Below are positions 1-64,000 of a stretch of DNA of 64,000 nucleotides, piece by piece. Under the pieces are notes generated by a model, which saw nothing but the letters and a program-made list of their open reading frames with translations, had not been told where the DNA came from and did no database searches. Made by a program: the position numbers and the translations under genes. Each line of letters starts with the position of its first letter. Within the stretch, counting starts at the first letter, position 1. The DNA comes from Amycolatopsis sacchari (GTDB taxonomy: Bacteria; Actinomycetota; Actinomycetes; Mycobacteriales; Pseudonocardiaceae), in the NCBI RefSeq assembly GCF_900114035.1, contig NZ_FORP01000004.1:62001-126000 (forward strand), given 5' to 3'.

Positions 1-362
1 GGCCTCGGGGCAGCGGCTCCGTTGCCCTAGCTTCGGGCGAAAAAGGCGGTTTTTCCCACCAAAGCAACTGGCACCGCCGCGGGTTCTGAGGGGCTTCCTC
101 GCGAGGACAGCGCCTCCGTGGTGGGAGGCACAGCCGCGGAGCGTCCGTGAGGGGTGGTGGTCGGGCTGGCGGGCGGGGGGTCATGAGGAGGCGATCCCGG
201 AGCCGAGAACACCGCGGCGCGCAGCGCCTCCGCCGGGGGTGGTGGTCGGGCCGGCGGGCGGGCCTCAGGTTCCGCCACCCGCACCGCCAAGCAGGCTTTC
301 CGACACAGTTATCCACCGAAAACAGGTCACGGAGTGTCGGGGGTAGGTGGTAGGAAGGCTGG
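1..362. other. Left-edge non-coding region
   Basis: I see no convincing gene here. Both strands carry short open frames, but their conceptual products are proline/arginine-rich low-complexity strings with no family resemblance. The stretch is GC-rich and contains a 27-bp direct repeat (listed separately). The last part carries the ribosome binding site of the downstream peptidase, AGGAAGG at 352-358. One TTATCCACC at about 309-317 resembles a DnaA box, but it is alone. Confidence 0.6.
151..262. repeat. 27-bp direct repeat, 85 bp apart
   Basis: GGGGTGGTGGTCGGG followed by CTGGCGGGCGGG at 151-177 recurs at 236-262 with a single C/T difference. A shorter related piece (CAGCGCCTCCG) lies at about 108-118 and again near 221-231. 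The unit spacing of about 85 bp is close to that of the two decayed tandem arrays near 51 kb and 57 kb. Whether it derives from a gene 3' end beyond the left edge cannot be seen. Confidence 0.7.
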
Positions 363-2366
363 GTGACTTCCGACGACCCCTTCGCCGACCTCGATGGCTA
401 CGTCGCGCTCCCCCGCGCCGCCGGGCTCGCCCTCTCGCCCGACGGGCGGCGCCTGGTGGTGGGCGTGTCCACGCTCGACGCCAAGAAGACCAGGTACGTC
501 TCCGCGTTGTGGGAGGTCGATCCCACCGGCGAGCGCCCCGCCCGGCGGCTGACGCGCAGCAAGGAGGGTGAGTCCGGCGCGGTGTTCACGCCGGAGGGCG
601 ACCTGCTGTTCGTGTCGTCGCGCCCGCTGCCCGACGCCGAGGAGGAGGACACCCCGCCTTCGCTGTGGCGGCTGCCCGCGGGTGGCGGCGAACCGGAGCG
701 GCTCGCCTCGCCGCCTGGTGGTGTGCAGGGCGTTGCCGTCGCCCGTGAGGCGGGCACGGTCCTGGCGGGTACGGCCATGCTGCCCTCGGCGGCGGACGCC
801 GAGCAGGACCGGAAGCTGCGTGCCGAACGCAAGGAGGGCAAGGTTTCCGCGATCCTCCACGAGGAGTACCCGGTCCGGTACTGGGACCACGACCTCGGCC
901 CGGCGCGGCCCCGGCTGCTGGCCGGGCAGCCCGGCGAGGAGCTGCGGGACATCACGGGGCACGTCGGCCGCGCGCTCGACTTCGAGGTCAGCTGGGACAT
1001 CTCGCCCGACGGCCGCACGGTCGCCACGATCTGGCAGGTCGCCGAGCCCGGTGGGTCGCAGCGGGAAACGCTCGTGGCCATCGATGTGGCGAGCGGGGAG
1101 CGGCGCGTGCTGGCCGACGACCCCGAACTGGAGTACAGCACGCCCCGGTTCTCGCCGGACGGCTCGCAGCTCGCGGTGATCGTGACCGAGCGGTCCCAGG
1201 CGACGAAGATCGGCGACAGCTGGCTGGCGTTGCTGCCCGTGGACGGCGGTCAGCCCCGGGCGCTGACGGCGTCGTGGGACCGCTGGCCGGGCGGGGCGCG
1301 GTGGCTGCCGGACGGCAGCGCGCTCGTCGTCATCGCGGACGACCAGGGCAACGCACCGTTGTGGCGCGTGGACGCGACGTCCGGCGAGGTGACGCGGCTG
1401 ACGGACCGCGGCGCGTTCACCGACGTGCAGATCTCCCCCGACGGGCAGTGGGTGTACGCGCTGCGGTCCTTTGTGGACAGTCCACCCGCGCCGTACCGGA
1501 TCGCGCTCGACGGCGGTGTCGTCGAGCCGCTGCCGGGCCCGGTGCCCGAGGTGGCGCTGCCGGGGCACGTCGAGGAGGTCACGGCGACCGCGGCGGACGG
1601 GGCACCGCTGCGGGCGTGGCTCGCGCTGCCGGAAGGGGCGTCGGCGGAGCAGCCCGCGCCGCTGCTGCTGTGGATCCACGGTGGTCCGATCGGGTCGTGG
1701 AACGCCTGGCAGTGGCGGTGGAACCCGTGGCTCGCGGTCGCGCGGGGTTACGCGGTCCTGTTGCCCGACCCGGCGATTTCCGTGGGGTACGGCCTCGACT
1801 TCGTCCAGCGCGGCTGGGGTGACTGGGGCGGCGCGCCGTACACCGACCTGATGACGATCACGGACGCGACCGTCGAGCGTGCCGACATCGACGAGTCCCG
1901 CACGGCCGCGATGGGTGGTTCGTACGGTGGGTACATGGCGAACTGGGTGGCCGGCCACACCGACCGGTTCAAGGCGATCGTGACGCACGCTTCGGTGTGG
2001 GCGATGGACCAGTTCGGCCCGACGACGGACGGCGCGTACTACATAGCGCGGGAGATGAGCCCGGAGTCGGCGGCCCGGAACTCGCCCCACGCGCTCGCGG
2101 ACCGCATCAGCACGCCGATGCTCGTCATCCACGGGGACAAGGACTACCGCGTCCCGATCGGCGAGGGGCTGCGCCTGTGGTGGGACCTGGTGTCCCGCTC
2201 GACGGCACCCGACGGCTCCACCCCGCACAAGTTCCTGTACTTCCCGGACGAGAACCACTGGATCCTGACGCCGAACCACGTCAAGGTCTGGTACAGCACG
2301 GTGCTGGCCTTCCTGGCCCACCACGTCCTCGGCCAGGAGTGGGTGAGGCCCGAGATCCTCGGCTGA
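363..2366 (+). CDS. S9 family serine peptidase (acylaminoacyl/prolyl oligopeptidase type)
   Basis: A serine peptidase of the S9 family that probably cleaves short peptides in the cytoplasm; there is no signal peptide. The 667-residue protein has an N-terminal beta-propeller half, with repeats such as FSPDGSQLAV and ISPDGQWVYAL up to about residue 400, and a C-terminal alpha/beta hydrolase. The catalytic triad is readable: Ser520 in GGSYGGY, Asp594 in HGDKDYRVP and His632 in DENHWI. The start is GTG at 363, four bases after AGGAAGG. It stands alone, and a strong hairpin follows the stop. The family is certain. The precise substrate (dipeptidyl-peptidase or acylaminoacyl-peptidase) cannot be read from sequence. 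Confidence 0.93.
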   Translation: MTSDDPFADLDGYVALPRAAGLALSPDGRRLVVGVSTLDAKKTRYVSALWEVDPTGERPARRLTRSKEGESGAVFTPEGDLLFVSSRPLPDAEEEDTPPSLWRLPAGGGEPERLASPPGGVQGVAVAREAGTVLAGTAMLPSAADAEQDRKLRAERKEGKVSAILHEEYPVRYWDHDLGPARPRLLAGQPGEELRDITGHVGRALDFEVSWDISPDGRTVATIWQVAEPGGSQRETLVAIDVASGERRVLADDPELEYSTPRFSPDGSQLAVIVTERSQATKIGDSWLALLPVDGGQPRALTASWDRWPGGARWLPDGSALVVIADDQGNAPLWRVDATSGEVTRLTDRGAFTDVQISPDGQWVYALRSFVDSPPAPYRIALDGGVVEPLPGPVPEVALPGHVEEVTATAADGAPLRAWLALPEGASAEQPAPLLLWIHGGPIGSWNAWQWRWNPWLAVARGYAVLLPDPAISVGYGLDFVQRGWGDWGGAPYTDLMTITDATVERADIDESRTAAMGGSYGGYMANWVAGHTDRFKAIVTHASVWAMDQFGPTTDGAYYIAREMSPESAARNSPHALADRISTPMLVIHGDKDYRVPIGEGLRLWWDLVSRSTAPDGSTPHKFLYFPDENHWILTPNHVKVWYSTVLAFLAHHVLGQEWVRPEILG

Positions 2367-2374
2367 ACCCGGCA

Positions 2375-2428
2375 CCAGGCGCTGAGTGGACCGCCCTCGA
2401 TGGAGGGTGGTCCACTCAGCGCCCCTGG
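2375..2428 (+). terminator. Near-perfect 20-bp hairpin after the S9 peptidase
   Basis: The arms 2378-2398 and 2403-2423 pair almost perfectly (GGCGCTGAGTGGACC with its complement, one G-T wobble, then CCCTC/GAGGG) around a four-base GATG loop. CCA/TGG extends the base past a small bulge. No T-run follows, as is common for actinobacterial terminators. It sits nine bases after the peptidase stop and well before the LysR gene. Confidence 0.75.
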
Positions 2429-2654
2429 CAGACGAGGGATGCCGCCGGAGACGACCCGCCGGGTGGGGCGACCGCGGCGGCGCCAGGCCCACCAGCTCAT
2501 CGAGGATCGCCCGCAGCCCGTCCCGCGCCTCAAGCGACCCGGCCCGGCGCCTCCGCCGCACCCTGCGTCCCGGCTCACGCCGCGCTCTGGACACCCTCGT
2601 TGTCCGAATGCGACAGTGGGCCGGGGCACCAGAGTGCGAACCGGAGGTGGCGGG

Positions 2655-3548
2655 ATGGAACTCCGGCAGATCCAGTACTTCACGGTCATCGTGCGGGAGG
2701 GCAGCTTCAGCCGGGCCGCACTAAAGCTGCACATCGGCCAGCCCGCGCTGAGCAAGCAGATCAAGGCGCTCGAACGCGAGCTGGGCGTGGACCTGCTGGT
2801 GCGGCTGCCCGAGGGCGTCCGGCCGACTCCCGCGGGCAGCCGTCTCGACGAGCTGGCCGCCACGCTCCTCGGCTACGTCGACGACATCGGCCCCGCTGTC
2901 CGGGAAGCGGCCGCGGCGCCCGCCGGGACGGTCCGGCTCGGCCTCTCCCCCTCCCTGGTGCCCGCGCTGGCCGGGCACCTGGAACAGCGGTTCGCCGCCG
3001 GGTTCCCGCACACCAAGCTGGAAATCGTCGAGGCGCTGCCCATGTTCCTCGCGGACTGGCTGGCGGAAGACCGGCTCTACCTCGGCGTCTTCACGCTGTC
3101 CTCGTACGCGACCCGGCAGTTGTCGCTCGTGGACGTCGGATCGGACGAGATGCTGCTCGCCGGGACGCCGGCCGCGCTCGCCGGCATCGGCGAACACGCG
3201 ACCCCGGACGCGGTGCGGTCGCGACGGCTCGCGCTGACACCCGGATTCCGCGAACTCCTGGCCGGCAGGCCGGAGTTCGCGTCCCTCGCGCGGCAGGGCG
3301 GATCCGGGATCGACTCCCTCCACCTGGTGCGGGATCTCGTGCTGCGCGGCGAATACTGCTCGGTGCTGCCGTACACGTTCCTCCGCGCGGACCTCGAAAG
3401 CGGTGCCCTGTCTGCGGTGGGGTTTTCCCCTGTCCTGGAACGGGAACTCGTCGCCGCGACCCGGGCGGGACGGCGGCTCTCGCCCGCCGTCCGGTCCGTC
3501 GTGGAGCTGGTCCGGAGCCGGCTCGCCGAGTTCCGCCGCCCAGGCTGA
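2655..3548 (+). CDS. LysR-family transcriptional regulator
   Basis: A LysR-type regulator of 297 residues, the usual length. The N-terminal winged HTH is clear (MELRQIQYFTVIVREGSFSRA, then a recognition helix in HIGQPALSKQIKALEREL). A periplasmic-binding-protein-like effector domain starts near residue 90 (GTVRLGLSPSLVPAL). I chose ATG 2655 because GGAGG lies seven bases upstream at 2643-2647. The open frame extends upstream to 2400, but that part overlaps the hairpin and looks non-coding. It converges with the cupin gene, 12 bp away, which ends the minus-strand catabolic operon. Regulating that operon is a reasonable but unproven guess, since LysR genes usually sit divergent to their target. 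Confidence 0.9.
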   Translation: MELRQIQYFTVIVREGSFSRAALKLHIGQPALSKQIKALERELGVDLLVRLPEGVRPTPAGSRLDELAATLLGYVDDIGPAVREAAAAPAGTVRLGLSPSLVPALAGHLEQRFAAGFPHTKLEIVEALPMFLADWLAEDRLYLGVFTLSSYATRQLSLVDVGSDEMLLAGTPAALAGIGEHATPDAVRSRRLALTPGFRELLAGRPEFASLARQGGSGIDSLHLVRDLVLRGEYCSVLPYTFLRADLESGALSAVGFSPVLERELVAATRAGRRLSPAVRSVVELVRSRLAEFRRPG

Positions 3549-3560
3549 CCACGTGACCGG

Positions 3561-4079
3561 TCAGTCCGGCGGCATGGGTGACAGCTGCCCGCCGAACACC
3601 GACAGGTCCTCGCGCAGGACGGTGTCGCCGATCCGCACCGGCAGCGCGTCCATCAGCACGAACAGGACCCGGACCGGCTCCTCGCCGCGCGGGACCCAGG
3701 AGTGCGAGGTGCCCCGCTGGACCAGCACGTCGCCGGCTTCGAGCCGTTCGACCACCTCACCGCTGTCGAGGACCATGTCGAGCTGCCCGGACAGCACCAC
3801 CGCGACGTCCTGCGTCTCGGTGCGGTGCATGTTCGGCCGCTGCGGTTCCCCCGGCGCGAACTCCGCCATCCGGAACAGCACCCGGGAGCCCTTCGGGCCG
3901 GGGGCACCGTCGTCGAAGCCCTCTTCGTCGTTGCTCGCGGGGAACCGGCCCGTGCACCAGAACACCCGTGCCTCGTAGCCGGGCAGACGCGGCTCCGAGG
4001 TGACCACCTCGTCCGAACGGAGCACGGCCTTCCCGTCGGCGGAGTGGCCGGTCACGACCCGGCGGAAGCGGAACGTCAT
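3561..4079 (-). CDS. Cupin-domain protein
   Basis: A single-domain cupin of 172 residues. The double-stranded beta-helix core holds the likely metal site (NMHRTETQDVAVVLSGQ and GTSHSWVPRG), as in small dioxygenases, isomerases and sensor cupins. ATG 4079 overlaps the stop of the upstream gene in an ATGA, so translation is coupled. It is the last gene of a four-gene minus-strand operon (amidohydrolase, transporter, FAH-type hydrolase, cupin). The context suggests a role in breaking down one organic compound. The reaction is unknown. Confidence 0.82.
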   Translation of the reverse strand: MTFRFRRVVTGHSADGKAVLRSDEVVTSEPRLPGYEARVFWCTGRFPASNDEEGFDDGAPGPKGSRVLFRMAEFAPGEPQRPNMHRTETQDVAVVLSGQLDMVLDSGEVVERLEAGDVLVQRGTSHSWVPRGEEPVRVLFVLMDALPVRIGDTVLREDLSVFGGQLSPMPPD

Positions 4080-5023
4080 CGGACCACCCCGGCCGGGCGC
4101 AGCGGGAGGACACCCGTCCCCTCCGTCACGGTCTGCCGGGTCTCCCCCAGCCCCTCGCCACACAGGCTCACCACGTCACCCGGCCGCAGCCAGCCGGTGA
4201 AGTCCGCCAGTGCCGGGGTGTCGACGTGTTCGAGCAGGCAGCCGCGTGGCACGGTGCCGGACCCGATCACCGCACCGGGCAGGAGATCGGTCCCGCGTGA
4301 CGCGTACGCGAGGAGCTCACCAAAGGTCCAGTCCATTTGGTCGAGGCTGCCGCGGGTCAGCTCCTCGCCGTTGACGGTCGCCGACAGCGTGATGGCGAGC
4401 CTCCCGTCCCGGCGGTACGGCTCCAGTTCGTCGACCGTGACCAGTGCGGGCCCGAGCGTGATCGCGCAGTCCTTCCCCTTCGCCTGGCCGATGCCCTGCG
4501 CCAGGTCCACGAGCTGGTGGTCCCTGGCGGTCCAGTCGTTGAAGAGCGTGTAGCCGGCGATGTGCTCCTCCGCCCGGTCCGGGTGCAGGTCCCGGCCACC
4601 GCGGCCGAGCACCGCCCCGACCTCCAGCTCCAGGTCGAACATCGCCGATCCCGGAGCGACCGGGACGTCCTCGTACGGGCCGACGATCGCGTCCCGGTTG
4701 GCGAAGTAGAACGCCGGGCTGTGCGACCACGCCGGGTCCAGCGCGCCGTCCCTGCCGAGCACGCGGTAGCAGTTGCGGAGGTGCTCGAGGAAGCCCACGC
4801 CGTCCCGCACCGACTGCGGGCGGCGCAACGGGGCGAGCAGGGTGACCTCCGCCAGGCCGCGGACCTCCGCGGGCGCGCGGCGGGCGTCTTCCCCGGCTTC
4901 GGCGAGGTTCCCGCTTTCCAGCAGCGCCTCCAGGGTGGTCCCGGCCGCGAGCCCGCGCACGGACTCCCCGTCGATCACCCCTGTACGGACCCCGTCGCCG
5001 GCGTCATAGCTGACCCATTTCAA
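4076..5023 (-). CDS. Fumarylacetoacetate hydrolase-family protein
   Basis: A FAH-fold enzyme of 315 residues. Members hydrolyse C-C bonds, decarboxylate or hydrate ring-cleavage products (acylpyruvases, 2-keto-4-pentenoate hydratases). The divalent-metal ligands are recognisable in FDLELEVGAVLG and the downstream TLFNDWTARD. The start is taken as TTG 5023, because GGAGGAGG lies six bases upstream at 5030-5037 and the protein then begins MKWVSYDAGDG, typical of the family. Its first codons overlap the transporter 3' end by 20 nt, and its stop overlaps the cupin start. It probably acts late in the catabolic route encoded by the operon. Confidence 0.88.
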   Translation of the reverse strand: MKWVSYDAGDGVRTGVIDGESVRGLAAGTTLEALLESGNLAEAGEDARRAPAEVRGLAEVTLLAPLRRPQSVRDGVGFLEHLRNCYRVLGRDGALDPAWSHSPAFYFANRDAIVGPYEDVPVAPGSAMFDLELEVGAVLGRGGRDLHPDRAEEHIAGYTLFNDWTARDHQLVDLAQGIGQAKGKDCAITLGPALVTVDELEPYRRDGRLAITLSATVNGEELTRGSLDQMDWTFGELLAYASRGTDLLPGAVIGSGTVPRGCLLEHVDTPALADFTGWLRPGDVVSLCGEGLGETRQTVTEGTGVLPLRPAGVVR

Positions 5024-6362
5024 GGTTGTCCTCCTCCAGTTTCCGTTCGGGCCGGGCACCCCGGCCGAGGTAGGTGCGGAGCCCTCCGACGACGAGGGCG
5101 GCGGCGACGGTCAGCGCGCACGCGGCGAGCACGACGTACATCGGGGCGCCGGTGCCGACGGTCGCCACCAGCCACACCAGGATCAGGTTCAGGAAGCCGC
5201 CGAGGAGCGCGATGACGATGTTGTAGGGCACCGAGTAGCCCGTCTGCCGCACCTCGGTCGGGAAGATCGCCGAGACGAGGCTCGGCACGGCGGCCGGCAG
5301 CCCGGCCGCCGTCATCGCCGCGGGCAGCTGGAGCCACACCGCCAGTGCGGATCCGGCCGGCAGCCCGGGCAGGACGACCAGCAGCACCGCGGTGGTCGCC
5401 GCGGCCGACAGGCCGGCCCACAGCAGCATCCGGCGCCACCCGTACCGGTCCGCGAAGCGGCCCCACAGCGGCATCGCCGCCATCGCGCCCGCGATCGTCA
5501 GCAGGCTGGCCGCCAGCGCCGCCGTCGCTGAGTAGCCGAGTGCGCTCTGCAGGTAGGTCGGCCAGTAGTTGAAGTACGTGACGTTCACCAGCGTCAGCGC
5601 GATCGCGACGAGGACGGCGAACAACACGGCCGGGCGGTGGTTCCGGAGCACCGCCCGGATCGGCGCCGCCGGGCGTGGCGTGCCCTGCGCTCGCTCGCGG
5701 ACGAACTCGGGCGTCTCGTCGAGCCGGCGGCGCAGGTAGAGCGACACGAACCCGAGGAGACCGCCGAGGAGGAAGGGGAGGCGCCAGCCGAGCGACGGGG
5801 TGCCCGGGGCCAGGTGCGTCACCACCAGCCCGGAGAGGAACCCGGCCCCCGCGCCGAGCAGGAAACCGCTGTACGCCGTCATCTGCTGGAACGCGCCCGC
5901 CCGCGCCACTCCCCCTGGCGGGGCGTGTTCGCTGACGAAGACCGCGGCGGCCGGGACCTCGCCGCCGACCGCACAGCCCTGGGCGAGCCTCAGCAGCAGG
6001 AGCAGCACCGGGGCAGGCCAGCCCACCTGGTCGTACGTGGGCAGGACGCCGATCAGCAGGGTGGACACCGACATCACCGCGACGGTGAAGATGAACAGCC
6101 GTTTCCGGCCCACCCGGTCGGCCACCCGCGCGATGAGGATGCCGGCCACCGGCCGGACCAGCAGCCCGGTCGAGTAGATGGCGAGGGTCTGGACGAGCCT
6201 CATCGTCGGCGACAGGTCCGCCGGGAAGAACGCCCGGCCGATCAGGGTGGCGACGTAGAGGTAGGCGACGAAGTCGTAGTACTCGAGTGCCGCGCCCAGC
6301 GAGCCGAGGCGGACGTTCCGCCTGGCCCGCCGGACCGCTTCGGGCGAAGGTGCCTGCGTCAT
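5004..6362 (-). CDS. MFS transporter, metabolite:H+ symporter (MHS) type
   Basis: A 452-residue major-facilitator protein with about 12 hydrophobic segments. The first TM region (SLGAALEYYDFVAYLYVATL) and the loop RVADRVGRKRLF are typical of the metabolite:H+ symporter group, which takes up organic and aromatic acids, betaines and similar solutes. ATG 6362 has AAGGA-like pairing upstream. The gene starts 13 nt after the amidohydrolase stop and overlaps the FAH-type gene, so it belongs to the same operon and probably imports the operon's substrate. Substrate identity is unknown. Confidence 0.9.
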   Translation of the reverse strand: MTQAPSPEAVRRARRNVRLGSLGAALEYYDFVAYLYVATLIGRAFFPADLSPTMRLVQTLAIYSTGLLVRPVAGILIARVADRVGRKRLFIFTVAVMSVSTLLIGVLPTYDQVGWPAPVLLLLLRLAQGCAVGGEVPAAAVFVSEHAPPGGVARAGAFQQMTAYSGFLLGAGAGFLSGLVVTHLAPGTPSLGWRLPFLLGGLLGFVSLYLRRRLDETPEFVRERAQGTPRPAAPIRAVLRNHRPAVLFAVLVAIALTLVNVTYFNYWPTYLQSALGYSATAALAASLLTIAGAMAAMPLWGRFADRYGWRRMLLWAGLSAAATTAVLLVVLPGLPAGSALAVWLQLPAAMTAAGLPAAVPSLVSAIFPTEVRQTGYSVPYNIVIALLGGFLNLILVWLVATVGTGAPMYVVLAACALTVAAALVVGGLRTYLGRGARPERKLEEDNLEMGQL

Positions 6363-6375
6363 GGCAAGACCATCC

Positions 6376-7806
6376 TTAGTCCTCGAAATCGATGGAGGCG
6401 TAGGGCCAGCCGACGGCGGCGGTCAGGTGGTCGTGTGACTCCTGTATGCGGCGCAGGGCCCGCTCCAGGTCGACGCCGAGCAGCCGCCCCTCCCACTTCA
6501 CGAAGCGGCCGTCGACCAGGACGGCGTCCACGGAGTCCACCCCGGCGCCCTGGACCACCGAGGCGAGGACGTTGTTCCGGGGGAACAGGTGGGGCCGGAC
6601 GGTGTCGATCAGGATGATGTCGGCCTTCTTGCCCGGCGTCAGCGAGCCGGCCAGGTCGCCGACACCGCAGTTGTTCGCGCCCTGCTGCGTCGCGGAGAGC
6701 AGGATCTCCCGCAGCGACGCCGCCGGTGTTCCGGAGCGGTGCTGGTCGACCCGCTGCAGCTGGTGGAGCGCCCGCATCTCGGCGAACATGTCGATCGCGT
6801 AGGTCATCGGGTTGTCGTTGCTCAGGCCGGGCCGCAGCCCCTGCTCGACCCACTCGCGGTAGGGGATCCGGCCGTAGCGGAACTGCGATTCGATCCGGGG
6901 GCAGACGTTGACGTGGGCGCCGTGGTCCACGACGATCCGCCGTTGTTCCGGCGACAGGAAGTTGCCGTGGTTGATCGCTTCCCGCCCGTCGAACGACCCG
7001 TTTCCGTACAGCGCGGCGAGGTCCTGCTTTTCGATTCCGCTGTCGAAGGAAAACCACAAATCGAGCTCCTCGCGAACGGGGAGGAGTTCGGTGAGGTCGT
7101 CGAATCCCGGCGCGTACAGACGCATCGTGCACAACTGGTCGTCGCCGGGAAAATACTTGTCCCGCAGGCGCCGGGCGTCCGCCGGGAAGGTCCCCGCCCA
7201 GTCTCCGGCGCGCGGGCGGCCCATCGCGTGCACACCCCGCACCCCCGACTCGAACAGCGCCTCGACCGCCGCGTCCGAGTGCTCGGGCGAGCGGGCGTTG
7301 TGCATGTTGTCCACGACGGTGGTGATGCCGCCGTTGAGCGCGGCCAGCAGGCTGCTCAGGGTGCCCGCGTGGACGTCCTCCGGCCGGAAGGCGGGCGCGA
7401 ACAGGCGATGGGCCGCGTACATGTAGCTGCGGCCGGATTCGGGTGCCCCGCCAATGGCGTCCTCAGTGGACTGCGGGATGTTCTCCGGGATGATCCGGCC
7501 GAGCGCCCCTTCCCAGCAGTGGATGTGCGGATCGCAGAAGCCCGGCAGGACGATGTGGCCGCTCGCGTCGACGACCACGGCGTCCGGCGCGGAGATCGAG
7601 GCGCCGACCTCCGCGATCCGGTCACCGGCGATCAGGACGTCACCCGTGGCGAAGTCGCCCACCGCGCTGTCCATCGACAACACGGATCCCCCGCGGAGGA
7701 GGATCCGCTGGGAACGGTCCGGGCGGTTTCGGGCGTGTTCATCGAGAAGTGCGTGGAAACGGCCGCGCGCAGCGAAATCGGACGCGGTATTCGCGTCAGT
7801 GCTCAT
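6376..7806 (-). CDS. Amidohydrolase (AtzA/TrzN/SsnA-like deaminase or hydrolase)
   Basis: A metal-dependent amidohydrolase of the cytosine-deaminase/atrazine-chlorohydrolase group, 476 residues. It has the N-terminal beta-sandwich (RILLRGGSVLSMDS), the metal motif DPHIHCWEG, a conserved NHGNFLSPEQ region and the C-terminal NDNPMTYAIDMFAEMR stretch. I chose ATG 7806 with GAGG upstream; the frame runs on to 7977 without family resemblance. It is the first gene of the operon and faces the ABC-transporter operon across a 315-bp control region. Expected chemistry is hydrolytic deamination or dechlorination of an N-heterocycle or related amine. The exact substrate is open. Confidence 0.87.
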   Translation of the reverse strand: MSTDANTASDFAARGRFHALLDEHARNRPDRSQRILLRGGSVLSMDSAVGDFATGDVLIAGDRIAEVGASISAPDAVVVDASGHIVLPGFCDPHIHCWEGALGRIIPENIPQSTEDAIGGAPESGRSYMYAAHRLFAPAFRPEDVHAGTLSSLLAALNGGITTVVDNMHNARSPEHSDAAVEALFESGVRGVHAMGRPRAGDWAGTFPADARRLRDKYFPGDDQLCTMRLYAPGFDDLTELLPVREELDLWFSFDSGIEKQDLAALYGNGSFDGREAINHGNFLSPEQRRIVVDHGAHVNVCPRIESQFRYGRIPYREWVEQGLRPGLSNDNPMTYAIDMFAEMRALHQLQRVDQHRSGTPAASLREILLSATQQGANNCGVGDLAGSLTPGKKADIILIDTVRPHLFPRNNVLASVVQGAGVDSVDAVLVDGRFVKWEGRLLGVDLERALRRIQESHDHLTAAVGWPYASIDFED

Positions 7807-8020
7807 GGAACCTCGATTCGGCAGATCCGGGCTCCGGTGCCCGGTTACCGCCCACCGGGGCGGCGATCTCAGGTTAACAGCCGGAATGCGGACGATCCCA
7901 ATGCCGTTTCGGAAATACCGCAATTCCTCACAGGAATACCGTGCGGGAATTCGAGCGTTTTCGGACCCCGTGGCCACCGGGGTGGAGGCACCCCTGGGGC
8001 GCGGCAGCCGGGCAGCGAAA

Positions 8021-8060
8021 CTTCAACTCCTCGTTGACCTCTTCAACAGCGCGTTGTAAC
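8021..8060 (+). promoter_or_regulatory. Twin CAAC-N5-GTTG operators, 20-bp period
   Basis: Two copies of CTTCAACnnCnCGTTG lie head to tail with exactly 20 bp between them (dyads at 8024-8036 and 8044-8056). The phasing is two helical turns, so two dimers would sit on the same DNA face. The dyads overlap the -35 box, spacer and start of the -10 box of the promoter at 8034-8062, which suits a repressor. The obvious candidate ligand is the HTH protein encoded at the end of the same operon (10748-12469). Confidence 0.65.
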
Positions 8061-8062
8061 GT
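8034..8062 (+). promoter_or_regulatory. Vegetative-type promoter of the ABC transporter operon
   Basis: TTGACC at 8034-8039 and TAACGT at 8057-8062 are separated by 17 bp, matching the actinobacterial housekeeping pattern TTGAC-N17-TAnnnT. A transcript would begin near 8069 and reach AGGAG at 8111-8115 and ATG 8122. The -35 box is the second half of the first CAAC-N5-GTTG dyad, so binding there would block polymerase. Confidence 0.65.
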
Positions 8063-8121
8063 CCTCCCTCAACCGTGTGGCGCCGTGCACCGGTGCCCCC
8101 CTTTTCAGCGAGGAGTAAGCG

Positions 8122-9075
8122 ATGTCGGCCAGGTCTCGTCTCGTGCGCTGGGGCGCACTCATCGCCGGTTGCCTGCTGACCACGGCCGCCTGCGGCGGTG
8201 GTCCCGACGGCGCCGGCGGCGGCAGCACGGACAGCGGCACCTCCAGCGGGGTCCCGGACACCGCCGCGATCGTCCAGTCGGTCACCAAGGACGCCCAGCT
8301 CGCGGCGGCCCTCCCGCCGCAGCTCACGCAGGCGGGCTCGCTCAACGTCGGGTCCAACCTGCAGTCCGCGCCGAACAACTTCTACGCCTCCGACGGCAAG
8401 ACGCCGGTCGGCTTCGAGGTGGACATCGCCAAGGCCATCGCCGCCAAGCTGGGCCTGACCGTGCACTACAGCGACATGCCGTTCGGCTCGCTGATCACCA
8501 GCCTCGCCTCCGGCCGCCTCGACCTGACGATGGCCGGGATGAACGACACCAAGGCCCGCGAGCAGCAGATCGACTTCGTCGACTACTTCACCTCCGGCAT
8601 CACGATCATGGTGCGCAAGGGCAACCCGGACGGCATCACCGGCGCGGACTCGCTGTGCGGCAAGACGGTGGCCGTCGTGCAGGGCACCAGCCACCAGACC
8701 TTCGCCGCCGAGCAGAGCACGAAGTGCACGCAGGCGGGCAAGCCGGCGGTGACGGTGACGGCCACCGACAGCGACTCGCAGAACCAGAATCAGCTGCGCA
8801 CCGGCCGCGTCAACGCGATCCTCAACGACCTGCCCACCGCCGCCTACGTCTCGAAGAACGCGGGCAACGGCCAGTTCTTCGAGGTCGTCCCCGGTGAGCC
8901 GATCAACGGCGGCCCCTACGGCATCGGCGTCAACAAGAACAACCCGCAGCTGCGCGACGCCGTCGCGAACGCCCTGACCGCGCTGCTCCAGGACGGCACG
9001 TACACGAAGATCCTCGACGCCTGGGGCATCAAGCAGGGCGCGCTGACGAAGGTGACGGTCAATGCCGGCAGCTGA
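8122..9075 (+). CDS. Amino-acid ABC transporter substrate-binding lipoprotein
   Basis: An extracytoplasmic solute-binding protein of family 3 (polar amino acids, opines), 317 residues. It has a lipoprotein signal with lipobox LLTTAAC, so the mature protein starts at the Cys and is anchored outside the membrane. The family signature is visible in GFEVDIAKAIAAKLG, the FGSLITSLASGRLDL region and VVQGTSHQTFA. ATG 8122 follows AGGAG by six bases. It is first in a four-gene plus-strand operon (binding protein, permease, ATPase, aminotransferase-regulator). Its 3' end overlaps the permease start by 14 nt. The ligand is probably an amino acid that the fused aminotransferase handles. Confidence 0.92.
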   Translation: MSARSRLVRWGALIAGCLLTTAACGGGPDGAGGGSTDSGTSSGVPDTAAIVQSVTKDAQLAAALPPQLTQAGSLNVGSNLQSAPNNFYASDGKTPVGFEVDIAKAIAAKLGLTVHYSDMPFGSLITSLASGRLDLTMAGMNDTKAREQQIDFVDYFTSGITIMVRKGNPDGITGADSLCGKTVAVVQGTSHQTFAAEQSTKCTQAGKPAVTVTATDSDSQNQNQLRTGRVNAILNDLPTAAYVSKNAGNGQFFEVVPGEPINGGPYGIGVNKNNPQLRDAVANALTALLQDGTYTKILDAWGIKQGALTKVTVNAGS

Positions 9076-9982
9076 CGTCCAGTCCCCGCCCAAGGCCGAG
9101 CTGCCGATCGTCCGGCTGCGGCACTGGGGCCGCTGGGTCAGCGCCGTGGTCATCCTGGCGCTGCTGGCCGGCCTCGGCGTCCTGCTGGCGCAGGCGAAGA
9201 TCCAGTACGACACCGTCCCGGACTTCCTGTGGTACCGCGTGATGGCGGTCGGCCTGCTCAACACCGTGCTGCTCGCGGTGATCTCGCAGGCCGTCGCGAT
9301 CGTCATCGGCATCGTGGTCGCGCTGATGCGCCGCTCGGCCAACCCGGTCGCGCGCGTCGTCGCCGCCGTCTACGTGTGGCTGTTCCGCGGGCTGCCGGTG
9401 CTGCTGCAGATCCTGCTGTGGTTCAACCTGGCGCTGGTGTTCGAGTTCATCTCGATCCCGCTGCCCTTCGGCGGCTACCTCGTGCACGAGCCGACCAACG
9501 TCGTGATCAGCGCGTTCGTCGCCGCCCTGCTCGGCCTGGCGCTCAACGAAAGCGCTTACATGGCCGAGATCGTGCGGGCCGGGCTGAACAGCGTCGACAA
9601 AGGACAGACGGAGGCAGCGAAGTCGATCGGCATGTCGCCCGCGATGACGCTGCGCCGCGTGGTGCTGCCGCAGGCGATGCGCGTGATCATCCCGCCCACC
9701 GGCAACGACTTCATCAACATGCTCAAGGGCACGTCGATGGCGTCGGTGATCGGCGTGACGGAACTGATCCACGCGGCCAACAACATCTCCTCGAACAACC
9801 TGCTCGTGATGGAGACGCTGCTGGCCGCGGCGATCTGGTACATGGTCGTCGTCACCGTGGCGAGCATCGGTCAGCACTACCTCGAACGCGCCTTCGGCGC
9901 CGCCGACCGGGCGGGTGCCGCGTCCGGGCCGTGGTCGCGCGTGGGCCGCGCGCTGCGGGCGATGCCGTTGCGGAGGGCCTGA
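9062..9982 (+). CDS. Amino-acid ABC transporter permease
   Basis: A 306-residue inner-membrane permease of the His/Glu/Gln/Arg/opine family. A single first TM segment (residues about 28-46) is followed by the permease domain. The EAA-type loop is readable around [23 protein letters not shown], which contacts the ATPase. ATG 9062 overlaps the binding-protein stop. The ATPase gene follows after one base. It presumably works with one ATPase dimer and itself as a homodimer, since no second permease gene is present. Confidence 0.92.
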
Positions 9983-9983
9983 C

Positions 9984-10748
9984 ATGAGCGAGCCACTGCT
10001 GCGCGCCGTGGGCGTGCGCAAGCACTTCGGCGGCACCGAGGTGCTCCGCGGCATCGACCTGTCCGTCCGCAAAGGACAGGTCGTGTGCCTGCTCGGCCCG
10101 TCCGGAGCGGGCAAGAGCACGTTCCTGCGCTGCATCAACCACCTGGAGACGATCGACGGCGGCCAGGTGTGGGTCGACGGCGAGCCCATCGGGTTCCGCC
10201 TGCACAAGGGGAAACTGCACGAGCTGCGGGAACGCGAGGTGGCCCGGCAGCGCCGGGACATCGGCATGGTGTTCCAGCGGTTCAACCTGTTCGCGCACCG
10301 CAGCGTGCTCGAAAACGTCATCGAGGGCCCGGTGCGGGTGCGGGGCGTGAGCCAGGCCGAGGCCAGGAAGACCGCGCTGGAGCTGCTGGACCGGGTCGGC
10401 CTCGCGCACCGCGCCGACGCCTACCCGGAGCAGTTGTCGGGTGGCCAGCAGCAGCGGGTGGCGATCGCGCGCTCGCTGGCGATGAAACCGAAGCTGATGC
10501 TGTTCGACGAGCCGACCTCGGCGCTGGACCCCGAGCTGGTCGGCGAGGTGCTGGAGGTGATGACCGCGCTGGCGGCGGAGGGGATGACAATGGTGGTCGT
10601 GACGCACGAGATGGGCTTCGCCCGCGAGGTGGCCGACGAGGTCGTGTTCATGGCCGACGGGGCCGTCGTGGAAACGGGGCCGCCCGGCGAGGTGCTGGTC
10701 GACCCGAAGCACGAGCGGACCCGCCAGTTCCTGGCGCGCATCCTCTGA
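9984..10748 (+). CDS. Amino-acid ABC transporter ATP-binding protein
   Basis: The nucleotide-binding subunit of a polar amino-acid importer, 254 residues. Walker A is GPSGAGKS, the signature [16 protein letters not shown], and Walker [15 protein letters not shown], followed by the switch histidine in [12 protein letters not shown] 9984 has GGAGG at 9972-9976. The upstream extension of the frame to 9915 overlaps the permease and is not homologous. The stop overlaps the start of the aminotransferase fusion gene by one base (TGATG), so all four genes are one unit. Confidence 0.95.
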
Positions 10749-12469
10749 TGGGCCGGATCTCACCGCGGTACCTGCTGCAGTTCGACGAGCCCGCCGGCTA
10801 CCTGGACTTCGCCCGGTTCGGCCCGCCGTCGCACGCCGTGCTGGACACCACCGCCCGCCTGACCGAACAGGCCGCGAAGGCCGGTCCGTCCACTGTGGAC
10901 GAGCTGATGCGCCAGGAGGTGCGCGCGAAGGCCGCCGTGGCGCGGTTGTGCGGCACCGACACCGACCACGTCGTGCTCGTGCCCAACACCAGCCAGGGCC
11001 TGTTCCAGGCGGCGTTCGCCGCGTCCGGCGAGGTGCTGGTGTCGGCGGCGGAGTTCCCCGCCAACACCTACCCGTGGGTGCGGGCCGAGCAGGCCGGACG
11101 CCTGCGCGTGCGGCGGATGACGCCGCCGGACAGCTACGTCACGCCGGACGCGGTCGCCGCCGAGCTGACCGGCGAAACCACGCTCGTCTCCGTGAGCGCG
11201 GTGGACTTCCGCACGGGTTACCGCGCGGACCTGGCCGCGCTGCGCGAGGTGGTCGGCGACCGGCTGCTCGTCGTGGACGGCATCCAGGGCTTCGGCGTGA
11301 TCGACGCGCCGTGGGAGGCCGCCGACGTGCTCGTGGTGGGTGGCCAGAAGTGGCTGCGCGCGGGCTGGGGAACGGGGTTCGCCGTGTTGTCGGACCGCGC
11401 GCTCGACCGGCTCCAGCCGACGCTGTCCGGCTGGACGGGGGCGCACGACGCCGGGCTGTTCGACAACGAGGTGCACCCGCCCGCGGACACGGCGGCGAAC
11501 TGGTCGATCAGCAACCTGAGCCCGGTAACGTCGGGTGCCTTCGCGGCCGCGCTGGAACTGGTCGAGGAGACCGGGGTCGCGGCGATCGAAGGGCGGATCG
11601 CCGAGCGCGTCGGGGAACTGGAGGAGACGCTGCGGTCGCTGGGCGCGGACATCGTGTCCGCCACCGGCCGCCGGGCGGGGATCCTCGCGTTCGCCCTGCC
11701 GGAGCGGCCCGCCGAGCAGGTGGGCGCGGTGCTGGCGGCGGAGGGCATCGCGGCGACGGTCCGCGTCGAGCACGTCCGGTTGTCGCCGCACGCGTCGACC
11801 CCGCCCGCCGCGGCCGAACTGCTGCGCTCGGCGCTGGCGGGCCGGCCGCGGACGAGCACGACCGTCGCGGTGGAAACCACGGCGGAGGCGGAGTCGGTGC
11901 TGACCGCGCTGGTGCCCGCGGTGCCGGGGCTGGCGGCGATGCTGGGGCCGGGCAACGAGGTCGTGCTGCACGACCTGAGCAAGCTGCCGAACTCGATCGT
12001 CGCGGTGGCGGGCACGCTGACGGGCCGCACGCCGGGCGGTCCGATGACGGATCTGCTGCTGGGCCTGGTCCGCCGCGGCACGACGCAGGACCTGACCAAC
12101 TACGAGACGCACGGTCCCGACGGCAGGCCGATCCGGTCGTCGACGATCTTCCTGCGGGACGCGGAGGGCGTCGCGATCGGCTGCCTGTGCGTGAACAGCG
12201 AACTGCCCGCGACGGCCGCCGGGAGCACCACGCGGCAGGAGACGTTCCCGCCCGACGTGGACAGCCTGCAACGGTTCCTGGTGGACCGGGCGGTGGGCAG
12301 CACGGGCATCCCGGTGGAGCTGATGAAGAAGCGGCACAAGGCGGCGGTGGTCCGCGAACTCGACGAAGCCGGGTTCTTCCTGATCAAGGACGCGGTGGAC
12401 TTCCTCGCGGCCGAACTGAAGGTCACCCGCTACACGATCTACAACTACCTGAACGAAATCCGGGGGTGA
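10748..12469 (+). CDS. Class V aminotransferase fused to a YheO/DauR-like PAS-HTH regulator
   Basis: A 573-residue fusion. Residues 1 to about 375 are a class V (fold type I) PLP enzyme, with the Schiff-base lysine at Lys201 in VVGGQKWLRAGWGTG and the carboxylate-ring contact region VSAVDFRTGYRADLA. Residues about 386-500 match the YheO-type PAS domain (GNEVVLHDLSKLPNSIVAV and IRSSTIFLRDAEGVAIGCL). Residues about 505-573 match the HTH found in DauR and YheO (VVRELDEAGFFLIKDAVDF, ending TRYTIYNYLNEIRG). Such regulators are normally free-standing proteins of about 220-240 residues. Start ATG 10748 overlaps the ATPase stop. I infer an enzyme-regulator that senses or processes the imported amino acid and controls its own operon. 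Confidence 0.88.
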   Translation: MGRISPRYLLQFDEPAGYLDFARFGPPSHAVLDTTARLTEQAAKAGPSTVDELMRQEVRAKAAVARLCGTDTDHVVLVPNTSQGLFQAAFAASGEVLVSAAEFPANTYPWVRAEQAGRLRVRRMTPPDSYVTPDAVAAELTGETTLVSVSAVDFRTGYRADLAALREVVGDRLLVVDGIQGFGVIDAPWEAADVLVVGGQKWLRAGWGTGFAVLSDRALDRLQPTLSGWTGAHDAGLFDNEVHPPADTAANWSISNLSPVTSGAFAAALELVEETGVAAIEGRIAERVGELEETLRSLGADIVSATGRRAGILAFALPERPAEQVGAVLAAEGIAATVRVEHVRLSPHASTPPAAAELLRSALAGRPRTSTTVAVETTAEAESVLTALVPAVPGLAAMLGPGNEVVLHDLSKLPNSIVAVAGTLTGRTPGGPMTDLLLGLVRRGTTQDLTNYETHGPDGRPIRSSTIFLRDAEGVAIGCLCVNSELPATAAGSTTRQETFPPDVDSLQRFLVDRAVGSTGIPVELMKKRHKAAVVRELDEAGFFLIKDAVDFLAAELKVTRYTIYNYLNEIRG

Positions 12470-12786
12470 GGGCGAAAACCGGTGGCCGGGCCCCCGCGCG
12501 GCTCCTGGCGTGGGGGCAGCTGGACTTCTGGCACGTGGGTGCAGACCTGGTGCTGGAGATGTCCGGTCCGCGCATCCCGTGCGCCACCTTCCAAGGCTGG
12601 CTGCGGCGTGACGGGTGGCTCGCGGAGTTCACCCTCGCTGCCCGGCCCGGCGCCTCTCTGCGGGTCATCTCCCCCGGTGAAGTCCGCGCCGGTGATCCGG
12701 TCGAACTCGTCCACCGGCCCCAGCTGCGTGGTGTGACGCAGATCTCCCCCATCAGGCGCTTGCCGTCCCCGTCGGTCCTGAGTTAG
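12466..12786 (+). pseudogene. MOSC-domain C-terminal remnant
   Basis: In one frame this region reads VLEMSGPRIPCATFQGWL, then FTLAARPGASLRVI and GEVRAGDPVELVHRP. That is the C-terminal third of a MOSC domain (molybdenum-cofactor sulfurase C-terminal type). The N-terminal two thirds, with the rest of the sulfur-carrier fold, are absent. The frame runs into the preceding aminotransferase gene, and no ribosome binding site or family-like start exists. The frame ends at TAG 12784-12786, inside the CIRCE element. It looks like a deletion relic. A short expressed protein from an internal start (GTG 12466) is possible but unlikely. Confidence 0.7.
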
Positions 12787-12809
12787 CACTCTTAAGAGGA
12801 GAGTGCTAA
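12783..12809 (+). promoter_or_regulatory. Perfect CIRCE element (HrcA operator)
   Basis: TTAGCACTC-N9-GAGTGCTAA matches the classical CIRCE consensus in all 18 arm positions with the canonical nine-base spacer. One more complementary pair (G12782/C12810) extends the arms. It ends 24 bp before the TTG start of the glycosyltransferase gene, with GGAGG in between. CIRCE normally controls groESL or dnaK through the heat-labile repressor HrcA; here it fronts carbohydrate genes. A weak promoter candidate, TTGCCG at 12760-12765, lies about 18 bp before the left arm. Confidence 0.93.
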
Positions 12810-12833
12810 CTGAAGAGGGTTCGAGGAGGCAGC

Positions 12834-14051
12834 TTGAGCAGCACGCACCGCCCTGCGTGGAAAGCCCGATCTGTTCCGCACACCGCCGTGCGCCCGGCGG
12901 CTGACGGCACCGGCCCGCTGCGCGTGGCCATGGTCGTCCCGCCCTACTTCGACGTTCCGCCCCGGGCGTACGGCGGGGTCGAGGCGGTGGTGGCCGACCT
13001 CGCCGACGCCCTCGTCGCCCGCGGGCACTCGGTCACCCTCATCGGGGCCGGGCGGCCCGGGACCTCCGCCCGCTTCGTGCCGGTGTGGGACCGCACGGTG
13101 CCCGAGCTGCTGGGCGAGCCCTACCCGGAGGTCATGCACGCGGCCGCCGCGCGCCGCGCCGTCCGGCGGCTGGCCGAAACCGAGGGGCTGGACGTCGTGC
13201 ACGACCACACGCTCGCCGGGCCGCTCAACGCCCCCGCGTACGGCGTGCCCACCGTCGTCACCGTGCACGGGCCCGTCGGCCCCGACATGGAGCGCTACTA
13301 CCGCGAGCTGGGCGACGACGTGCACCTCGTCGCGATCAGCGACCGCCAGCGCGAGCTGGCACCCGGCCTCAACTGGACCGTGACCGTCCACAATGCACTA
13401 CGTCTCGCGGACTGGCCGTTCCGGTCCGAAAAGGACGACTACGCGCTGTTCCTCGGCCGGTTCCACCCGGACAAGGCCCCGCACCTGGCGCTGGAGGCCG
13501 CACACGCCGCCGGGTTGCGCCTCGTGCTGGCGGGCAAGTGCGCCGAGCCGATCGAGAAGGAGTACTTCGAGCGCGAGGTCGAGCCGCGGCTGACGGACTC
13601 CGACCACGTGTTCGGCGTCGCCGACGCCACCGCCAAGCGCGAGCTGCTGGCGAACGCGCGCTGCCTGCTGTTCCCGATCCAGTGGGAGGAGCCGTTCGGC
13701 ATGGTGATGATCGAGGCGATGGCCTGCGGCACCCCGGTCGTCGCGTTGCGCTCGGGTGCCGTGCCCGAGGTCGTCGTCGACGGGGTGACCGGGCTGATCC
13801 GTGACGACCCGGCCGAGCTGGTGCAGGCGCTGGAGGACGTCCGGCACCTCGACCCGGCCGCCTGCCGCGCCCACGTCGCCGCGCACTTCGACGTGGCCGG
13901 GCTCGGCGCGGGCTACGAGCGCGCGTACCGGCGGGCCATCGAGGTCAGCACGCTGCGCCGCGACTACGCCGGGCTCGACTCGGCGCTCGACCGCGCCTAC
14001 GACCGGCTGGAGGACGACGGCGCCCTGCAGGCCTCCGGAGACCGGGCATGA
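12834..14051 (+). CDS. GT4-family glycosyltransferase
   Basis: A retaining GT-B glycosyltransferase of family 4, 405 residues. The N-terminal domain carries YGGVEAVVADLADALVARG and HGPVGPDMERYY. The C-terminal nucleotide-sugar domain has FLGRFHPDKAPHLALEAA and the EX7E-type motif around EEPFGMVMIEAMACGTPVV. TTG 12834 is used because GGAGG lies at 12825-12829; internal starts near 12927 are possible. It sits directly behind the CIRCE element and overlaps the next gene by ATGA. The pairing with a glycogen-debranching-type hydrolase suggests alpha-glucan or compatible-sugar metabolism, with heat or stress control by HrcA. The acceptor is unknown. Confidence 0.87.
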   Translation: MSSTHRPAWKARSVPHTAVRPAADGTGPLRVAMVVPPYFDVPPRAYGGVEAVVADLADALVARGHSVTLIGAGRPGTSARFVPVWDRTVPELLGEPYPEVMHAAAARRAVRRLAETEGLDVVHDHTLAGPLNAPAYGVPTVVTVHGPVGPDMERYYRELGDDVHLVAISDRQRELAPGLNWTVTVHNALRLADWPFRSEKDDYALFLGRFHPDKAPHLALEAAHAAGLRLVLAGKCAEPIEKEYFEREVEPRLTDSDHVFGVADATAKRELLANARCLLFPIQWEEPFGMVMIEAMACGTPVVALRSGAVPEVVVDGVTGLIRDDPAELVQALEDVRHLDPAACRAHVAAHFDVAGLGAGYERAYRRAIEVSTLRRDYAGLDSALDRAYDRLEDDGALQASGDRA

Positions 14052-16168
14052 CCCCCGAGGCCTTCAACTCCGGCGAGCCGGTGCCGGTGACCGCCGCGGG
14101 CGGGACCGTCACCCTGGTCGAGGGCAGTACGTTCTGCCTGTCCGACACCAGCGGGGACATCCGCCCCGGGACGTCACACGGGCTGTTCTTCCGCGACGCC
14201 CGGCTGCTCTCGCGCTGGGAGCTGCGCCTGGACGGGCAGACGCCGCACCCGCTTTCGGTGCAGTCGCCCGAGGCGTTCGCGGCGCAGTTCGTGCTGCGCC
14301 GCAACCCCAAGCCGGGACAGGCGGACAGCACCCTGCTGCTGGTGCGCGAGCGGCTCGTCGGCGACGGCCTGCGCGAGACGATCACCCTGCGGAACCTGGG
14401 CCGCGAGAACACCGTGGCGACGCTGACCCTGCACGTCGACGCGGACTTCTCCGACCTGTTCGCGGTCAAGGAGGGCCGCCCGGCGCACGGCGGCGCGGAC
14501 GCCACGGTCGCCGGTTCGGAACTGCTGCTGCGGGACCGCGACGACGGCTCGCGGGGGCTGTCGGTGAGCGCGACCGCCGATCCGCTCGCCGCCCCCGGGG
14601 TGCTGAACTGGCGCGTCATCGTGCCCGCCCGCGGCGAGTGGTCCACCGAGATCGTCGTGCAGCCGACCGTCGGCAACCGCCGCGTCCGACCGCAGTTCGA
14701 CCGCGGCGAGGAGGTGGAGAGCAGCGGGCCCGCGCGCAAGATCCGCGCCTGGCGGGACGTGAGCACCGCCGTCACCGCCGAGCACGCGGTGCTCACACAA
14801 GTGTTGCACCGCACCGAAAGCGACCTCGGCGCGCTGCAGATCCACGACAGCGCGCAGGACGGCCGCCCGTTCGTCGCGGCGGGCGCGCCGTGGTTCATGA
14901 CGTTGTTCGGCCGCGACAGCCTGCTGACCGCGTGGATGGCGCTGCCGCTCGACGTCGGCCTCGCGCTGGGCACCCTGGAGACGCTCGCGGAGCTGCAGGG
15001 CCGCCGCGTCGACCCGCTCACCGAGAAGGAGCCGGGGCGGATCCTGCACGAGCTGCGGCTGGGCCCGGACAGCGACCAGGTGCTCGGCGGCAGCCACTAC
15101 TACGGCACGGTCGACGCGACGCCGTTGTTCGTGATGCTGCTCGCGGAGTGCTGGCGCTGGGGCGCCGACGAAACCGGCGTGCGCGCGCTGCTGCCCGCGG
15201 CGGACGCGGCCCTGACTTGGCTGGAACGGTACGGCGACCGCGACGGCGACGGGTTCGTGGAGTACCGGCGCGCCACCGACCGCGGCCTGCTCAACCAGGG
15301 CTGGAAGGACAGCTTCGACGGGATCAACGACGCGGCCGGCCGTCTGGCGACGACGCCGATCGCGCTGTGCGAGGTGCAGGGCTACGCCTACGCGGCGTGG
15401 CTCGCGCGCGCGGAACTCGCGGAGGCGTTCAACGATCCGGCGACCGCCGGGCGGTGCCGCGAGCGGGCCGAGACCCTGCGGGCGCGGTTCGCGGAGACGT
15501 TCTGGTTGCCCGACAAGGGCTGGTACGCCGTCGCGCTCGACGGGCGCAAGCAGCCGGTGGACTCGCTGACCAGCAACAGCGCGCACTGCCTGTGGTCCGG
15601 CATCGCGACCGACGAGCACGCGGCGGTGCTGGTCGAGCGGCTTTCCGGGTCCGAAATGGACAGTGGGTTCGGGTTGCGCACCCTGTCGTCGGCGATGGGT
15701 GCCTACAACCCGATGAGCTACCACAACGGGTCCGTGTGGCCGCACGACACCGCGATCGCCGTCGCCGGGCTGCTCCGCTACGCGCACCTGCCGGGCGCGG
15801 TCGACCTCGCCCAGCGCCTCGCGACCGGGCTGCTCGACGCGGCGGCGTCGTTCGGCGGGCGGTTGCCGGAACTGTTCTGCGGCTTCTCCCGGACGGAGTT
15901 CAGCCCGCCCATCCCGTACCCGACGTCGTGCTCGCCGCAGGCGTGGGCCAGCGCGGCCCCGCTGTTGCTCGTGCGCTCGTTCCTGGGCCTGGAACCGCAT
16001 GTGCCGCAACGGAAGCTGACGGTGCGGCCGCACCTGCCCGCGCAGTGGGGTCGGCTGAGCCTCACCGACCTGCGCCTGGGCGGGGTGACCGTGCACGTGG
16101 AGGCCGACCGCGAAACGGCGAAGGTGACGGGCCTGCCCGACGGGTGGCAGCTGGACGGCGCGGACTGA
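14048..16168 (+). CDS. Glycogen-debranching-type (amylo-alpha-1,6-glucosidase-like) protein
   Basis: A 706-residue protein with an N-terminal glycogen-debranching domain of the bacterial GDE type (residues about 10-230, including DIRPGTSHGLFFRDARLLS) and a C-terminal (alpha/alpha)6 toroid related to MGH1/GH63/trehalase-like enzymes. The barrel shows PWFMTLFGRDSLLTAWM, GWKDSFDGI and YNPMSYHNGSVWPHDTAI, which carry the probable acidic catalytic residues. ATG 14048 overlaps the glycosyltransferase stop, so the two genes are translationally coupled and share the CIRCE element. The likely role is hydrolysis of an alpha-linked glucan or sugar conjugate. There is no signal peptide. Confidence 0.88.
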   Translation: MTPEAFNSGEPVPVTAAGGTVTLVEGSTFCLSDTSGDIRPGTSHGLFFRDARLLSRWELRLDGQTPHPLSVQSPEAFAAQFVLRRNPKPGQADSTLLLVRERLVGDGLRETITLRNLGRENTVATLTLHVDADFSDLFAVKEGRPAHGGADATVAGSELLLRDRDDGSRGLSVSATADPLAAPGVLNWRVIVPARGEWSTEIVVQPTVGNRRVRPQFDRGEEVESSGPARKIRAWRDVSTAVTAEHAVLTQVLHRTESDLGALQIHDSAQDGRPFVAAGAPWFMTLFGRDSLLTAWMALPLDVGLALGTLETLAELQGRRVDPLTEKEPGRILHELRLGPDSDQVLGGSHYYGTVDATPLFVMLLAECWRWGADETGVRALLPAADAALTWLERYGDRDGDGFVEYRRATDRGLLNQGWKDSFDGINDAAGRLATTPIALCEVQGYAYAAWLARAELAEAFNDPATAGRCRERAETLRARFAETFWLPDKGWYAVALDGRKQPVDSLTSNSAHCLWSGIATDEHAAVLVERLSGSEMDSGFGLRTLSSAMGAYNPMSYHNGSVWPHDTAIAVAGLLRYAHLPGAVDLAQRLATGLLDAAASFGGRLPELFCGFSRTEFSPPIPYPTSCSPQAWASAAPLLLVRSFLGLEPHVPQRKLTVRPHLPAQWGRLSLTDLRLGGVTVHVEADRETAKVTGLPDGWQLDGAD

Positions 16169-16170
16169 GG

Positions 16171-16202
16171 CCGGATCTGGTGCTCCAGTGGGGGTCATCC
16201 GG
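16171..16202 (+). terminator. Possible hairpin after the debranching gene
   Basis: CCGGAT at 16171-16176 pairs with ATCCGG at 16197-16202, and inside it CTGG-TGCT-CCAG (16177-16188) forms a second short stem, with an eight-base one-sided bulge. It lies directly after the stop codon. The structure is weaker than the other terminators in the window and has no T-run. Confidence 0.35.
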
Positions 16203-16290
16203 TGCGATGGACTCGACTTGCGCTGGTTTTCCCTTGCGGCTAAAGCCGGGTATCCCGCGGGGGTACCGGAAAAGCAAGGGAGGTAAGGCA

Positions 16291-16494
16291 ATGCGAAGGA
16301 TCACGACAGCGGTGGCCGCTTTCGCCCTGGCCGCCGGAACCCTGCTGGGCCTGACGGGGACGGCTTCGGCCGACCCGACGTCGGTGTCGGTGGACATGTG
16401 CGTGGGTGGGGGCGGGACGCTGATCTCCAGTGATGAGGGCGCGCACCTGACCTGCATCGGCGGCTGGTTCAACGGTTTCCCGGTCGTCGTGTGA
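16291..16494 (+). CDS. Small secreted protein, 67 residues
   Basis: A short exported protein. It starts at ATG 16291 with GGGAGG seven bases upstream (16278-16283), then has a Sec signal peptide with a hydrophobic core and an ASA-type cleavage site near residue 28. The mature part is only about 38 residues. It is glycine-rich with two cysteines (MCVGGGG and LTCIGGWFNG) that could form one disulfide. Similar cysteine-pair mini-proteins occur in actinomycetes, as I recall, but no function is known to me. It is a monocistronic gene ended by a textbook terminator. Confidence 0.75.
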   Translation: MRRITTAVAAFALAAGTLLGLTGTASADPTSVSVDMCVGGGGTLISSDEGAHLTCIGGWFNGFPVVV

Positions 16495-16499
16495 CGGCC

Positions 16500-16536
16500 C
16501 GGTGCGGCACCGCTTCCCGCGGTGCCGCACCGTTTT
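16500..16536 (+). terminator. Strong bidirectional terminator
   Basis: A 13-bp perfect stem (16500-16512 with 16520-16532) surrounds a seven-base loop and is followed by TTTT at 16533-16536. It lies five bases after the small secreted protein stop and directly abuts the end of the converging membrane-protein gene, so it can serve both strands. Confidence 0.85.
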
Positions 16537-17052
16537 CTACTGCCCCGTCGAGTACGGGCCGCGGTGCTCCAGGTTGGGGCTGACCTTCGGCAGGCGGCCC
16601 TCCTGCCCCGGCACCGGCGTCGTCGTCGGTTCGCGGAGTTCGGCGTCCACCTCCGACTCCCGCGCCCGCGGGTCCGGCACCACACCCGTGCCGTTGACCA
16701 TGGCCGTGCGTGTGTTCCAGTCCTCGACGACCCGCTCCTCGCGCCGCCGAGCGAGCACGCCGAGCGTGATCGCGTGCGCGACCGCGAGCGTCAGCAGGTA
16801 GACACCGAGCCTGCCCATGATGCCCGGCAGCGCGTCCCCGCCGGGGAAGTGGATCGTCGAGATCAGCGCGAGCGCGCCGAGCACCGCGAGGTGGAACAAC
16901 GCGGTGATCAGCACCGTCATCGCCGACGCCGCCTCGGGGTCGTTGCCCTCCTGGTCCAGGTAGCCGCTGCCGCTGCGGTAGATGATCTGGCCGTCGATCA
17001 CCGCCATCAGGATGCCGACCACCAGGAACGCCACGTAGCTGTCCGTGCTCAT
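16537..17052 (-). CDS. Conserved-looking membrane protein, unknown function
   Basis: A 171-residue protein with an N-terminal hydrophobic segment (residues about 6-24), two more at about 45-63 and 80-98, and a long hydrophilic C-terminus from residue 105 rich in charged residues and proline. ATG 17052 has GGAGGGA upstream. I do not recognise a named family. The topology suggests three membrane helices with a cytoplasmic tail. It stands alone between two terminators, so it has its own promoter. Confidence 0.75.
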   Translation of the reverse strand: MSTDSYVAFLVVGILMAVIDGQIIYRSGSGYLDQEGNDPEAASAMTVLITALFHLAVLGALALISTIHFPGGDALPGIMGRLGVYLLTLAVAHAITLGVLARRREERVVEDWNTRTAMVNGTGVVPDPRARESEVDAELREPTTTPVPGQEGRLPKVSPNLEHRGPYSTGQ

Positions 17053-17126
17053 CGGGAACTCCCTCCTCCTCCGAGGAGGAATACCCGCGCGAGCACCCCC
17101 CGCTCCCGCCCCGATCAGGTGAAATG

Positions 17127-17161
17127 CGACGGTGGCCGCGCCTGGGGCGCGGCCACCGTCG
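17127..17161 (-). terminator. Terminator of the GH2 gene
   Basis: A perfect 16-bp stem, CGACGGTGGCCGCGCC at 17127-17142 with its complement at 17146-17161, around a TGG loop. It begins nine bases beyond the stop of the minus-strand glycoside hydrolase gene. Confidence 0.85.
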
Positions 17162-17169
17162 GGAGGGAA

Positions 17170-19647
17170 CTACTTGCCGCTGCCGTACAACGCGGCCACG
17201 TCCGCGTCGGACAGCGCGCGGTCGTACACGTGCACCTGGTCCACCGCCCCGTTGAGGTAGTCGACCGGGTTGCCGCCGTACTGCCCGCGCCCGATCACCG
17301 TGTGGCCCGTGGAGGCGTCACCGAGGCACACGCTCTTCGTCGCCGCCTGCTGGCCGTCGACGTAGAGCTTGAGCGTGCCCGAAGCCGCGTCCCGCACGCC
17401 CACCAGGTGGTACCAGCGGTTCGGCTCCGGCGTGACGGGGGCCAGCGCCCGCGTGCCGACGAAGCTGAACGCCAGCTTGTGGTCGGCGCCCGAGTACTGC
17501 AGGTAGAAGGCGCTGTTGCTGCCGCCGTCCTGGCTCACCACGGTCTGGAAGCCGTCGCCGACCGCGTTGAACTTCACCCACGCCGCCACGCTGTAGCTGC
17601 CTTCGGTGTTCAGCAACGCGGCACCGGTGTCGGCGTACTGGCCGGAACCGTTGGTGGCCAAGGCGGATCCGCTCTTGCCCGCCGTCCACGAAGCCCCGCC
17701 GACGAGCGTCGCGTCGTGGTCACCGACGACGTCCTGCGCGACCGTGCCGGCGTTCTCGTCGAACGGGTACGCGGCGATGCCGTCGATCCCCGGCGTGCCC
17801 GCCGGGATCTGCGGCCCGGCCGCCGGCTGCCCCGTCGCGCCCTTGATGACGGCGAGGTTCGCCGCCCGCACGGCCGCGAAGTCCATCTTGCGCACCTGCC
17901 GGTCGTAGGTGAAGAACCCGTTGACCTCCTTCTCGACGTCCGTTGTCTGCGTGTACACACCGGCCGACACGCCACACCGCTGGGCGACGAGGAGCAGGCG
18001 CTGCTGCAACTCGCCGTAACGGCGGGTCAGGGTCGCGCTGTCCGGTTCCATCTCGTAGGCGAAGCTGCCCGCCGGGTCGAACTCGTGCCCGGCGACCTTG
18101 AGCCCCAGCCCGCCGTACTCGCCGTCCACCGCCGCGCGGCTGCCGGTCTGCATCGGGGTGCCCGGCCCGGTGTAGGTGTGGTCGTCGTAGAGGTCACCGC
18201 GGCCGCTGTCCGGTTCGGACCGGCAGCAGTTGACGCCGGACTCGGCGTCGACGAGCCGTGTCGGGTCCCACGCCTTGACCTGGTCGGCGATGCGGCCCAC
18301 GTCGTAGTCGCCCCAGCCCTCGTTGAACGGCACCCAGGTGACGATCGACGGGAAGCTGCGGTGCTGGTCGATCATGCGGTGCAGCTCGGACTCGAAGTTC
18401 GCGCGCGAGGCCGGGGTCGGCTCGATGTCGTCCTTCATCGCGGGCATGTCCTGCCACACCAGCAACCCGAGCTTGTCGGCGTAGTAGTACCAGCGGTCGG
18501 GCTCGACCTTGATGTGCTTGCGCACCATGTTGAAGCCGAGCGCCTTCTCCTGCTCCAGGTCGAACTTCAGCGCGGCGTCGGTGGGCGCGGTGTAGATGCC
18601 GTCGGGCCAGAAACCCTGGTCCAGCGGGCCGATCTGCATGACGAACTTGCCGTTGAGCAGCATCCGCTGCTTGCCGTCGGGGGTCTTGCCGACGCTGATC
18701 GAGCGCATGCCGAAGTACGAGCCCACCTCGTCGCCGCCGGTCACGCGCACCTTGAGGTCGTAGAGGAACGGGTCGTCGGGCGACCACAGGTGCGGGTTGC
18801 GGAGGGTCAGCTTGAGGGGCTTGTTCGCGTCGCCGCTCACGTGCCCGACGACCCGCCCGTGGTCGTACGCCGTGGCTTCCACGCGCTGCCGCACCGGCCC
18901 GCCGACGATCGCGTTGACGGTGACCGAGCTGGACGCGACGTCGGGCGTGACGTCGAGGCGGTCGATGTGCGCCGGGGCGACCGGCTCCATCCACACGGTC
19001 TGCCAGATCCCGGAGGTGGGCGTGTAGAAGATGCCGTCGCCGGGGGTGCGCTGCTTGCCCAGCGGCTGGCCGCCCTGGTCGTTGGGGTCGGTGACGCCGA
19101 CGACGAGCTCCTGGTCGCGGTTCGTGGTGAGGGCGTCGGTGACGTCCACGGTGAACGCGTCGTAGCCGCCGGTGTGCCGGGCGACGGTGCGGCCGTTGAC
19201 GATGATGGTCGCGTCGTAGTCCACGGCCTGGAAGTGCAGCAGCAGGCGCTGGCCGCGGCCGACCTGCCAGTCACGCGGCACCTGGAAGCTGCGGCGGTAC
19301 CACATCTGGGTCTCGTGCCGCATGATGCCGGACAGCGCGGACTCGACGGGGTACGGGACGAGGATGCGTTCCGCCAGGCTCCGGCCGACCGGCGGGGCTT
19401 CGCCGGGGTTGGCCTTGGCGAACTCCCAGACGCCGTTGAGGTTCTGCCAGCGGTCCCGCGTCAGCTGCGGACGCGGGTACTCGGGCAGCGCGTTCGTCGG
19501 CGAGACCTGGTTCGTCCAGGGCGTGGACAGCGGGGGCGTGAGTCTTTGCCATTGCGGGGTGGGCGCGGCGTTCGCGGCGGGAACCGCGAGGCCGAGAACG
19601 GCGGCGGCCACAGCGGCCGCCAGCGCCGCCCAGCGGGGACGGGACAT
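17170..19647 (-). CDS. Secreted glycoside hydrolase family 2 protein with C-terminal LamG domain
   Basis: An 825-residue exported enzyme. It has a Sec signal peptide (cleavage near AANA, residue 27), then the GH2 sugar-binding domain (WYRRSFQVPRDW and YDATIIVNGRTVARHTGGY), an immunoglobulin-like domain and the TIM barrel. The acid/base is probably Glu443 in PFNEGWG and the nucleophile Glu510 in VDGEYGG. Residues about 630-825 form a concanavalin-like LamG domain (YSVAAWVKFNAVGDGF and VDQVHVYDRALSDADVAAL) likely to bind carbohydrate. It lies downstream of, and on the same strand as, a sugar ABC transporter. It may therefore release the sugar that is imported, plausibly a beta-galactoside or related glycoside. 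The exact specificity is not readable. Confidence 0.88.
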   Translation of the reverse strand: MSRPRWAALAAAVAAAVLGLAVPAANAAPTPQWQRLTPPLSTPWTNQVSPTNALPEYPRPQLTRDRWQNLNGVWEFAKANPGEAPPVGRSLAERILVPYPVESALSGIMRHETQMWYRRSFQVPRDWQVGRGQRLLLHFQAVDYDATIIVNGRTVARHTGGYDAFTVDVTDALTTNRDQELVVGVTDPNDQGGQPLGKQRTPGDGIFYTPTSGIWQTVWMEPVAPAHIDRLDVTPDVASSSVTVNAIVGGPVRQRVEATAYDHGRVVGHVSGDANKPLKLTLRNPHLWSPDDPFLYDLKVRVTGGDEVGSYFGMRSISVGKTPDGKQRMLLNGKFVMQIGPLDQGFWPDGIYTAPTDAALKFDLEQEKALGFNMVRKHIKVEPDRWYYYADKLGLLVWQDMPAMKDDIEPTPASRANFESELHRMIDQHRSFPSIVTWVPFNEGWGDYDVGRIADQVKAWDPTRLVDAESGVNCCRSEPDSGRGDLYDDHTYTGPGTPMQTGSRAAVDGEYGGLGLKVAGHEFDPAGSFAYEMEPDSATLTRRYGELQQRLLLVAQRCGVSAGVYTQTTDVEKEVNGFFTYDRQVRKMDFAAVRAANLAVIKGATGQPAAGPQIPAGTPGIDGIAAYPFDENAGTVAQDVVGDHDATLVGGASWTAGKSGSALATNGSGQYADTGAALLNTEGSYSVAAWVKFNAVGDGFQTVVSQDGGSNSAFYLQYSGADHKLAFSFVGTRALAPVTPEPNRWYHLVGVRDAASGTLKLYVDGQQAATKSVCLGDASTGHTVIGRGQYGGNPVDYLNGAVDQVHVYDRALSDADVAALYGSGK

Positions 19648-19684
19648 CGTTACGGTACCTCCTCCAATTGACGTGCAGGAGACC

Positions 19685-20650
19685 TCAGGAGCGGCGCCGG
19701 GCGAGGAGCCGCTGGATGACGACCACGACGAGCAGGAACGCGCCGCTCACCACGGTCTGGTAGTTCGAATCGAGCGTGCCGACCTGGTTGATCACGTTCT
19801 GGATCAGCGTGCGCAGCAGCACGCCGACGAGCGTGCCGACGATCGTGCCCGCGCCGCCGGTGAGCAGTGTGCCGCCGATGACGACGACCGAGATCGCGTC
19901 GAGCTCGGTGCCCACGCCCAGCACCGTGACGCCGGACTGCAGGTACGCGGCCGTGAGCAGGCCCGCCACCCCGGCCAGTCCCCCGCTGAGCGTGTACAGC
20001 GTGATCTTCGTGCGCGCCACCGGCAGTCCCATGAGGACCGCCGACTGCTCGGCCCCGCCGAGTGCGAACACCGCCTGGCCGAACCTCGTGCGCCGCAACA
20101 GGACCCCGCCGAGCGCGAACAGCACCAGCGCGATCCACACCGGCGTCCCCACGCCGAGGATCTCGCCCTGCCCCAGCGCGAGGAACGGGGACCCGGCGTC
20201 CACTTTGTACGTCGTCGCGCCTTCGTTCGTGATGGCCAGCAACAACCCTCGCGCGAACAACAGGGACGCCAGCGTCACGATGAACGGCGCCATCCCGGTC
20301 CGGGCGATAAGCACGCCGTTGACGAGCCCGATCAGCGAGCACACCACGAGCGGCAGCAGGATCGCCACCACGAGCCCGTACCGGCTGCCGTACGCCGCCA
20401 GCACCCCGCCGAGCGCGTACACCGAACCCACCGACAGGTCGATGCCACCGGAGATGATCACGAACGTCATGCCGAGCGCGATCACCGCGAGGAACGAGCT
20501 CTGCAGCGCGAGGTCCCGCAGGTTGTCCGCCGACCCGAAGCGCGGGAACGCGAACCACGAGATCACGACACCGAGCACGAGCACCACCGCGGCGCCCTGG
20601 CGCTGCAGCACTCCCGCGAACGCCGCGTTGCGCGGGGACAGGGCGATCAT
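19685..20650 (-). CDS. Sugar ABC transporter permease (YjfF-like)
   Basis: A 321-residue permease of the ribose/simple-sugar (RbsC-type) family, with the hallmark IISGGIDLSVGSVYALGG near residue 65 and VIGGTLLTGGAGT near residue 245. ATG 20650 overlaps the upstream permease stop (ATGA). The frame continues upstream to 21436, but only as a shadow of that gene. It is the fourth gene of an operon ordered binding protein, ATPase, permease, permease. This is the arrangement of the E. coli YtfQRT-YjfF galactofuranose importer. Confidence 0.9.
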   Translation of the reverse strand: MIALSPRNAAFAGVLQRQGAAVVLVLGVVISWFAFPRFGSADNLRDLALQSSFLAVIALGMTFVIISGGIDLSVGSVYALGGVLAAYGSRYGLVVAILLPLVVCSLIGLVNGVLIARTGMAPFIVTLASLLFARGLLLAITNEGATTYKVDAGSPFLALGQGEILGVGTPVWIALVLFALGGVLLRRTRFGQAVFALGGAEQSAVLMGLPVARTKITLYTLSGGLAGVAGLLTAAYLQSGVTVLGVGTELDAISVVVIGGTLLTGGAGTIVGTLVGVLLRTLIQNVINQVGTLDSNYQTVVSGAFLLVVVVIQRLLARRRS

Positions 20651-21606
20651 CGGCTGCTCCGCTCTCGCGCGACGTACACCGCGACGACGATGATCGCCGC
20701 CTGCACCATCTGCGCGGTCGAATCCGGCAGGTTGTGCTTGATCAGCGTGGCGTGCACGAGCTGCATCAGCAGCGCCCCGAACACGGTGCCCAGCACCCGC
20801 ACCCGCCCGCCGGTCAGCGGGGTCCCGCCGACGACGACGGCGGTGATCGCGGACAGCTCCATCAGCAACCCCAGGTCGTTGGGGTCGCTCGCGCCCAGCC
20901 GCGCGGTGGACAGCACCCCGGCGAGCGCCGCGAGCGCACCCGAGACGACGTACACCCCGACCAGCACCCGCCGCACCGGCAGCCCGGCGAGCGTGCTCGC
21001 CGCCCGGTTCCCGCCGACCGCGACGAGCTGCCTGCCGAACGTCGTGCGCTGCACGAGCAGTCCGGCGAGCACCGCGACGACGGCGGCGACCAGCACCATC
21101 ACCGGGATGCCGAGCACATCCCCCGTGCCCAGCGCCAGGAAGTCCCGGTTGTGCAGCTGCACCAGCTGGCCGTGCGCGACCACGAGCGCCAGCCCGCGGC
21201 CGCCGACCAGCAGCGCGAGTGTCGCGATGATCGGCTGGATGCCCAGGTACGCCACGAGCACCCCGCTGAACAGCCCCGACACGATCCCCGCCACGACCGC
21301 GACCAGCACGGCCACGAGCGGGCCCGCCCCGAGGTAGAGCGGGATCAACGCGGCCGCGATCGACATGACCGAGCCGACCGACAGGTCGATCCCCTCGGTC
21401 CCGATCACCAGCGCCATGCCCAGCGCGACGATGCACACGGGCGCGGCCTGCACGAGCTGGGTGCGGAAGTTGGCCGCGGACACGAAGTTCTCGGTGAACA
21501 CGACGTTGAACACCACGAGCGCGACGACCGCGACGTACACGCCGTAGTTCTGCAGCCAGGCGGCCGTGCGCGCCCGCGTGGGCGCGGCGAGCGTGGCGCT
21601 AGCCAT
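20647..21606 (-). CDS. Sugar ABC transporter permease (YtfT-like)
   Basis: A 319-residue RbsC-type permease with VIGTEGIDLSVGSVMSIAA near residue 68 and VVGGTPLTGG near residue 260. There are about eight to ten TM helices. It forms the membrane channel with the product of the next gene as a heterodimer. The ATG start at 21606 overlaps the ATPase 3' end by eight bases and its stop overlaps the next permease start, so the whole operon is tightly coupled. Confidence 0.9.
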   Translation of the reverse strand: MASATLAAPTRARTAAWLQNYGVYVAVVALVVFNVVFTENFVSAANFRTQLVQAAPVCIVALGMALVIGTEGIDLSVGSVMSIAAALIPLYLGAGPLVAVLVAVVAGIVSGLFSGVLVAYLGIQPIIATLALLVGGRGLALVVAHGQLVQLHNRDFLALGTGDVLGIPVMVLVAAVVAVLAGLLVQRTTFGRQLVAVGGNRAASTLAGLPVRRVLVGVYVVSGALAALAGVLSTARLGASDPNDLGLLMELSAITAVVVGGTPLTGGRVRVLGTVFGALLMQLVHATLIKHNLPDSTAQMVQAAIIVVAVYVARERSSR

Positions 21607-23152
21607 CGTGACCTCCCCTGGCGATCGCGGCGAGCACCTTCTCCTCCGTGATGTCCTCGCCCGTCAGCTCCTCCGCCACGGCGCCGTCCGAGAGCACCAG
21701 CACCCGGTCGGCCCCGTCGACGAGCTCCTCCAGCTCGGACGAGATCAGCAGCACGCCCAGCCCCTCCCGCGCGAGCTCGTCGATCAGCGCCTGCACCTCG
21801 GCCTTGGCCCCGACGTCGATACCACGCGTGGGCTCGTCCAGCAGCAGGACCCGCGGCCCGGTCGCCAGCCAGCGGGCGAGCAGCACCTTCTGCTGGTTGC
21901 CGCCGGACAGCTCGGCGACCTTCTGGTCGGGGCTGGACGCCTTGATGCGCAACCGTTCCATGAACACCCGCACGATCCGGTCCTGTTTGGACTTCGACAC
22001 GAGCCCGAACGGCGACAGACGCGGCAGCGCGGCGAGCGCGATGTTCTCGCGCACCGACAGGTTCGGGATGATGCCGTCGGTCTTGCGGTCCTCGGCGAGC
22101 AGCGCGACCCCGGCCCGCATCGCCGCCGGGACCCTGCCCCGCTTCAACGGTTTCCCGGCCACGACCACGGTGCCGCCGTCGAGGGGGAACGCGCCGACGA
22201 GAGCGCGCGCCGTCTCGCTGCGGCCCGAGCCGAGCAGCCCGGCGAGCCCGAGGACTTCACCCGGACGGATGGTCAGCGAGACGTCCCGCAGCTTGCGGAC
22301 GCCCCGCAGCTTCTCCGCACGCAGCACCGGTTCCCGCTCGACCTCGTGCTCCTCGCCGAAGGCCGTGACGCCCTCTTCGCGGATCTTGCCGATCTCCCGG
22401 CCGAGCATGAGCGACACCAGTTCCAGTCGGGGCAGCTCCGCCAGCGGTCCACTGTGGACCACCCTCCCGTCACGCAGCACCGTGACACGGTCGCACACCC
22501 GGTACAGCTCGTCCATTCGGTGACTGACGTAGAGGATCGCGATGCCCTGCGCGTGCAGCCGGGCCAGCACCTCGAACAGCTTCTCGACCTCGCGCGGCTC
22601 CAGCGACGACGTCGGCTCGTCCATGATGACGACCTTTGCGTCGGTGGACACCGCGCGCGCCAGCGCGACCATCTGCTGCGCGCCCACGCCCAGGGTGTGC
22701 AGGGGGCGGCGGACGTCGTCGGTGATGCCGTAGTCCGCGAGCAGCGCCCGGGCCTCGGCGTTCATCCGCCGCCAGTCCACCAGCCCGGCGCGGGTGCGCG
22801 GCTCCCGGCCGAGGAACACGTTGCCCGCGATGCTCATCAGCGGGACGAGGTTGACCTCCTGGTAGATCGTGGAGATCCCCGCCTGCTGGGCCTCGGCTGG
22901 ACGCCGGAACGCCACGGTGTGGCCGAGGTGGCGGACCTCGCCCGAGTCCGGCTGGTACACGCCGGTGAGCACCTTGATCAGCGTCGACTTGCCGGCACCG
23001 TTCTCGCCCACCAGCGCGTGCACCTCGCCGGGGCGCAGCGCGAAGCTGACGTCGTCGAGCGCGAGGGTGCCGGGGAAGCGCTTGCTGACCCCGGTCACCT
23101 CGAGCACCGGTGCCGTCGTCCGCGAGGTGCCGGGATCGGTCACGGCGGTCAT
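21599..23152 (-). CDS. Sugar ABC transporter ATP-binding protein, double ATPase (YtfR-like)
   Basis: A 517-residue protein with two tandem ABC domains, as in RbsA, MglA and YtfR. The first has GENGAGKSTL and the Walker B sequence VVIMDEPTSSL. The second has the usual degenerate P-loop region (LAGLLGSGRSETARAL), a signature LSGGNQQKVLLARWLA and VLLLDEPTRGIDVGAK. ATG 23152 overlaps the binding-protein stop by one base (TGATGA context). The longer frame up to 24451 is a shadow. Confidence 0.93.
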   Translation of the reverse strand: MTAVTDPGTSRTTAPVLEVTGVSKRFPGTLALDDVSFALRPGEVHALVGENGAGKSTLIKVLTGVYQPDSGEVRHLGHTVAFRRPAEAQQAGISTIYQEVNLVPLMSIAGNVFLGREPRTRAGLVDWRRMNAEARALLADYGITDDVRRPLHTLGVGAQQMVALARAVSTDAKVVIMDEPTSSLEPREVEKLFEVLARLHAQGIAILYVSHRMDELYRVCDRVTVLRDGRVVHSGPLAELPRLELVSLMLGREIGKIREEGVTAFGEEHEVEREPVLRAEKLRGVRKLRDVSLTIRPGEVLGLAGLLGSGRSETARALVGAFPLDGGTVVVAGKPLKRGRVPAAMRAGVALLAEDRKTDGIIPNLSVRENIALAALPRLSPFGLVSKSKQDRIVRVFMERLRIKASSPDQKVAELSGGNQQKVLLARWLATGPRVLLLDEPTRGIDVGAKAEVQALIDELAREGLGVLLISSELEELVDGADRVLVLSDGAVAEELTGEDITEEKVLAAIARGGHDG

Positions 23153-24228
23153 CAGTAGGAGTTCCCGACCTTCTGGGCCGCGTTCGTCTCGTCGTAGGAG
23201 TCGTCGCTGATCACGATGCTCGACGGGATCGGCTGACCGTCGGCGAACTGCTGCAGCGTCTGGAACGCCAGCGGCCCGAACCGCGGGTTGGACTCGATGA
23301 CGGCGTTGTAGCTGCCGTCGGCGATGAGCTGCACGGCGTTGCGCGTGCCGTCGACGGAGACGACCTTGACGTCCTTGCCCGGGTTCTTGCCCGCGGTGCG
23401 CAGCGCGTTGACCGCGCCGATGCCCATCTCGTCGTTCTCCGCGTACACGGCGGTCAGGTCCGGGTGGCTCTGGATCAGCTGCTCCATCACCGACTGGCCC
23501 TTCGAGCGGTCGAAGTCGCCGGTCTGCTCGGCCACGACGGACAGGCCCGGCGTCTTGGCCAGCTCGTCCTTGAAGCCCTGGGTGCGGTCGGTGGTGACGT
23601 TGTTGCCGGACGAGCCGAGCAGGATCGCGACCTTGCCGCTGCCGCCGGTGACCCGCGCCATCTCCTGCGCGGCGCGCTTGCCCTGCTGCACGAAGTCGGA
23701 GCCGATGAACGTCAGGTAGTCGGTGCAGGGCTGCGAGGTCACCTTGCGATCGATGGTCACGACCGGGACCTTCTTCGCCTTCGCCGCGTCGAGGGCGGGC
23801 TGCAGGCCGTCGGAGTTCAGCGGCGCGACGATGAGCAGCTGCGCACCCCGGTCCAGCAGCGATTTGATGTCGCTGATCTGCTTGTTCAGGTCGCTCTGCG
23901 CGTTGGTCGTGAGCAGGTGGTCGCCCGGGATGCCGAGCTTGGCGGCCTCGTCGCGGATCGACTGCGTCTCGGCGGTCCGGAACGGGTTGGCCTCCTTCTC
24001 GGACTGCGAAAAGCCGATCACCGCCGTCTTCGGGTCGACCTTGGGGTAGCCGGTCTGCGCGAGCGTGCAGCCGCCGCTCGCCGGCGCCGCCGAGGCGGCC
24101 GAGGCGGCGGGGCCGCTGCCTGCGGCCTGGGGGGCGGCGGTCTCTTCGCGGCTGGTGCAGGCGGCCAGGGTGAGCGCGGCGGCGGCCGCGGTGACCAGGA
24201 CCAGTCGGGGACGGGAGGACAGGGGCAC
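23152..24228 (-). CDS. Sugar ABC transporter substrate-binding lipoprotein (YtfQ-like)
   Basis: A 358-residue periplasmic-binding-protein type I lipoprotein with lipobox LTLAAC. The start is GTG 24228, preceded by GAGGAG. The sugar-binding fold is evident in VIGFSQSEKEANPFRTAETQSI, DRKVTSQPCTDYLTFIGSD, AVYAENDEMGIGAVNAL and VVSVDGTRNAVQLIADG. These are close in pattern to YtfQ of the galactofuranose importer. It is first in the operon, divergent from a LacI regulator. The mature protein has a low-complexity Ala/Ser/Pro linker after the lipid anchor. Confidence 0.92.
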   Translation of the reverse strand: MPLSSRPRLVLVTAAAAALTLAACTSREETAAPQAAGSGPAASAASAAPASGGCTLAQTGYPKVDPKTAVIGFSQSEKEANPFRTAETQSIRDEAAKLGIPGDHLLTTNAQSDLNKQISDIKSLLDRGAQLLIVAPLNSDGLQPALDAAKAKKVPVVTIDRKVTSQPCTDYLTFIGSDFVQQGKRAAQEMARVTGGSGKVAILLGSSGNNVTTDRTQGFKDELAKTPGLSVVAEQTGDFDRSKGQSVMEQLIQSHPDLTAVYAENDEMGIGAVNALRTAGKNPGKDVKVVSVDGTRNAVQLIADGSYNAVIESNPRFGPLAFQTLQQFADGQPIPSSIVISDDSYDETNAAQKVGNSY

Positions 24229-24301
24229 GGGTACTCCTCGGGCTGCGTCGTCGGGGCCCGCTCCGTTTGGTGACTTGGATCACCATGGGAGCCTGCGCTA
24301 G

Positions 24302-24330
24302 TTTTACATCGTTGGAACAACGTTGTAAAC
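24302..24330. promoter_or_regulatory. LacI-type operator palindrome
   Basis: TTTACA-TC-GTTG-GAA-CAAC-GT-TGTAAA spans 24303-24329, centred at 24316, with complementary arms except one inner pair. It lies between the divergent sugar transporter operon (start 24228) and the LacI-family gene (start 24381). The LacI-family protein is the natural ligand and would control both directions. The surroundings are noticeably AT-richer than the genes. Confidence 0.8.
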
Positions 24331-24380
24331 CGGCCGAACGACTACTGTCCGGTTGTCGCCGACGCGAAGGGACCCCGCCT

Positions 24381-25382
24381 GTGGCCGTGACACTCAAGGA
24401 CGTCGCCCGGCTGGCCGGGGTCTCGGTGAAGACCGTGTCGAACGTCGTCAACGGCTACGCCTTCGTGAAGCCGGAGAACCGCCGGCGGGTCGAGGAGGCG
24501 CTCGCCGCGACCGGGTACCGGCCCAACCTCGGCGCCCGCAACCTGCGGCGCGGGCGGACCGGCTTCCTCGCGCTGATGGTGCCGGAGCTGAACATCCCGT
24601 ACTTCGGCGAGCTGGCGGGACTGGTGCTCAAGGCCGCGCAGAAGCGGGGCTGGAGTGTCCTCATCGAACAGACACAAGGGACGCGCGAGCGCGAACGGGA
24701 AACCCTGGTCTCCCTGGGGCCGCACCTCGTGGACGGTGCGCTCGTGCACCCGGAAGCGTTGCAGGCAGGGGATTTCCACGACGCGGCCGGCGGCATCCCC
24801 CTCGTGATGCTGGGTGAGCACGCGGTGGACGTGCCCATCGACCGCGTGGCGATCGACAACGTGCTGGCGGCGCGCACCGCGGTGCGGCACCTGGCGGAGC
24901 TGGGCAGGCGGCGGATCGCCGCCATCGGGCAGAACCCGGCGCGCGGCACGAGCGAACAACGCATGGCGGGCTACCGGGAAGCGCTTTCCGAGGCTGGTCT
25001 GTCCTATGTGGAGGAACTGGTGGCCCCGGCCGAGAAGTACCACCGCGCCCACGGCGCCGCCGCGATGAAGGCGCTGCTGGACCTGCCCGAGCCGCCGGAC
25101 GGGGTGTTCTGCTTCAACGACCTGCTCGCCATCGGCGCGCTGCGGGCGGTCGCCGAGCGCGGCCTGCGGGTGCCGCACGACGTGGCGATCGTGGGCTTCG
25201 ACAACAACGAAGAGAGCGCTTTCAGCCTGCCCGCGCTGACGACGATCGCGCCGGACAAGGCCGCGCTGGCCGAGGCCGCGATCGACCTCGTGTGCCGCCG
25301 CATCACCGGTGAGACGGACACCCCGCCGCAGCACGTGCAGACGCCGTTCTCCCTGGAGGTCAGGGAAAGCACCCGGGGGTGA
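24381..25382 (+). CDS. LacI-family transcriptional regulator
   Basis: A 333-residue LacI/GalR-type repressor. The N-terminal HTH with hinge is VTLKDVARLAGVSVKTVSNV, then the periplasmic-binding-protein-like sensor domain (TGFLALMVPELNIPYFGEL and VFCFNDLLAIGALRAV, ending VGFDNNEESAFSLPALTT). GTG 24381 is favoured, with AAGGGA eight bases upstream; GTG 24387 is possible. The longer frame to 24267 would run through the operator. It is transcribed divergently from the sugar ABC operon, which it probably represses until the imported sugar or its product binds. Confidence 0.92.
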   Translation: MAVTLKDVARLAGVSVKTVSNVVNGYAFVKPENRRRVEEALAATGYRPNLGARNLRRGRTGFLALMVPELNIPYFGELAGLVLKAAQKRGWSVLIEQTQGTRERERETLVSLGPHLVDGALVHPEALQAGDFHDAAGGIPLVMLGEHAVDVPIDRVAIDNVLAARTAVRHLAELGRRRIAAIGQNPARGTSEQRMAGYREALSEAGLSYVEELVAPAEKYHRAHGAAAMKALLDLPEPPDGVFCFNDLLAIGALRAVAERGLRVPHDVAIVGFDNNEESAFSLPALTTIAPDKAALAEAAIDLVCRRITGETDTPPQHVQTPFSLEVRESTRG

Positions 25383-25430
25383 CCCGTTCGGCGGTTCCCG
25401 GTCCCGGCTGGGATCGCCCAACCTGGGCCG

Positions 25431-26585
25431 ATGAGCTCACGCAAACTCGACCGCGGCGGCCCCGCCACGGGCTGCCCGGTCACCGGCCTCGGCGACGGGA
25501 CGTGGCAGGTCCGGGGGTACGAGGCGGCGCGGCAGCTGTTGCGCAGCACCGAAACGGTGCAGGCGGGGCTCGGCGTGGAGACCACCAGCAAGCTGCCCCA
25601 GCGCATCCGGCGCCCCGTGCTCTACCGCGACGGGCCCGAGCACCGCGAGGACCGGCGGCAGACCGCGAGGTTCTTCACGCCCCGCCGCGTCGACGAGCAC
25701 TACCGCGGGATGGTGGTCGCGGTGGTCGAGCGGGAGCTGGCGAAACTGCGGGCCACCGGCCGCGTCGAGCTGTCCGACCTGAGCTTCGCGGTCGTGATCG
25801 ACGTGGTCAGCGCGGTGCTCGGCCTCACCGAGAGCAGACCGGGCATCCGGCGGCGGCTGGAACGGTTCTTCCCGGAGAAGTTCGGCAAGCCCGGCCTGAC
25901 GAGCCCGCACGGGCTGTACTGGCTGGTCCGGCAGAACGTCAACTGGCTGCGCATCTACCTCGCCGACGTGCGGCCGGCCATCCGCGCCCGCCGCCGCGAA
26001 CCGCGTGACGACCTCATCACCCACCTGCTCGGCCAGGGCTGCATCGCCGCGGAGGTCCTCGGCGAGTGCCTGACCTTCGCCGCCGCGGGCATGGTCACCA
26101 CGCGGGAGTTCGTCTGCGTGGCGGCCTGGCACCTCACCGGGGATCCCGCGCTCCACGCCCGGTACCGGGCCGCCGCCGAGCCCGAACGCCTGGCGATCCT
26201 GCACGAGATCCTGCGCCTGGAGCCGATGATCGCGCGCCTCGCCCGGCGCACCACGGCACCGCTGGTGCTGGGCGGGGTCACGGTACCGGCGGGCAGCCGG
26301 GTGGAGGTGCTCGTCGACGAGGCGAACGCCGACCCGGCCGCGGTCGGTGACGAGCCACTCACCCTGCGCCCGGAGCGCACGGTCCCGAACCCCGCCGGAC
26401 TGTCCTTCGGGGACGGTCCGCACCGCTGCCCCGGCGCGCACATCGCGATGCTGGAGACCGACGTCCTGCTCACGCGGTTGTTCGCGCTCGACGGGTTCCG
26501 CCTCGAAGGCGAGCCGCGCGTGACCCTCCGCGACGAGATCGGGGGGTACCAGATCCGCGGGCTGGTGGCGGCCGCCGGGTCTTGA
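25431..26585 (+). CDS. Cytochrome P450
   Basis: A 384-residue bacterial class I P450. The heme-thiolate ligand is Cys333 in FGDGPHRCPGAH and the K-helix ExxR is EILR. The I-helix reads AAAGMVTTREF. The usual acid/threonine pair of the AGxDT motif is therefore altered (Val where Asp or Glu is expected, Thr retained), and oxygen activation may be unusual. ATG 25431 has no clear ribosome binding site. No ferredoxin or reductase gene lies nearby, and it is not part of a visible biosynthetic cluster. It follows the LacI gene by 48 bp and may be co-transcribed. The substrate is unknown. Confidence 0.9.
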   Translation: MSSRKLDRGGPATGCPVTGLGDGTWQVRGYEAARQLLRSTETVQAGLGVETTSKLPQRIRRPVLYRDGPEHREDRRQTARFFTPRRVDEHYRGMVVAVVERELAKLRATGRVELSDLSFAVVIDVVSAVLGLTESRPGIRRRLERFFPEKFGKPGLTSPHGLYWLVRQNVNWLRIYLADVRPAIRARRREPRDDLITHLLGQGCIAAEVLGECLTFAAAGMVTTREFVCVAAWHLTGDPALHARYRAAAEPERLAILHEILRLEPMIARLARRTTAPLVLGGVTVPAGSRVEVLVDEANADPAAVGDEPLTLRPERTVPNPAGLSFGDGPHRCPGAHIAMLETDVLLTRLFALDGFRLEGEPRVTLRDEIGGYQIRGLVAAAGS

Positions 26586-26588
26586 GCG

Positions 26589-27278
26589 CTAGCGGGGCAG
26601 CACCGCACCCGTCGCGTCGTACGCCTGTGGTGGTGTCAGCACCGTGTCGGACGGGACGTCCGCCGGCGGGAACCAGAAGATCACGACGTCGGGGTCCTGG
26701 CTCCACAGCGCCTGCCGCGCCTGCACGGTGCGCGTCCCCACGGTGGTGGTGATCCTGCCGGCCGGGCCGACGTAGTAGCCGAACACCGGCAGCCGCGGTT
26801 CCTGCTCGCTGCCACCGTCGAGCACGCGGAACCCGGGCTTCAGCGCGGCTCCCGCGGTTTCGTTCGCCAGCAGGTCCGCGGTGAGCACGCCCCCGGGCGT
26901 GCGATGACCCGCCATCAGTCCGAAGTGGACCTCCGGCAGCTCCGGCACGTCGATCGCCACCATGTACAGCACCACCTCGCCCACGGAATCACTGAGCCCG
27001 GTGCCCACGACCCGGCCGAGCGGTGGCCGCTCTTCGCGTTCGGCGGCGGTCGGCTGGGCCGCCACCGGCGCCTGCGGGCTCCCGCCCCGCACCTGCGCGG
27101 TGAGCCCCAGCACCAGCGCGACCACCGCCACCACGGCGACCACCGCACCGCACTGCAGCAGCTGCCGACGGCGGCGCAGCCGGCGGCCCTCGGCGAGGAT
27201 CCGCGGCAGGTCGGGCGGGGCGTAGGCGTCCTCGGGCTGCTCGCGCAGCGCGGCACGCAGGTCGTCGATCCCGGTCAT
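26589..27278 (-). CDS. Single-pass membrane protein, possible anti-sigma partner
   Basis: A 229-residue protein: an N-terminal cytoplasmic part of about 40 residues (DDLRAALREQPEDAYAP and LAEGRRLRRRRQ), one TM helix (residues about 43-62) and an extracytoplasmic domain of about 165 residues. ATG 27278 overlaps the sigma-factor stop (ATGA). Genes coupled this way to SigE-type sigma factors often encode anti-sigma or sensor proteins. The zinc-binding HxxxCxxC motif of classical ZAS anti-sigmas is absent. The frame upstream to 27485 is a shadow. It ends three bases from the converging P450 gene. Confidence 0.75.
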   Translation of the reverse strand: MTGIDDLRAALREQPEDAYAPPDLPRILAEGRRLRRRRQLLQCGAVVAVVAVVALVLGLTAQVRGGSPQAPVAAQPTAAEREERPPLGRVVGTGLSDSVGEVVLYMVAIDVPELPEVHFGLMAGHRTPGGVLTADLLANETAGAALKPGFRVLDGGSEQEPRLPVFGYYVGPAGRITTTVGTRTVQARQALWSQDPDVVIFWFPPADVPSDTVLTPPQAYDATGAVLPR

Positions 27279-27799
27279 CGCGGCACCCCTCCGCAGCTTT
27301 CCCGTGCCTCGTCTCCAGCGGCCACCCGCAGCTTGGCCAGCGCCCGCGAGTTCGTGCTCTTCACCGTGCCCAGCGACACGCCCAGCTCGGCGGCGACGTC
27401 GGCTTCCGGCAGGTCGAAGTAGTGCCGCAGCACGATCACCGCCCGCTCCCGGCCGGTGAGCCCGTCCAGCAGCTCCGCGAGCCACCGGCGGTCCAGCGCC
27501 AGGCTCTCGGGCCGGTCCGGGGCCCGGACCTCGGGCACGTCGTCGGTGGGCAGCTCGCGGATGGGGCGCCGCCAGTTGTCGATGAGGTGGTTGACGAGGA
27601 CCCGCCGCGCGTAGCCGTAGGCGTCCTTGTGGCGGACCCGCTTCCAGGCCGCGTACGTCCGCGCGAGCACGGTCTGGACGGCGTCCTCGGCGTGGTGCCG
27701 GTCGCTGGTCAGCAGGTAGGCGGCATGGGTGAGCCTCGCCGAGCTCGCCAGGACGAACTCGGCGAACTCCTCGTCCCCCCGTGCCGTGCGGTGCCCCAT
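27275..27799 (-). CDS. SigE-family ECF RNA polymerase sigma factor
   Basis: A 174-residue group 4 sigma factor. Region 2 is visible in LTHAAYLLTSDRHHAEDAVQ and the DNA-melting helix VRHKDAYGYARRVLVNHLID. Region 4 is LTGRERAVIVLRHYFDLPEA with the HTH VAAELGVSLGTVKSTNSRAL. ATG 27799. It is followed, with overlap, by the single-pass membrane protein that may restrain it. It likely answers an envelope or extracytoplasmic signal and transcribes its own operon. Target genes cannot be named. Confidence 0.9.
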   Translation of the reverse strand: MGHRTARGDEEFAEFVLASSARLTHAAYLLTSDRHHAEDAVQTVLARTYAAWKRVRHKDAYGYARRVLVNHLIDNWRRPIRELPTDDVPEVRAPDRPESLALDRRWLAELLDGLTGRERAVIVLRHYFDLPEADVAAELGVSLGTVKSTNSRALAKLRVAAGDEARESCGGVPR

Positions 27800-27856
27800 A
27801 CCCGGATCAGACGGGTCACGTGCGCGAAAGGTTGAGTGCGCCCCGCCACAGGGTGC

Positions 27857-28192
27857 TCAGTCCGGCGGGGGCCAGTCCGCCTGCTGCGCCCGGATCTCCC
27901 GCTGGTCGGCGTCCCGCTCGCGTTCCTCGGCCTCGCGGTCGCGCTCGTCGGCCTCGTCGTCCCGCCGGTCGACGGCCCGCTCCCGTTCGGCGGCTTTGAG
28001 TTCCCGCCGGTCTGCCTCGCGCTCCCGGGCACCGGCCCGGCGCTCCCGCTTGTCCACGCGGTGTTCCCTCGCCGAGACCGCGCGCTCCCGTTCGCTGACC
28101 CGCTGCTCGCGGCGCGTGGCACCCAGCGTCGCCTCGGAGGCGGCGACCTCCTCGTCGATCTCGGTCTGCTCCGTTTCCCGGGCACGTTCCAC
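27857..28192 (-). CDS. Highly charged coiled-coil protein
   Basis: A 111-residue protein made almost wholly of Arg, Glu, Asp and Ala in a roughly seven-to-eleven-residue rhythm (RERAVSAREHRVDKRERRAG, DERDREAEERERDADQREI). It is predicted to be a long single helix or coiled coil; the tail ends WPPPD. GTG 28192 gives a start without upstream homology problems; the frame to 28264 invades the IclR 3' end. It sits between IclR and the sigma gene on the same strand. I recognise no family. A structural or scaffolding role would be a guess. Confidence 0.6.
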   Translation of the reverse strand: MERARETEQTEIDEEVAASEATLGATRREQRVSERERAVSAREHRVDKRERRAGAREREADRRELKAAERERAVDRRDDEADERDREAEERERDADQREIRAQQADWPPPD

Positions 28193-28229
28193 ACCACCAG
28201 CATGCGCGCCCGCCGGCTCCGGGACCAGC

Positions 28230-28994
28230 TCACCCCCCGGACCGCAACGCGGCCGACACCGCACCCGCCGCCGCCACGACCTTGCCCGCCAGCGCCCGCC
28301 CGACCCGCTTCGTCGGCATGCGGCTCGACGGCAGCACGACGTTCACCGACGCCACCGGCACGCCCGTCGCGTCCCGCACCGCGGCGCCCACCGCGCACAC
28401 GCCGGACTCGCCCTCCTCGACGTTCAACGCGAACCCCGCCTTCCGGATCGCGGCGAGTTCCCTGGTCAGGTCCGGCCAGCTCTGGATCGACGCCTCCGTC
28501 CGCCGTTCCAGGCCCCGCCCCGCGAACCGGCGCTCGAACTCGGCCTCCGGCAGCACCGCCATGATCGCCTTGCCCGCCGCCGTGCAGTGCGCCGGGATGC
28601 ACACCCCGGTCCGGTTGCCGACCCGGACCGTGCGCGTGCTTTCGATCCCGTCCACGAACCGGATCTCGCGCCCTTCGAGCACGCCAAGGCTGACCGTCTC
28701 CCCCGTCTGCGTCCACAGCTGCTCCAGCACGGGCCTGGCCACCTGCCGCACGTCCAGCCGGTGCACCGCGGCGAGCCCGATCTCCCGCAGCACGGGTCCC
28801 GGCCGGTACGGCCCGTTGCGGGTCTCCTGCACCGCGAAACCCTGGGCGCGCAAGGAGTTCAGCAGCCGGTGTGCCGTCGACGGGGCCACGGCCAGCAGGT
28901 CCGCCACCTCCGACAGCCGCAGCGCGCGGTGCTGGGCGAGCAGCCGGACCAGCTGCAGCGCGTTGTCCACCGAGCCCAGCGTCGTTTTCGCCAT
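28230..28994 (-). CDS. IclR-family transcriptional regulator
   Basis: A 254-residue IclR-type regulator with an N-terminal winged HTH (SVDNALQLVRLLAQHRALRL then VAPSTAHRLLNSLRAQGF) and a GAF-like effector domain (GVCIPAHCTAAGKAIMAVLP and EEGESGVCAVGAAVRD). ATG 28994. It is divergent from an AAHS-type transporter and a decarboxylase gene, a standard arrangement for IclR control of aromatic-acid catabolism. The 96-bp gap contains a dyad (listed) that could be its operator. Confidence 0.92.
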   Translation of the reverse strand: MAKTTLGSVDNALQLVRLLAQHRALRLSEVADLLAVAPSTAHRLLNSLRAQGFAVQETRNGPYRPGPVLREIGLAAVHRLDVRQVARPVLEQLWTQTGETVSLGVLEGREIRFVDGIESTRTVRVGNRTGVCIPAHCTAAGKAIMAVLPEAEFERRFAGRGLERRTEASIQSWPDLTRELAAIRKAGFALNVEEGESGVCAVGAAVRDATGVPVASVNVVLPSSRMPTKRVGRALAGKVVAAAGAVSAALRSGG

Positions 28995-29024
28995 AGCGGA
29001 ATTCTAGATCGAAAATCTTCCGCT
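28995..29024. promoter_or_regulatory. Dyad in the IclR/transporter intergenic region
   Basis: AGCGGAA at 28995-29001 and TTCCGCT at 29018-29024 are exact inverted repeats, 16 bp apart. The AT-rich centre (TTCTAGATCGAA) is itself roughly palindromic. The dyad starts right at the IclR start codon and lies about 70 bp before the transporter start. It is the best operator candidate for the IclR protein. Confidence 0.5.
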
Positions 29025-29090
29025 GCGTCGAATCTCGTGTTTGGCTCGGGAGCAGGTCACATCGCCGTGTCCGAGAGGCAGGAGTGCCCC

Positions 29091-30464
29091 TTGTCCCCCA
29101 CACAGCCGATCGACGCCACCGGGGAGCTGCGCAGCGCCCGGTTCGGCCGTTTCCACCTCGTGCTCGTCGTCGCCGTCCTGCTCGCCCTGTTGTTCGACGG
29201 CTACGACACGCTCAACCCGTCGTACGTCATCCACTACACCGCGGGCCCGTGGCACCTGAGCCACAGCGAAACCGGCTTCCTAGTCTCCTCCGGGCTCATC
29301 GGGTTCCTGGTCGGCGCGCTCGTGCACGGTCCGATCGCCGACCGCGCCGGGCGGCGGCCGGTGCTGCTCACCGCACTGGCCGGGGCCGGCCTGTTCAGCC
29401 TGCTGACCGCCGTGGCGGCGAACGGGTTCACCTCGTTCGTGCTGCTGCGCTTCTGCACCGGGCTGTTCCTCGGCGTGATCATGCCGCTGGGTACCGCCTA
29501 CATCAACGAGTTCGCCCCGGCCCGCTCGGCGAACCGGGTGGTCGCCGCGGCGCTGGCCGGGTACTGCCTCGGCGGCGTGCTCGCCTCGCTCGTCGGGATC
29601 TACGTCACGCCGAAGGCGGGCTGGCACGCGCTGTACTGGATCGGCGCGGCGCCGCTGCTGCTCGCCGTGCTGCTGCGCCCGCTGCTGCCGGAGTCCGTGC
29701 AGTTCCAGGTGCTGCGCGGGCGGCACGCCGACGTCGCGCGGACGCTCGCGAAGATCCGGCCGGACCGGAACTACCAGGGCGCGGAGTTCCTCCAGCCCCG
29801 CGAACGCGCGTCGGCGCGGGAGATGCTCGGCACCGTGGTGGGACGGCGGTTCCGGCCGACGAGCATCGCGTTGTGGGTGTGCGCGTTCATGATCCTGTTC
29901 TGCATCTACGGCCTGTCCGGCTGGCTGCCGTCGGTGATGGAGCACCGCGGCAACACCTTCGCGGCCTCGTTCTGGTTCCTGGCGATCCTGCAGCTGGCCG
30001 GCATCGTCGGCGGGATCGCGGTCGCGGTGGTGTGCGACAAGCTGCGGGCCGACCTCGCCAAGGGGCTCGTCGCGCTGATGGTGATCGCGACGCTCGCCGT
30101 GGTGCTGGTCGGGGTGAGCGGCGGCCCGGTGGCCCCGCTGGTCGCCACCGGGTTCGCGGGCTTCGGCATCATCGGCGGGCAGTCGGCGCTGGACACGCTC
30201 TCCGCCCAGACGTATCCGGCGCACCTGCGCAGCACGGGCACCGGGATGATGTTCGGCGTCGGCCGCGTCGGCGGCATCCTCGGCCCCTACCTGATCGGCT
30301 GGCTGCTCGACTGGACGGACGGCGCCACCGGCGTGGTGTTCGTCGCGCTGGTCGTGGCGACGGCCGTCGCGGCGGTGACGGCGGCCGCGCTCGTCGCGTT
30401 CCGCCGCCGTCTGTCCTCCACTGTGGACACTCCCGTGGTTTCCGTTCCGGCGAAAGGACGATGA
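29091..30464 (+). CDS. MFS transporter, aromatic acid:H+ symporter type
   Basis: A 457-residue 12-TM major-facilitator protein. The first helix carries LLFDGYDTLNPSYVI, the acidic DGYD motif of the aromatic acid:H+ symporters (PcaK, BenK), and the loop ADRAGRRPVLL is present. TTG 29091 is preferred, with GGAG six bases upstream; GTG 29067 is an alternative. It is divergent from IclR and directly followed by a decarboxylase gene whose start overlaps its stop. Uptake of a hydroxylated benzoate is the likely job. Confidence 0.88.
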   Translation: MSPTQPIDATGELRSARFGRFHLVLVVAVLLALLFDGYDTLNPSYVIHYTAGPWHLSHSETGFLVSSGLIGFLVGALVHGPIADRAGRRPVLLTALAGAGLFSLLTAVAANGFTSFVLLRFCTGLFLGVIMPLGTAYINEFAPARSANRVVAAALAGYCLGGVLASLVGIYVTPKAGWHALYWIGAAPLLLAVLLRPLLPESVQFQVLRGRHADVARTLAKIRPDRNYQGAEFLQPRERASAREMLGTVVGRRFRPTSIALWVCAFMILFCIYGLSGWLPSVMEHRGNTFAASFWFLAILQLAGIVGGIAVAVVCDKLRADLAKGLVALMVIATLAVVLVGVSGGPVAPLVATGFAGFGIIGGQSALDTLSAQTYPAHLRSTGTGMMFGVGRVGGILGPYLIGWLLDWTDGATGVVFVALVVATAVAAVTAAALVAFRRRLSSTVDTPVVSVPAKGR

Positions 30465-31519
30465 TGAGTTACCTGCGAATCGCGACGGAAGAGGCCTACG
30501 GCCCCGCCGAGCTGTTCGACCTGTACCGCGAGCTGCTGCCCGACACCGACGACATCGGCTTCCGCAGCCTCATGGGCCACTACCTGACCAGCGACGCCGA
30601 TCGCCCCCGTTTCGTCCGCAGCCGCCTGCAGGACCTCGGCGAGACCCGGCTGTCCGAAATGGACGCCACGGGGATCCACCACGCGGTGCTCGCGCTGACG
30701 TCGCCGGGCACGCAGGTGCTGGAGGACAAGCACGCCCGCGAGATGGCCACCCTCGCCAACGAGCGGATCGCCGAGGCGGTGCGGAAGTACCCGTCGCGGT
30801 TCTCCGGCCTCGCCGCCGTCGGCTTCGAGGACATCCCCTCGGCCGTGGACGAGCTGGAGCGGGCGGTGACCAAGCTGGGGCTCAAGGGCCTGATCTGCAA
30901 CTCCCACATCAAGGGCCACTACCTCGACGAACCCCGCTTCCGCCCGCTGCTCGAAGCGGCCGAGGCGCTCGACGTGCCGGTGTACCTGCACCCCAACACG
31001 CCGCCGAACGACATGATCCGGCCGATGTACGAGGCCGGGATCGACGGCGCGATCTTCGGGTTCGGCGTCGAGACCGCCACCCACCTGCTGCGGATCATCA
31101 CCTCCGGCGTGTTCGACCGGTTCCCGCGGCTCAAGCTCGTCGTCGGGCACCTCGGCGAGGCGCTGCCGTACTGGTTCTACCGGCTGGACTACATGCACGC
31201 CGGGCAGGTGGCGTCGAAGCGGTACGAGGCGATCAAGCCGCTGGAGCTGAAGGTCAGCGAGTACTTCCGCCGCAACATCTGGCTCACCACGAGCGGGATG
31301 CCGTGGGCGCCCACCATCATGTACGCCCGTGAGGTCGTCGGCCCGGACCGCGTGATGTACGCGATGGACTACCCGTACGAGTACGTGCCGGAGGAGGTGC
31401 GGATGCAGGACGAGCTGCCGCTGAACCCCGAGGAGCTCAAGGAGTTCTTCCAGGACAACGCGATCCGCGTGTTCGGGCTCGACGAGGCGGTGCTGAAGGG
31501 TCAGGAGAGCGGGCGGTAG
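30464..31519 (+). CDS. Amidohydrolase-2 family decarboxylase (gamma-resorcylate/5-carboxyvanillate type)
   Basis: A 351-residue member of the ACMSD-like amidohydrolase-2 group. Metal and active-site motifs are in order: ATEEAY at the N-terminus, LHPNTPPNDM, VVGHLGEALPYWFYRLDYM and MDYPYEY. These match non-oxidative aromatic decarboxylases such as gamma-resorcylate decarboxylase and LigW. ATG 30464 overlaps the transporter stop; ATG 30461 precedes it directly. With the transporter and IclR it forms a small locus for uptake and decarboxylation of a hydroxybenzoate-like acid. The substrate is inferred from family and context. Confidence 0.85.
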   Translation: MSYLRIATEEAYGPAELFDLYRELLPDTDDIGFRSLMGHYLTSDADRPRFVRSRLQDLGETRLSEMDATGIHHAVLALTSPGTQVLEDKHAREMATLANERIAEAVRKYPSRFSGLAAVGFEDIPSAVDELERAVTKLGLKGLICNSHIKGHYLDEPRFRPLLEAAEALDVPVYLHPNTPPNDMIRPMYEAGIDGAIFGFGVETATHLLRIITSGVFDRFPRLKLVVGHLGEALPYWFYRLDYMHAGQVASKRYEAIKPLELKVSEYFRRNIWLTTSGMPWAPTIMYAREVVGPDRVMYAMDYPYEYVPEEVRMQDELPLNPEELKEFFQDNAIRVFGLDEAVLKGQESGR

Positions 31520-34500
31520 CCCGTGCGGGCGGCCGCGGCCCAGTGCGGGGCACCCGCACGGGCGGCGACCGCCGCCGCCTGGCGGTAGTGCCCGGCGGCC
31601 TCGTCCGGCCGCCCGAGCGCCGTGGCGAGGTCCCCGAGGTAGTGCGCGACCGGCCGGAGCGTCAGCATCCCGCTGCCCGCTCCGGCCAGTTCCGCCGCGG
31701 CCGGGAGCAGTTCTCCGTACAAAGTGGACAGTTCTCCGCCCAGTTCCACCGCGGCGACGGCGTGCAGGCAGGTCCGCGCTTCGTACAGCAGGTCACGGGG
31801 TGACGGCGGCACGGCCGCGAGTGCTGCCCGCGCCTCGCCCTCGCGGCCCGCGCCGAGCAGCACCAGCGGACGGCACCAGGGCGCGTAGCCGCCGAACTCC
31901 CCGTCCTCCGGCAGGCGCCCCTGGGAAATCCGGTGGCACAGCAAGGCGAAGGCACCGATCCCGTTGTCCACACCGGACATTTCCGTGCCGGCCAGCCCGT
32001 CGGCCGCGTCCCGGTAGGCCGCTTCCGCGGGTTCACCGGTGACGGCCGTGCGCAGCGCCCGGTACCACCGCGTGAACGGCGCCACGAGCGGAAGCCGGTA
32101 GTCGGCCGCGAGCCGGTCGGCGACGGCCGCGTGCTCGTCCGCCACTGCGAACCCGGCGAGCGCGGCGTGGGCCTGCACGAGCACGAGCCGCGCGAGGACC
32201 TCGAACGTCACCATCCCGTGCCGGATCACCAGCTCCAGCAGTTCCTCCCCGATCCGGCGGCGCTCCGGGGCGAGCCCGGCGGTACCGAAGGACCGCATGA
32301 ACCGGGCGTTGAGGGCGAAGGCGAGCAACGGCGGGTCGTCCAGCCGCCGTGCGATCTCCTCCGCCTCGCGCGCGGCCTCGTCCGCCCGCGCTCCGCCGGT
32401 GTTGCGCAGTTCGAGCACAAGCGTCGCCAGCAACCGGCCACGCGCCGCGGTTTCCTCCGGGGGCAACGCTTCGAGCGTCCGCTCCGCCACGGCGGCGAGG
32501 CGGGCCGCGAGCGCCGGGTCGTCGTGCTCGGTCCAGATGGCGGGCACGTCGAACGCGCCGATCACGCGCGCGGTGAAGACGGGGTCGCCGAGCCGTTCCG
32601 CCAGCGTGACCGCCTCCTCGCGGTAGCGGCGGGCCTGGCCGAGTTCCCCGGTGAACGGCAACGCGCGCACCAGCCCCATCACCAGTTCCAGGCGGGTCCG
32701 CACGTCGTCGCTGCCGGACCGGTCGTGTGCGTCCAGCGCCGCGCGCCACAGCCGCACCGCCTCGTGCGGGGCGAACCGGGCTTCGGCCTGCTCCGCCGCC
32801 GCCCGCGCGTACCCGGCCGCGCGATCCGAGCCCGCGAGCAGGAAGTGGTGCGCCAGCGCTTCGACGTCCCCCGGCCGCAGCCGCTCGATCGCCTCGCCGA
32901 TACGGGCGTGCCACCTCGCCCGGCGCACGGGTGAGACGTCCTGGTACAGCGCGTCCCGCACGAGGTCGTGGGAGAAGCGGAGCTCCTCGGTCAGAAACCC
33001 TTGTGCCATGGCGGTTTCGAGCGCGTCGAGCACGTCCTGTCCGGCCGCGGCGGAGAGCACGCAGGGGTCCACCTGCGTGCCCGCGACAGCGGCCATCCGG
33101 AGCGTGCGGCCGACGTCCTCGGGCAGTTTCCCGGCGCGGTAGCGGACCAGGTCACGCACGCCGGGCGGCACCGCCGCGAGCCCGTCGGTGCCCTCGGCGT
33201 CGAGCAGCCGGGCAAGTTCGCGGAGGAAGAACGGGTTCCCGGCACTGCGCCGGTGCAGCACCGCGGCGGTTTCCTCGTCGACGACCAGCCCGGTGGCGTC
33301 CCGCACGAGGTCGGGCACCGCGGTCTGCGGCAGGCCGCCGAGGTAGAGCCGGACGGGTTCGGTGCGCGCGACACGGCCCAGGAACTCCGCCAGCTCCGGC
33401 GAAACCTCCGTCGTGCGGTAGGCGGCGACGACCAGCACCGGGGCCGGAACCGGTTCGGTCACCACGGCGGCCAGCAGCGCCAGCGTCTCCTCCCCCGCCC
33501 AGTGCACGTCGTCGAGCACCAGCAGCAGGGGCGCCTGACGCGCTGTCCTGGCGAGGTGCGCGCCGACGGCGCGGTGCCACCGGAAGCGGGCCGTCACCGG
33601 ATCGGCGCCCGCCTCGGACTCCGGGCCCGGTCCCTCGAGGGTGTCCAGGATCCGCGTCCACGCCCACCCGGCGGGCACGCCCTCGTGCTCGGGATTGCCG
33701 CCCCACGCCGTGGTCCAGCCCTGGGCCGACAACCGCGCCGCGGCGGCCTCCGCGAGTGCCGTCTTGCCCGCTCCCGCCTCACCGCTCAGCAGCACGAGCC
33801 CGAGCCTGCCGCGGGTTGCGGCCGTCGCCGCCGCGTCCAGCAGCCGGTCCAGCTCCTCCCCCCGGCCCACCAGCGCCGGTACCGGCCGGGTGGGAGTCAG
33901 GCGCGGGGCCTGCGCGAGGACGTCGGCCTCCAGCCCGCGCAACGCGGGACCGGGATCGACGCCCAGCTCGTCCGCGAGCACCTTCCGCGCGCGCCGCAGC
34001 GCGGCGAGCGCGTCCCCCTGCCGCCCCGCGCGGTACAACGCCAGCGCGAACAGCCGCCACCCCTCCTCGCGCCACGGGTGCGCCTCGGTGTGGCCTTCCA
34101 GGTCGGGCACGGCCTCGGCGGCTCGGCCGAGCGCGAGCAGCGCCTCCGCCCGGCGCTCCCCGGCCAGCAGGCGCAGCTCGTCGAGGCGCGCGATCTCCGC
34201 CCGTGCCCAGGGAAAACCGTCCACTTCGGCGTACGCGGGACCACGCCACAACGCGAGCGCTTCGTCGACGCGGGCGAGCGCCGCGTCAGCACGGCCCGCC
34301 GCCAGCAGGTCGGCGGTGGCGGACACGGCGTCCTCGAAGCGCCACGCATCCACCGCGTCCGGCTCGGCGCGCAGTGCGTACCCCGGGCCCTCGGTGACCA
34401 GCAGCCGGGCCGGCGCGCGCGGGGCGCGGTCGGGTTCGAGCGCGCGGCGCAGGGCGGAGACGAACGTCTGGAGCGCGGCCTGCGCGCCGTCCGGCGGGTC

Positions 34501-34659
34501 CTCCCACAGGTCGTCGACGAGCCGCGCGGCGGGCACCACCCGGCCGCGTGCGACCAGCAGGCGCGCCAGCACGGCCCGGTGCCGCGGCCCCTTCAGCTCG
34601 ACCGGGCCCCGCGCGTCCTGCGCCACCAGCGGGCCGAGCACCCCGAACCGCACCGCCAC
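31501..34659 (-). CDS. AfsR/SARP-type regulator with AAA ATPase and TPR-like region
   Basis: A 1052-residue regulator. It has an N-terminal OmpR-like winged HTH (LLVARGRVVPAARLVDDLWE), the BTAD domain (GRRAEALLALGRAAEAVPDL and DALAALRRARKVLADELGVD, to about residue 250) and an AAA/NB-ARC-like ATPase with Walker A GEAGAGKTAL and Walker B LLLVLDDVHWAG. A long helical repeat tail follows, without a C-terminal LuxR HTH. The start is GTG 34659. It is divergent from the hydrolase gene at 34768. Three 11-bp-spaced repeats in the 108-bp gap are the type of site SARPs bind. It converges with the decarboxylase gene, overlapping by 19 bp. Confidence 0.9.
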   Translation of the reverse strand: MAVRFGVLGPLVAQDARGPVELKGPRHRAVLARLLVARGRVVPAARLVDDLWEDPPDGAQAALQTFVSALRRALEPDRAPRAPARLLVTEGPGYALRAEPDAVDAWRFEDAVSATADLLAAGRADAALARVDEALALWRGPAYAEVDGFPWARAEIARLDELRLLAGERRAEALLALGRAAEAVPDLEGHTEAHPWREEGWRLFALALYRAGRQGDALAALRRARKVLADELGVDPGPALRGLEADVLAQAPRLTPTRPVPALVGRGEELDRLLDAAATAATRGRLGLVLLSGEAGAGKTALAEAAAARLSAQGWTTAWGGNPEHEGVPAGWAWTRILDTLEGPGPESEAGADPVTARFRWHRAVGAHLARTARQAPLLLVLDDVHWAGEETLALLAAVVTEPVPAPVLVVAAYRTTEVSPELAEFLGRVARTEPVRLYLGGLPQTAVPDLVRDATGLVVDEETAAVLHRRSAGNPFFLRELARLLDAEGTDGLAAVPPGVRDLVRYRAGKLPEDVGRTLRMAAVAGTQVDPCVLSAAAGQDVLDALETAMAQGFLTEELRFSHDLVRDALYQDVSPVRRARWHARIGEAIERLRPGDVEALAHHFLLAGSDRAAGYARAAAEQAEARFAPHEAVRLWRAALDAHDRSGSDDVRTRLELVMGLVRALPFTGELGQARRYREEAVTLAERLGDPVFTARVIGAFDVPAIWTEHDDPALAARLAAVAERTLEALPPEETAARGRLLATLVLELRNTGGARADEAAREAEEIARRLDDPPLLAFALNARFMRSFGTAGLAPERRRIGEELLELVIRHGMVTFEVLARLVLVQAHAALAGFAVADEHAAVADRLAADYRLPLVAPFTRWYRALRTAVTGEPAEAAYRDAADGLAGTEMSGVDNGIGAFALLCHRISQGRLPEDGEFGGYAPWCRPLVLLGAGREGEARAALAAVPPSPRDLLYEARTCLHAVAAVELGGELSTLYGELLPAAAELAGAGSGMLTLRPVAHYLGDLATALGRPDEAAGHYRQAAAVAARAGAPHWAAAARTGYRPLS

Positions 34660-34689
34660 CTCCCCTCCTCGCCAGGCACTGTACGCGGC

Positions 34690-34719
34690 GCTCAGCGCGT
34701 GCTCAGTGGACGCTCAGCG
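34690..34719 (+). promoter_or_regulatory. Three 11-bp-phased GCTCAG repeats: putative SARP binding site
   Basis: GCTCAGCG, GCTCAGTG and GCTCAGCG begin at 34690, 34701 and 34712, exactly 11 bp apart. Direct heptamer repeats with one-helical-turn spacing just upstream of a -10 box are the known binding pattern of SARP-family activators. The last repeat ends about eight bp before TGAAGG (34727-34732), a possible weak -10 for the hydrolase gene. The giant SARP gene itself starts 31 bp to the left on the other strand. Confidence 0.75.
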
Positions 34720-34767
34720 CACCCCGTGAAGGTGGGGTCACCAACGAGTTCCACGGAAAGGTTTCCC

Positions 34768-35637
34768 ATGCAGATCCCCGGGTTCGACTACCGGCGGGTG
34801 CCCGTCGCCGACGGCGTCTCGCTCAACGCGGCGGTGGGCGGTACCGGCGCCCCGATCGTGCTCCTGCACGGTTTCCCCCAGACGCACCTGATGTGGCGGC
34901 ACGTCGCCGCCGACCTCGCGGTGGACCACACCGTCATCTGCCCCGACCTGCGGGGTTACGGCGACAGCGACAAGCCGGCCGACACCGGCGGGACGTACTC
35001 GAAGCGCACCATGGCCGCCGACGTCGTCGCGCTCGCCCGCGCGCTCGGGCATGAGCGGTTCGCGCTCGCCGGGCACGACCGCGGCGCACTGGTCGCCATC
35101 AGGGCCGGACTGGACCACCCGGACGTGATCACCCACCTCGCGTCGCTCGACGTGCTGCCCACGCTCGACATGTGGCAGGTGATGCGGGGCGTGACCGCCG
35201 CCGTCGGCTTCCACCTGTACCTGATGGCGCAGCCACCGGGCCTGCCGGAGCGGATGATCGGCGCGGTGCCGGACGAGTTCTTCGGGTACTTCCTCGACGC
35301 GTGGATCCAGCGCCCCGAGGCGATCCCGGCGGACGTGCGCGCCGCGTACCTCAAGGCGTCCCGCGAAGCCGTGCCCTCGATCGTCGCCGACTACCGCGCG
35401 TCCGCCACGATCGACGTGGAGCACGACACGGCGGACCGGCAGCGCGGCACCCTGCTGCGGATGCCGGTGACCGTGCTGCAGCAGGACTGGGGCGCGGCGC
35501 TGGGCTACGACGCGACCGCGCTGTGGCGGGCGTGGGCCACCGACCTCCACCACGCCACGGTCACCGCCGGGCACTTCATGGCCGAGGAGGCGCCGGCCGA
35601 GGTCATCAAGGCCTTGCGCGACCTGCTGGCCCGCTGA
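34768..35637 (+). CDS. Alpha/beta hydrolase related to fluoroacetate dehalogenases
   Basis: A 289-residue alpha/beta hydrolase with HGFPQTHLMWRHVA and CPDLRGYGDSDKP as in haloacetate dehalogenases. Numbering coincides with the studied enzyme: nucleophile Asp104 in GHDRGA, Asp128 in SLDVLPT and His269 in AGHFMAEE. His149 is kept. The carboxylate-binding Arg108 of fluoroacetate dehalogenase is Leu here and Trp150 is Leu, so a different substrate is likely. ATG 34768 follows GGAAAGG. The gene is probably activated by the divergent SARP protein through the repeats upstream. Confidence 0.85.
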   Translation: MQIPGFDYRRVPVADGVSLNAAVGGTGAPIVLLHGFPQTHLMWRHVAADLAVDHTVICPDLRGYGDSDKPADTGGTYSKRTMAADVVALARALGHERFALAGHDRGALVAIRAGLDHPDVITHLASLDVLPTLDMWQVMRGVTAAVGFHLYLMAQPPGLPERMIGAVPDEFFGYFLDAWIQRPEAIPADVRAAYLKASREAVPSIVADYRASATIDVEHDTADRQRGTLLRMPVTVLQQDWGAALGYDATALWRAWATDLHHATVTAGHFMAEEAPAEVIKALRDLLAR

Positions 35638-35690
35638 CGTGGTTTCCTGGTGCGGTACACCCGTTCCCGCACCACACCAGGAGCCCGCCG

Positions 35691-36038
35691 ATGACCGTCC
35701 GCCGCGTAGTGCCCAACATCCAGTCCACGACGGCGGGCGAGAGCCGCGAGTTCTACGGCCTCCTCGGTTTCGAGGAGGTCATGAACCACGGCTGGATCGT
35801 GACGCTGGCCTCGCCCGCCAACCCGGCGGCGCAGGTCAGCGTCATGAGCCACGACAAGACCGCGCCCGTCCACCCCGACCTCAGCGTCGAGGTGGACGAC
35901 GTCGACGCGGTGTACGCGGCCGTGCGCGACAGCGGCGCGGAGATCGTGCACACCCTGCGCGACGAGGAGTGGGGCGTGCGGCGGTTCTTCGTGCGCGACC
36001 CCAACGGCAAGGTGGTCAACGTGCTGAGCCACCGCTGA
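35691..36038 (+). CDS. VOC-superfamily (glyoxalase/bleomycin-resistance) protein
   Basis: A 115-residue single VOC module: VVPNIQSTTAGESREFYGLL for the first beta-alpha-beta unit and FFVRDPNGKVVNVLSHR at the end. Such proteins are metal-dependent lyases, dioxygenases or small-molecule binders that work as dimers. ATG 35691 has AGGAG ten bases upstream. It lies 53 bp after the hydrolase gene and may share its transcript. A hairpin follows it. The substrate is unknown. Confidence 0.83.
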   Translation: MTVRRVVPNIQSTTAGESREFYGLLGFEEVMNHGWIVTLASPANPAAQVSVMSHDKTAPVHPDLSVEVDDVDAVYAAVRDSGAEIVHTLRDEEWGVRRFFVRDPNGKVVNVLSHR

Positions 36039-36055
36039 TCCCGCGGCGGTGATTT

Positions 36056-36085
36056 CCTTGCGGGGCACGGCGAAACCCGGCAAGG
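36056..36085 (+). terminator. Hairpin after the VOC gene
   Basis: CCTTGCGGG at 36056-36064 pairs with CCCGGCAAGG at 36076-36085 apart from one bulged base, with an 11-base loop. It lies 17 bp past the VOC stop. The rest of the 36039-36291 gap is non-coding leader for the LuxR gene, ending in AAGGAG at 36281-36286. Confidence 0.6.
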
Positions 36086-36291
36086 CCGTCACGGCCGAAC
36101 ACCGCGGTCACTCCCAGGAGGCCGCCATCCGGGGGTTCCGTGCGCTACTGACAGTGGCAAATCCTTGTGCGCCAACACGATCGGTGGAAACAGGTCCGTA
36201 CGGGTCACAGCACCCGGCACCTTTCCCTTACGGGCGCCTACTCTTGCTGATGTGATCTTGCACTGTCGGGGGGCCGAGGAAAGGAGCAACC

Positions 36292-37938
36292 GTGGTGCAG
36301 CTGACCGGGTTGCCGAGGGCGGTGCCCGGGAAACGGGAGGCCACCCCGTACGAGCCACCCGCTGACGTACCGGGGGAACTGCGCCGCATCACCGCGGAAG
36401 GCGACTGGGACGCGCTGGAGTCGTTGATCGACCACTTCTGGCTCACCATGGACAGTGAGCTGGGCGCCCAGCTCACCACGGTGCTCACCGACGTGCCGGA
36501 GGAGGAGCTGCACGCGCGGCCGCGGCTCATGATCGGCGGGATCGCGGCCTACCACGCCGCGGTCTACCCCGACGCGGAGGAGCACCGGTCCTTCCTGCGC
36601 CGGTACACGGATCTCGGCAGGCGGCTGGCCGCGACGATGGACCCCGAACACGAGGAGGTGCCGGCGACGGTCGCCATCGTCGGCACGGCCGCGATGATCG
36701 CCGTGCGCGCGGAGGGCCGGTTCGCCGAGGCGGAGGAGTTCGGGCAGCGGCTGACCGACCGGCTGCTGCGGCTCGGCCCGGCACCGGCCGCGGGCCCGAG
36801 CCCGCGGCCCGGCTGGCTGCCGATGCAGCGCGGGCTGACCCGCTCGCTGATGGGCGACTTCGCGCAGGCCACCGAGCTGTACCGGCAGGCGGTGGAGCAG
36901 GCGGGCACCGAACCGGTCAGCGCGTACGCGGCGATCAACGCGACGGCGAACCTCGCCATGGTGTTCGGCCACCTCGGGCACCGCGAGACCGCGCGCCGGT
37001 GGACGGAACGCATGCGCTCGTACCCGCCGCCGTCGGGCTGGGTGTCGTTCCTGCTGACGGTCGGCTCGACGCTCGCGGACGGCTGGGAGGCGCTCGACCG
37101 CTACGATGAGAAAGCGCTTTCCGAGTGCCTGGCGGTCACCGGGGACGGGACCAAGCCCATCGAGGTGTGGCCGTTCGTCACCGCACTGGTCGCCGCACAC
37201 GGCCTGCACTTCGGCGAACCGGCGGCCACGCTGGCCCACCTCGGTGAGATCCGGCTCAGCCACGCGCCGGCGCTGGCCGACCAGGGCACCGCGCGCCAGG
37301 TGCTGACACGGGCGCGGGCGGACCTGCTACTGGCCGCCGGGCAGGCGAACCGCGCGCTGCGGGTGATCACCGACGCCGGTGCGGGAGCCCCGTGGCTGGC
37401 GCTGCCCGCGGCCCGGTTGCGCCTGCTCGCCGGCGAGTACGAGGTCGCGCGGGCGCTGGCCGCGCAGGCCACCGTCGACCCGGCGGTGTCCAGGCGCGAT
37501 CTCGGGCAGCTGCTGCTGGTCAAGGCCCTCGCCGCACTGCGCTCCGGTGACGAGGTGGAGGCGGGCCGGGCCGCGGCGGCCGCCATGCGCCTGCGCGCCC
37601 CGGACGAGGTGCTTTCGCTGGCCACTCTGTCCGAAGAGGACAGAGCCGCCATCGCCCGGCTCGTCGAGGTCCCGCTCACCGAGCGGGCACAGGCCCGGCT
37701 GGCGGCGGCCGCCCCCGTGTTCCCCGAGCGCGTCGAGCTCGTCGAGCTGACCAACCGCGAGCACGCGGTGCTGCTCGCGCTCGCCGCCGGGGGCACGGTG
37801 TCGCAGATCGCCCGCGGGCTCGTCGTGTCGGTGAACACGGTGCGCACCCAGCTGCAGAGCGCGTACCGGAAACTGGGCGCCTCGAACCGCCAGGAAGCGC
37901 TGACGCGGGCGCAGGAACTCGGCGTGCTCGGCCGGTGA
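36292..37938 (+). CDS. LuxR-family regulator with helical-repeat N-terminus
   Basis: A 548-residue protein. The first about 470 residues are alpha-helical repeats, TPR/MalT-like in pattern (EGRFAEAEEFGQRLTDRLL, MGDFAQATELYRQAVEQAG). The C-terminal LuxR HTH is LTNREHAVLLALAAGGTVSQ followed by VVSVNTVRTQLQSAYRKLGA. The N-terminal ATPase of full LAL regulators is missing. GTG 36292 lies five bases after AAGGAG; GTG 36295 is also possible. It converges with the oxidoreductase gene, six bases apart. The signal and targets are unknown. Confidence 0.88.
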   Translation: MVQLTGLPRAVPGKREATPYEPPADVPGELRRITAEGDWDALESLIDHFWLTMDSELGAQLTTVLTDVPEEELHARPRLMIGGIAAYHAAVYPDAEEHRSFLRRYTDLGRRLAATMDPEHEEVPATVAIVGTAAMIAVRAEGRFAEAEEFGQRLTDRLLRLGPAPAAGPSPRPGWLPMQRGLTRSLMGDFAQATELYRQAVEQAGTEPVSAYAAINATANLAMVFGHLGHRETARRWTERMRSYPPPSGWVSFLLTVGSTLADGWEALDRYDEKALSECLAVTGDGTKPIEVWPFVTALVAAHGLHFGEPAATLAHLGEIRLSHAPALADQGTARQVLTRARADLLLAAGQANRALRVITDAGAGAPWLALPAARLRLLAGEYEVARALAAQATVDPAVSRRDLGQLLLVKALAALRSGDEVEAGRAAAAAMRLRAPDEVLSLATLSEEDRAAIARLVEVPLTERAQARLAAAAPVFPERVELVELTNREHAVLLALAAGGTVSQIARGLVVSVNTVRTQLQSAYRKLGASNRQEALTRAQELGVLGR

Positions 37939-37944
37939 GCGCGC

Positions 37945-38598
37945 TCAGCGGGTGCCGATCGCGAAGTTGAAGTTCGTGTGCCCGAAGGTGCGGCCCAGCC
38001 GGTACCGCAGGGGCACCAGCATTTCCAGCGAGCGCGCGCCCGTGATGTCGCCGAGGTCGATGATGGCGTCCTGCGGCCAGCCCATCTCCCGCAGGAAGCC
38101 CGTCGCCAGCCGCTTCGCACCGCCGTCGTTGCCCGCGAGGAACGTGACGTGCCCGCCGCCCAGCCGGTCCGGCCGCACCATCACCGCGGGGCTGACCGTG
38201 TTGAGGGTCTTCACGACGCGGGTCAGCGGGAACTCGCGCTGGATCTGCTCGGCGAGGCTGCCGTCGCCCACCGGGCGCAGCGTCGGCGGGTCCTCCCCCG
38301 GCTCCACCACGGGGTTCGCGACGTCGAGCAGGACCTTGCCCGCCAGCGCCTGCGCACCGGCCTCCCGCAGCACGTCGAGCGAAACCGTCCCCGCCGTCGC
38401 GTTCACGACCACCGTGGAATCCTCGACCGCCGCGCGGTACGCCGCGACGGAGCCGTACGGCCCGGCGGCCGTGGCCCAGCGGCGCACCCGTGCCGCCTGC
38501 GGGTCCCGTGTGCCGAGGATCACGTTGTGCCGCAGTTCCGCGAAACGCGTGGCCAGTGTGCGGCCCACGAGCCCGGAACCCAGTACGGCGACCAGCAA
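37945..38598 (-). CDS. NADPH-dependent F420 reductase-like oxidoreductase
   Basis: A 217-residue Rossmann protein of the COG2085 type, related to F420H2:NADP oxidoreductase and coenzyme-binding domains. It has AVLGSGLVGRTLATRFAE for the dinucleotide fold, GTRDP, VVNATAG, VLLDVANP and VVKTLNTV, in family order. The start is TTG 38598, with AAAGGAG seven bases upstream; the frame extends to 38982 only as non-homologous low-complexity sequence. The cofactor is probably NADP. Whether F420 is used is not decided by sequence. Confidence 0.82.
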   Translation of the reverse strand: MLVAVLGSGLVGRTLATRFAELRHNVILGTRDPQAARVRRWATAAGPYGSVAAYRAAVEDSTVVVNATAGTVSLDVLREAGAQALAGKVLLDVANPVVEPGEDPPTLRPVGDGSLAEQIQREFPLTRVVKTLNTVSPAVMVRPDRLGGGHVTFLAGNDGGAKRLATGFLREMGWPQDAIIDLGDITGARSLEMLVPLRYRLGRTFGHTNFNFAIGTR

Positions 38599-38926
38599 AG
38601 TCCAGCTCCTTTCCCCCGGGCCCACCCCTGCCGCCGGACCCGAGATCAGGTTTATCGGGCGCGCGCGGCGACGACAAGGAGGACGGCGGATGAAAAAGAG
38701 GATGAAAAACACAGTGCCGGCAACGGCTTCCCGCGCGGCGGCGGAAGTACCCGGAGCCGGGACCCGCGGCGGGTCCCGGCTCCGGCCCCCTGGGGAGCCC
38801 GGCCGGGGCGTCGGGAGCGCGCTCGGTTCCCTTACGGGCGCGGCGGAACCAGAGCGCCGGCACCCCGGCACGGGGAAGGCCCGGAAATCGTTTGCTCCCT
38901 GCGTTTCCCGGCTGCCGCGGCGGGCC
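38599..38926. other. Intergenic region between oxidoreductase and epimerase genes
   Basis: No gene is supported. Besides the strong hairpin at 38751-38785, the region has an AAGGAGG-like site followed by ATG 38690 on the plus strand. That frame yields Arg/Pro-rich sequence and runs antisense into the epimerase gene, so it is not called. On the minus strand CCCGATAA (about 38648-38655) resembles a FliA/WhiG -10 box but lacks a matching -35. Confidence 0.55.
38751..38785 (-). terminator. Perfect 15-bp hairpin after the epimerase gene
   Basis: CCGGAGCCGGGACCC at 38751-38765 pairs without mismatch with 38771-38785 around a GCGGC loop. It is downstream of the minus-strand epimerase gene (end 38927) and before the next minus-strand gene, so it probably ends the 44-39 kb transcripts. 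Confidence 0.8.
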
Positions 38927-40054
38927 TCACGCGAACCTCCTGGCGATCTCCGCGACGATGCGGGCGGACGCGTGCCCGTCACCGAAGGGCGAGGCGGCGC
39001 GGGCGAGGCGGGTGTGCAGCTCGGGCAGTTCGTCGAGCCACTCGCCCGCCGTCTTGCTGATCAGCGGGCCCGGCGCGACCAGCACCGCGAAGTCCCGCAT
39101 CGCCTCCGGGCGCTCAGTTGAGCGCCGCACGACGATGAGCGGTCGCTTGAGGACCGTGCACTCCTCCTGCACGCCACCGGAATCGGAGATCAGTAGCGCG
39201 GCGTGCGCGGCGAGGCCGAGGAACTCCGACGGCCCCAGCGGGTCGGTCACCGCCAGCCCGTCGAGGTGGGCGGTGAGCCCGAACCGCTCGACGGCACTCG
39301 CGGTGCGCGGGTGCAGCGGCAGCACGACCCGGCACGGGATCCGGTTGAGCTCGGTGAGGATCGCGGCCAGCGCGACGGGGTCGTCGGTGTTCTCGGGCCG
39401 GTGGATGGTCGCGAGCGCGTAGCGGTCGGGCTCCAGCCCCCGGTCGGCCAGCAACCGCTCCCGCCGGGCCGGGTGCGGCAGCTGGGACAGCACGGCCTCG
39501 ACGACCGTGTTGCCCGTGCGGATCACCGACTTGCCCGCCAGCCCCTCCCTGGCGAGGTTGCCCACGTTGTCGTCGGTGGCCGCGCAAAGGAGGTCGGACA
39601 CGTGGTCGGTGACCACCCGGTTGTGCTCCTCCGGCATGTTGCGGTCGAAGCTGCGCAACCCCGCTTCCACGTGCACCACGGGAATCGAGCGGGCGTTGCC
39701 CGCCAGCGCCCCGGCGACGGTCGCGTTGGTGTCGCCCTGCACGACCACCGCGACGGGATTGGTCTGCGCGAACAACAGGTCCAGCGAGCCCAGCGCCGAG
39801 GCGATCTGCCCGGCCCGCGTCGCGCCACCCACCGAGAACCGGACGTCCGGTGCGGGCAGACCCAGCTCGGCGAAGAACACGTCCGACAACGCCGAGTCGT
39901 AGTGCTGTCCGGTGTGGACGACGCGCGCCTTGGGGCCGAGGTGCCGGATGATCCCAGCGAGCTTCACGATCTCCGGCCGGGTGCCGAGCACCACCGCGAC
40001 CCCGCCGTCGGGCAGTGCCGCGATCTCCTCGGGAGAGCTTTCCGTTCCGGTCAC
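38927..40054 (-). CDS. wecB: UDP-N-acetylglucosamine 2-epimerase (non-hydrolysing)
   Basis: A 375-residue WecB/MnaA-type epimerase, interconverting UDP-GlcNAc and UDP-ManNAc for cell-surface polymers. Family signatures: VVLGTRPEIVKLAGIIRHLG, VVHTGQHYD, VVVQGDTNATVAGALAG, VVHVEAGLRSFDRNMPEEHN, ATIHRPENTD and ISDSGGVQEECTVLKRPLIV. GTG 40054 is preferred because AAGGA lies six bases upstream; GTG 40072 is the alternative. It lies downstream of the transglycosylase gene group but has its own upstream palindrome (40081-40099), shared with the NlpC/P60 gene. The role is probably wall or surface glycan precursor supply. Confidence 0.9.
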   Translation of the reverse strand: MTGTESSPEEIAALPDGGVAVVLGTRPEIVKLAGIIRHLGPKARVVHTGQHYDSALSDVFFAELGLPAPDVRFSVGGATRAGQIASALGSLDLLFAQTNPVAVVVQGDTNATVAGALAGNARSIPVVHVEAGLRSFDRNMPEEHNRVVTDHVSDLLCAATDDNVGNLAREGLAGKSVIRTGNTVVEAVLSQLPHPARRERLLADRGLEPDRYALATIHRPENTDDPVALAAILTELNRIPCRVVLPLHPRTASAVERFGLTAHLDGLAVTDPLGPSEFLGLAAHAALLISDSGGVQEECTVLKRPLIVVRRSTERPEAMRDFAVLVAPGPLISKTAGEWLDELPELHTRLARAASPFGDGHASARIVAEIARRFA

Positions 40055-40080
40055 TGGGTTTCCTTCCGCCACAGGTCGTT

Positions 40081-40099
40081 GTCCTCACCCGGGAAGACC
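40081..40099 (-). promoter_or_regulatory. 19-bp palindromic element, copy 1 (upstream of epimerase gene)
   Basis: GTCCTCACCCGGGAAGACC, an imperfect palindrome, lies 26 bp upstream of the epimerase start. The same 19 bp with one change (A for G) recur at 43945-43963, 14 bp upstream of the NlpC/P60 peptidase gene, in the same orientation. Two cell-wall genes therefore share an upstream site for an unidentified regulator or sigma factor. Confidence 0.6.
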
Positions 40100-40146
40100 T
40101 GTCCGGCCGCCCGGACGTAACGGGACGACCCGGAATTTCCGGTGAT

Positions 40147-40296
40147 CTAGCGCACCGCCGCGCCCCCGCCGTAGAGCCAGGAGTCCACGAGCGGGAACAG
40201 CCAGTACCAGAGCACGGCGAACAACCCCGCGGCGAGCAGGAGAAAACCCAGCCACCGCAAGCGGAACCGGGTGTTCCGCGGCTTCGTCGTGGTCAT
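40147..40296 (-). CDS. 49-residue single-TM protein
   Basis: A very short gene: 49 residues with a basic N-terminus (MTTTKPRNTRFRLRW), one hydrophobic helix (LGFLLLAAGLFAVLWYWLF) and a short tail ending GGGAAVR. ATG 40296 overlaps the transglycosylase stop as ATGA, which supports real, coupled translation. I recognise no family. The position at the end of a wall-hydrolase operon suggests a membrane accessory or anchoring peptide, which is inference only. Confidence 0.6.
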   Translation of the reverse strand: MTTTKPRNTRFRLRWLGFLLLAAGLFAVLWYWLFPLVDSWLYGGGAAVR

Positions 40297-41426
40297 TCCA
40301 GAAGCTCACTTCCGACAACGTCCACTTGGGACTGTACTGCCGTGGTCGTGCTGGTGCCCGATCCGGACGACAGGCGCGTCGGCGAGGTGCTCGACGTCGT
40401 GCTGGAACTGGACGTCGTGCTGGGGCTCGACGACGTGCTCGGGCTCGAGGTCGTGGTGCTTGGCTCGGTGGTACTCGGCTCAGTCGTGCTCGGTGTGGTG
40501 CTCGGCGTGGTGCTGGGAGCCGGGGTGGGGCTCGGCGCCGTGCTCACCGGAGGCGGCGGGGGTGCCACCGGCACCGGCTTCGGCGCGGGCGCCGCCACCG
40601 GCACCACCGGCGGCGCCACCGGGACCGGGATGACCGGCACCGCGCCCCGCCCGTACGCCTCGGCGATGGTCAGCACCAGGTCCACATAGGAATCCGAGTG
40701 GTTGTACCGGAACACCGCCGCCCGCAGCGCCGCGGGATCGCTGAGGTCCCCGCCACCCGCGCACAGGTACCGCCCCGCCGCGAGCGCCGCGTCGAACAGG
40801 TTGTCCGGGTCGGCCCGGCCGTCCCCGTTGCCGTCCGACGCCCACGCGCGCCACGTGGACGGGATGAACTGCATCGGCCCGACCGCGCGGTCCACCGCGG
40901 CGTCCCCGTCGACCGCGCCGGCGTCGGTGTCCCCGATGGCCGCGGTGTCGCCCGTGCCGTCCAGCGCGAGCCCGCGGATCGGCGGCGTCACCGAGCCGTC
41001 CGCCGCGGGCTGCGCGCCCCCGTAACGCCCGTGGTTCGACTCCACGCGGCCGATCGCGGCGAGCACCGTCCAGCTCAGCCCGCACCCGGGGTTCGTGCGG
41101 GCGAGTGTGTCGGCCGCCCGGTGGTACGCGGTCAGCGCCACCGACGGGATCCCCGCCAGCAGCGACACCGGGGAAGCGCTTCCCCGGCTCCCGCCCGACG
41201 ACAGCGGGATCGACGGCAACGAGGGCAGGGCGGGGAGTTCCGGCAGGGCGGGCAGTTCGGGCAGGGCCTCGTCCTGCCACCTCGGTTCGTCCACAGTGGC
41301 CGGACGGGGCGCGGACAACGCCAGCGGTACCTGGTTCCCGGCGGCCCGGTTCACCGGCAGCGCGGTCGCCCCCAGCAGTGCCAGCCCGGCGCCCACGATC
41401 CCCGCCACCCGGGTCTTGGCCTTCAT
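40293..41426 (-). CDS. Exported lytic transglycosylase with Ser/Thr-rich tail
   Basis: A 377-residue SLT/MltB-like protein. It has a signal peptide or N-terminal anchor (residues 1-28), a Pro/Leu repeat linker (ALPELPALPELPALPSLP) and a catalytic domain of about residues 105-270, with probable acid Glu129 in GRVESNHGRYG and AVGPMQFIPSTWRAW. The last about 100 residues are a Val/Pro then Ser/Thr-rich tail (TTPSTTPSTTEPSTT) that could span the wall and be glycosylated. ATG 41426 overlaps the upstream regulator stop, and its own stop overlaps the 49-residue gene. It would cleave peptidoglycan glycan strands outside the membrane. Confidence 0.87.
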   Translation of the reverse strand: MKAKTRVAGIVGAGLALLGATALPVNRAAGNQVPLALSAPRPATVDEPRWQDEALPELPALPELPALPSLPSIPLSSGGSRGSASPVSLLAGIPSVALTAYHRAADTLARTNPGCGLSWTVLAAIGRVESNHGRYGGAQPAADGSVTPPIRGLALDGTGDTAAIGDTDAGAVDGDAAVDRAVGPMQFIPSTWRAWASDGNGDGRADPDNLFDAALAAGRYLCAGGGDLSDPAALRAAVFRYNHSDSYVDLVLTIAEAYGRGAVPVIPVPVAPPVVPVAAPAPKPVPVAPPPPPVSTAPSPTPAPSTTPSTTPSTTEPSTTEPSTTTSSPSTSSSPSTTSSSSTTSSTSPTRLSSGSGTSTTTAVQSQVDVVGSELLE

Positions 41427-42088
41427 TCGACGCTCACCACTCCTCTTTCCTGCCGCGGGAGCACCGGTTCCCCCGCGGGCGGTACGAGCAGGCCGTTGCG
41501 GAACCCGATGGCAACGGCGTGCGTGCGGTCCCGGGCCCGCAGCTTGCGCAGGATGCTGCGCACGTGGGTCCGGATGGTCTCCACGGACAGGCGGAGCACG
41601 TCGGCGATCGCCGCGTTGCCCAGCCCCTCCGCCAGCAGGTCCAGAACCTGGGCCTCGCGCGGCGAAAGCACGCCGGTGCTCACCACGCGCGGCCGTTGCA
41701 CCGGCCGCCCCGCGCACGCGGCGCGGACGCATTCGAGCAGGTGCCACGCCCCGGCGGAGCGCGGCACGACGCCGCGCGCACCCGCGTCGAGGGCCCCGGT
41801 GATGTACTCCGGCTCGTCGTGCCGTTCGGCCACCACCACGAGCACCGCGGGCACCCGGTCGGCCCCGCCGAGCAGCCGCGGGAGCCTGCCCTGCTGGTCC
41901 ACTCTGGAGTCGAGCAGCACCAGGTCGGGCCGGGCCTGCGCGACCAGCTGGGCCGCGCCACGGACCGTCGCGGTGTGCCCGGCCCACTCCAGGTCGGGCG
42001 CGTTGTCCACGATCCAGGCCAGTCCCGCGCGGTAGATCGGGTCGAGGTCCACCACCACCACGCGCCGCGGCCGGTCGTGCGGCGTCAC
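41423..42088 (-). CDS. Orphan LuxR-type response regulator, receiver A
   Basis: A 221-residue NarL-like protein. The receiver has VVVVDLDPIYRAGLAWIVD and a phosphorylatable Asp in LVLLDSRV, but the conserved lysine region reads RGVVPRSAG. The C-terminal HTH is LSPREAQVLDLLAEGLGNAA then LSVETIRTHVRSILRKLRAR. GTG 42088 follows a G-rich ribosome binding site. No histidine kinase gene is near. It is coupled by ATGA to the lytic transglycosylase gene. It is one of three similar-size orphan LuxR proteins within 6 kb. Confidence 0.85.
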   Translation of the reverse strand: MTPHDRPRRVVVVDLDPIYRAGLAWIVDNAPDLEWAGHTATVRGAAQLVAQARPDLVLLDSRVDQQGRLPRLLGGADRVPAVLVVVAERHDEPEYITGALDAGARGVVPRSAGAWHLLECVRAACAGRPVQRPRVVSTGVLSPREAQVLDLLAEGLGNAAIADVLRLSVETIRTHVRSILRKLRARDRTHAVAIGFRNGLLVPPAGEPVLPRQERGVVSVE

Positions 42089-42170
42089 GGTCGCTCCCCC
42101 CTCGAAACCGGTTCGAACACGCTGAAGTGCGGCAAGGGCTCTCCATCCTGTGGGGTGCCGGGCCGCGCGG

Positions 42171-42830
42171 TCACGAGGGGCACGGGGTGTGTCCCGCGGG
42201 CAGCAGGCCGTACTCATAGGCCTTGGCGACGGCGTGCGCACGGTCGCGCACCTTGAGCTTGACGAACAGCCGGTGCGCCCGCTTCTTGACGGTGTTGGGC
42301 GAAATCCCGAGCAGCGCCGCGATGGAGTCCGTGCGGTGCCCGTCGGCGACGAGCGAGAGCACCTGCAGTTCCGGCGCGGTCAGCAGGGTCGGTGCCGGGG
42401 CGCGGCGGGGCGCGGGCACGGGTGCCTGCCCGCACGCGGCGTGGATGGCGGCGGCGAGCAGCTCCGGCTCGACCGGCCGCGCGAGCACCTCGGCCACCCC
42501 GGCGGGCGGCGGGCCCACGGCGGGGTCGGCCAGCACCACGACGGCAGGCCGCGGCACGGAGTACCGCAACGCCCGCAGCACGCGCCATTCGCGGTCGGCG
42601 GCCTGTTCCACCACGACCACGTCGGGCGCCGTCACCGAGCACAGCAGGTGGAAGGGTTCCTCGTCCTGCTCCCGGCCGACCCACTGCAGCCACGGGTCGG
42701 CCGCGACGATCGACTCCACCCCGCGCGCGACCACGTCCGGCCTGCCGAGGTACGCCACGCGCAGCACCCGCGGCCCCCCGTCCCGCGCCCGCTGGGGAAC
42801 TCCCGCCACGATGTCGCTCATCGAAGACAT
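42171..42830 (-). CDS. Orphan LuxR-type regulator, receiver B (degenerate)
   Basis: A 219-residue protein with a receiver-like N-terminal domain (RVAYLGRPDVVARGVESIVA). The phosphoacceptor position reads VVVVEQA, that is Glu instead of Asp, and there is no conserved Lys. Such a domain may be locked on or respond to something other than phosphate. The C-terminal HTH is LLTAPELQVLSLVADGHRTD then ISPNTVKKRAHRLFVKLKVR. ATG 42830 is used; ATG 42821 is also possible. It ends 82 bp before the receiver-A gene and is probably co-transcribed with it. Confidence 0.83.
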   Translation of the reverse strand: MSSMSDIVAGVPQRARDGGPRVLRVAYLGRPDVVARGVESIVAADPWLQWVGREQDEEPFHLLCSVTAPDVVVVEQAADREWRVLRALRYSVPRPAVVVLADPAVGPPPAGVAEVLARPVEPELLAAAIHAACGQAPVPAPRRAPAPTLLTAPELQVLSLVADGHRTDSIAALLGISPNTVKKRAHRLFVKLKVRDRAHAVAKAYEYGLLPAGHTPCPS

Positions 42831-42904
42831 GTCTTTCCGTCCCTCGCTGGAGAAACCACTACGCCTCAAGACCCGTCGGCCACTGTGGACATGACGCGGC
42901 GGGG

Positions 42905-43930
42905 TCAGCCGATCCGGCGGATCACCGTGAGGGGGCCGATCGCGTCGATGGCGGCGACCTGCACGGGCCGTCCGACGGTCGGCGCGTGCACCGCGTGCTG
43001 CCCGTCGAGCGCGATCGCCACGTGGCTCACGGGCTGGTAGTAGAAGACGAGGTCCCCGGCGCGGACCTGGTCGCGCGGGACCGCGGTGCCCACTTGGGAC
43101 TGTTCGGCACTCGTGCGCGGCAAGGCGAGGCCTGCCGCGTGGTAGGCGGCGAGGACCAGCCCCGAGCAGTCGTAGGCAGCCGGCCCCTCCGCACCCCAGA
43201 CATAGGGTTTTCCCAGTTGTGCCAAGGCGAAGCGCACCGCGGTGCCGGCCGCCCCCGGCACGGCGGTGCCGTCCGGCCGCGCCCCGCCGCCCTGCTGCTG
43301 GAGTTCCTGCTGCACGGACAGCACGAGCCGCCGCAGCACCTCCTGCAGGTACTGCTCACCACCGGTCACCAGCTCCGCGGCGGTGTCCCGGCGGCGCTGG
43401 GCCTCCGACCGCCGTGCGAGCGCCTGGTCCCGTTGCCGCGCCAGGGTTCCGGCGTCCTGCCGCGCGCGCTCCGCGGTCCGGCTCGCCTGCTCCGCCCGTT
43501 CGGTCGCGGCGGCGGTGCTCCGCCGGGTGCCCTCGGTGAGCCGGTCGAGCATCGACACGGCGGACAGCAGCTGCGGCAAGGAGTCCGCGGTGCCCGCCAG
43601 CCCGGCTTTGCCGTACGGCAGCGCCTCGAAGACCATCCGCCCGGAACCCCCGAGGCTGGTCCGCCACCGGGCCGCCTCGGCGTGCGCGTCGGCGGCGGCC
43701 CGTTCCGCGGCGGCGGAAGCGGCGGCGCTGTCGGCCGCCTGCCGCTCGACGGCGGCGGCCGTCGCCGACGCGTTGTCCAGATCGGCCTGCGATCGCGCCA
43801 GTTCGCCCTGTGCCCGCTCGAGGTACGTCTGCGCCTGCACCGCGATCTCTTCGAGCGAAGGCTGTTCGGCGGCGTACGCCGGAACCGTGCCCAGTGCCAG
43901 CGCGGCGGCCAGTACCGCGATCGTCTTCAT
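42905..43930 (-). CDS. NlpC/P60 (C40) cell-wall peptidase with coiled-coil region
   Basis: A 341-residue exported peptidase. A signal peptide ends near AYA (residue 20). Residues about 25-210 are a long Ala/Glu/Arg-rich coiled coil (AQTYLERAQGELARSQADLD), like RipA-type hydrolases. The C40 domain follows, with catalytic Cys255 in YDCSGLVLAAYHAAGL, His in PVSHVAIALDG and a second His in HAVHAPTVG. It cuts peptidoglycan stem peptides. ATG 43930 has a GGGAGGGG site. A 19-bp palindrome shared with the epimerase gene lies just upstream. Confidence 0.9.
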   Translation of the reverse strand: MKTIAVLAAALALGTVPAYAAEQPSLEEIAVQAQTYLERAQGELARSQADLDNASATAAAVERQAADSAAASAAAERAAADAHAEAARWRTSLGGSGRMVFEALPYGKAGLAGTADSLPQLLSAVSMLDRLTEGTRRSTAAATERAEQASRTAERARQDAGTLARQRDQALARRSEAQRRRDTAAELVTGGEQYLQEVLRRLVLSVQQELQQQGGGARPDGTAVPGAAGTAVRFALAQLGKPYVWGAEGPAAYDCSGLVLAAYHAAGLALPRTSAEQSQVGTAVPRDQVRAGDLVFYYQPVSHVAIALDGQHAVHAPTVGRPVQVAAIDAIGPLTVIRRIG

Positions 43931-43944
43931 CCGTTCCCCTCCCG

Positions 43945-43963
43945 GTCCTCACCCGAGAAGACC
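43945..43963 (-). promoter_or_regulatory. 19-bp palindromic element, copy 2 (upstream of NlpC/P60 gene)
   Basis: GTCCTCACCCGAGAAGACC, identical at 18 of 19 positions to 40081-40099 and in the same orientation relative to the downstream gene. It lies between the sigma-factor gene and the peptidase gene, overlapping the likely promoter region of the latter. Confidence 0.6.
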
Positions 43964-43996
43964 GGAATGGACGGACGAGCCTGTCGCGGGACCGCC

Positions 43997-44584
43997 TCAG
44001 GCGTCGGCGGGCACGCAGGCGCCGAGTTCGTCGAAGCGCCGCTTGAGCGCCGTGCGGGCGCGCCACAGCAGCGAACACGCGGCGGGCGCGGCGATGCCGA
44101 ACGTGGCGGCGATCTCCTGCGGCCGGTAGCCCAGCACCTCCGACATCCACAGCACCTCACGCCAGCGCGCGGGCAGCGCGGTGAAGGCCAGTTCGAGGAT
44201 CGCCTCGGATTCCCCGCCGGTGACGCGGACCTGCTGCGCCTGCCGGGCTTCCGCCCCGGAACAGCTCAGTCCAACCGCGACGGTGCGGGAATTGCGCGTC
44301 ATGAGGTCGATCGCGAGCCGCCGCACCGTGGTGCGCAGGTACGCGGGGACGTTGGTCTGCGGCCCCTTGCCCGCGCGCAGCGCCGTCATCATCCGCAGCA
44401 GCGCGTCGGCCGACACGTCCTCGGCGTCCGCGACCGACCGCACGACCTTGCGCGCGTACCGCAGCACCTCGTGCTGGTGGCGCCGGTAGAGCTGAGTGAG
44501 AGCGGCGCGGTTGCCGGACCGTGCCTGCGCCAGCAGGCTTTCGTCCGGCAGTTCGTCCACTGTCTCCGCCAGCGCTTCACTCAT
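43997..44584 (-). CDS. ECF-type RNA polymerase sigma factor, paralog 1
   Basis: A 195-residue group 4 sigma factor. Region 2 includes LTQLYRRHQHEVLRYARKVV and VADAEDVSADALLRMM. Region 4 includes LPARWREVLWMSEVLGYRPQ and the HTH APAACSLLWRARTALKRRF. The C-terminus ends LGACVPADA. ATG 44584 matches the start of its paralog at 45847-46422 (both begin MSE.LAE.V.ELPDE); ATG 44620 is the alternative. No anti-sigma gene is adjacent. The NlpC/P60 gene follows after 66 bp, and a module shared with the paralog lies upstream at 44733-44813. Confidence 0.88.
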   Translation of the reverse strand: MSEALAETVDELPDESLLAQARSGNRAALTQLYRRHQHEVLRYARKVVRSVADAEDVSADALLRMMTALRAGKGPQTNVPAYLRTTVRRLAIDLMTRNSRTVAVGLSCSGAEARQAQQVRVTGGESEAILELAFTALPARWREVLWMSEVLGYRPQEIAATFGIAAPAACSLLWRARTALKRRFDELGACVPADA

Positions 44585-45076
44585 GTGCCCCTTCTCGTCA
44601 AACGCTTCAGCGGTGCTCATGCAACTACGAACCGCGCCTCCCGTTCGGGTGACGATGAGGTGACGCAAAAGGCCCCGGCGCCCTGTCCGGCTACCTCCTG
44701 CCGCCCCGTAGAGTGAATCGGCGCAGGTCAGGTAACAGGCGTTTACGGCGAGCCGATAGTGCGCGCACGCCACGGAGCGAAGATAACGGCACGGTCACAC
44801 TACTCCGTTTTGCACAGAGCGCATGACTCAGCGTGACGGAAATTCCGCTCCCTTTTACAGAGCGTCAACGACCGCCTACAGCGATTCCGGCTACCCCTGC
44901 CGCGAACAGGCCAAACTCCACAATGGCCTTTGTGCGTCAGATCACACCCGTTCGTGTCACCCGGGGGTTCCGCTCCCGGCCCGCAGCCCAGAAGCTTTCA
45001 GCGTTGAGTAGATTGCGTATCCTCCGTCGCGCCGCCGTACGGCCGGAACGAGCGACGCACTGGGAAGGTGTGGTCA
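44585..45076. other. 492-bp control region with promoter module 1
   Basis: A long region between the leftward sigma paralog 1 and the rightward unknown gene at 45077. It holds the repeated promoter module (44733-44813). Downstream of that is a stretch of lower GC than the neighbours (about 44815-44950). An open frame at 44823-45011 has no ribosome binding site and no homolog in the second copy of the module, so it is not called a gene. The ribosome binding site GGGAAGG of the next gene is at 45062-45068. Confidence 0.6.
44733..44813 (+). promoter_or_regulatory. Duplicated promoter module, copy 1 (FliA/WhiG-like)
   Basis: TAAC at 44733-44736, a 15-bp spacer and GCCGATAG at 44752-44759 resemble the FliA/WhiG promoter consensus (TAAA-N15-GCCGATAA). 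A conserved leader follows: GATAACGGCACGGTCACA then CTACTCCGTTTTGC, 44782-44813. The second copy at 46573-46653 keeps the same boxes, the same 15-bp spacer and 29 of the last 32 bases. Both copies lie between a leftward sigma gene and a rightward gene. The plus orientation is inferred from the boxes; a role for the minus-strand sigma gene is not excluded. Confidence 0.65.
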
Positions 45077-45838
45077 GTGGCCCAGCAGCACGACCCGGCA
45101 CAGTGCCGGCAGCCCGCCGGCCTGGCGGACGACGCTGCCTTCTCCCCCACCGAACTGCTGCGGGCGTGGCGCGCGAAGGCCGACGGGCCCGAGTGGCCCG
45201 ACGAAGTCCCGTGGGAGGTCGAAGCCACGACCCGGGTCGTGCACGCCTGCCTCGACGGCGTCGACCTGCCCTCGGCCCTGCGGGCGCTCGCCGACCAGCG
45301 GTTCGACCAGGCGGCCACCCCCGACGAGTTCGCGCTCGACGTCGCGGCGCTCGCCGCGTGCCTCACCCGGCCCGCCGCCGTCACGGCCGGGCAGCTGGTG
45401 CGGATGGGCGAAGAGGCCGCGCGCTGGGTCGTCGCCCGTGACCACACGCTCGCGCAGCTCGCCGATCCGCTCACCGCGTTCCGCACCCGCACCGCGTTCC
45501 TCGCCGACCTCACCTACCGGGGCAGCCTCGAGCAGGCGCCGTACGTGTGGGTGGCGCGCTGGCGCACCGACGACGGGCAGTCCCTGCGGATGTCGATCGC
45601 GGACCGGATCGACCCGCTCGGCGCATACGAGTCGGCCTGCTACCTCGGGCCGTGCAGCCTGTCGGTGCTCGTCTCCGGCCCCGAGCGGGGACAGGAGCTG
45701 GAGGCGCTGCTCGCCGGGATCGCCGAACTGGACGGGCTGGAGACCGTGGTCCTGCCCCGGCCGGAGGGTGATCCGCCCGCGCTCGCGGAGTGGCTGGTGT
45801 CCAGCTTCCCCGAGCTGGTGCGCGAACCCCTGCCCTGA
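45077..45838 (+). CDS. Hypothetical protein, 253 residues
   Basis: I do not recognise this protein. It is soluble, acidic and rich in Ala, Leu and Arg, with no signal peptide or TM helix. Recognisable pieces are TELLRAWRAKADGPEWPDEV near the N-terminus, YVWVARWRTDDGQSLRMSIA in the middle, and a final alpha/beta part (SLSVLVSGPERGQELEALLA). GTG 45077 is chosen, with GGGAAGG eight bases upstream; GTG 45068 is possible. It lies between two paralogous sigma genes, which are both on the other strand, behind promoter module 1. The stop is nine bases from the end of sigma paralog 2. A link to sigma-factor control is suggested by position only. Confidence 0.75.
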   Translation: MAQQHDPAQCRQPAGLADDAAFSPTELLRAWRAKADGPEWPDEVPWEVEATTRVVHACLDGVDLPSALRALADQRFDQAATPDEFALDVAALAACLTRPAAVTAGQLVRMGEEAARWVVARDHTLAQLADPLTAFRTRTAFLADLTYRGSLEQAPYVWVARWRTDDGQSLRMSIADRIDPLGAYESACYLGPCSLSVLVSGPERGQELEALLAGIAELDGLETVVLPRPEGDPPALAEWLVSSFPELVREPLP

Positions 45839-45846
45839 ACCGGCAC

Positions 45847-46422
45847 TCACCCCTCCGTGGGCACGCACGCGCTGAGCTCGTCGTACCGCTTGCGCAGCGC
45901 CGTGCGGGCGCGCCACAGCAGGGAACACGCCGCGGGGCGGGCGATGCGCAGCTCGGCGGCGATGTCCTGCGGGCGGTAACCGACGACCTCGACCAGCCAG
46001 AGCACTTCGCGCCAGCGCGGCGGCAGCCCGGTGAACGCGAGCTCCAGTATCGCGTCGCGCTCCTTCTCGTCGAGGTGGCGGCGCCCGTCCGCGGGCGTGC
46101 AGTCCAGCCCGATCGCGAGGCTGCGCGCGTTGCGGGTGGCCAGGTCGATCGCCAGGCGGCGGACGGTCGTGCGCAGGTACGCCGGCACGTTCGTGAGCGG
46201 TCCCCGGCCCGCTTCGAGCGCCAGCATCAGGCGCAGCAGGGCGTTCGCGGCCACGTCCTCCGCGTCCGCCGTCGTCCGCACGAACCGCCGCGCGTACCGC
46301 ACCGCGTCGGCGTGGTGCCGCTGGTAAAGCTGGGTGAAGGCTGCCCTGTTCCCGGCTCGCGCGGCCGTCAGCAACTCCTCGTCGGGCAGCTCCTCGACTC
46401 TCTCCGCCAGCACCTCGCTCAT
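45847..46422 (-). CDS. ECF-type RNA polymerase sigma factor, paralog 2
   Basis: A 191-residue group 4 sigma factor very similar to the protein at 43997-44584: FTQLYQRHHADAVRYARRFV, ADAEDVAANALLRLMLALEA, VPAYLRTTVRRLAIDLATRN, YRPQDIAAELRIARPAACSL and a C-terminus ending LSACVPTEG. ATG 46422 corresponds to the paralog's start. No anti-sigma partner is adjacent. The two genes and their upstream modules look like the product of a segmental duplication. Both probably belong to one regulatory system with the orphan LuxR proteins. Confidence 0.88.
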   Translation of the reverse strand: MSEVLAERVEELPDEELLTAARAGNRAAFTQLYQRHHADAVRYARRFVRTTADAEDVAANALLRLMLALEAGRGPLTNVPAYLRTTVRRLAIDLATRNARSLAIGLDCTPADGRRHLDEKERDAILELAFTGLPPRWREVLWLVEVVGYRPQDIAAELRIARPAACSLLWRARTALRKRYDELSACVPTEG

Positions 46423-46863
46423 CCGCCCCTCCTCTTCCCACTGCTCACTGAGGAGTCCCATGCAACTACAGACCGAGCAATCCAATCGGGTGAACATGTA
46501 CTACTGATGGTGGATCCGGTCACGCAGCGCGTAGTCACCGCTGCCAAAAGAGTGAAGAGAACTTCACGTTCGTAACGGGGCTTTCGGAAACCCCGATAGT
46601 GCCGCCACGCAGGAGGTCCGTGATAACAGCACGATCACATTACTCCGTTTTGCCAGCGGCTTTTCCGCGTTCCGCGACGAAGGAGCACAGGATGGTTACG
46701 ACGGCCCGACACGGGCACCCGGATCATCGCGGGAGTTTCCGCCCTCTTCCGTCACCCGGTCCCCCCGGACGGTGGAGCTGGAGGAGACTATGATCAACAT
46801 TGCGGAGAGTGACGCAGGACCGGTGCGAGTCCCCGGACCCGGTACGGAGGGTGAGGCACGACC
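46423..46863. other. 441-bp control region with promoter module 2
   Basis: A region between leftward sigma paralog 2 and the rightward LuxR gene at 46864. It contains a small hairpin, GGGGCTTT-CGG-AAACCCC (46577-46594), within the spacer of promoter module 2 (46573-46653). It also contains a possible 33-codon reading frame at ATG 46692 preceded by AAGGAG, whose product is His/Pro/Arg-rich and unrecognised. The ribosome binding site of the LuxR gene (GGAGGGTGAGG) is near 46845-46856. Confidence 0.55.
46573..46653 (+). promoter_or_regulatory. Duplicated promoter module, copy 2 (FliA/WhiG-like)
   Basis: TAAC at 46573-46576, 15 bp, then CCCGATAG at 46592-46599, followed at 46622-46653 by GATAACAGCACGATCACA and TTACTCCGTTTTGC. 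The boxes, spacer and leader correspond base for base in position to copy 1 at 44733-44813. Preservation of exact spacing over 81 bp, in non-coding DNA between otherwise different genes, argues for function. Confidence 0.65.
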
Positions 46864-47517
46864 GTGAGCGTGCACGAGGACTACGTGCCCGGCACCACCG
46901 CGCCCCCTCCGACCGGCCCCGCCCCGGAGGTCGCCTACCTCGGCGAGGACCGCGAGCGCCAGGCGCTGCTGCACCGGCTGCTGGCCGACGAGCCGCGCCT
47001 GGTCTGGCGTGGCGCCGTGCGCGGCGAGATCCGGGAGCTGTTCGAGGATCCGCGGTCGGCCATCGTGATCGTCGACCAGTCCACTCCGGACCCGCTCTCC
47101 GCGGCCAGCGCGACGCGCGCGGCGTTGCCCACCGCCGCGCTGTTCGTGCTCCTGGCCGAGCAGGACACGCTCACCCCGGGCGAATGGGCGCGGCTGACCA
47201 CGGTCGTCCAGGGCGTGCTCAGCCTGGAGGGTCTCGCCGGGCTGCCGGCGCACCTGCTCGCCGCGACAGCCGAGATCGGGTCGATGATGCGTGCCGTTTC
47301 GGCCACAGTGGACAGTCCGGCCGCCCGGCTGACTCAGTCCGAAGTGGACGTACTGGCCGCTGCCGCCGAGGGGCTGACCGTCGAGGAGACCGCGGCACGC
47401 CTGCACATCTCGGTCGGCACCGGGCGCGCGCTCATGCTCTCCGCCCGCAGGCGTCTCCGCGCCCGCACCCGGGCCGAGGCGGTGGCCAAGGCGCTGCGCG
47501 CGGGCCTGCTGTCCTGA
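46864..47517 (+). CDS. Orphan LuxR-type regulator, receiver C (degenerate)
   Basis: A 217-residue protein built like the two orphan regulators at 41-43 kb. The receiver-like domain begins VAYLGEDRERQALLHRLL, the acceptor strand reads IVIVDQSTPDP and the lysine is missing. The C-terminal HTH is LTQSEVDVLAAAAEGLTVEE then HISVGTGRALMLSARRRLRA. GTG 46864 follows a GGAGGGTGAGG site. It lies behind promoter module 2, divergent from sigma paralog 2. The partner kinase, if any, is not in the window. Confidence 0.84.
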   Translation: MSVHEDYVPGTTAPPPTGPAPEVAYLGEDRERQALLHRLLADEPRLVWRGAVRGEIRELFEDPRSAIVIVDQSTPDPLSAASATRAALPTAALFVLLAEQDTLTPGEWARLTTVVQGVLSLEGLAGLPAHLLAATAEIGSMMRAVSATVDSPAARLTQSEVDVLAAAAEGLTVEETAARLHISVGTGRALMLSARRRLRARTRAEAVAKALRAGLLS

Positions 47518-47524
47518 CGGGCGG

Positions 47525-48103
47525 TCAGCTCACGTCGAGCAGCGCCTGCGCGGGCCGGGCCGTCACCGCGCGTCCCACGACGAACCCGCTCGCCCCGGCA
47601 CACGCGGTCAGGAACGTCACGAAGTCGTCGCCGAACGAGCGCGGGTGCGGGGTGCCGCGGGCGCGTTCCCCGCGGTAGGCGGCCAGCGCGGAGGCGCACT
47701 CCGCACGGCTGACCAGCCAGCCACCGTCGGTCAGCTTGTGCACCGGGATACCGGGGACGCCCGGCGGCAGCCCCGCCGAGAGCGCCCTTGCCTGCGCTGC
47801 CGCGAACTCCGCGCACCGCCGGCCGGTCCACACGGGGAAGCCGAACTCGTCGGGCACGGGCACGAGCCCGAACCGGCGCGGTTCGGGCAGCCGCGGCGAT
47901 GGGCACCCCAGTGCCGCCCCGTCGCACGCCATTCCCAGTGCCAGCAACGAGTTCCGGAGCTCGTCCAGCCGTGCCCGCGGCAGCCGCAGGTAGTTGACCG
48001 TCCGCGCGTACCAGTCGGGACCGGTGCGCACCAGGGCCGCCAGCGCGGCGCGGTTGCACAGGTCGACCGGCCCGCCCCGAGGGAGCAGCCGGTACGGCGC
48101 CAC
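47525..48103 (-). CDS. Hypothetical protein, 192 residues
   Basis: Unrecognised. It is a soluble protein with several cysteines and aromatic stretches (GPDWYARTVNYLRLPRARLD, RFGLVPVPDEFGFPVWTGRR, GFVVGRAVTARPAQALLDVS). GTG 48103 starts on the last base of the preceding gene's stop (TAGTG), so the two are coupled. The frame continues upstream to 48661 only as a shadow of that gene. It converges with the LuxR gene, seven bases away. No domain can be named. Confidence 0.65.
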   Translation of the reverse strand: MAPYRLLPRGGPVDLCNRAALAALVRTGPDWYARTVNYLRLPRARLDELRNSLLALGMACDGAALGCPSPRLPEPRRFGLVPVPDEFGFPVWTGRRCAEFAAAQARALSAGLPPGVPGIPVHKLTDGGWLVSRAECASALAAYRGERARGTPHPRSFGDDFVTFLTACAGASGFVVGRAVTARPAQALLDVS

Positions 48104-48501
48104 TACCGGCCGCCGGCCGGGTTCCGCTCGGGGCGGCGGGCCGGCTCGTCGGACGGCAGCGGCTCGCCCAGTTCCTCGCGCAGGATCTGCTCGACCTTGT
48201 CGCCCGCTTCCCGCAGCTTCCGGAAGATCCCCATGCCCGTGTTCCCTTCTGGTGCGTTCCGCGGCGCGGGAATCCCGCGCCGGCACAGGTCGCAGGCCGG
48301 GTCGGGGTGCCAGGCCGCCGCCTGGGCCCGCAGGTCGCGCCGCACGGCACGACGGGTCCGCAGTACCCCGTCGGCGTCGTACCACGGCGTGCCGAACACC
48401 CGCAGCCGCCGTTGCGCGCGCCCGCAGGCGCACACGGTCCGGCGGTAGCCGCGGTACCGCGCCACCGCTCCGGTGACCGGTACCCGGACGATGCCCTTCA
48501 T
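48103..48501 (-). CDS. Hypothetical protein with Cys pairs, 132 residues
   Basis: Unrecognised. The N-terminal half is Arg-rich with a CACG and later a CDLC cysteine pair, suggesting a small zinc-binding fold. The C-terminal 40 residues (IFRKLREAGDKVEQILREEL) form an amphipathic helix followed by a Pro/Arg tail. ATG 48501 is preferred. The frame continues to 48615 without support, and an internal ATG (about 48231) could encode a 43-residue protein alone. It is coupled to the next gene by TAGTG. Confidence 0.6.
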   Translation of the reverse strand: MKGIVRVPVTGAVARYRGYRRTVCACGRAQRRLRVFGTPWYDADGVLRTRRAVRRDLRAQAAAWHPDPACDLCRRGIPAPRNAPEGNTGMGIFRKLREAGDKVEQILREELGEPLPSDEPARRPERNPAGGR

Positions 48502-48690
48502 CCCCGCTTCCGCTCCCTCTGCTCGGTTGCCACTGACTCCTAGACAGGCTTCGCGCGCACGGCATGTCGCAGGACGACCACCTTTTTCGGAGGAATTCGG
48601 CCGGGGGTGGATCACCGCCGGTCAGAGACACGCGAACGGGTCCGGTTGAGACGGGGGTCACACCGCGGGGTCGCGCCGGGAAACCGCGTC

Positions 48691-48999
48691 ATGGCACAGC
48701 GAGCACGGCGTCGGGTCCACATGAGACCCAGGGACCCCGCCTCCGCACGGCCGACCGCTTTCGCCGTGGCCGTGGGAAACATCCTCCGCGAACTCCGAGT
48801 ACGGCGAGGGTGGACGAGGGCGGACCTCAGTTCCCGCACGGGAGGGCTCATCGCGCCCTCGTCGATCTCCGGTTACGAAAGCGGTTACCGCGCGCTGAAG
48901 CTGGAACTGCTCGCGTCGCTGTGCGCCGCGCTCGGCGTCCGCGTCGAGGCCGTCATCCGCGCCGCGGACCACCGCTCGCGCGCCGGCCTCCCACGCTGA
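48691..48999 (+). CDS. XRE-type helix-turn-helix protein
   Basis: A 102-residue protein with one XRE/Cro-type HTH: VGNILRELRVRRGWTRADLS, then SSISGYESGYRALKLELLAS and LCAALGVRVEAVIRAA. The N-terminus is basic and probably flexible. The start is uncertain (ATG 48691 or ATG 48721; neither has a strong ribosome binding site). It overlaps the end of the converging ArsR gene by 47 bp. It could be an antitoxin-like or small phage-type repressor, but no toxin gene is adjacent. Confidence 0.75.
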   Translation: MAQRARRRVHMRPRDPASARPTAFAVAVGNILRELRVRRGWTRADLSSRTGGLIAPSSISGYESGYRALKLELLASLCAALGVRVEAVIRAADHRSRAGLPR

Positions 49000-49726
49000 G
49001 CAGTCCCGGCACCAGCTCCCCCAGCCGGTCCTCCGCGCCCCGCCTGATCTTCAGCGTCCGCCCGTCCCCGGCGACGTCGACCAGCTCCTCCGCACGCAGC
49101 CAGGACAGGATCTCGTGGCCCAGCGCGCCGCCGAGGTGCGGGCGCCGCAGCGTCCGGTCGAGGCAGCTCGTCGCCACCTTGCGCCGGGTCCCGGCGAGCG
49201 CCGCGACGTCGACGCCGTAGTCGCGCAACACCGGCTCCGCCTCGGGGCCGAGTTCGAGCGCGTCGCTGCCGGGATCGCGGCGGAGCGCGCGCCGCGCCAG
49301 CAGGTGGTCGAGCAGCGCGACGCCGAGGCGCCCCGCCGCGTGGTCGTAGCAGAGCCGTTCGGGCGCCTCGGCGGGGCCGGGCAGCGGCAGCGAGCCGCCG
49401 GCGTAGTCCGCCATCGCGTCGAGCACGGCGGTCACCGACGGATCGACGAGCCGGTACGTGACGTGGCGGCCCGACTGCTCACCGGCGACGAGCCCGGCCT
49501 GCCGGAGCTTCGCGAGGTGGTTGCCCAGCCGTGCGGGCGAGACGCCGAGGACGTCGGCCAGCTGCGTCATGCCGTGCGGTCCCTCGTGGGCGAGCAGCTG
49601 CAGCACGGTCAGCCGGATCGGGTCCGACAGCTCGCGGGCGAGCGCCGTCACCGTGGCGACCACGGGCTGCGCCGCGCTGGTCCACCCGGGCGAAGTCACG
49701 CCGGTCAGGCTACCACCGACTTTCAC
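48953..49726 (-). CDS. ArsR-family transcriptional regulator
   Basis: A 257-residue regulator, longer than minimal ArsR proteins. The winged HTH covers residues about 25-95 (LSDPIRLTVLQLLAHEGPHG, then VLGVSPARLGNHLAKLRQAG and GRHVTYRL). The C-terminal half is an unassigned effector or dimer domain found in drug-responsive relatives. The usual metal-binding cysteines are not evident. GTG 49726 or GTG 49699 could start it; neither has a ribosome binding site, and a leaderless start is possible. It is divergent from an MFS pump across a 30-bp gap with a palindrome. Confidence 0.87.
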   Translation of the reverse strand: MKVGGSLTGVTSPGWTSAAQPVVATVTALARELSDPIRLTVLQLLAHEGPHGMTQLADVLGVSPARLGNHLAKLRQAGLVAGEQSGRHVTYRLVDPSVTAVLDAMADYAGGSLPLPGPAEAPERLCYDHAAGRLGVALLDHLLARRALRRDPGSDALELGPEAEPVLRDYGVDVAALAGTRRKVATSCLDRTLRRPHLGGALGHEILSWLRAEELVDVAGDGRTLKIRRGAEDRLGELVPGLLSVGGRRASGGPRRG

Positions 49727-49729
49727 GTT

Positions 49730-49743
49730 TCACGGATACGTGA
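49730..49743. promoter_or_regulatory. Operator-like palindrome between ArsR and MFS genes
   Basis: TCACG-GATA-CGTGA is a perfect five-base-arm palindrome, with another TCACG half site just to its left (49723-49727). It fills the 30-bp gap between the divergent ArsR-type and MFS genes and is the obvious site for autoregulation and pump control. Confidence 0.55.
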
Positions 49744-49756
49744 TAGGTGTCTGTAC

Positions 49757-50986
49757 ATGGACGCGGTGCGCCGGTACTGGCGCGAGCAGATCCCGCCACC
49801 CGGCCCGTTCCGGGTGCTGGCGCTGGGCATCCTCGTCACGACCGCCGGCGAGGGCGCGTGGTTCACGACCTGGGCGGTCTACTTCACGACCGTGGCCGGG
49901 CTGCCCGCGCCGGTGGTGGGGCTCGGGCTGCTGCTCGCGGGCGGCGCGGGGCTGCTCGCCGCCACCCCGGTCGGCGCGCTCGCCGACCGCTTCGGGCCCC
50001 GCGCCCTGCTGATCGGCCTGACCGCCGTCGAGGGGCTCGCGATGGCGGCGTTCGTCTTCGCCTCCCACGTCGCGGTGTTCGTCTCGGCCGCCCTCGTGCA
50101 GACGACGGTCGATCGGGCTGCCGCGGGCGTGCGGACCGCGTACGTCGCCCAGCTCGCCGACGAGGAGACGAGGATGGGGCACCTGGCGCGGCAGCGCGTC
50201 GCCAGCCACCTCGGCTACACGCTCGGCGCCGCGGCCGGAGCCGTGTGCCTCACGCTCCACACCCCGGCCGCCTTCCACGTGCTGATCGCGGTCAACGCCG
50301 TCACGTCGCTGGGCTACGCCGCACTGCTCACGCGGGTGCCCGCCGTGCGCCCGGGCCGCAGGGCGCGCCCGCACCGGCTGTCCGGTGATCCGGCGTTCCT
50401 CGCCGTCGCGGCGAGCACCGGTCTGCTGTCGCTGTGCTGGGGTCTGGTGTCCACGGCGCTGCCGCTGTGGCTGGTGCGCGACACCGGGCTGCCCGCGGGG
50501 CTCGCGGGTGTCGTCGTGATCGTCAACTCACTGGGCGTGGCGCTGTTGCAGGTCCCGGCGAGCCGGGGCTGCACGAGCGCGCGGCGTTCGGCGGTGCGGG
50601 CGGTGTGGTCGGGCGGCGCGCTCGCGGTCGCGTGCGTGTTGTTCGCGGCGACGTCGGGCGGCAGCGGGTTCGCCGCGGCCGGCGTCGTCCTGCTCGCGGC
50701 GGGCGCGCACCTGGCCGGGGAGCTGTGGTTCATCGGCGCGCGGTGGGCGCTGACGCTCGAGCTCACCCCGCCCGGGGCGACGGGGCGCTACCAGGGCATG
50801 ACGGCCACGGCGGAGGCGGCGGTGCAGATGATCAGCCCGGCGGCGCTGACGTTGCTCGTCGGCACCTGGGGCCTGCCCGGCTGGTTCGTCCTCGCGGGGG
50901 TGTTCGTGGCCGCCGGCACGGCGACGCTGCCCGCGACGCGGTGGGCGCTGCGGACACGGCCGGCGCCGGTGCTCAGCGCGGGGTGA
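49757..50986 (+). CDS. MFS transporter, probable efflux pump
   Basis: A 409-residue major-facilitator protein with about 12 TM helices and the loop ALADRFGPRALLIGLT after helix 2. The start ATG 49757 lies close to the ArsR operator. Gene pairing with an ArsR-type repressor suggests inducible drug or metabolite export. The 3' end, including the stop codon, coincides with the first unit of a decayed tandem repeat (50974-51400). Confidence 0.85.
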   Translation: MDAVRRYWREQIPPPGPFRVLALGILVTTAGEGAWFTTWAVYFTTVAGLPAPVVGLGLLLAGGAGLLAATPVGALADRFGPRALLIGLTAVEGLAMAAFVFASHVAVFVSAALVQTTVDRAAAGVRTAYVAQLADEETRMGHLARQRVASHLGYTLGAAAGAVCLTLHTPAAFHVLIAVNAVTSLGYAALLTRVPAVRPGRRARPHRLSGDPAFLAVAASTGLLSLCWGLVSTALPLWLVRDTGLPAGLAGVVVIVNSLGVALLQVPASRGCTSARRSAVRAVWSGGALAVACVLFAATSGGSGFAAAGVVLLAAGAHLAGELWFIGARWALTLELTPPGATGRYQGMTATAEAAVQMISPAALTLLVGTWGLPGWFVLAGVFVAAGTATLPATRWALRTRPAPVLSAG

Positions 50987-51400
50987 TGTCGTCGTCCACG
51001 GCGGCGAGCGCGCCCAGCCTGGCACGCTGCGATCCCGCCCTCAGCCCGCGGTGAAGTCGTCACCACGGCGGCAATCGCGCCCGGCCCGCCCGGCGGCGCG
51101 GACACGACCGACCCCAGCCCCCAGCCCGCGGCGATGCCGTCGACCACGGTGGCGGCAACCGCGCCCGGCCCGCCGCCAAGCCCTGCGACCCCCTCAGCCC
51201 ACCGCGAAGTTGTCGACCACGGCGGCAATCGCGCCCGGCCCGCCCGGCGGCGCGGACACGACCGCCTCCCGCCCCCAGCCCGCGGCGATGCCGTCCACCA
51301 CGGCGGCGGCAAGCGCGCCCGGGCCGCCGCCGGGCCCTGCGACCCCCTCAGCCCGCGGTGAAGTTGTCGTCCACCACCGCGGCTAGCGCGTCGAGCGCCC
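50974..51400. repeat. Decayed tandem array of a gene 3' end, six units
   Basis: Units beginning with a CAGC(CC) core start at 50974, 51042, 51122, 51195, 51276 and 51349, that is every 68-81 bp. The last unit is the real 3' end of the minus-strand gene at 51348-51656 (its last codons read VVDDNFTAG); the others are mutated copies of it. Units 1-2 and 3-4 resemble each other as a pair of about 153 bp, showing higher-order duplication. Apart from these copies, the 361-bp gap 50987-51347 holds nothing I can call a gene. Confidence 0.8.
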
Positions 51401-51656
51401 GGTCCGCCGCGGCCTGGTCACCGCCGTCCAGCCGCAGCCGGGCGGTGCTCGCGCCCGCGCCGCGGGCCTCGACGTGCAGTTCGCCGCGGCCACCCGGCCA
51501 CGTGAACCGCAGCCGTGGCGGCTCGGTCTCGGTCCGGACGTCGCGTGCGCCCAGCGCGTCGGTCAGCCAGGCCCCGGTCCTGGCGGGATCCCCTGCCGTG
51601 TTCAGCACGAGATCGGGTTCGGCGTCGATGCCCCGGTTCGCTTCGTAGACGGTCAC
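51348..51656 (-). CDS. Small hypothetical protein, 102 residues
   Basis: An unrecognised soluble protein: MTVYEANRGIDAEPDLVLNT, a central beta-rich part (RLRFTWPGGRGELHVEARGA) and a C-terminal helix. The pattern is faintly like the SRPBCC/START-type fold, but this is too weak to call. GTG 51656 starts it. Its 3' end is the source unit of the tandem array downstream. It is divergent from the LLM oxidoreductase gene. Confidence 0.65.
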   Translation of the reverse strand: MTVYEANRGIDAEPDLVLNTAGDPARTGAWLTDALGARDVRTETEPPRLRFTWPGGRGELHVEARGAGASTARLRLDGGDQAAADRALDALAAVVDDNFTAG

Positions 51657-51752
51657 ACGCCAGGCGTACCCCCCGCGTCCGCATGGTGAACGTCCCGCCG
51701 CGCGCCTGGCAGGATGGCGGCAGGAAGATCATGGCCGGGAACGGAGGACGCC

Positions 51753-52763
51753 ATGCCGGAACCGTTGCGCAAGCTCGGGTTCCTCACCATCGGGCTGTTC
51801 GACGAGGCCGATCCGCGGCGCGGGCACGAGTCGACGCTCGGCGTCATCGAACTCGGCGAGCAGCTGGGGTTCGACAGCGCCTGGGTGCGGCACCGGCACC
51901 TGCAGTACGGCATCTCGTCACCGGTGGCCGTGCTCGCCGCGGCTTCCCAGCGCACGAGCCGGATCGAGCTCGGCACCGCCGTGATCCCGCTGGGCTGGGA
52001 AAACCCGCTGCGGCTCGCGGAGGACCTCGCGACGGTCGACATCCTCTCCGGCGGGCGGCTCAACCCGGGCCTGAGCGTGGGGCCGCCGATGCACTACGAG
52101 CGCGTGAAGGACGCGCTGTACCCGGACACGGCGGACGTGGAGGACTTCAGCTACGAGCGCATGCGGCGGTTCCTGGACTTCGTGCGGGGCAAGCCCGCCA
52201 CGGACTTCAGCGGCACCGAGGGGTTCGAGGTGTTCTCGGACCGCGTGCAGCCGCATTCGCCGGGGCTGGGGCGGCGGCTGTGGTACGGCGGCGGCAGCCT
52301 GCGGTCCGCGCGGTGGGCGGGCGAGCACGGGATGAACTTCCTGACCAGCAGCGTGGTGAAGGCCGAGGAGTCGGAGGACTTCGCCGAGATCCAGCTCTCG
52401 CACATCCGCGAGTTCCGCGCGCACCACCCCGACGGCGAGCGGGCCAGGGTGTCCCAGGGGCTGGTGGTGATCCCGACGGATTCGGCGACCGCGGACCAGC
52501 GCGAGAAGTACCGGGCCTACGCGGAGCGGCGGACACCGCGGACCCGCACACCGCAGGGCCCGGCGCGGATGATGTTCGCGCCGGACCTGGTGGGCACGTC
52601 GGACGAGCTCGCCGAGCGGCTGCACGCCCACGCCGCGTTCCGCGAGGTCGACGAGGTCGCGTTCGCGCTGCCGTTCACCTTCGAGCACGAGGACTACGTC
52701 CAGATCCTCACCGACATGGCGACCCGGCTGGGCCCCGCGCTGGGCTGGCGCCCGGGAAGCTGA
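51753..52763 (+). CDS. LLM-class flavin-dependent oxidoreductase
   Basis: A 336-residue luciferase-like monooxygenase fold protein. It has KLGFLTIGLFDEADPRRGHE, the AVLAAASQRTSRIELGTAVI strand-loop, the DILSGGRLNPGLSVGPP motif and RLWYGGGSLRSARWAGEHG, all in family order. It uses FMN or F420; which one cannot be decided. ATG 51753 is five bases after GGAGG. It is transcribed alone and converges with the YeeE-type permease gene. The substrate is unknown. Confidence 0.88.
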   Translation: MPEPLRKLGFLTIGLFDEADPRRGHESTLGVIELGEQLGFDSAWVRHRHLQYGISSPVAVLAAASQRTSRIELGTAVIPLGWENPLRLAEDLATVDILSGGRLNPGLSVGPPMHYERVKDALYPDTADVEDFSYERMRRFLDFVRGKPATDFSGTEGFEVFSDRVQPHSPGLGRRLWYGGGSLRSARWAGEHGMNFLTSSVVKAEESEDFAEIQLSHIREFRAHHPDGERARVSQGLVVIPTDSATADQREKYRAYAERRTPRTRTPQGPARMMFAPDLVGTSDELAERLHAHAAFREVDEVAFALPFTFEHEDYVQILTDMATRLGPALGWRPGS

Positions 52764-52769
52764 GGTCCC

Positions 52770-54041
52770 TCAGCAAACACTGTCCGACGGACGCGGATTG
52801 CCGAGGCCGAACAACGGCCGCAGCTTGAGCCCGACCCAGGTGCCGCCGAGTGCGAACACGCCCCACAGCCAGCCGTGCAGGCTGCCCGTCGAGATGCCCG
52901 CCAGGTACGCCCCGATGTTGCAGCCGCCGGACAGCCGTGCGCCGATGCCCATCAGCACCCCGCCGAGCACCGCCGCGACGGCCGTCCGCCACGGGATCTC
53001 CGCGCGGATCTTCCACGCACCCGCAGCGGCGGCCGCGACCGCCGCGCCGAGGATGATCCCGATGTCCGTCAGGCTCGTCTTGTCCGTCCACACCGGACCC
53101 GCCAGCGACTTGGCGTTGCTCGCGCTCTGCCAGAACTCCCACGTCTCCGGGTGCAATCCGAACAGCTGCAACAACTTCGCGCCCCACAGTGCGAACGCGA
53201 ACGTCACACCCCACGTGCCGCCCGACACCAGCACCACCGCCGCGGCCAGCACGGCGAGCACCACCGCACCGGCCAGCAGCGGCCACGACCCGCGGAAGAC
53301 CCGCGCGAAACCCCGCGCCGTCGGCACCACGCCCACCGGCGGCGGGGTGCGCCGCGCCTGCACCACCCGCGTCACCGCGACCACGCCCACCAGCACCGCG
53401 ATCGTGACCGCCCACGAACCCCACCAGCCGACGTGGTCGGCGAGCAGGAAGCCGGACACCTGCGGCCAGCCGGTGAACACCGGGTACGCCCACGTGTAGA
53501 ACACCGACCCGGCGATGAACCCGCCGAGCGTCAGCAGGATCGTCGACTGCCCGGCGCCCACCGCGAACAGGGTGCCGGACGCGCACGCGCCGCCCAGCTG
53601 CATGCCCACCGCGAACAACGCGGCCCCGGCGAACAACGCGAGCCCGATCGGCCCGGCGGTGATCTTCGGCGTGGCACCGAACAACCCGGTGCCGGTGCCC
53701 GCGATCAACGCGATCAGCGTCGCCGCCGTGCCGAGGAGCAGCGCGTGCGCCCGGAGGCCGGTGCCGTTGCCCACGGCGATCAGCTGCCGCCACGCCGAGG
53801 TGAAGCCGAACCGCGAGTGGAACAACGCCACTCCCAGCAGCAGGCCGATCACCAGCAGCGCCCCGAACCGCGCGCCGTAGGACGCCCAGACGTACGCGCT
53901 CAGCCCCACGCCGAGCACCGCGGCGACCGCCAGCGGCACCACCCGCACCGGCTCCTCCGGCTCGGGCGCGGGTGCCGCGCACGAGGTCGGGGACGGGGAC
54001 AGGAACCTCCCGGCGGGCGGGCGTTCGGTGACAGCGGACAT
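52770..54041 (-). CDS. YeeE/YedE-family (TsuA-like) sulfur-compound permease
   Basis: A 423-residue membrane protein of the YeeE/YedE family, whose studied member TsuA takes up thiosulfate. The two half-repeats each keep the cysteine signature: MQLGGACASGTLFAVG in the first half and ARLSGGCNIGAYLAGIS in the second. About ten or more TM helices are predicted. ATG 54041; the frame extending to 55541 is a shadow. It starts 41 bp after the MFS gene on the same strand. No sulfurtransferase (TusA-like) gene is adjacent, though one is often a partner. Confidence 0.88.
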   Translation of the reverse strand: MSAVTERPPAGRFLSPSPTSCAAPAPEPEEPVRVVPLAVAAVLGVGLSAYVWASYGARFGALLVIGLLLGVALFHSRFGFTSAWRQLIAVGNGTGLRAHALLLGTAATLIALIAGTGTGLFGATPKITAGPIGLALFAGAALFAVGMQLGGACASGTLFAVGAGQSTILLTLGGFIAGSVFYTWAYPVFTGWPQVSGFLLADHVGWWGSWAVTIAVLVGVVAVTRVVQARRTPPPVGVVPTARGFARVFRGSWPLLAGAVVLAVLAAAVVLVSGGTWGVTFAFALWGAKLLQLFGLHPETWEFWQSASNAKSLAGPVWTDKTSLTDIGIILGAAVAAAAAGAWKIRAEIPWRTAVAAVLGGVLMGIGARLSGGCNIGAYLAGISTGSLHGWLWGVFALGGTWVGLKLRPLFGLGNPRPSDSVC

Positions 54042-54082
54042 CGGCACTCCAGACGAACTGCGAAAAAAGATCACCGTCCAGG

Positions 54083-55318
54083 TTACGAGGCGTGGGCGTG
54101 CCGTCTCACCATTTGGATGACCAGCGCCGTGCCCGCCAGCGCGACGAGCACCGCCGCGTAGACCAGCGCGGTGGGGCGCAGGCCGAACGCGGTGGCCGCC
54201 AGGCCCGCGACGACGGCGGGCAGGCTGAACGCGAGGTAGGAGATCACGTACGCGACGGCGAACAGCTCGCCCCGTTCGGCGGGGGCGGAAATCCTTGCCA
54301 GGGTGCCGAAACTGGCCAGCGCCGACGCGCCGAAGCCGATCCCGGCGATCACCGTGCCCGCCGCGGCGAGCGCGATCAGGTGCGCCGCGATCCCGGCGAG
54401 TGTGGTGCCCACCCCGGCGGTGAGCAGCGCGGCCCCGGTGGTCAGCACGAGCGTCACCGGCCGCGTGCGCAGCAGGAAGGTCGCCAGCGCACCGGTCCCG
54501 CACAGCAGCGTCACGACCAGGCCGCCCACGAGGTGGTTGGTCAGCCCGAACAACCCGGACGCGATCGACGGGCCGAGCGAGAGGTACAGGCCGCCCAGGG
54601 ACCAGCTCGCGAGCAGGATCGGGATCAGCGCGAAGAACTCGGCGCGCAGCCGCTGCGGCACGCCGAGCCGCGGCAGCAGCGACCGCAGCCCGCCCGGCCG
54701 CAGGCCCGAGGTCTCCGGCATGGCCGCGACGATCAGCGCGGCGAGCACCATCCCCGCCAGCAGCAGGGCGTACACGAGGTGGGTGGGCGCGGGGCCGAAC
54801 TGGACGAGCGCGCCGCAGCCCAGCGCGCCCAGCGCCAGCCCGGCGGTGGGCGCGACGCCGTTGATCATCCCGGCGCGGCCGGGGGCGTGCGGCGGGTCGA
54901 GGTCGACCAGCGTCGCGGCCATCGTCGTCATCGCCGCGCCCGTCGCGATGCCCTGCACCAGGCGGGCGAGGAACAGCACCGGCACCCCGCCGGCGACGAG
55001 GAAGAGCACCAGCGAGACGGCCTCCAGCAGCACCGCCGCGCCGAGCACGGGACGGCGCCCCACGTGGTCGGACAGGGCACCGAGCACGAGCAGCGAACCG
55101 ATCAGGCCCACGACGTACACCGCGAAGACGGCGGTGAGCGTGGTCGCGGAGAAGTGCCAGTTCTGCTGGTAGACGACGTAGAGCGGGGACGGCGCGCTGG
55201 ACGCCGCCATGAACAGCACGAAGATCGCCGCGACGGCGGCGAAGGTGACTCCGCGCGGCAGGCGTCTGGACGGGGCCTGCGCCCCGGGCAACGCGACGGC
55301 GACGGACGAGTCGGACAC
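54083..55318 (-). CDS. MFS transporter, probable TetR-controlled efflux pump
   Basis: A 411-residue major-facilitator protein with about 12 TM helices, LSDHVGRRPVLGAAVLLEAV after helix 2 and ARLVQGIATGAAMTT in helix 4. GTG 55318 is preferred, because GAGGAG (55324-55329) then has a five-base spacing; GTG 55324 would overlap that site. It is divergent from a TetR regulator across a region with two similar operator-like repeats, the usual design of drug-inducible efflux. Confidence 0.88.
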   Translation of the reverse strand: MSDSSVAVALPGAQAPSRRLPRGVTFAAVAAIFVLFMAASSAPSPLYVVYQQNWHFSATTLTAVFAVYVVGLIGSLLVLGALSDHVGRRPVLGAAVLLEAVSLVLFLVAGGVPVLFLARLVQGIATGAAMTTMAATLVDLDPPHAPGRAGMINGVAPTAGLALGALGCGALVQFGPAPTHLVYALLLAGMVLAALIVAAMPETSGLRPGGLRSLLPRLGVPQRLRAEFFALIPILLASWSLGGLYLSLGPSIASGLFGLTNHLVGGLVVTLLCGTGALATFLLRTRPVTLVLTTGAALLTAGVGTTLAGIAAHLIALAAAGTVIAGIGFGASALASFGTLARISAPAERGELFAVAYVISYLAFSLPAVVAGLAATAFGLRPTALVYAAVLVALAGTALVIQMVRRHAHAS

Positions 55319-55333
55319 GGTCACTCCTCAAAA

Positions 55334-55383
55334 GCAACGATGAATGCGTTAGCCACCATAGCGCAAACGCAACGATCAGTGCG
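55334..55383. promoter_or_regulatory. Two TetR-operator-like repeats
   Basis: GCAACGATGAATGCG at 55334-55348 and GCAACGATCAGTGCG at 55369-55383 agree at 13 of 15 positions, 35 bp apart. The first extends into a rough palindrome, AACG-N7-CGTT. They lie in the gap between the MFS start and the TetR start (55395), one near each gene, so a dimer of the TetR protein could control both promoters. Confidence 0.6.
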
Positions 55384-55394
55384 ATACTGTTTTC

Positions 55395-55946
55395 ATGCCC
55401 GCTTCTCCCACTGCCACCCGGCCCGGCGGGCGGTCCGCGCGCGTCCGCGCGTCCGTGCACCGCGCCGTGGCGGAACTGCTCGCCGAACTCCCGGCCGAGG
55501 AGGTGACCCTCCCGCTCATCGCGACGCGCGCGGGGGTGCACCCGACCACCGTGTACCGGCGCTGGGGCTCACTGGCCGAGCTGCTCAGCGACGTCGCCTC
55601 GAGCCGGTTCAGCGGTGACATCGTGGTGCCGGAGACCGGCAGCCTGCGGCAGGACCTGGAACGGTGGGCGCTCGCGGTGGCGACCGACCTCGCCGATCCG
55701 GACGTGCTCGCGCTCATGCGCGCCACGCTGGGCTCCGGCCCCGAGGGCGGCTGCGCCTGCACCGGCGACCGGCACGCCCAGCTCAAGGCGATCCTCGACC
55801 AGGAGCAGGCACGGGGCGGCACGGTCCCGACGGTCGAGGAGGCCGCGGACGGGCTGCTCGGCCCGCTGTACTACCGCGCCGTGTTCACGGACCTGCCCTC
55901 CGAACCGGAGTGGGTGCGCGGACTGGTGCGGAAACTACTCGCTTGA
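55395..55946 (+). CDS. TetR-family transcriptional regulator
   Basis: A 183-residue TetR/AcrR regulator. The N-terminal HTH is PLIATRAGVHPTTVYRRWGS in the normal place. The C-terminal ligand domain ends YYRAVFTDLPSEPEWVRGLV, typical of the TetR_C_16/11-like group. It has an unusual GGCACTGDRH stretch in the middle. ATG 55395. It is divergent from the MFS gene it likely represses, and is followed after 50 bp by a quinone-oxidoreductase-like gene that may be co-transcribed. Confidence 0.9.
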   Translation: MPASPTATRPGGRSARVRASVHRAVAELLAELPAEEVTLPLIATRAGVHPTTVYRRWGSLAELLSDVASSRFSGDIVVPETGSLRQDLERWALAVATDLADPDVLALMRATLGSGPEGGCACTGDRHAQLKAILDQEQARGGTVPTVEEAADGLLGPLYYRAVFTDLPSEPEWVRGLVRKLLA

Positions 55947-55996
55947 CCTGGAGCGCGCTCGAGGGAGCAGACTGCCGGGAGGCGAACGGAGGGGAC

Positions 55997-56857
55997 ATGC
56001 ACCTGGTCGAAGCCGACGGACGTGGCGGTCTACGGGTGCGGCACGCCCCGCCACCCGTGCCGGGACCCGGCGAAGTGCTCGTGGAGGTGGCCGCCGCCGG
56101 AGTGCGGGCCCTGCCGGGTGGCGCCGGGCCGGACAGCGGGGTCGCCGGCCTGGTCGGCGCGCTGGGCGCGGGCGTCCCCCGCCACTGGCTCGGGCGGCGC
56201 GTGGTGGCCACTGTGGACGGTGACGGGTACGCCGAACGCGTCACGGTGCCGCTGTCCGCGGTGCTCGAAGTGCCCGACGCGGTGCACGAGCAGGAGGCGG
56301 CGGCGCTGCTGCGCGAAGGCAGCACGGCGCTCGCGTTGTTCGAGGCCGCCGACGTCTCGCCCGGGGAGTCCGTGCTCGTCCTGCCCGCGGCCGGCGGGAT
56401 CGGCAGCGTGCTCGTGCAGCTGGCCGCGGCGGCCGGCGCCCACGTGATCGGCGCCGCACGCGGACCGGGCAAGCTTCGGCTGGTGCGGGACCTCGGCGCG
56501 GACGTCGTGGTCGACTACGGCGAGCCCGGCTGGGCGGAGCGGGCCGGGTACGCCGACGTGGTGTTCGACGGCGTCGGCGGTGAGCTGGGGCGCATCGCGT
56601 TCGACCACGCCAAGAGCCGTTTTTCCGCCTACGGCACGGCTTCCGGCTCCCCCGCGGTGCTGCCGGAGCCGCGGGGCGTCACCGTGCACGAGCCCGTCGA
56701 ACCGTCCACAGTGGACGTGCAGCGCATCCTGCGGGCCGCCGCCGACGGGCGCGTCGTCCCGCTCATCGGCCAGACCTACCCGCTGACGCGGGCGGCGGAA
56801 GCGCACGCGGCGCTGGCCGCCCGCCGCACGGTGGGCAAGACGCTGCTGGTGGCCTGA
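55997..56857 (+). CDS. Zinc-independent quinone oxidoreductase / MDR-family dehydrogenase
   Basis: A 286-residue medium-chain dehydrogenase/reductase-like protein, shorter than the usual about 320 residues. It has the GroES-like start (PPPVPGPGEVLVEVAAAGVR), then LPAAGGIGSVLVQLAAAAGA for the NADP fold and a C-terminal YPLTRAAEAHAALAARRTVG. The zinc ligands of alcohol dehydrogenases are missing, so it groups with the quinone reductases. The region normally between the GroES-like strands is short. ATG 55997 has GGAGGGG upstream. It may be part of the TetR-controlled unit. Confidence 0.85.
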   Translation: MHLVEADGRGGLRVRHAPPPVPGPGEVLVEVAAAGVRALPGGAGPDSGVAGLVGALGAGVPRHWLGRRVVATVDGDGYAERVTVPLSAVLEVPDAVHEQEAAALLREGSTALALFEAADVSPGESVLVLPAAGGIGSVLVQLAAAAGAHVIGAARGPGKLRLVRDLGADVVVDYGEPGWAERAGYADVVFDGVGGELGRIAFDHAKSRFSAYGTASGSPAVLPEPRGVTVHEPVEPSTVDVQRILRAAADGRVVPLIGQTYPLTRAAEAHAALAARRTVGKTLLVA

Positions 56858-56859
56858 CC

Positions 56860-57095
56860 GCTCAGCCGACGCCGACGACCTCGGGCACCCGCTCGCCCGC
56901 CCCGGGCACGTCACCCTCGCCGGACAGCCGCGGCCGCTCGCTCAACGCACGCCGCCGAACTCCAGCACCGCCCCGGGCACCTCGCCCACACCAGGCTGCC
57001 GCGGCCGCTCGCTCAGCCGACGCCGACGATCTCGGGCACCCGCTCGCCCGCCTCGGGCACGTCACCCTCGCCGGGCTGCCGCGGCCGCTCGCTGT
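56860..57095. repeat. Decayed tandem copies of a gene 3' end, three units
   Basis: An 83-bp segment at 56860-56942 repeats 57011-57093 with only about five differences. A more diverged unit lies between them (about 56943-57010), each ending in GCGGCCGCTCGCT. The right-hand copy is the true 3' end of the minus-strand gene at 57013-57435; the other two lie past its stop. In the minus frame the copies read EGDVPEAGERVPEIVGVG, then a diverged unit, then EGDVPGAGERVPEVVGVG. Confidence 0.8.
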
Positions 57096-57435
57096 CGAAG
57101 CGGGCGAACTCGAACCGGACCTCGCCGCGCCCGGACACCACGGGGTTGATCACCCCGGCGGTCTCGACGGTCGCCAGCTGCGCGAGCAGGCGCGCCAGCG
57201 CGTCGGGCGCGTACCGCGGCTCGGCGTCGGTCTGCACCAGCGTCCGGTGCAGGCTCGTCAGCTGCCAGCCGTCGGCGCCGCCGTGCCCGGCCGGCGCCGC
57301 GACCGCGACGGAGACCAGCCAGCGGCCCGCCTTGCCGGACAGCGCGGGGGTGCGGTGGTGGCTGATCCCGATGACCTGGTCCGCCCGCACCAGCCCGTCG
57401 CTGAGCGTCCGGATCCACACGTTCTCCAGCCCCAT
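57013..57435 (-). CDS. Hypothetical protein coupled to a MerR-like regulator
   Basis: A 140-residue soluble protein of unknown function: VWIRTLSDGLVRADQVIGIS, then a beta-rich core (RWLVSVAVAAPAG and TSLHRTLVQTDAEPRYAP) and a variable C-terminus. ATG 57435 lies one base after the MerR-like gene's stop, so the two form an operon. The last about 25 residues are encoded by the unit that is tandemly repeated downstream, so this tail may be of recent origin. I do not recognise the family. Confidence 0.7.
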   Translation of the reverse strand: MGLENVWIRTLSDGLVRADQVIGISHHRTPALSGKAGRWLVSVAVAAPAGHGGADGWQLTSLHRTLVQTDAEPRYAPDALARLLAQLATVETAGVINPVVSGRGEVRFEFARFDSERPRQPGEGDVPEAGERVPEIVGVG

Positions 57436-57436
57436 G

Positions 57437-57775
57437 TCACTCCTCCTGTTCGCGGTGCGTGCCGGTGTCGTCCATGCCGAGCCTGCGCCGCAGCTCCTTG
57501 TTCTCCGCGCGCGTGCGCGCGAGCTGGTCCTCCAGCCGCACGATGCGGTCGGCCGCGGCGAGGGTCATGCCGCTGTCGAACAGCTCGCGGACGCGCGCCG
57601 CCAGGCGGAGCTGCCGGCGCGAGTAGCGGCGGTGACCGCCGCTGGAGCGGTGTGGCTGGACCACGTCGGCCGCGTCGAGACTGCGGAGGAACGCGGGGCG
57701 CACGTCCAGCGCCTCCGCCGCCTGCCCCATCGTCCACGCGGGGTAGTCCTCGTCATCCAGCCTGTCTACACCCAC
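57437..57775 (-). CDS. Short MerR-like HTH protein
   Basis: A 112-residue protein. The MerR-type winged HTH (AWTMGQAAEALDVRPAFLRS, then SGGHRRYSRRQLRLAARVRE) is followed by a coiled coil (RLEDQLARTRAENKELRRRL) and no effector domain. GTG 57775. It therefore cannot sense metals or drugs by the usual MerR C-terminus. It heads a two-gene operon and faces the gene at 57857, with an 8-bp-arm inverted repeat between them as its likely operator. Confidence 0.85.
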   Translation of the reverse strand: MGVDRLDDEDYPAWTMGQAAEALDVRPAFLRSLDAADVVQPHRSSGGHRRYSRRQLRLAARVRELFDSGMTLAAADRIVRLEDQLARTRAENKELRRRLGMDDTGTHREQEE

Positions 57776-57808
57776 GTGTCCAGGTTATCTACGGCCGATG
57801 ATCGACTC

Positions 57809-57832
57809 AATCTCCAGTGTTGAATGGAGATT
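57809..57832. promoter_or_regulatory. Inverted repeat AATCTCCA-N8-TGGAGATT
   Basis: Perfect 8-bp arms at 57809-57816 and 57825-57832. It is placed between the divergent MerR-like gene (start 57775) and the gene starting at 57857, overlapping the -35 box TTGAAT (57820-57825) of the latter. It is a good operator candidate for the MerR-like protein. Confidence 0.7.
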
Positions 57833-57850
57833 TGCCTCCCGGCCTACCGT
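57820..57850 (+). promoter_or_regulatory. Promoter of a leaderless transcript
   Basis: TTGAAT at 57820-57825 and TACCGT at 57845-57850 are separated by 19 bp. Six bases later comes ATG 57857, so transcription would begin at or next to the start codon, a common actinobacterial leaderless arrangement. The absence of a properly spaced ribosome binding site supports this. Confidence 0.55.
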
Positions 57851-57856
57851 GAAGAG

Positions 57857-58399
57857 ATGCAGTTCTCAGGCTCACGAGGAATGCGACCCTCCAACGAACT
57901 GCCCGTGTCCGTGCCGACGGGCGAGGACGTCGTCACCGATGGCGAGCGAGCGCTGCACCTGAGCACCTGCCGCGTTTTCTCCTCCGGCGTCGAGTTCGCC
58001 CTGACCGCGCTCAACCGGACCGAGCGGCACCAGCTCGGCCGCCACCCGGGCCACGATCTGCTGCTGGGCCTGGAATTCGCGGACGGCACCGTCGCGATCG
58101 CGCCCCGGTTCGGCCGGCACGGCGCTGACAGCGGCCTCCTCCGCGTCACTGGCAGCTCCGGGGGCAGGCACACCCAGCAGACCTTCTACCTGACCCGGCT
58201 GCCCCCGCCGGGACCGCTGACCGTGCGGGCCACCATCGCCGGGAGCGACCTGCCCGACCTCGTCGTCACGCTGTCCGGCGAGGAGATCCGGGCCGCGGCG
58301 GAGCGCGTCCGGCGGCTCTGGCCCGAGGCGCCGCCGGAGGCTCCGGCCCCGCCGCCCGAGCTGCCCGCGCCGGAGGGCAGCTGGTTCGCAGGACGGTGA
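57857..58399 (+). CDS. Hypothetical protein, 180 residues
   Basis: An unrecognised soluble protein with a beta-rich core: CRVFSSGVEFALTALNRTER, HDLLLGLEFADGTVAIAPRF and PPPGPLTVRATIAGSDLPDL. The C-terminal 30 residues are Pro/Glu/Ala-rich. The pattern resembles actinobacterial proteins with a single beta-sandwich domain, but no family can be named. ATG 57857 fits a leaderless start; ATG 57824 lies inside the operator palindrome and is rejected. It is divergent from the MerR-like regulator and probably under its control. Confidence 0.7.
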   Translation: MQFSGSRGMRPSNELPVSVPTGEDVVTDGERALHLSTCRVFSSGVEFALTALNRTERHQLGRHPGHDLLLGLEFADGTVAIAPRFGRHGADSGLLRVTGSSGGRHTQQTFYLTRLPPPGPLTVRATIAGSDLPDLVVTLSGEEIRAAAERVRRLWPEAPPEAPAPPPELPAPEGSWFAGR

Positions 58400-58413
58400 C
58401 CAGTTCACTTGCC

Positions 58414-58452
58414 CACCCGATAGGGCGTAATCCCCTAACCCCCTATCGGGTG
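58414..58452 (+). promoter_or_regulatory. Perfect 12-bp inverted repeat before the IniB-like gene
   Basis: CACCCGATAGGG at 58414-58425 and CCCTATCGGGTG at 58441-58452 are exact complements with a 15-base AT-richer loop. It could end the upstream gene (stop 58399) or be an operator for the IniB-like gene. The left arm contains CCCGATAG at 58416-58423. With TGAC 15 bp upstream (58397-58400), this weakly resembles the FliA/WhiG-like boxes found at 44.7 and 46.6 kb. Confidence 0.65.
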
Positions 58453-58572
58453 ATGGGGCTACTTCGGGTGGCAGTACGGGCCTCATCCCCGATGCCACCG
58501 ACGAAGATCATCTCTAGGTTCGACCGGGTCGTGCGGTAGCTGCCGCGCACATCGTCACTGTCCGGAAACCTC

Positions 58573-59751
58573 ATGGAGACTCCGTTGTCCCAGCCGATCC
58601 AGTCCCTGCACGACCTCGTGCTGTCCCTCGTGACCGACGGCACCAGCCAGTCGGCCTTCCTCGCCGACCCGGCCGGCGTGCTCGCGGGCGCGGGCCTGTC
58701 CGACATCACCGCGGGTGACGTGCAGGAGGTCACCGCCCTGGTGACCGACCACGTCCCGGCGCCCGTCGCCGAGGCCGTCGAGTCCGCGCTCGCCGCGCTG
58801 CCCGCCGACCTGCCGGACAACCTGGACTGCGCCATCGAGCACCTCCGCTGCGTCGCCGGGACCCTGCCCGGCGGCCTCGGCTCGCTGGCCACCGCGACCT
58901 CGGCCTCCGACTCGGGCCTCGCCGGCTCGGTCGCCTACGCCGGTGAGCACGTCGACAGCACCCTCGCCGCGGCCGTCAGCGGCGGCGGCGCCTCGGTCGC
59001 CGACACGACCGCCACCGAGGTCGGCCAGCTCGCGGGCAGCGTCGCCGCCGGCGGTGACGCCCTGTCCGCCACCACCGGTGTCACCACCGCCGACGCGGCG
59101 CTCAGCGGCGCGCTGGCCGCGGCCGACGGCTCGGTCGCGGGGGCGGTGCAGTCGGTCAGCCCGGCCGGTGCCTACGCCGTGGGCGTCGACGCCATCGCGC
59201 TGCCCAGCCTCGGCTCGGTCGGCGACCTCGGTTCGTCGCTCGACTCCGACCTGCTCGGCGACAGCACCCCCGCCGTCGACACGACCGGGACCTACGCGCA
59301 CACCGTGGTCGCGGGTGCCGCGGGCGCGGTCTACAACGACAGCGCGGCCATCGCCGGTTACGCCGCCCCGGTCGCGGGCGACCAGGTCGCGAACGCGGTC
59401 GCCCAGGCCGGTTCCGAGGTCGCGCAGCACGTCGACAGCGCCGCTTCGGTGGTACCCGAGGCGCTGAGCCACGTGCCCGCCCTGCCCGCGCCGAACCTGC
59501 CGGTGGACCTGCCCGCCGACGTGCCGGTGCACGTGGCGACCCAGCTGCCGCAGTCGCTGCCGGACGTGGCCCAGCTGCCGCACGTGGCGCAGGTGCCCGA
59601 CGTCGCGCACGACGTGGTCTCGACCGCGCAGGCGGCGACCTCCGGCGTCGTCGCGCACACCGGCATCTCCGACCTCGGCGTGCTCGACCACACCGCCGCC
59701 CTGCCCGACCTGGGCGACGCCCTGCACACCGACCTGCCGCTGGGGCACTGA
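58573..59751 (+). CDS. IniB N-terminal-domain protein, Ala/Val/Asp-rich
   Basis: A 392-residue protein. Residues 1 to about 60 (SLHDLVLSLVTDGTSQSAFL, DPAGVLAGAGLSDITAGDVQ) match the N-terminal domain of the isoniazid-inducible IniB proteins of mycobacteria and relatives. The rest is low-complexity Ala/Val/Gly/Asp sequence with repeated motifs (DVAQLPHVAQVPDVAHDVV) and no TM helices. It is probably surface-associated or a scaffold. Dynamin-like IniA/IniC genes, partners in mycobacteria, are not next to it. ATG 58573 has only a weak ribosome binding site. Confidence 0.82.
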   Translation: METPLSQPIQSLHDLVLSLVTDGTSQSAFLADPAGVLAGAGLSDITAGDVQEVTALVTDHVPAPVAEAVESALAALPADLPDNLDCAIEHLRCVAGTLPGGLGSLATATSASDSGLAGSVAYAGEHVDSTLAAAVSGGGASVADTTATEVGQLAGSVAAGGDALSATTGVTTADAALSGALAAADGSVAGAVQSVSPAGAYAVGVDAIALPSLGSVGDLGSSLDSDLLGDSTPAVDTTGTYAHTVVAGAAGAVYNDSAAIAGYAAPVAGDQVANAVAQAGSEVAQHVDSAASVVPEALSHVPALPAPNLPVDLPADVPVHVATQLPQSLPDVAQLPHVAQVPDVAHDVVSTAQAATSGVVAHTGISDLGVLDHTAALPDLGDALHTDLPLGH

Positions 59752-59757
59752 CCCGCG

Positions 59758-59792
59758 GGGAGCCGAGCCCCGTTCCCGGGGGCCCGGCTCCC
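59758..59792 (+). terminator. Terminator of the IniB-like gene
   Basis: GGGAGCCGAGCCCC at 59758-59771 pairs with GGGGCCCGGCTCCC at 59779-59792, with one mismatch and a seven-base loop. It starts seven bases after the stop codon. Confidence 0.75.
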
Positions 59793-59910
59793 GGACTCGC
59801 CCGGGCGATCAAGGCGCGACGGCGCTATGGTGGCGGTGAGTCTGGATGCGCCGGTGGCGCGCGCTGGGCCGGGACCACAGGGCACGAGCGCGATCGGTAA
59901 CGGGGTAACA

Positions 59911-60879
59911 GTGACAAGCGGTGGGGACAGCGGGACGAGATCCCGCGAGCGGTTCGAGCACCCCGCCCTGTTCTACAGCGGCGACGAGCAGTACCTCGCC
60001 GGGCTCGTGCCCTTCGTGCGGCACGGCCTCGAACGCGACGAGCCCGTGGCCGTCGCCGTGCCGGGCAGGCAGCTCGGTCTCCTCCGCGACGCGCTGGGCG
60101 CGGACGCGGTGCACGTCCAGCTCACCGACATGACCGTCGCGGGCCGCAACCCCGGCCGCATCATCCCCGGTGTGCTCCGCGCCTTCGCCGACCGGCACGC
60201 CGGCCGCCCGGTGCGCATCATCGGCGAACCGATCTGGGCGGGCCGCAGCAGCCGCGAGTACCCGGCGTGCGCCCAGCACGAAGCGTTGATCAACGCCGCC
60301 TTCACCGGCCGCGACGTGACCATCGTCTGCCCCTACGACACCGACGGGCTCGACGAGGTCGCGCTGTCCGACGCGCGGGCCACCCACCCGGTGCTGTGGG
60401 AGGACGGCAGGGTCCTGCCGAGCGACGGCTACGCGCCCGACGCGGTGGTCCAGCAGTACAACCAGCCGCTGGAGTCGCCGTCCGGCGCGGCCGAGCTGGC
60501 CGTGCACGAGGTCGGGCAGCTGTCGGCCGTCCGCCGGTTCACCGTCGCCGAGGCCACCCGCCGCGGGCTCGCGCCGGAGCGGGCGCAGGACCTCGAACTC
60601 ATCGCCACCGAGCTGGTCACGAACAGCCTCGTGCACACCGAGGCGGCCAAAGCCCAGCTGCACCTGTGGGACGACGACGAGCACGTGGTCTGCGAGGTGC
60701 GCGACGGTGGCCACCTCACCGATCCCCTCGTCGGCCGCCGCCCCGCGGCCCCGCACCAGCAGGGCGGCCGTGGCCTGCTGCTCGTCAACCACCTGGCCGA
60801 CCTCGTGCGCGTCCACACGACACCCGACGGCACCACGATCCAGGCGTTGTGCCGCAAGGACTCCCGCGCGGCCGGCTAG
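59911..60879 (+). CDS. MEDS-domain sensor with HATPase (anti-sigma-like kinase) domain
   Basis: A 322-residue protein. The N-terminal MEDS domain (EHPALFYSGDEQYLAGLVPF to about residue 180, including IIGEPIWAGRSSREYPACAQ) is joined to a GHKL ATPase of the RsbW/SpoIIAB type: LELIATELVTNSLVHTEA for the N box, VREVRDGG-like VCEVRDGGHLTDP and GGRGLLLVNHLAD for the G boxes. Such fusions usually act as anti-sigma or stress-signal kinases. GTG 59911 is preferred over ATG 59827, since the MEDS domain starts soon after it. The stop overlaps the converging LuxR-type gene by four bases. Confidence 0.83.
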   Translation: MTSGGDSGTRSRERFEHPALFYSGDEQYLAGLVPFVRHGLERDEPVAVAVPGRQLGLLRDALGADAVHVQLTDMTVAGRNPGRIIPGVLRAFADRHAGRPVRIIGEPIWAGRSSREYPACAQHEALINAAFTGRDVTIVCPYDTDGLDEVALSDARATHPVLWEDGRVLPSDGYAPDAVVQQYNQPLESPSGAAELAVHEVGQLSAVRRFTVAEATRRGLAPERAQDLELIATELVTNSLVHTEAAKAQLHLWDDDEHVVCEVRDGGHLTDPLVGRRPAAPHQQGGRGLLLVNHLADLVRVHTTPDGTTIQALCRKDSRAAG

Positions 60880-63393
60880 GAGCCCGAGCCCGCGCGGCTG
60901 AGCGCGCCGGCCAGCTCCACGCGGGACCGCAGGTTGAGCCGCACGAAGATGTTGCGCAGGTGGTGTTCGACCGTGCGCTGCGAGAGCATCAGCCGCGCGG
61001 CGATCTCCCGGTTGGTCTCCCCCGCCGCGACCAGCCGCGCGATCTGCTCCTGCTGCGGCGTCAGGGATCCGAGCGACGGCGCGCTCCGCCGGGCCACGCT
61101 GTCGCCCGCCGCCCGCAGTTCCGCGCGCACCCGCTCCTCCCAGTAGCCCGCCTGGCAGGCCTGCACGAGCCGCAGCGCGTCCCGCAGCTGGGCGCGGGCC
61201 TCGCGCGAACGACGCGCCCGCCGGAGCCGTCGCGCGTACAGCAGTTCGGTCCTGGCCAGTTCGAGCGTCGACTCCCCGGCCCGGTGCAGCTCCAGCGCCT
61301 CCTGGAAATGCCGCTCCGCCACGGCGAAATCCTCGGCGTACAGCGCCCGGCACCGCGCCGCGAACGCCTGCCACGCCGGGGTGCCGGTGGCCCGCGCCCA
61401 CGCCTCGTACCGGTTGAGCACCTCCTCGGCGAGCACGGGCTGTTCACACCGGATCGCCGCCTCGACGAGCTGCGGCGCCGCCGCCACGCGCAACATCGGC
61501 CGCGCGGTCTCCCCGGCGAGCAACGGGACCAGCCGCCGCAACGCGTCCTCCGGCTGGTCGTCGAGCAGGTCGACACACGCGTGCACCCACTGCGCGAGCG
61601 CGGCCGTGCGCGCCAGCCCCGCCGCCTCCACCCGTGACGCGGCCTGGTCGAGCCGTGCCACGGCGACGTCCCGGTCTCCCAGGGACGCGGCGGCGAGCGC
61701 GGACAGCACGAGGTGCTCGGCCTCGCTGTTGCGCTGCCCCGCGGCCCGGGCCGAGGACAGGCCGTCCTCCGCGGCGGCGAGCGCCATCCGCGGCCGGTCG
61801 AGCAGCACGGCGGTGAGCGCGAGCTGGGCCAGTGCTGCGGGCAGCACCGCGTCGTCGGAGGCGAGCCGGGCCCTGCTCACGGCGGCGGCCGCCCGGTCGT
61901 GGGCCAGGCGCGGCGAGCCCAGCACCATGGCGGCCTCGCTCGCGCGGACGGCCGACAGCGCGTCCCTGGCGGCGGTGCCCTCCTCGACGACCCGACGGAG
62001 CGCGGCACCCCCGGTTTCGCGGTCCCCGGACAGCGCGGCGTGCATGCCCGAGCAGTAGGCGCTCATCAGCCGGACGGGTGGCGTGTCCGGAGCCGCCGCG
62101 GCCACGGTCTGCCATTCGTCGGGCGTGGCTTCCGGCAGGTGCCCGGCCGCCCGGCGGGCCTCCTCCGCGAGCAGCAACGCCACCGCGGCTTCGGCCGGGG
62201 GCAGGTGCTCGGCGGCCAGCGACAGGTCGTGCCGGGCGAGCGCGGGCACGCCGTCCCGCAGCTCGATCTCCCCGCGCAGCGCCATGATCCGGCCCAGCCG
62301 CGGCCCGGTCGCGTGTTCGTGTGCCTGGCGCAGCAGCTCCCTCGCGGGGAACGGGGCACCCGCCGCCCAGTAGCGGCCGGCGGCGGCGATCAGCCGTTCC
62401 GCCTTCGCCTCCCCGGGCGGGGTCACCTCCGCCGCGCGCCGCACCGCTTCGGTCGCCCGCTCGGGAGGTTCGGTGGCCGCGGCCTCGACCAGCTCCCCGG
62501 CGACCTCCGGCCCGGGCTCGCCTCCGGCACGCGCGCGGTGCCAGATCCACTGCGTGCGGTGGCTCAGCGGATCGAGCGCCGCGGCCAGCGCGCGGTGCGC
62601 GGCCCGCCGCTCGTCCTCGCTCGCTCCGGCGTACACGGTCGCCCCGACGACCGGGCTCGCCGGGCGCACCTCGTCCCCGCTGACCCGGACGAACTCCGAG
62701 CGCAGGCATCCGGCCAGCCCGTCCTCCCCGCACCGGGCGAGCACGCCCAGGTCGAGCACGGTGTCGCAGCAGACGATCAGCGCGAGCCGGCGTGCCTCCG
62801 GTGACAGCGCGGCGAGTTCCGCGGTCAGCCGTGCCCGCTGCCGTCCCCGCACCGGGAGCACGCGGGGCAGCGGCTGCCGCGCCGCGAGCTGGGCGGGGGT
62901 CAGCGCTCCCGCCCAGCTCCAGCAGGTCCGCGGGCACGCCGCCCGTGGCGGCGAACAACGCGGCACGCACCGTCGGATCCGCCACCCCGGACAGCAGCCG
63001 GTCACCGTCCTCAGCGGACAGCGGGGACAGCGGCACCTCCGGCAGCCCCTCGAACGGCTCGTGCCTGCCCGGTGGCACCGCGAACACGAAGCCGGTCCGC
63101 GGGCAGCGCCGCACGGCGCGGAGGAGGTTTTCGCGGCAGGCGGCGGGAAGGCGGTGCGCGTCGTCGGCCAGCACCAGTGCGCCAGGCTCCGGGCAGCCGG
63201 GCGGCTCCGTCTCGTCGACGTGGAGAACTCGCAGGTCAGCGGCTTCTTCGGCGACGGCGGCGAGCAACGCTGTCTTGCCCGTGCCCCTCGATCCACTGAG
63301 GACGAGCGCGCCGCCCCGCCCCGACCGCACCGCCGCGGTCAGCTCGGCCAGCGCGGCGCGTGCGGCGTCCCGGCCGTGCAGCGGAGCAGCCAT
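60876..63393 (-). pseudogene. LuxR-family regulator with ATPase domain, frameshifted
   Basis: About 838 codons of a LAL-type regulator, but in two frames. From ATG 63393 the N-terminal ATPase (Walker A GSRGTGKTAL, Walker B ALVLADDAHRL) reads to GGVPADLLELGG. The matching continuation ALTPAQLAARQPLPRVLPVR, the helical repeats and the C-terminal HTH (LTPQQEQIARLVAAGETNRE, then MLSQRTVEHHLRNIFVRLNL) are in another frame. One extra G/C in the C-runs at 62908-62914 explains the break; removing it restores one uninterrupted protein. It is either a true single-base inactivation or a sequencing error. The C-terminal frame alone (60876-63296) lacks a sensible start. Confidence 0.85.
62908..62914 (-). 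other. Position of the frameshift in the LuxR/ATPase gene
   Basis: The forward sequence CCCGCCC contains two C-runs. Upstream (higher coordinates) the family-like frame ends in LLELGG; downstream (lower coordinates) it resumes as GALTPAQLAAR one base out. Deleting any one C from either run gives L-G-G-A-L-T-P, a natural junction, at about residue 160. Confidence 0.75.
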
Positions 63394-63551
63394 CGCACCC
63401 CCACCCGGTGGTGAAAATCGTTCCCGAACACATGACACCGCACGGTGAACCGCTTGCGCAAGGAGAGGCTGGGCACACCGGCGGATACACCGATGCGAGG
63501 GGACGCGGGCGCTGTCACCGTGATCTTCCCCGTACTGAAGGAGGAACAACA

Positions 63552-64000
63552 GTGCGACGAAGCGCGAAAGCCTGGTCGAGCCTCGTCTTCGCCTGCGCGA
63601 TGGCGGTCGGCACGCTCGCCGCGAACCCCGCCGAGGCGAGCCCGTACCAGCACGGTCCCGACCCGACGGAGTCGAGCATCGAAGCCACCACCGGCCCGTA
63701 CCAGGTCTCGCGGACCACGGTGTCTTCGCTGTCGGTCTCCGGTTTCGGTGGCGGCACGATCTACTACCCCACGACGACCAGCGAAGGCACCTTCGCCGCA
63801 GTCGCGATCGCCCCCGGCTACACCGCCGACCAGAGCAGCATCTCCTGGATCGGCCCACGTCTGGCCTCGCAGGGGTTCGTGGTGTTCACCATCGACACCC
63901 TGACCCGGTACGACCAGCCCGCGAGCCGCGGTGACCAGCTGCTCGCGGCACTGGACTACCTGACCGGCCGCAGCTCGGTGCGCACCCGGATCGACGCGTC
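63552..64000 (+). CDS. Cutinase / PET-hydrolase-like polyesterase (5' part)
   Basis: A partial gene cut by the window end after 149 codons. It has a Sec signal peptide (cleavage near AEA, residue 29), then [54 protein letters not shown] and [20 protein letters not shown]. This is the exact order and spacing of the secreted Thermobifida/Saccharomonospora-type cutinases that hydrolyse polyesters including PET. The oxyanion-hole tyrosine is Tyr90 in APGYTAD. The catalytic Ser (GHSMGG) and the Asp and His lie beyond the edge. GTG 63552 is eight bases after AAGGAGG. Confidence 0.9.

Follow-up and report, generated by a model that had tools for sequence, protein, structure and literature searches.

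An importer operon that ends in a fused enzyme-regulator gene

The window, a stretch of 64,000 nucleotides from Amycolatopsis sacchari, contains an operon on the forward strand that begins with three genes of an ABC importer: a substrate-binding protein (SBP) of the amino-acid-type SBP_bac_3 family (8122-9075, Pfam 1e-34), a permease (9062-9982, Pfam BPD_transp_1), and an ATPase (9984-10748, Pfam ABC_tran). The last gene of the operon (10748-12469), whose ATG overlaps the stop codon of the ATPase gene, translates into a single open frame of 573 codons and one stop. The importer is related to several amino-acid systems. Its SBP matches NCBIfam families of Lys/Arg/Orn, Gln, and cystine binders, all of them below cut-off; the best NCBIfam match of the permease is cystine permease PRK15100 (150.2 bits, cut-off 300), and those of the ATPase (EhuA, GlnQ, and TcyN) are also below their cut-offs. 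Matches in the PDB are likewise spread over several amino-acid binders, and naming the transported amino acid from these matches was rejected. A divergent cluster at 4076-7977 contains genes for an FAA hydrolase, an MFS carrier, and an amidohydrolase. The true start of the amidohydrolase is probably well within its open reading frame, as the best family match begins at residue 89, which would place the operator described below in a shared intergenic region.

The protein encoded by the last gene starts with a class V PLP domain of fold type I (residues 1-366, 10748-11845, forward strand as for all parts of the gene), where Pfam Aminotran_5 matches residues 51-336 with 83.1 bits against a cut-off of 21.5, and the codon of Lys201 is located at 11348-11350. 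A flexible linker (residues 367-378, 11846-11881) leads to a YheO-like PAS_6 domain (residues 379-487, 11882-12208, Pfam 6.2e-28; match to residues 385-486, 97.4 bits, cut-off 27). The C-terminal part is an HTH_22 DNA-binding domain (residues 504-573, 12257-12466, Pfam 4e-20; match to residues 511-569, 72 bits, cut-off 29.6) with the recognition helix TRYTIYNYLNE. An alignment of 54 sequences was the input for the AlphaFold model, whose mean pLDDT is 89.3 and whose pTM is 0.67. It contains an enzyme domain up to residue ~366 with pLDDT mostly above 90, a weak linker at residues 368-378 with pLDDT below 50, a PAS-like domain, another weak segment at residues 491-502, and a helical C-terminal domain; at this pTM, the relative placement of the domains is not trustworthy. 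The original prediction of a PLP enzyme with an intact Lys201 running into a YheO-type PAS domain and a DauR-type C-terminal HTH agrees with these matches, as both regulator domains are found beyond residue 380 and above their Pfam cut-offs.

Conservation and distribution of the fusion

Relatives were collected by a species scan with one genome per species, whose best 80 matches represent 77 distinct loci, and loci from the window genome and its relatives were added. In this set, both halves are in one frame at 84 of the 96 loci with a strong match to the enzyme. Some loci were fetched twice: the 84 fused loci represent 77 distinct sequences including that of the window, the 12 lone loci represent 10, and six pairs among the 83 aligned fused rows are identical sequences. 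The 77 distinct fused sequences rule out an artefact or a frameshift as the origin of the fusion and, together with the translation, confirm the uninterrupted 573-codon frame that had been proposed.

The enzyme, PAS, and HTH parts are conserved about equally among the fused rows, with a mean majority identity of 0.83, 0.85, and 0.87, respectively, and the first linker is not (0.40). None of the 12 linker positions (residues 367-378) is invariant among the fused rows; within the HTH, 10 of the 13 positions at residues 560-572 are invariant in all 83.

Genera among the best 80 matches of the species scan include Amycolatopsis, Pseudonocardia, Nocardia, Mycolicibacterium, Saccharothrix, Lentzea, Umezawaea, Kibdelosporangium, Actinosynnema, and Herbihabitans. 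Two loci may be mislabelled: L053, titled Rhodococcus rhodnii, resembles Kibdelosporangium by the enzyme tree, and L064, titled Nocardia sp. NRRL S-836, resembles Lentzea by its operator and start context only. In a sample of 259 genomes of the order, the fusion was found in 15, all from the family of the window, among the matches listed. In a sample of 396 genomes of the phylum, it was found only in the window's own genome among the matches listed, which were sorted by E-value. Enzyme and regulator as adjacent separate genes were found in neither sample among the matches listed.

The operon is conserved together with the fusion. Relatives of the SBP, permease, and ATPase precede the fusion on the same strand at 67 of the 68 fused loci from the best 80 matches of the species scan, where L060, with its ATPase in two pieces, is counted, and L068 has no importer. 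The fused gene had been described as the last gene of an amino-acid ABC importer operon, and this description holds for the same 67 loci. None of the nine lone-enzyme loci from these matches has an importer operon.

These data bear on whether the two halves of the protein are coupled. An ordinary enzyme and a YheO-type repressor may share one chain just for equal expression, with the PAS domain sensing the ligand and the enzyme simply carrying out its reaction. The flexible, unconserved linker is consistent with this explanation, as are the many genomes where the enzyme stands alone, the genomes where regulators of the PAS_6-HTH_22 family stand alone, and the nearest unfused regulators, which are encoded beside their PLP enzyme and not within it. 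However, wherever importer, enzyme, and regulator occur together among the best 80 matches, the latter two are fused (67 of 67 loci) and never split. We consider a fusion of this uncoupled kind possible but doubtful.

In-frame internal starts for the regulator half are found in 81 of the 83 fused rows, and only two of all 83 rows, those of the window and L068, have a Shine-Dalgarno-like 4-mer before the internal start. Translation of the regulator as a product of its own was therefore rejected as a conserved feature. In the window, a GTG at ~11897 (residue ~384) has a Shine-Dalgarno-like stretch on its 5′ side, and a short regulator-only product is thus possible in this strain.

The enzyme half is probably active

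Residues S82, D177, Q180, K201, R344, and H348 are invariant in the alignment of 83 fused and 12 lone rows. We take K201 to be the PLP lysine and D177 and Q180 to hold the PLP ring. These three residues, together with the Aminotran_5 match above cut-off, place the enzyme half in class V. Profile and fold searches lead to class V lyases and desulfurases, namely the T. onnurineus cysteine desulfurase, the C-DES cystine lyase (1elq, Foldseek rank 3, TM 0.84 over the target), SufS, and PvdN; the profile search also matches kynureninase and EgtE. The fold and the PLP site are common to all of these enzymes and the fusion, but identity is only 17-20% among the 50 Foldseek matches listed, the fusion has no catalytic cysteine, and the SufS histidines are replaced.

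Neither the window protein nor four lone relatives reach any NCBIfam cut-off. A SufS-type desulfurase was rejected: the score is 51.2 bits against a cut-off of 475.1, F103-P104 occupy the positions of the two SufS histidines, and the enzyme half has a single cysteine, at residue 68. SufS-type enzymes have a catalytic Cys loop and a PLP-stacking His. EgtE was also rejected, as TIGR04343 gives no match to the window protein at E up to 0.01; on two distant lone relatives this model scores 53.8 and 36.9 bits against a cut-off of 400. We also tried to name the enzyme through the neighbours of lone loci and abandoned this approach. Apart from a broken regulator remnant in L074, which came to light in a separate inspection of that locus, none of the nine lone loci has a relative of the window's importer or regulator; gene lists were read for six of the nine. 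Ten further lone loci have no common pathway among their neighbours. Three of these ten (L128, L130, and L133) have ATPase-like genes nearby, and no gene there was called as an SBP relative. Four lone enzymes (L129, L131, L132, and L133) lie directly behind an undecaprenyl diphosphate synthase-like gene, as read by eye, which is a conserved neighbourhood.

An enzyme tree of 57 rows, built by a quick method with three lone rows as the outgroup, places the lone enzymes of other actinobacterial families outside a group that includes every fused row. On this tree, seven changes of the fused label are required, at least six of them forced by well-supported branches, with L154 counted as lone. Our reading is that one fusion was probably followed by about six losses of the regulator, with several forks open. 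The active site is kept in the sampled losses, and therefore the enzyme half probably does useful chemistry alone. Branches are longer in lone enzymes (for example, 0.28 for L071, compared with 0.095 for the window), and the constraint on them may have changed.

The original prediction allowed the PLP domain either to sense or to convert the amino acid. Since close relatives stand alone with the same active site, the enzyme half is likelier an active enzyme than a bare sensor, which refines that proposal. A MocR-like pure sensor, which has lost catalysis and senses the amino acid through PLP, would fit the layout known from MocR regulators such as EnuR (available part of PMC8739950) and would fit L154, which retained the enzyme and HTH parts and lost the PAS domain. 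The retained PLP and carboxylate residues, and the many genomes in which the domain stands alone, argue against it, and we consider it unlikely.

A conserved, predicted tandem operator precedes the importer

Upstream of the SBP gene, two palindromic sites are located on the forward strand: site 1, TTCAAC-N5-GTTGA, at 8022-8037, and site 2, TTCAAC-N5-GTTGTA, at 8042-8058, 20 bp from site 1 measured from start to start. They form the tandem pattern TTCAAC-N5-GTTGA-N4-TTCAAC-N5-GTTGTA (8022-8058), which coincides with the DNA at 8021-8060 originally proposed as the target of the regulator. The pattern occurs once in the window's genome, even with three mismatches allowed. All 68 rows examined (67 loci and the window) have an operator before the importer, and 61 of them match the full pattern with at most three mismatches. 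Five rows titled Mycolicibacterium or Mycobacterium (L043-L046 and L048) have a spacing of 22 bp with 0 or 1 mismatch, and in L063 and L064 the operator, with one mismatch, is located just before the ATG that precedes the SBP match. As controls, none of 1360 base shuffles matched with fewer than 8 mismatches, and none of 68 reversed sequences with fewer than 9.

A possible promoter on the same strand was read by eye (8034-8062; TTGACC at 8034-8039, 17 bp, and TAACGT at 8057-8062). Its hexamers are weak, and a promoter consensus scan reported none at its threshold. Both operator sites overlap this candidate, with site 2 in the space between its -35 and -10 elements. This overlap makes repression with release by a ligand the simplest model. 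Alternatively, the regulator half may activate the operon: site 1 extends upstream of the proposed -35, a position that activators also use, and the promoter itself is uncertain. The position of site 2, however, favours steric repression, and we consider an activator quite improbable.

The operator follows the regulator through losses and in unfused relatives

Among 150 genomes of the family, 49 have a match to the fusion protein at E 1e-40. The full fusion is present in 33 of these, and in the other 16 the match covers the enzyme without a full regulator. The operator, with at most two mismatches, is present in 35 of the 150: all 33 genomes with the full fusion and 2 of the 117 others. A control pattern has no match across the 150 genomes. 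The SBP, at an identity of at least 62%, is present in 34 of the 150, namely the 33 full-fusion genomes and G024. The latter genome (locus L157) has kept the importer genes at 72-81% identity. Of the fusion, only a short start-like remnant could be recognised by eye, and there is no operator even with six mismatches allowed. This loss argues against the operator belonging to a different regulator of the importer, and so do the occurrences of the operator before fusion-type genes without an importer and before the dehydratase-regulator operons described below. We consider such a regulator highly improbable.

In the two other genomes with the operator, it lies directly before the enzyme gene, with no importer relative nearby. 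In G544 (L153), the regulator is gone. In G541 (L154, 6584-8251), a frame of 555 residues encodes the enzyme joined through a low-complexity linker to an HTH_22 region (65% identity), with no PAS match in the protein. The operator also lies directly before an enzyme-type gene, without an importer, in L068 and L074. In L074, stops and a deletion disrupt the regulator part, the enzyme still has an intact frame, and short ends of the importer genes seem to be retained. The persistence of operator and enzyme without the regulator in L153, and with a broken one in L074, runs counter to the mechanism proposed below, and these cases may represent decay.

L154 bears on where the ligand is sensed. The enzyme half itself may be the sensor, so that PLP chemistry at Lys201 alters DNA binding by the HTH and catalysis resets the switch; if this is true, L154, with the PAS domain missing and the operator kept, would sense through the enzyme alone. 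We hold this only as a tentative possibility.

In a regulator tree of 29 rows, with a midpoint root for drawing only, all 15 fused regulators cluster together (98/96) and are joined (96/94) by four unfused regulators (L163 and L169-L171), which come from a single genus in a different family of the order. We read these four as the sister of the fused group. Their identity to the window's regulator is 47-49%, all four have the recognition helix SRYTIYNYLN, and each lies directly behind a threonine-dehydratase-like PLP gene, whose best NCBIfam match in L163 is threonine ammonia-lyase (244.8 bits, cut-off 496). The tandem operator is located directly before the dehydratase gene in all four; it differs from the pattern by 3 or 4 mismatches, and its sites are 20 or 21 bp apart. 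In contrast, a further ten lone regulator loci, whose helices are of other kinds (for example, ISRASAYNYL), have no tandem operator in the same search over 11-14 kb. These results indicate that the operator goes with this branch of regulators rather than with either the importer or the class V enzyme. The four genomes belong to one genus and are therefore not four independent cases. With the C-terminal half tied to the operator both by natural losses and by unfused relatives, autoregulation through DNA binding is well supported by sequence.

A proposed mechanism

We propose that the fusion is a bifunctional, self-regulating enzyme-repressor of an amino-acid importer, built in the reverse order of MocR/GabR regulators and of independent origin, and we put the probability of this reading at roughly two in three. 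The PAS_6-HTH_22 half very probably binds the predicted operator, the two TTCAAC-N5-GTTGW palindromes before the SBP-permease-ATPase-fusion operon, and the fusion would thereby repress both the importer and its own gene, as the overlap with the promoter read by eye suggests. From its conserved residues, the N-terminal half is expected to hold PLP on Lys201 and to be catalytic, processing the imported amino acid or a derivative. When the amino acid enters the cell, a ligand would bind, most simply in the PAS pocket, and the operator would be released; the enzyme half would then drain the inducer and reset the switch. The fusion would fix the ratio of enzyme to switch and may couple the two directly. 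As for the reaction, we guess that a beta-substituted alanine undergoes beta-elimination; cystine, an S-substituted cysteine, serine, and 3-hydroxyaspartate are examples of such substrates. A beta-substituted substrate is suggested by the cystine permease match, which is far below cut-off, together with the dehydratases of the unfused operons, which by name act on beta-hydroxy amino acids.

Comparison with known systems

MocR regulators combine an N-terminal GntR-type wHTH with a C-terminal class I aminotransferase-like domain, according to the available part of PMC5320631. Like the MocR/GabR proteins (GabR, PdxR, TauR, and EnuR), the fusion carries a PLP fold type I domain and an HTH in one chain. 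It differs in having an N-terminal class V domain, a PAS_6 domain, and a C-terminal HTH_22, and in an enzyme half that is probably active. No GntR and no class I match was found in the fusion by Pfam at E up to 0.01. We regard the fusion as an independent, reversed counterpart of MocR, and the Pfam domains uphold the original prediction of a mirror design that differs in aminotransferase class and HTH family and has its domains in reversed order. It represents a separate event in which a PLP enzyme fold became joined to a DNA-binding domain, and unlike MocR regulators it has probably kept catalysis. In the available part of PMC8739950, two operators predicted for the MocR repressor EnuR overlap the promoter of an operon for ectoine import and catabolism. 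The operator-over-promoter layout that we propose for the fusion, with repression of an importer operon, is thus used elsewhere.

The C-terminal half matches both Pfam models of the YheO/DauR/DguR proteins (PAS_6-HTH_22). DauR and DguR have roles in D-amino-acid use. The lone YheO-type relatives found in this analysis have no enzyme domain, whereas the fusion has 366 residues in front, and most of these relatives have a longer connection between PAS and HTH than the fusion. No PDB match of the regulator half alone had an E-value below 0.79. Stand-alone PAS_6-HTH proteins are known, for example, from Campylobacter, and are also mentioned elsewhere (available parts of PMC4519771 and PMC10717218, respectively). 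We found no description of a fusion of a class V PLP domain with PAS_6-HTH_22 in the open literature, which was the scope of the search, subscription papers lying outside it.

A predicted operator is now available for one branch of the YheO/DauR family. Nature also provides controls: a lone enzyme, a lone regulator, one fusion without PAS, one importer without the regulator, and operons in which the same operator precedes unfused genes. With these controls, and with catalysis probably kept, the question of how an enzyme turns into a transcription switch is directly testable.

The dehydratase operons of L163 and L169-L171 are alike in having a PLP enzyme, a closely related regulator, and the tandem operator. 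They differ in that the genes are separate, the PLP enzyme belongs to another family, and no importer is seen between operator and regulator. A PLP enzyme beside a YheO-type regulator may be a general theme. Among class-level relatives, lone YheO-type regulator genes in L137, L138, L166, and L167 adjoin dehydratase-like PLP genes, and the one that was scanned, in L166, scores 448.6 bits for threo-3-hydroxy-L-aspartate ammonia-lyase against a cut-off of 452.
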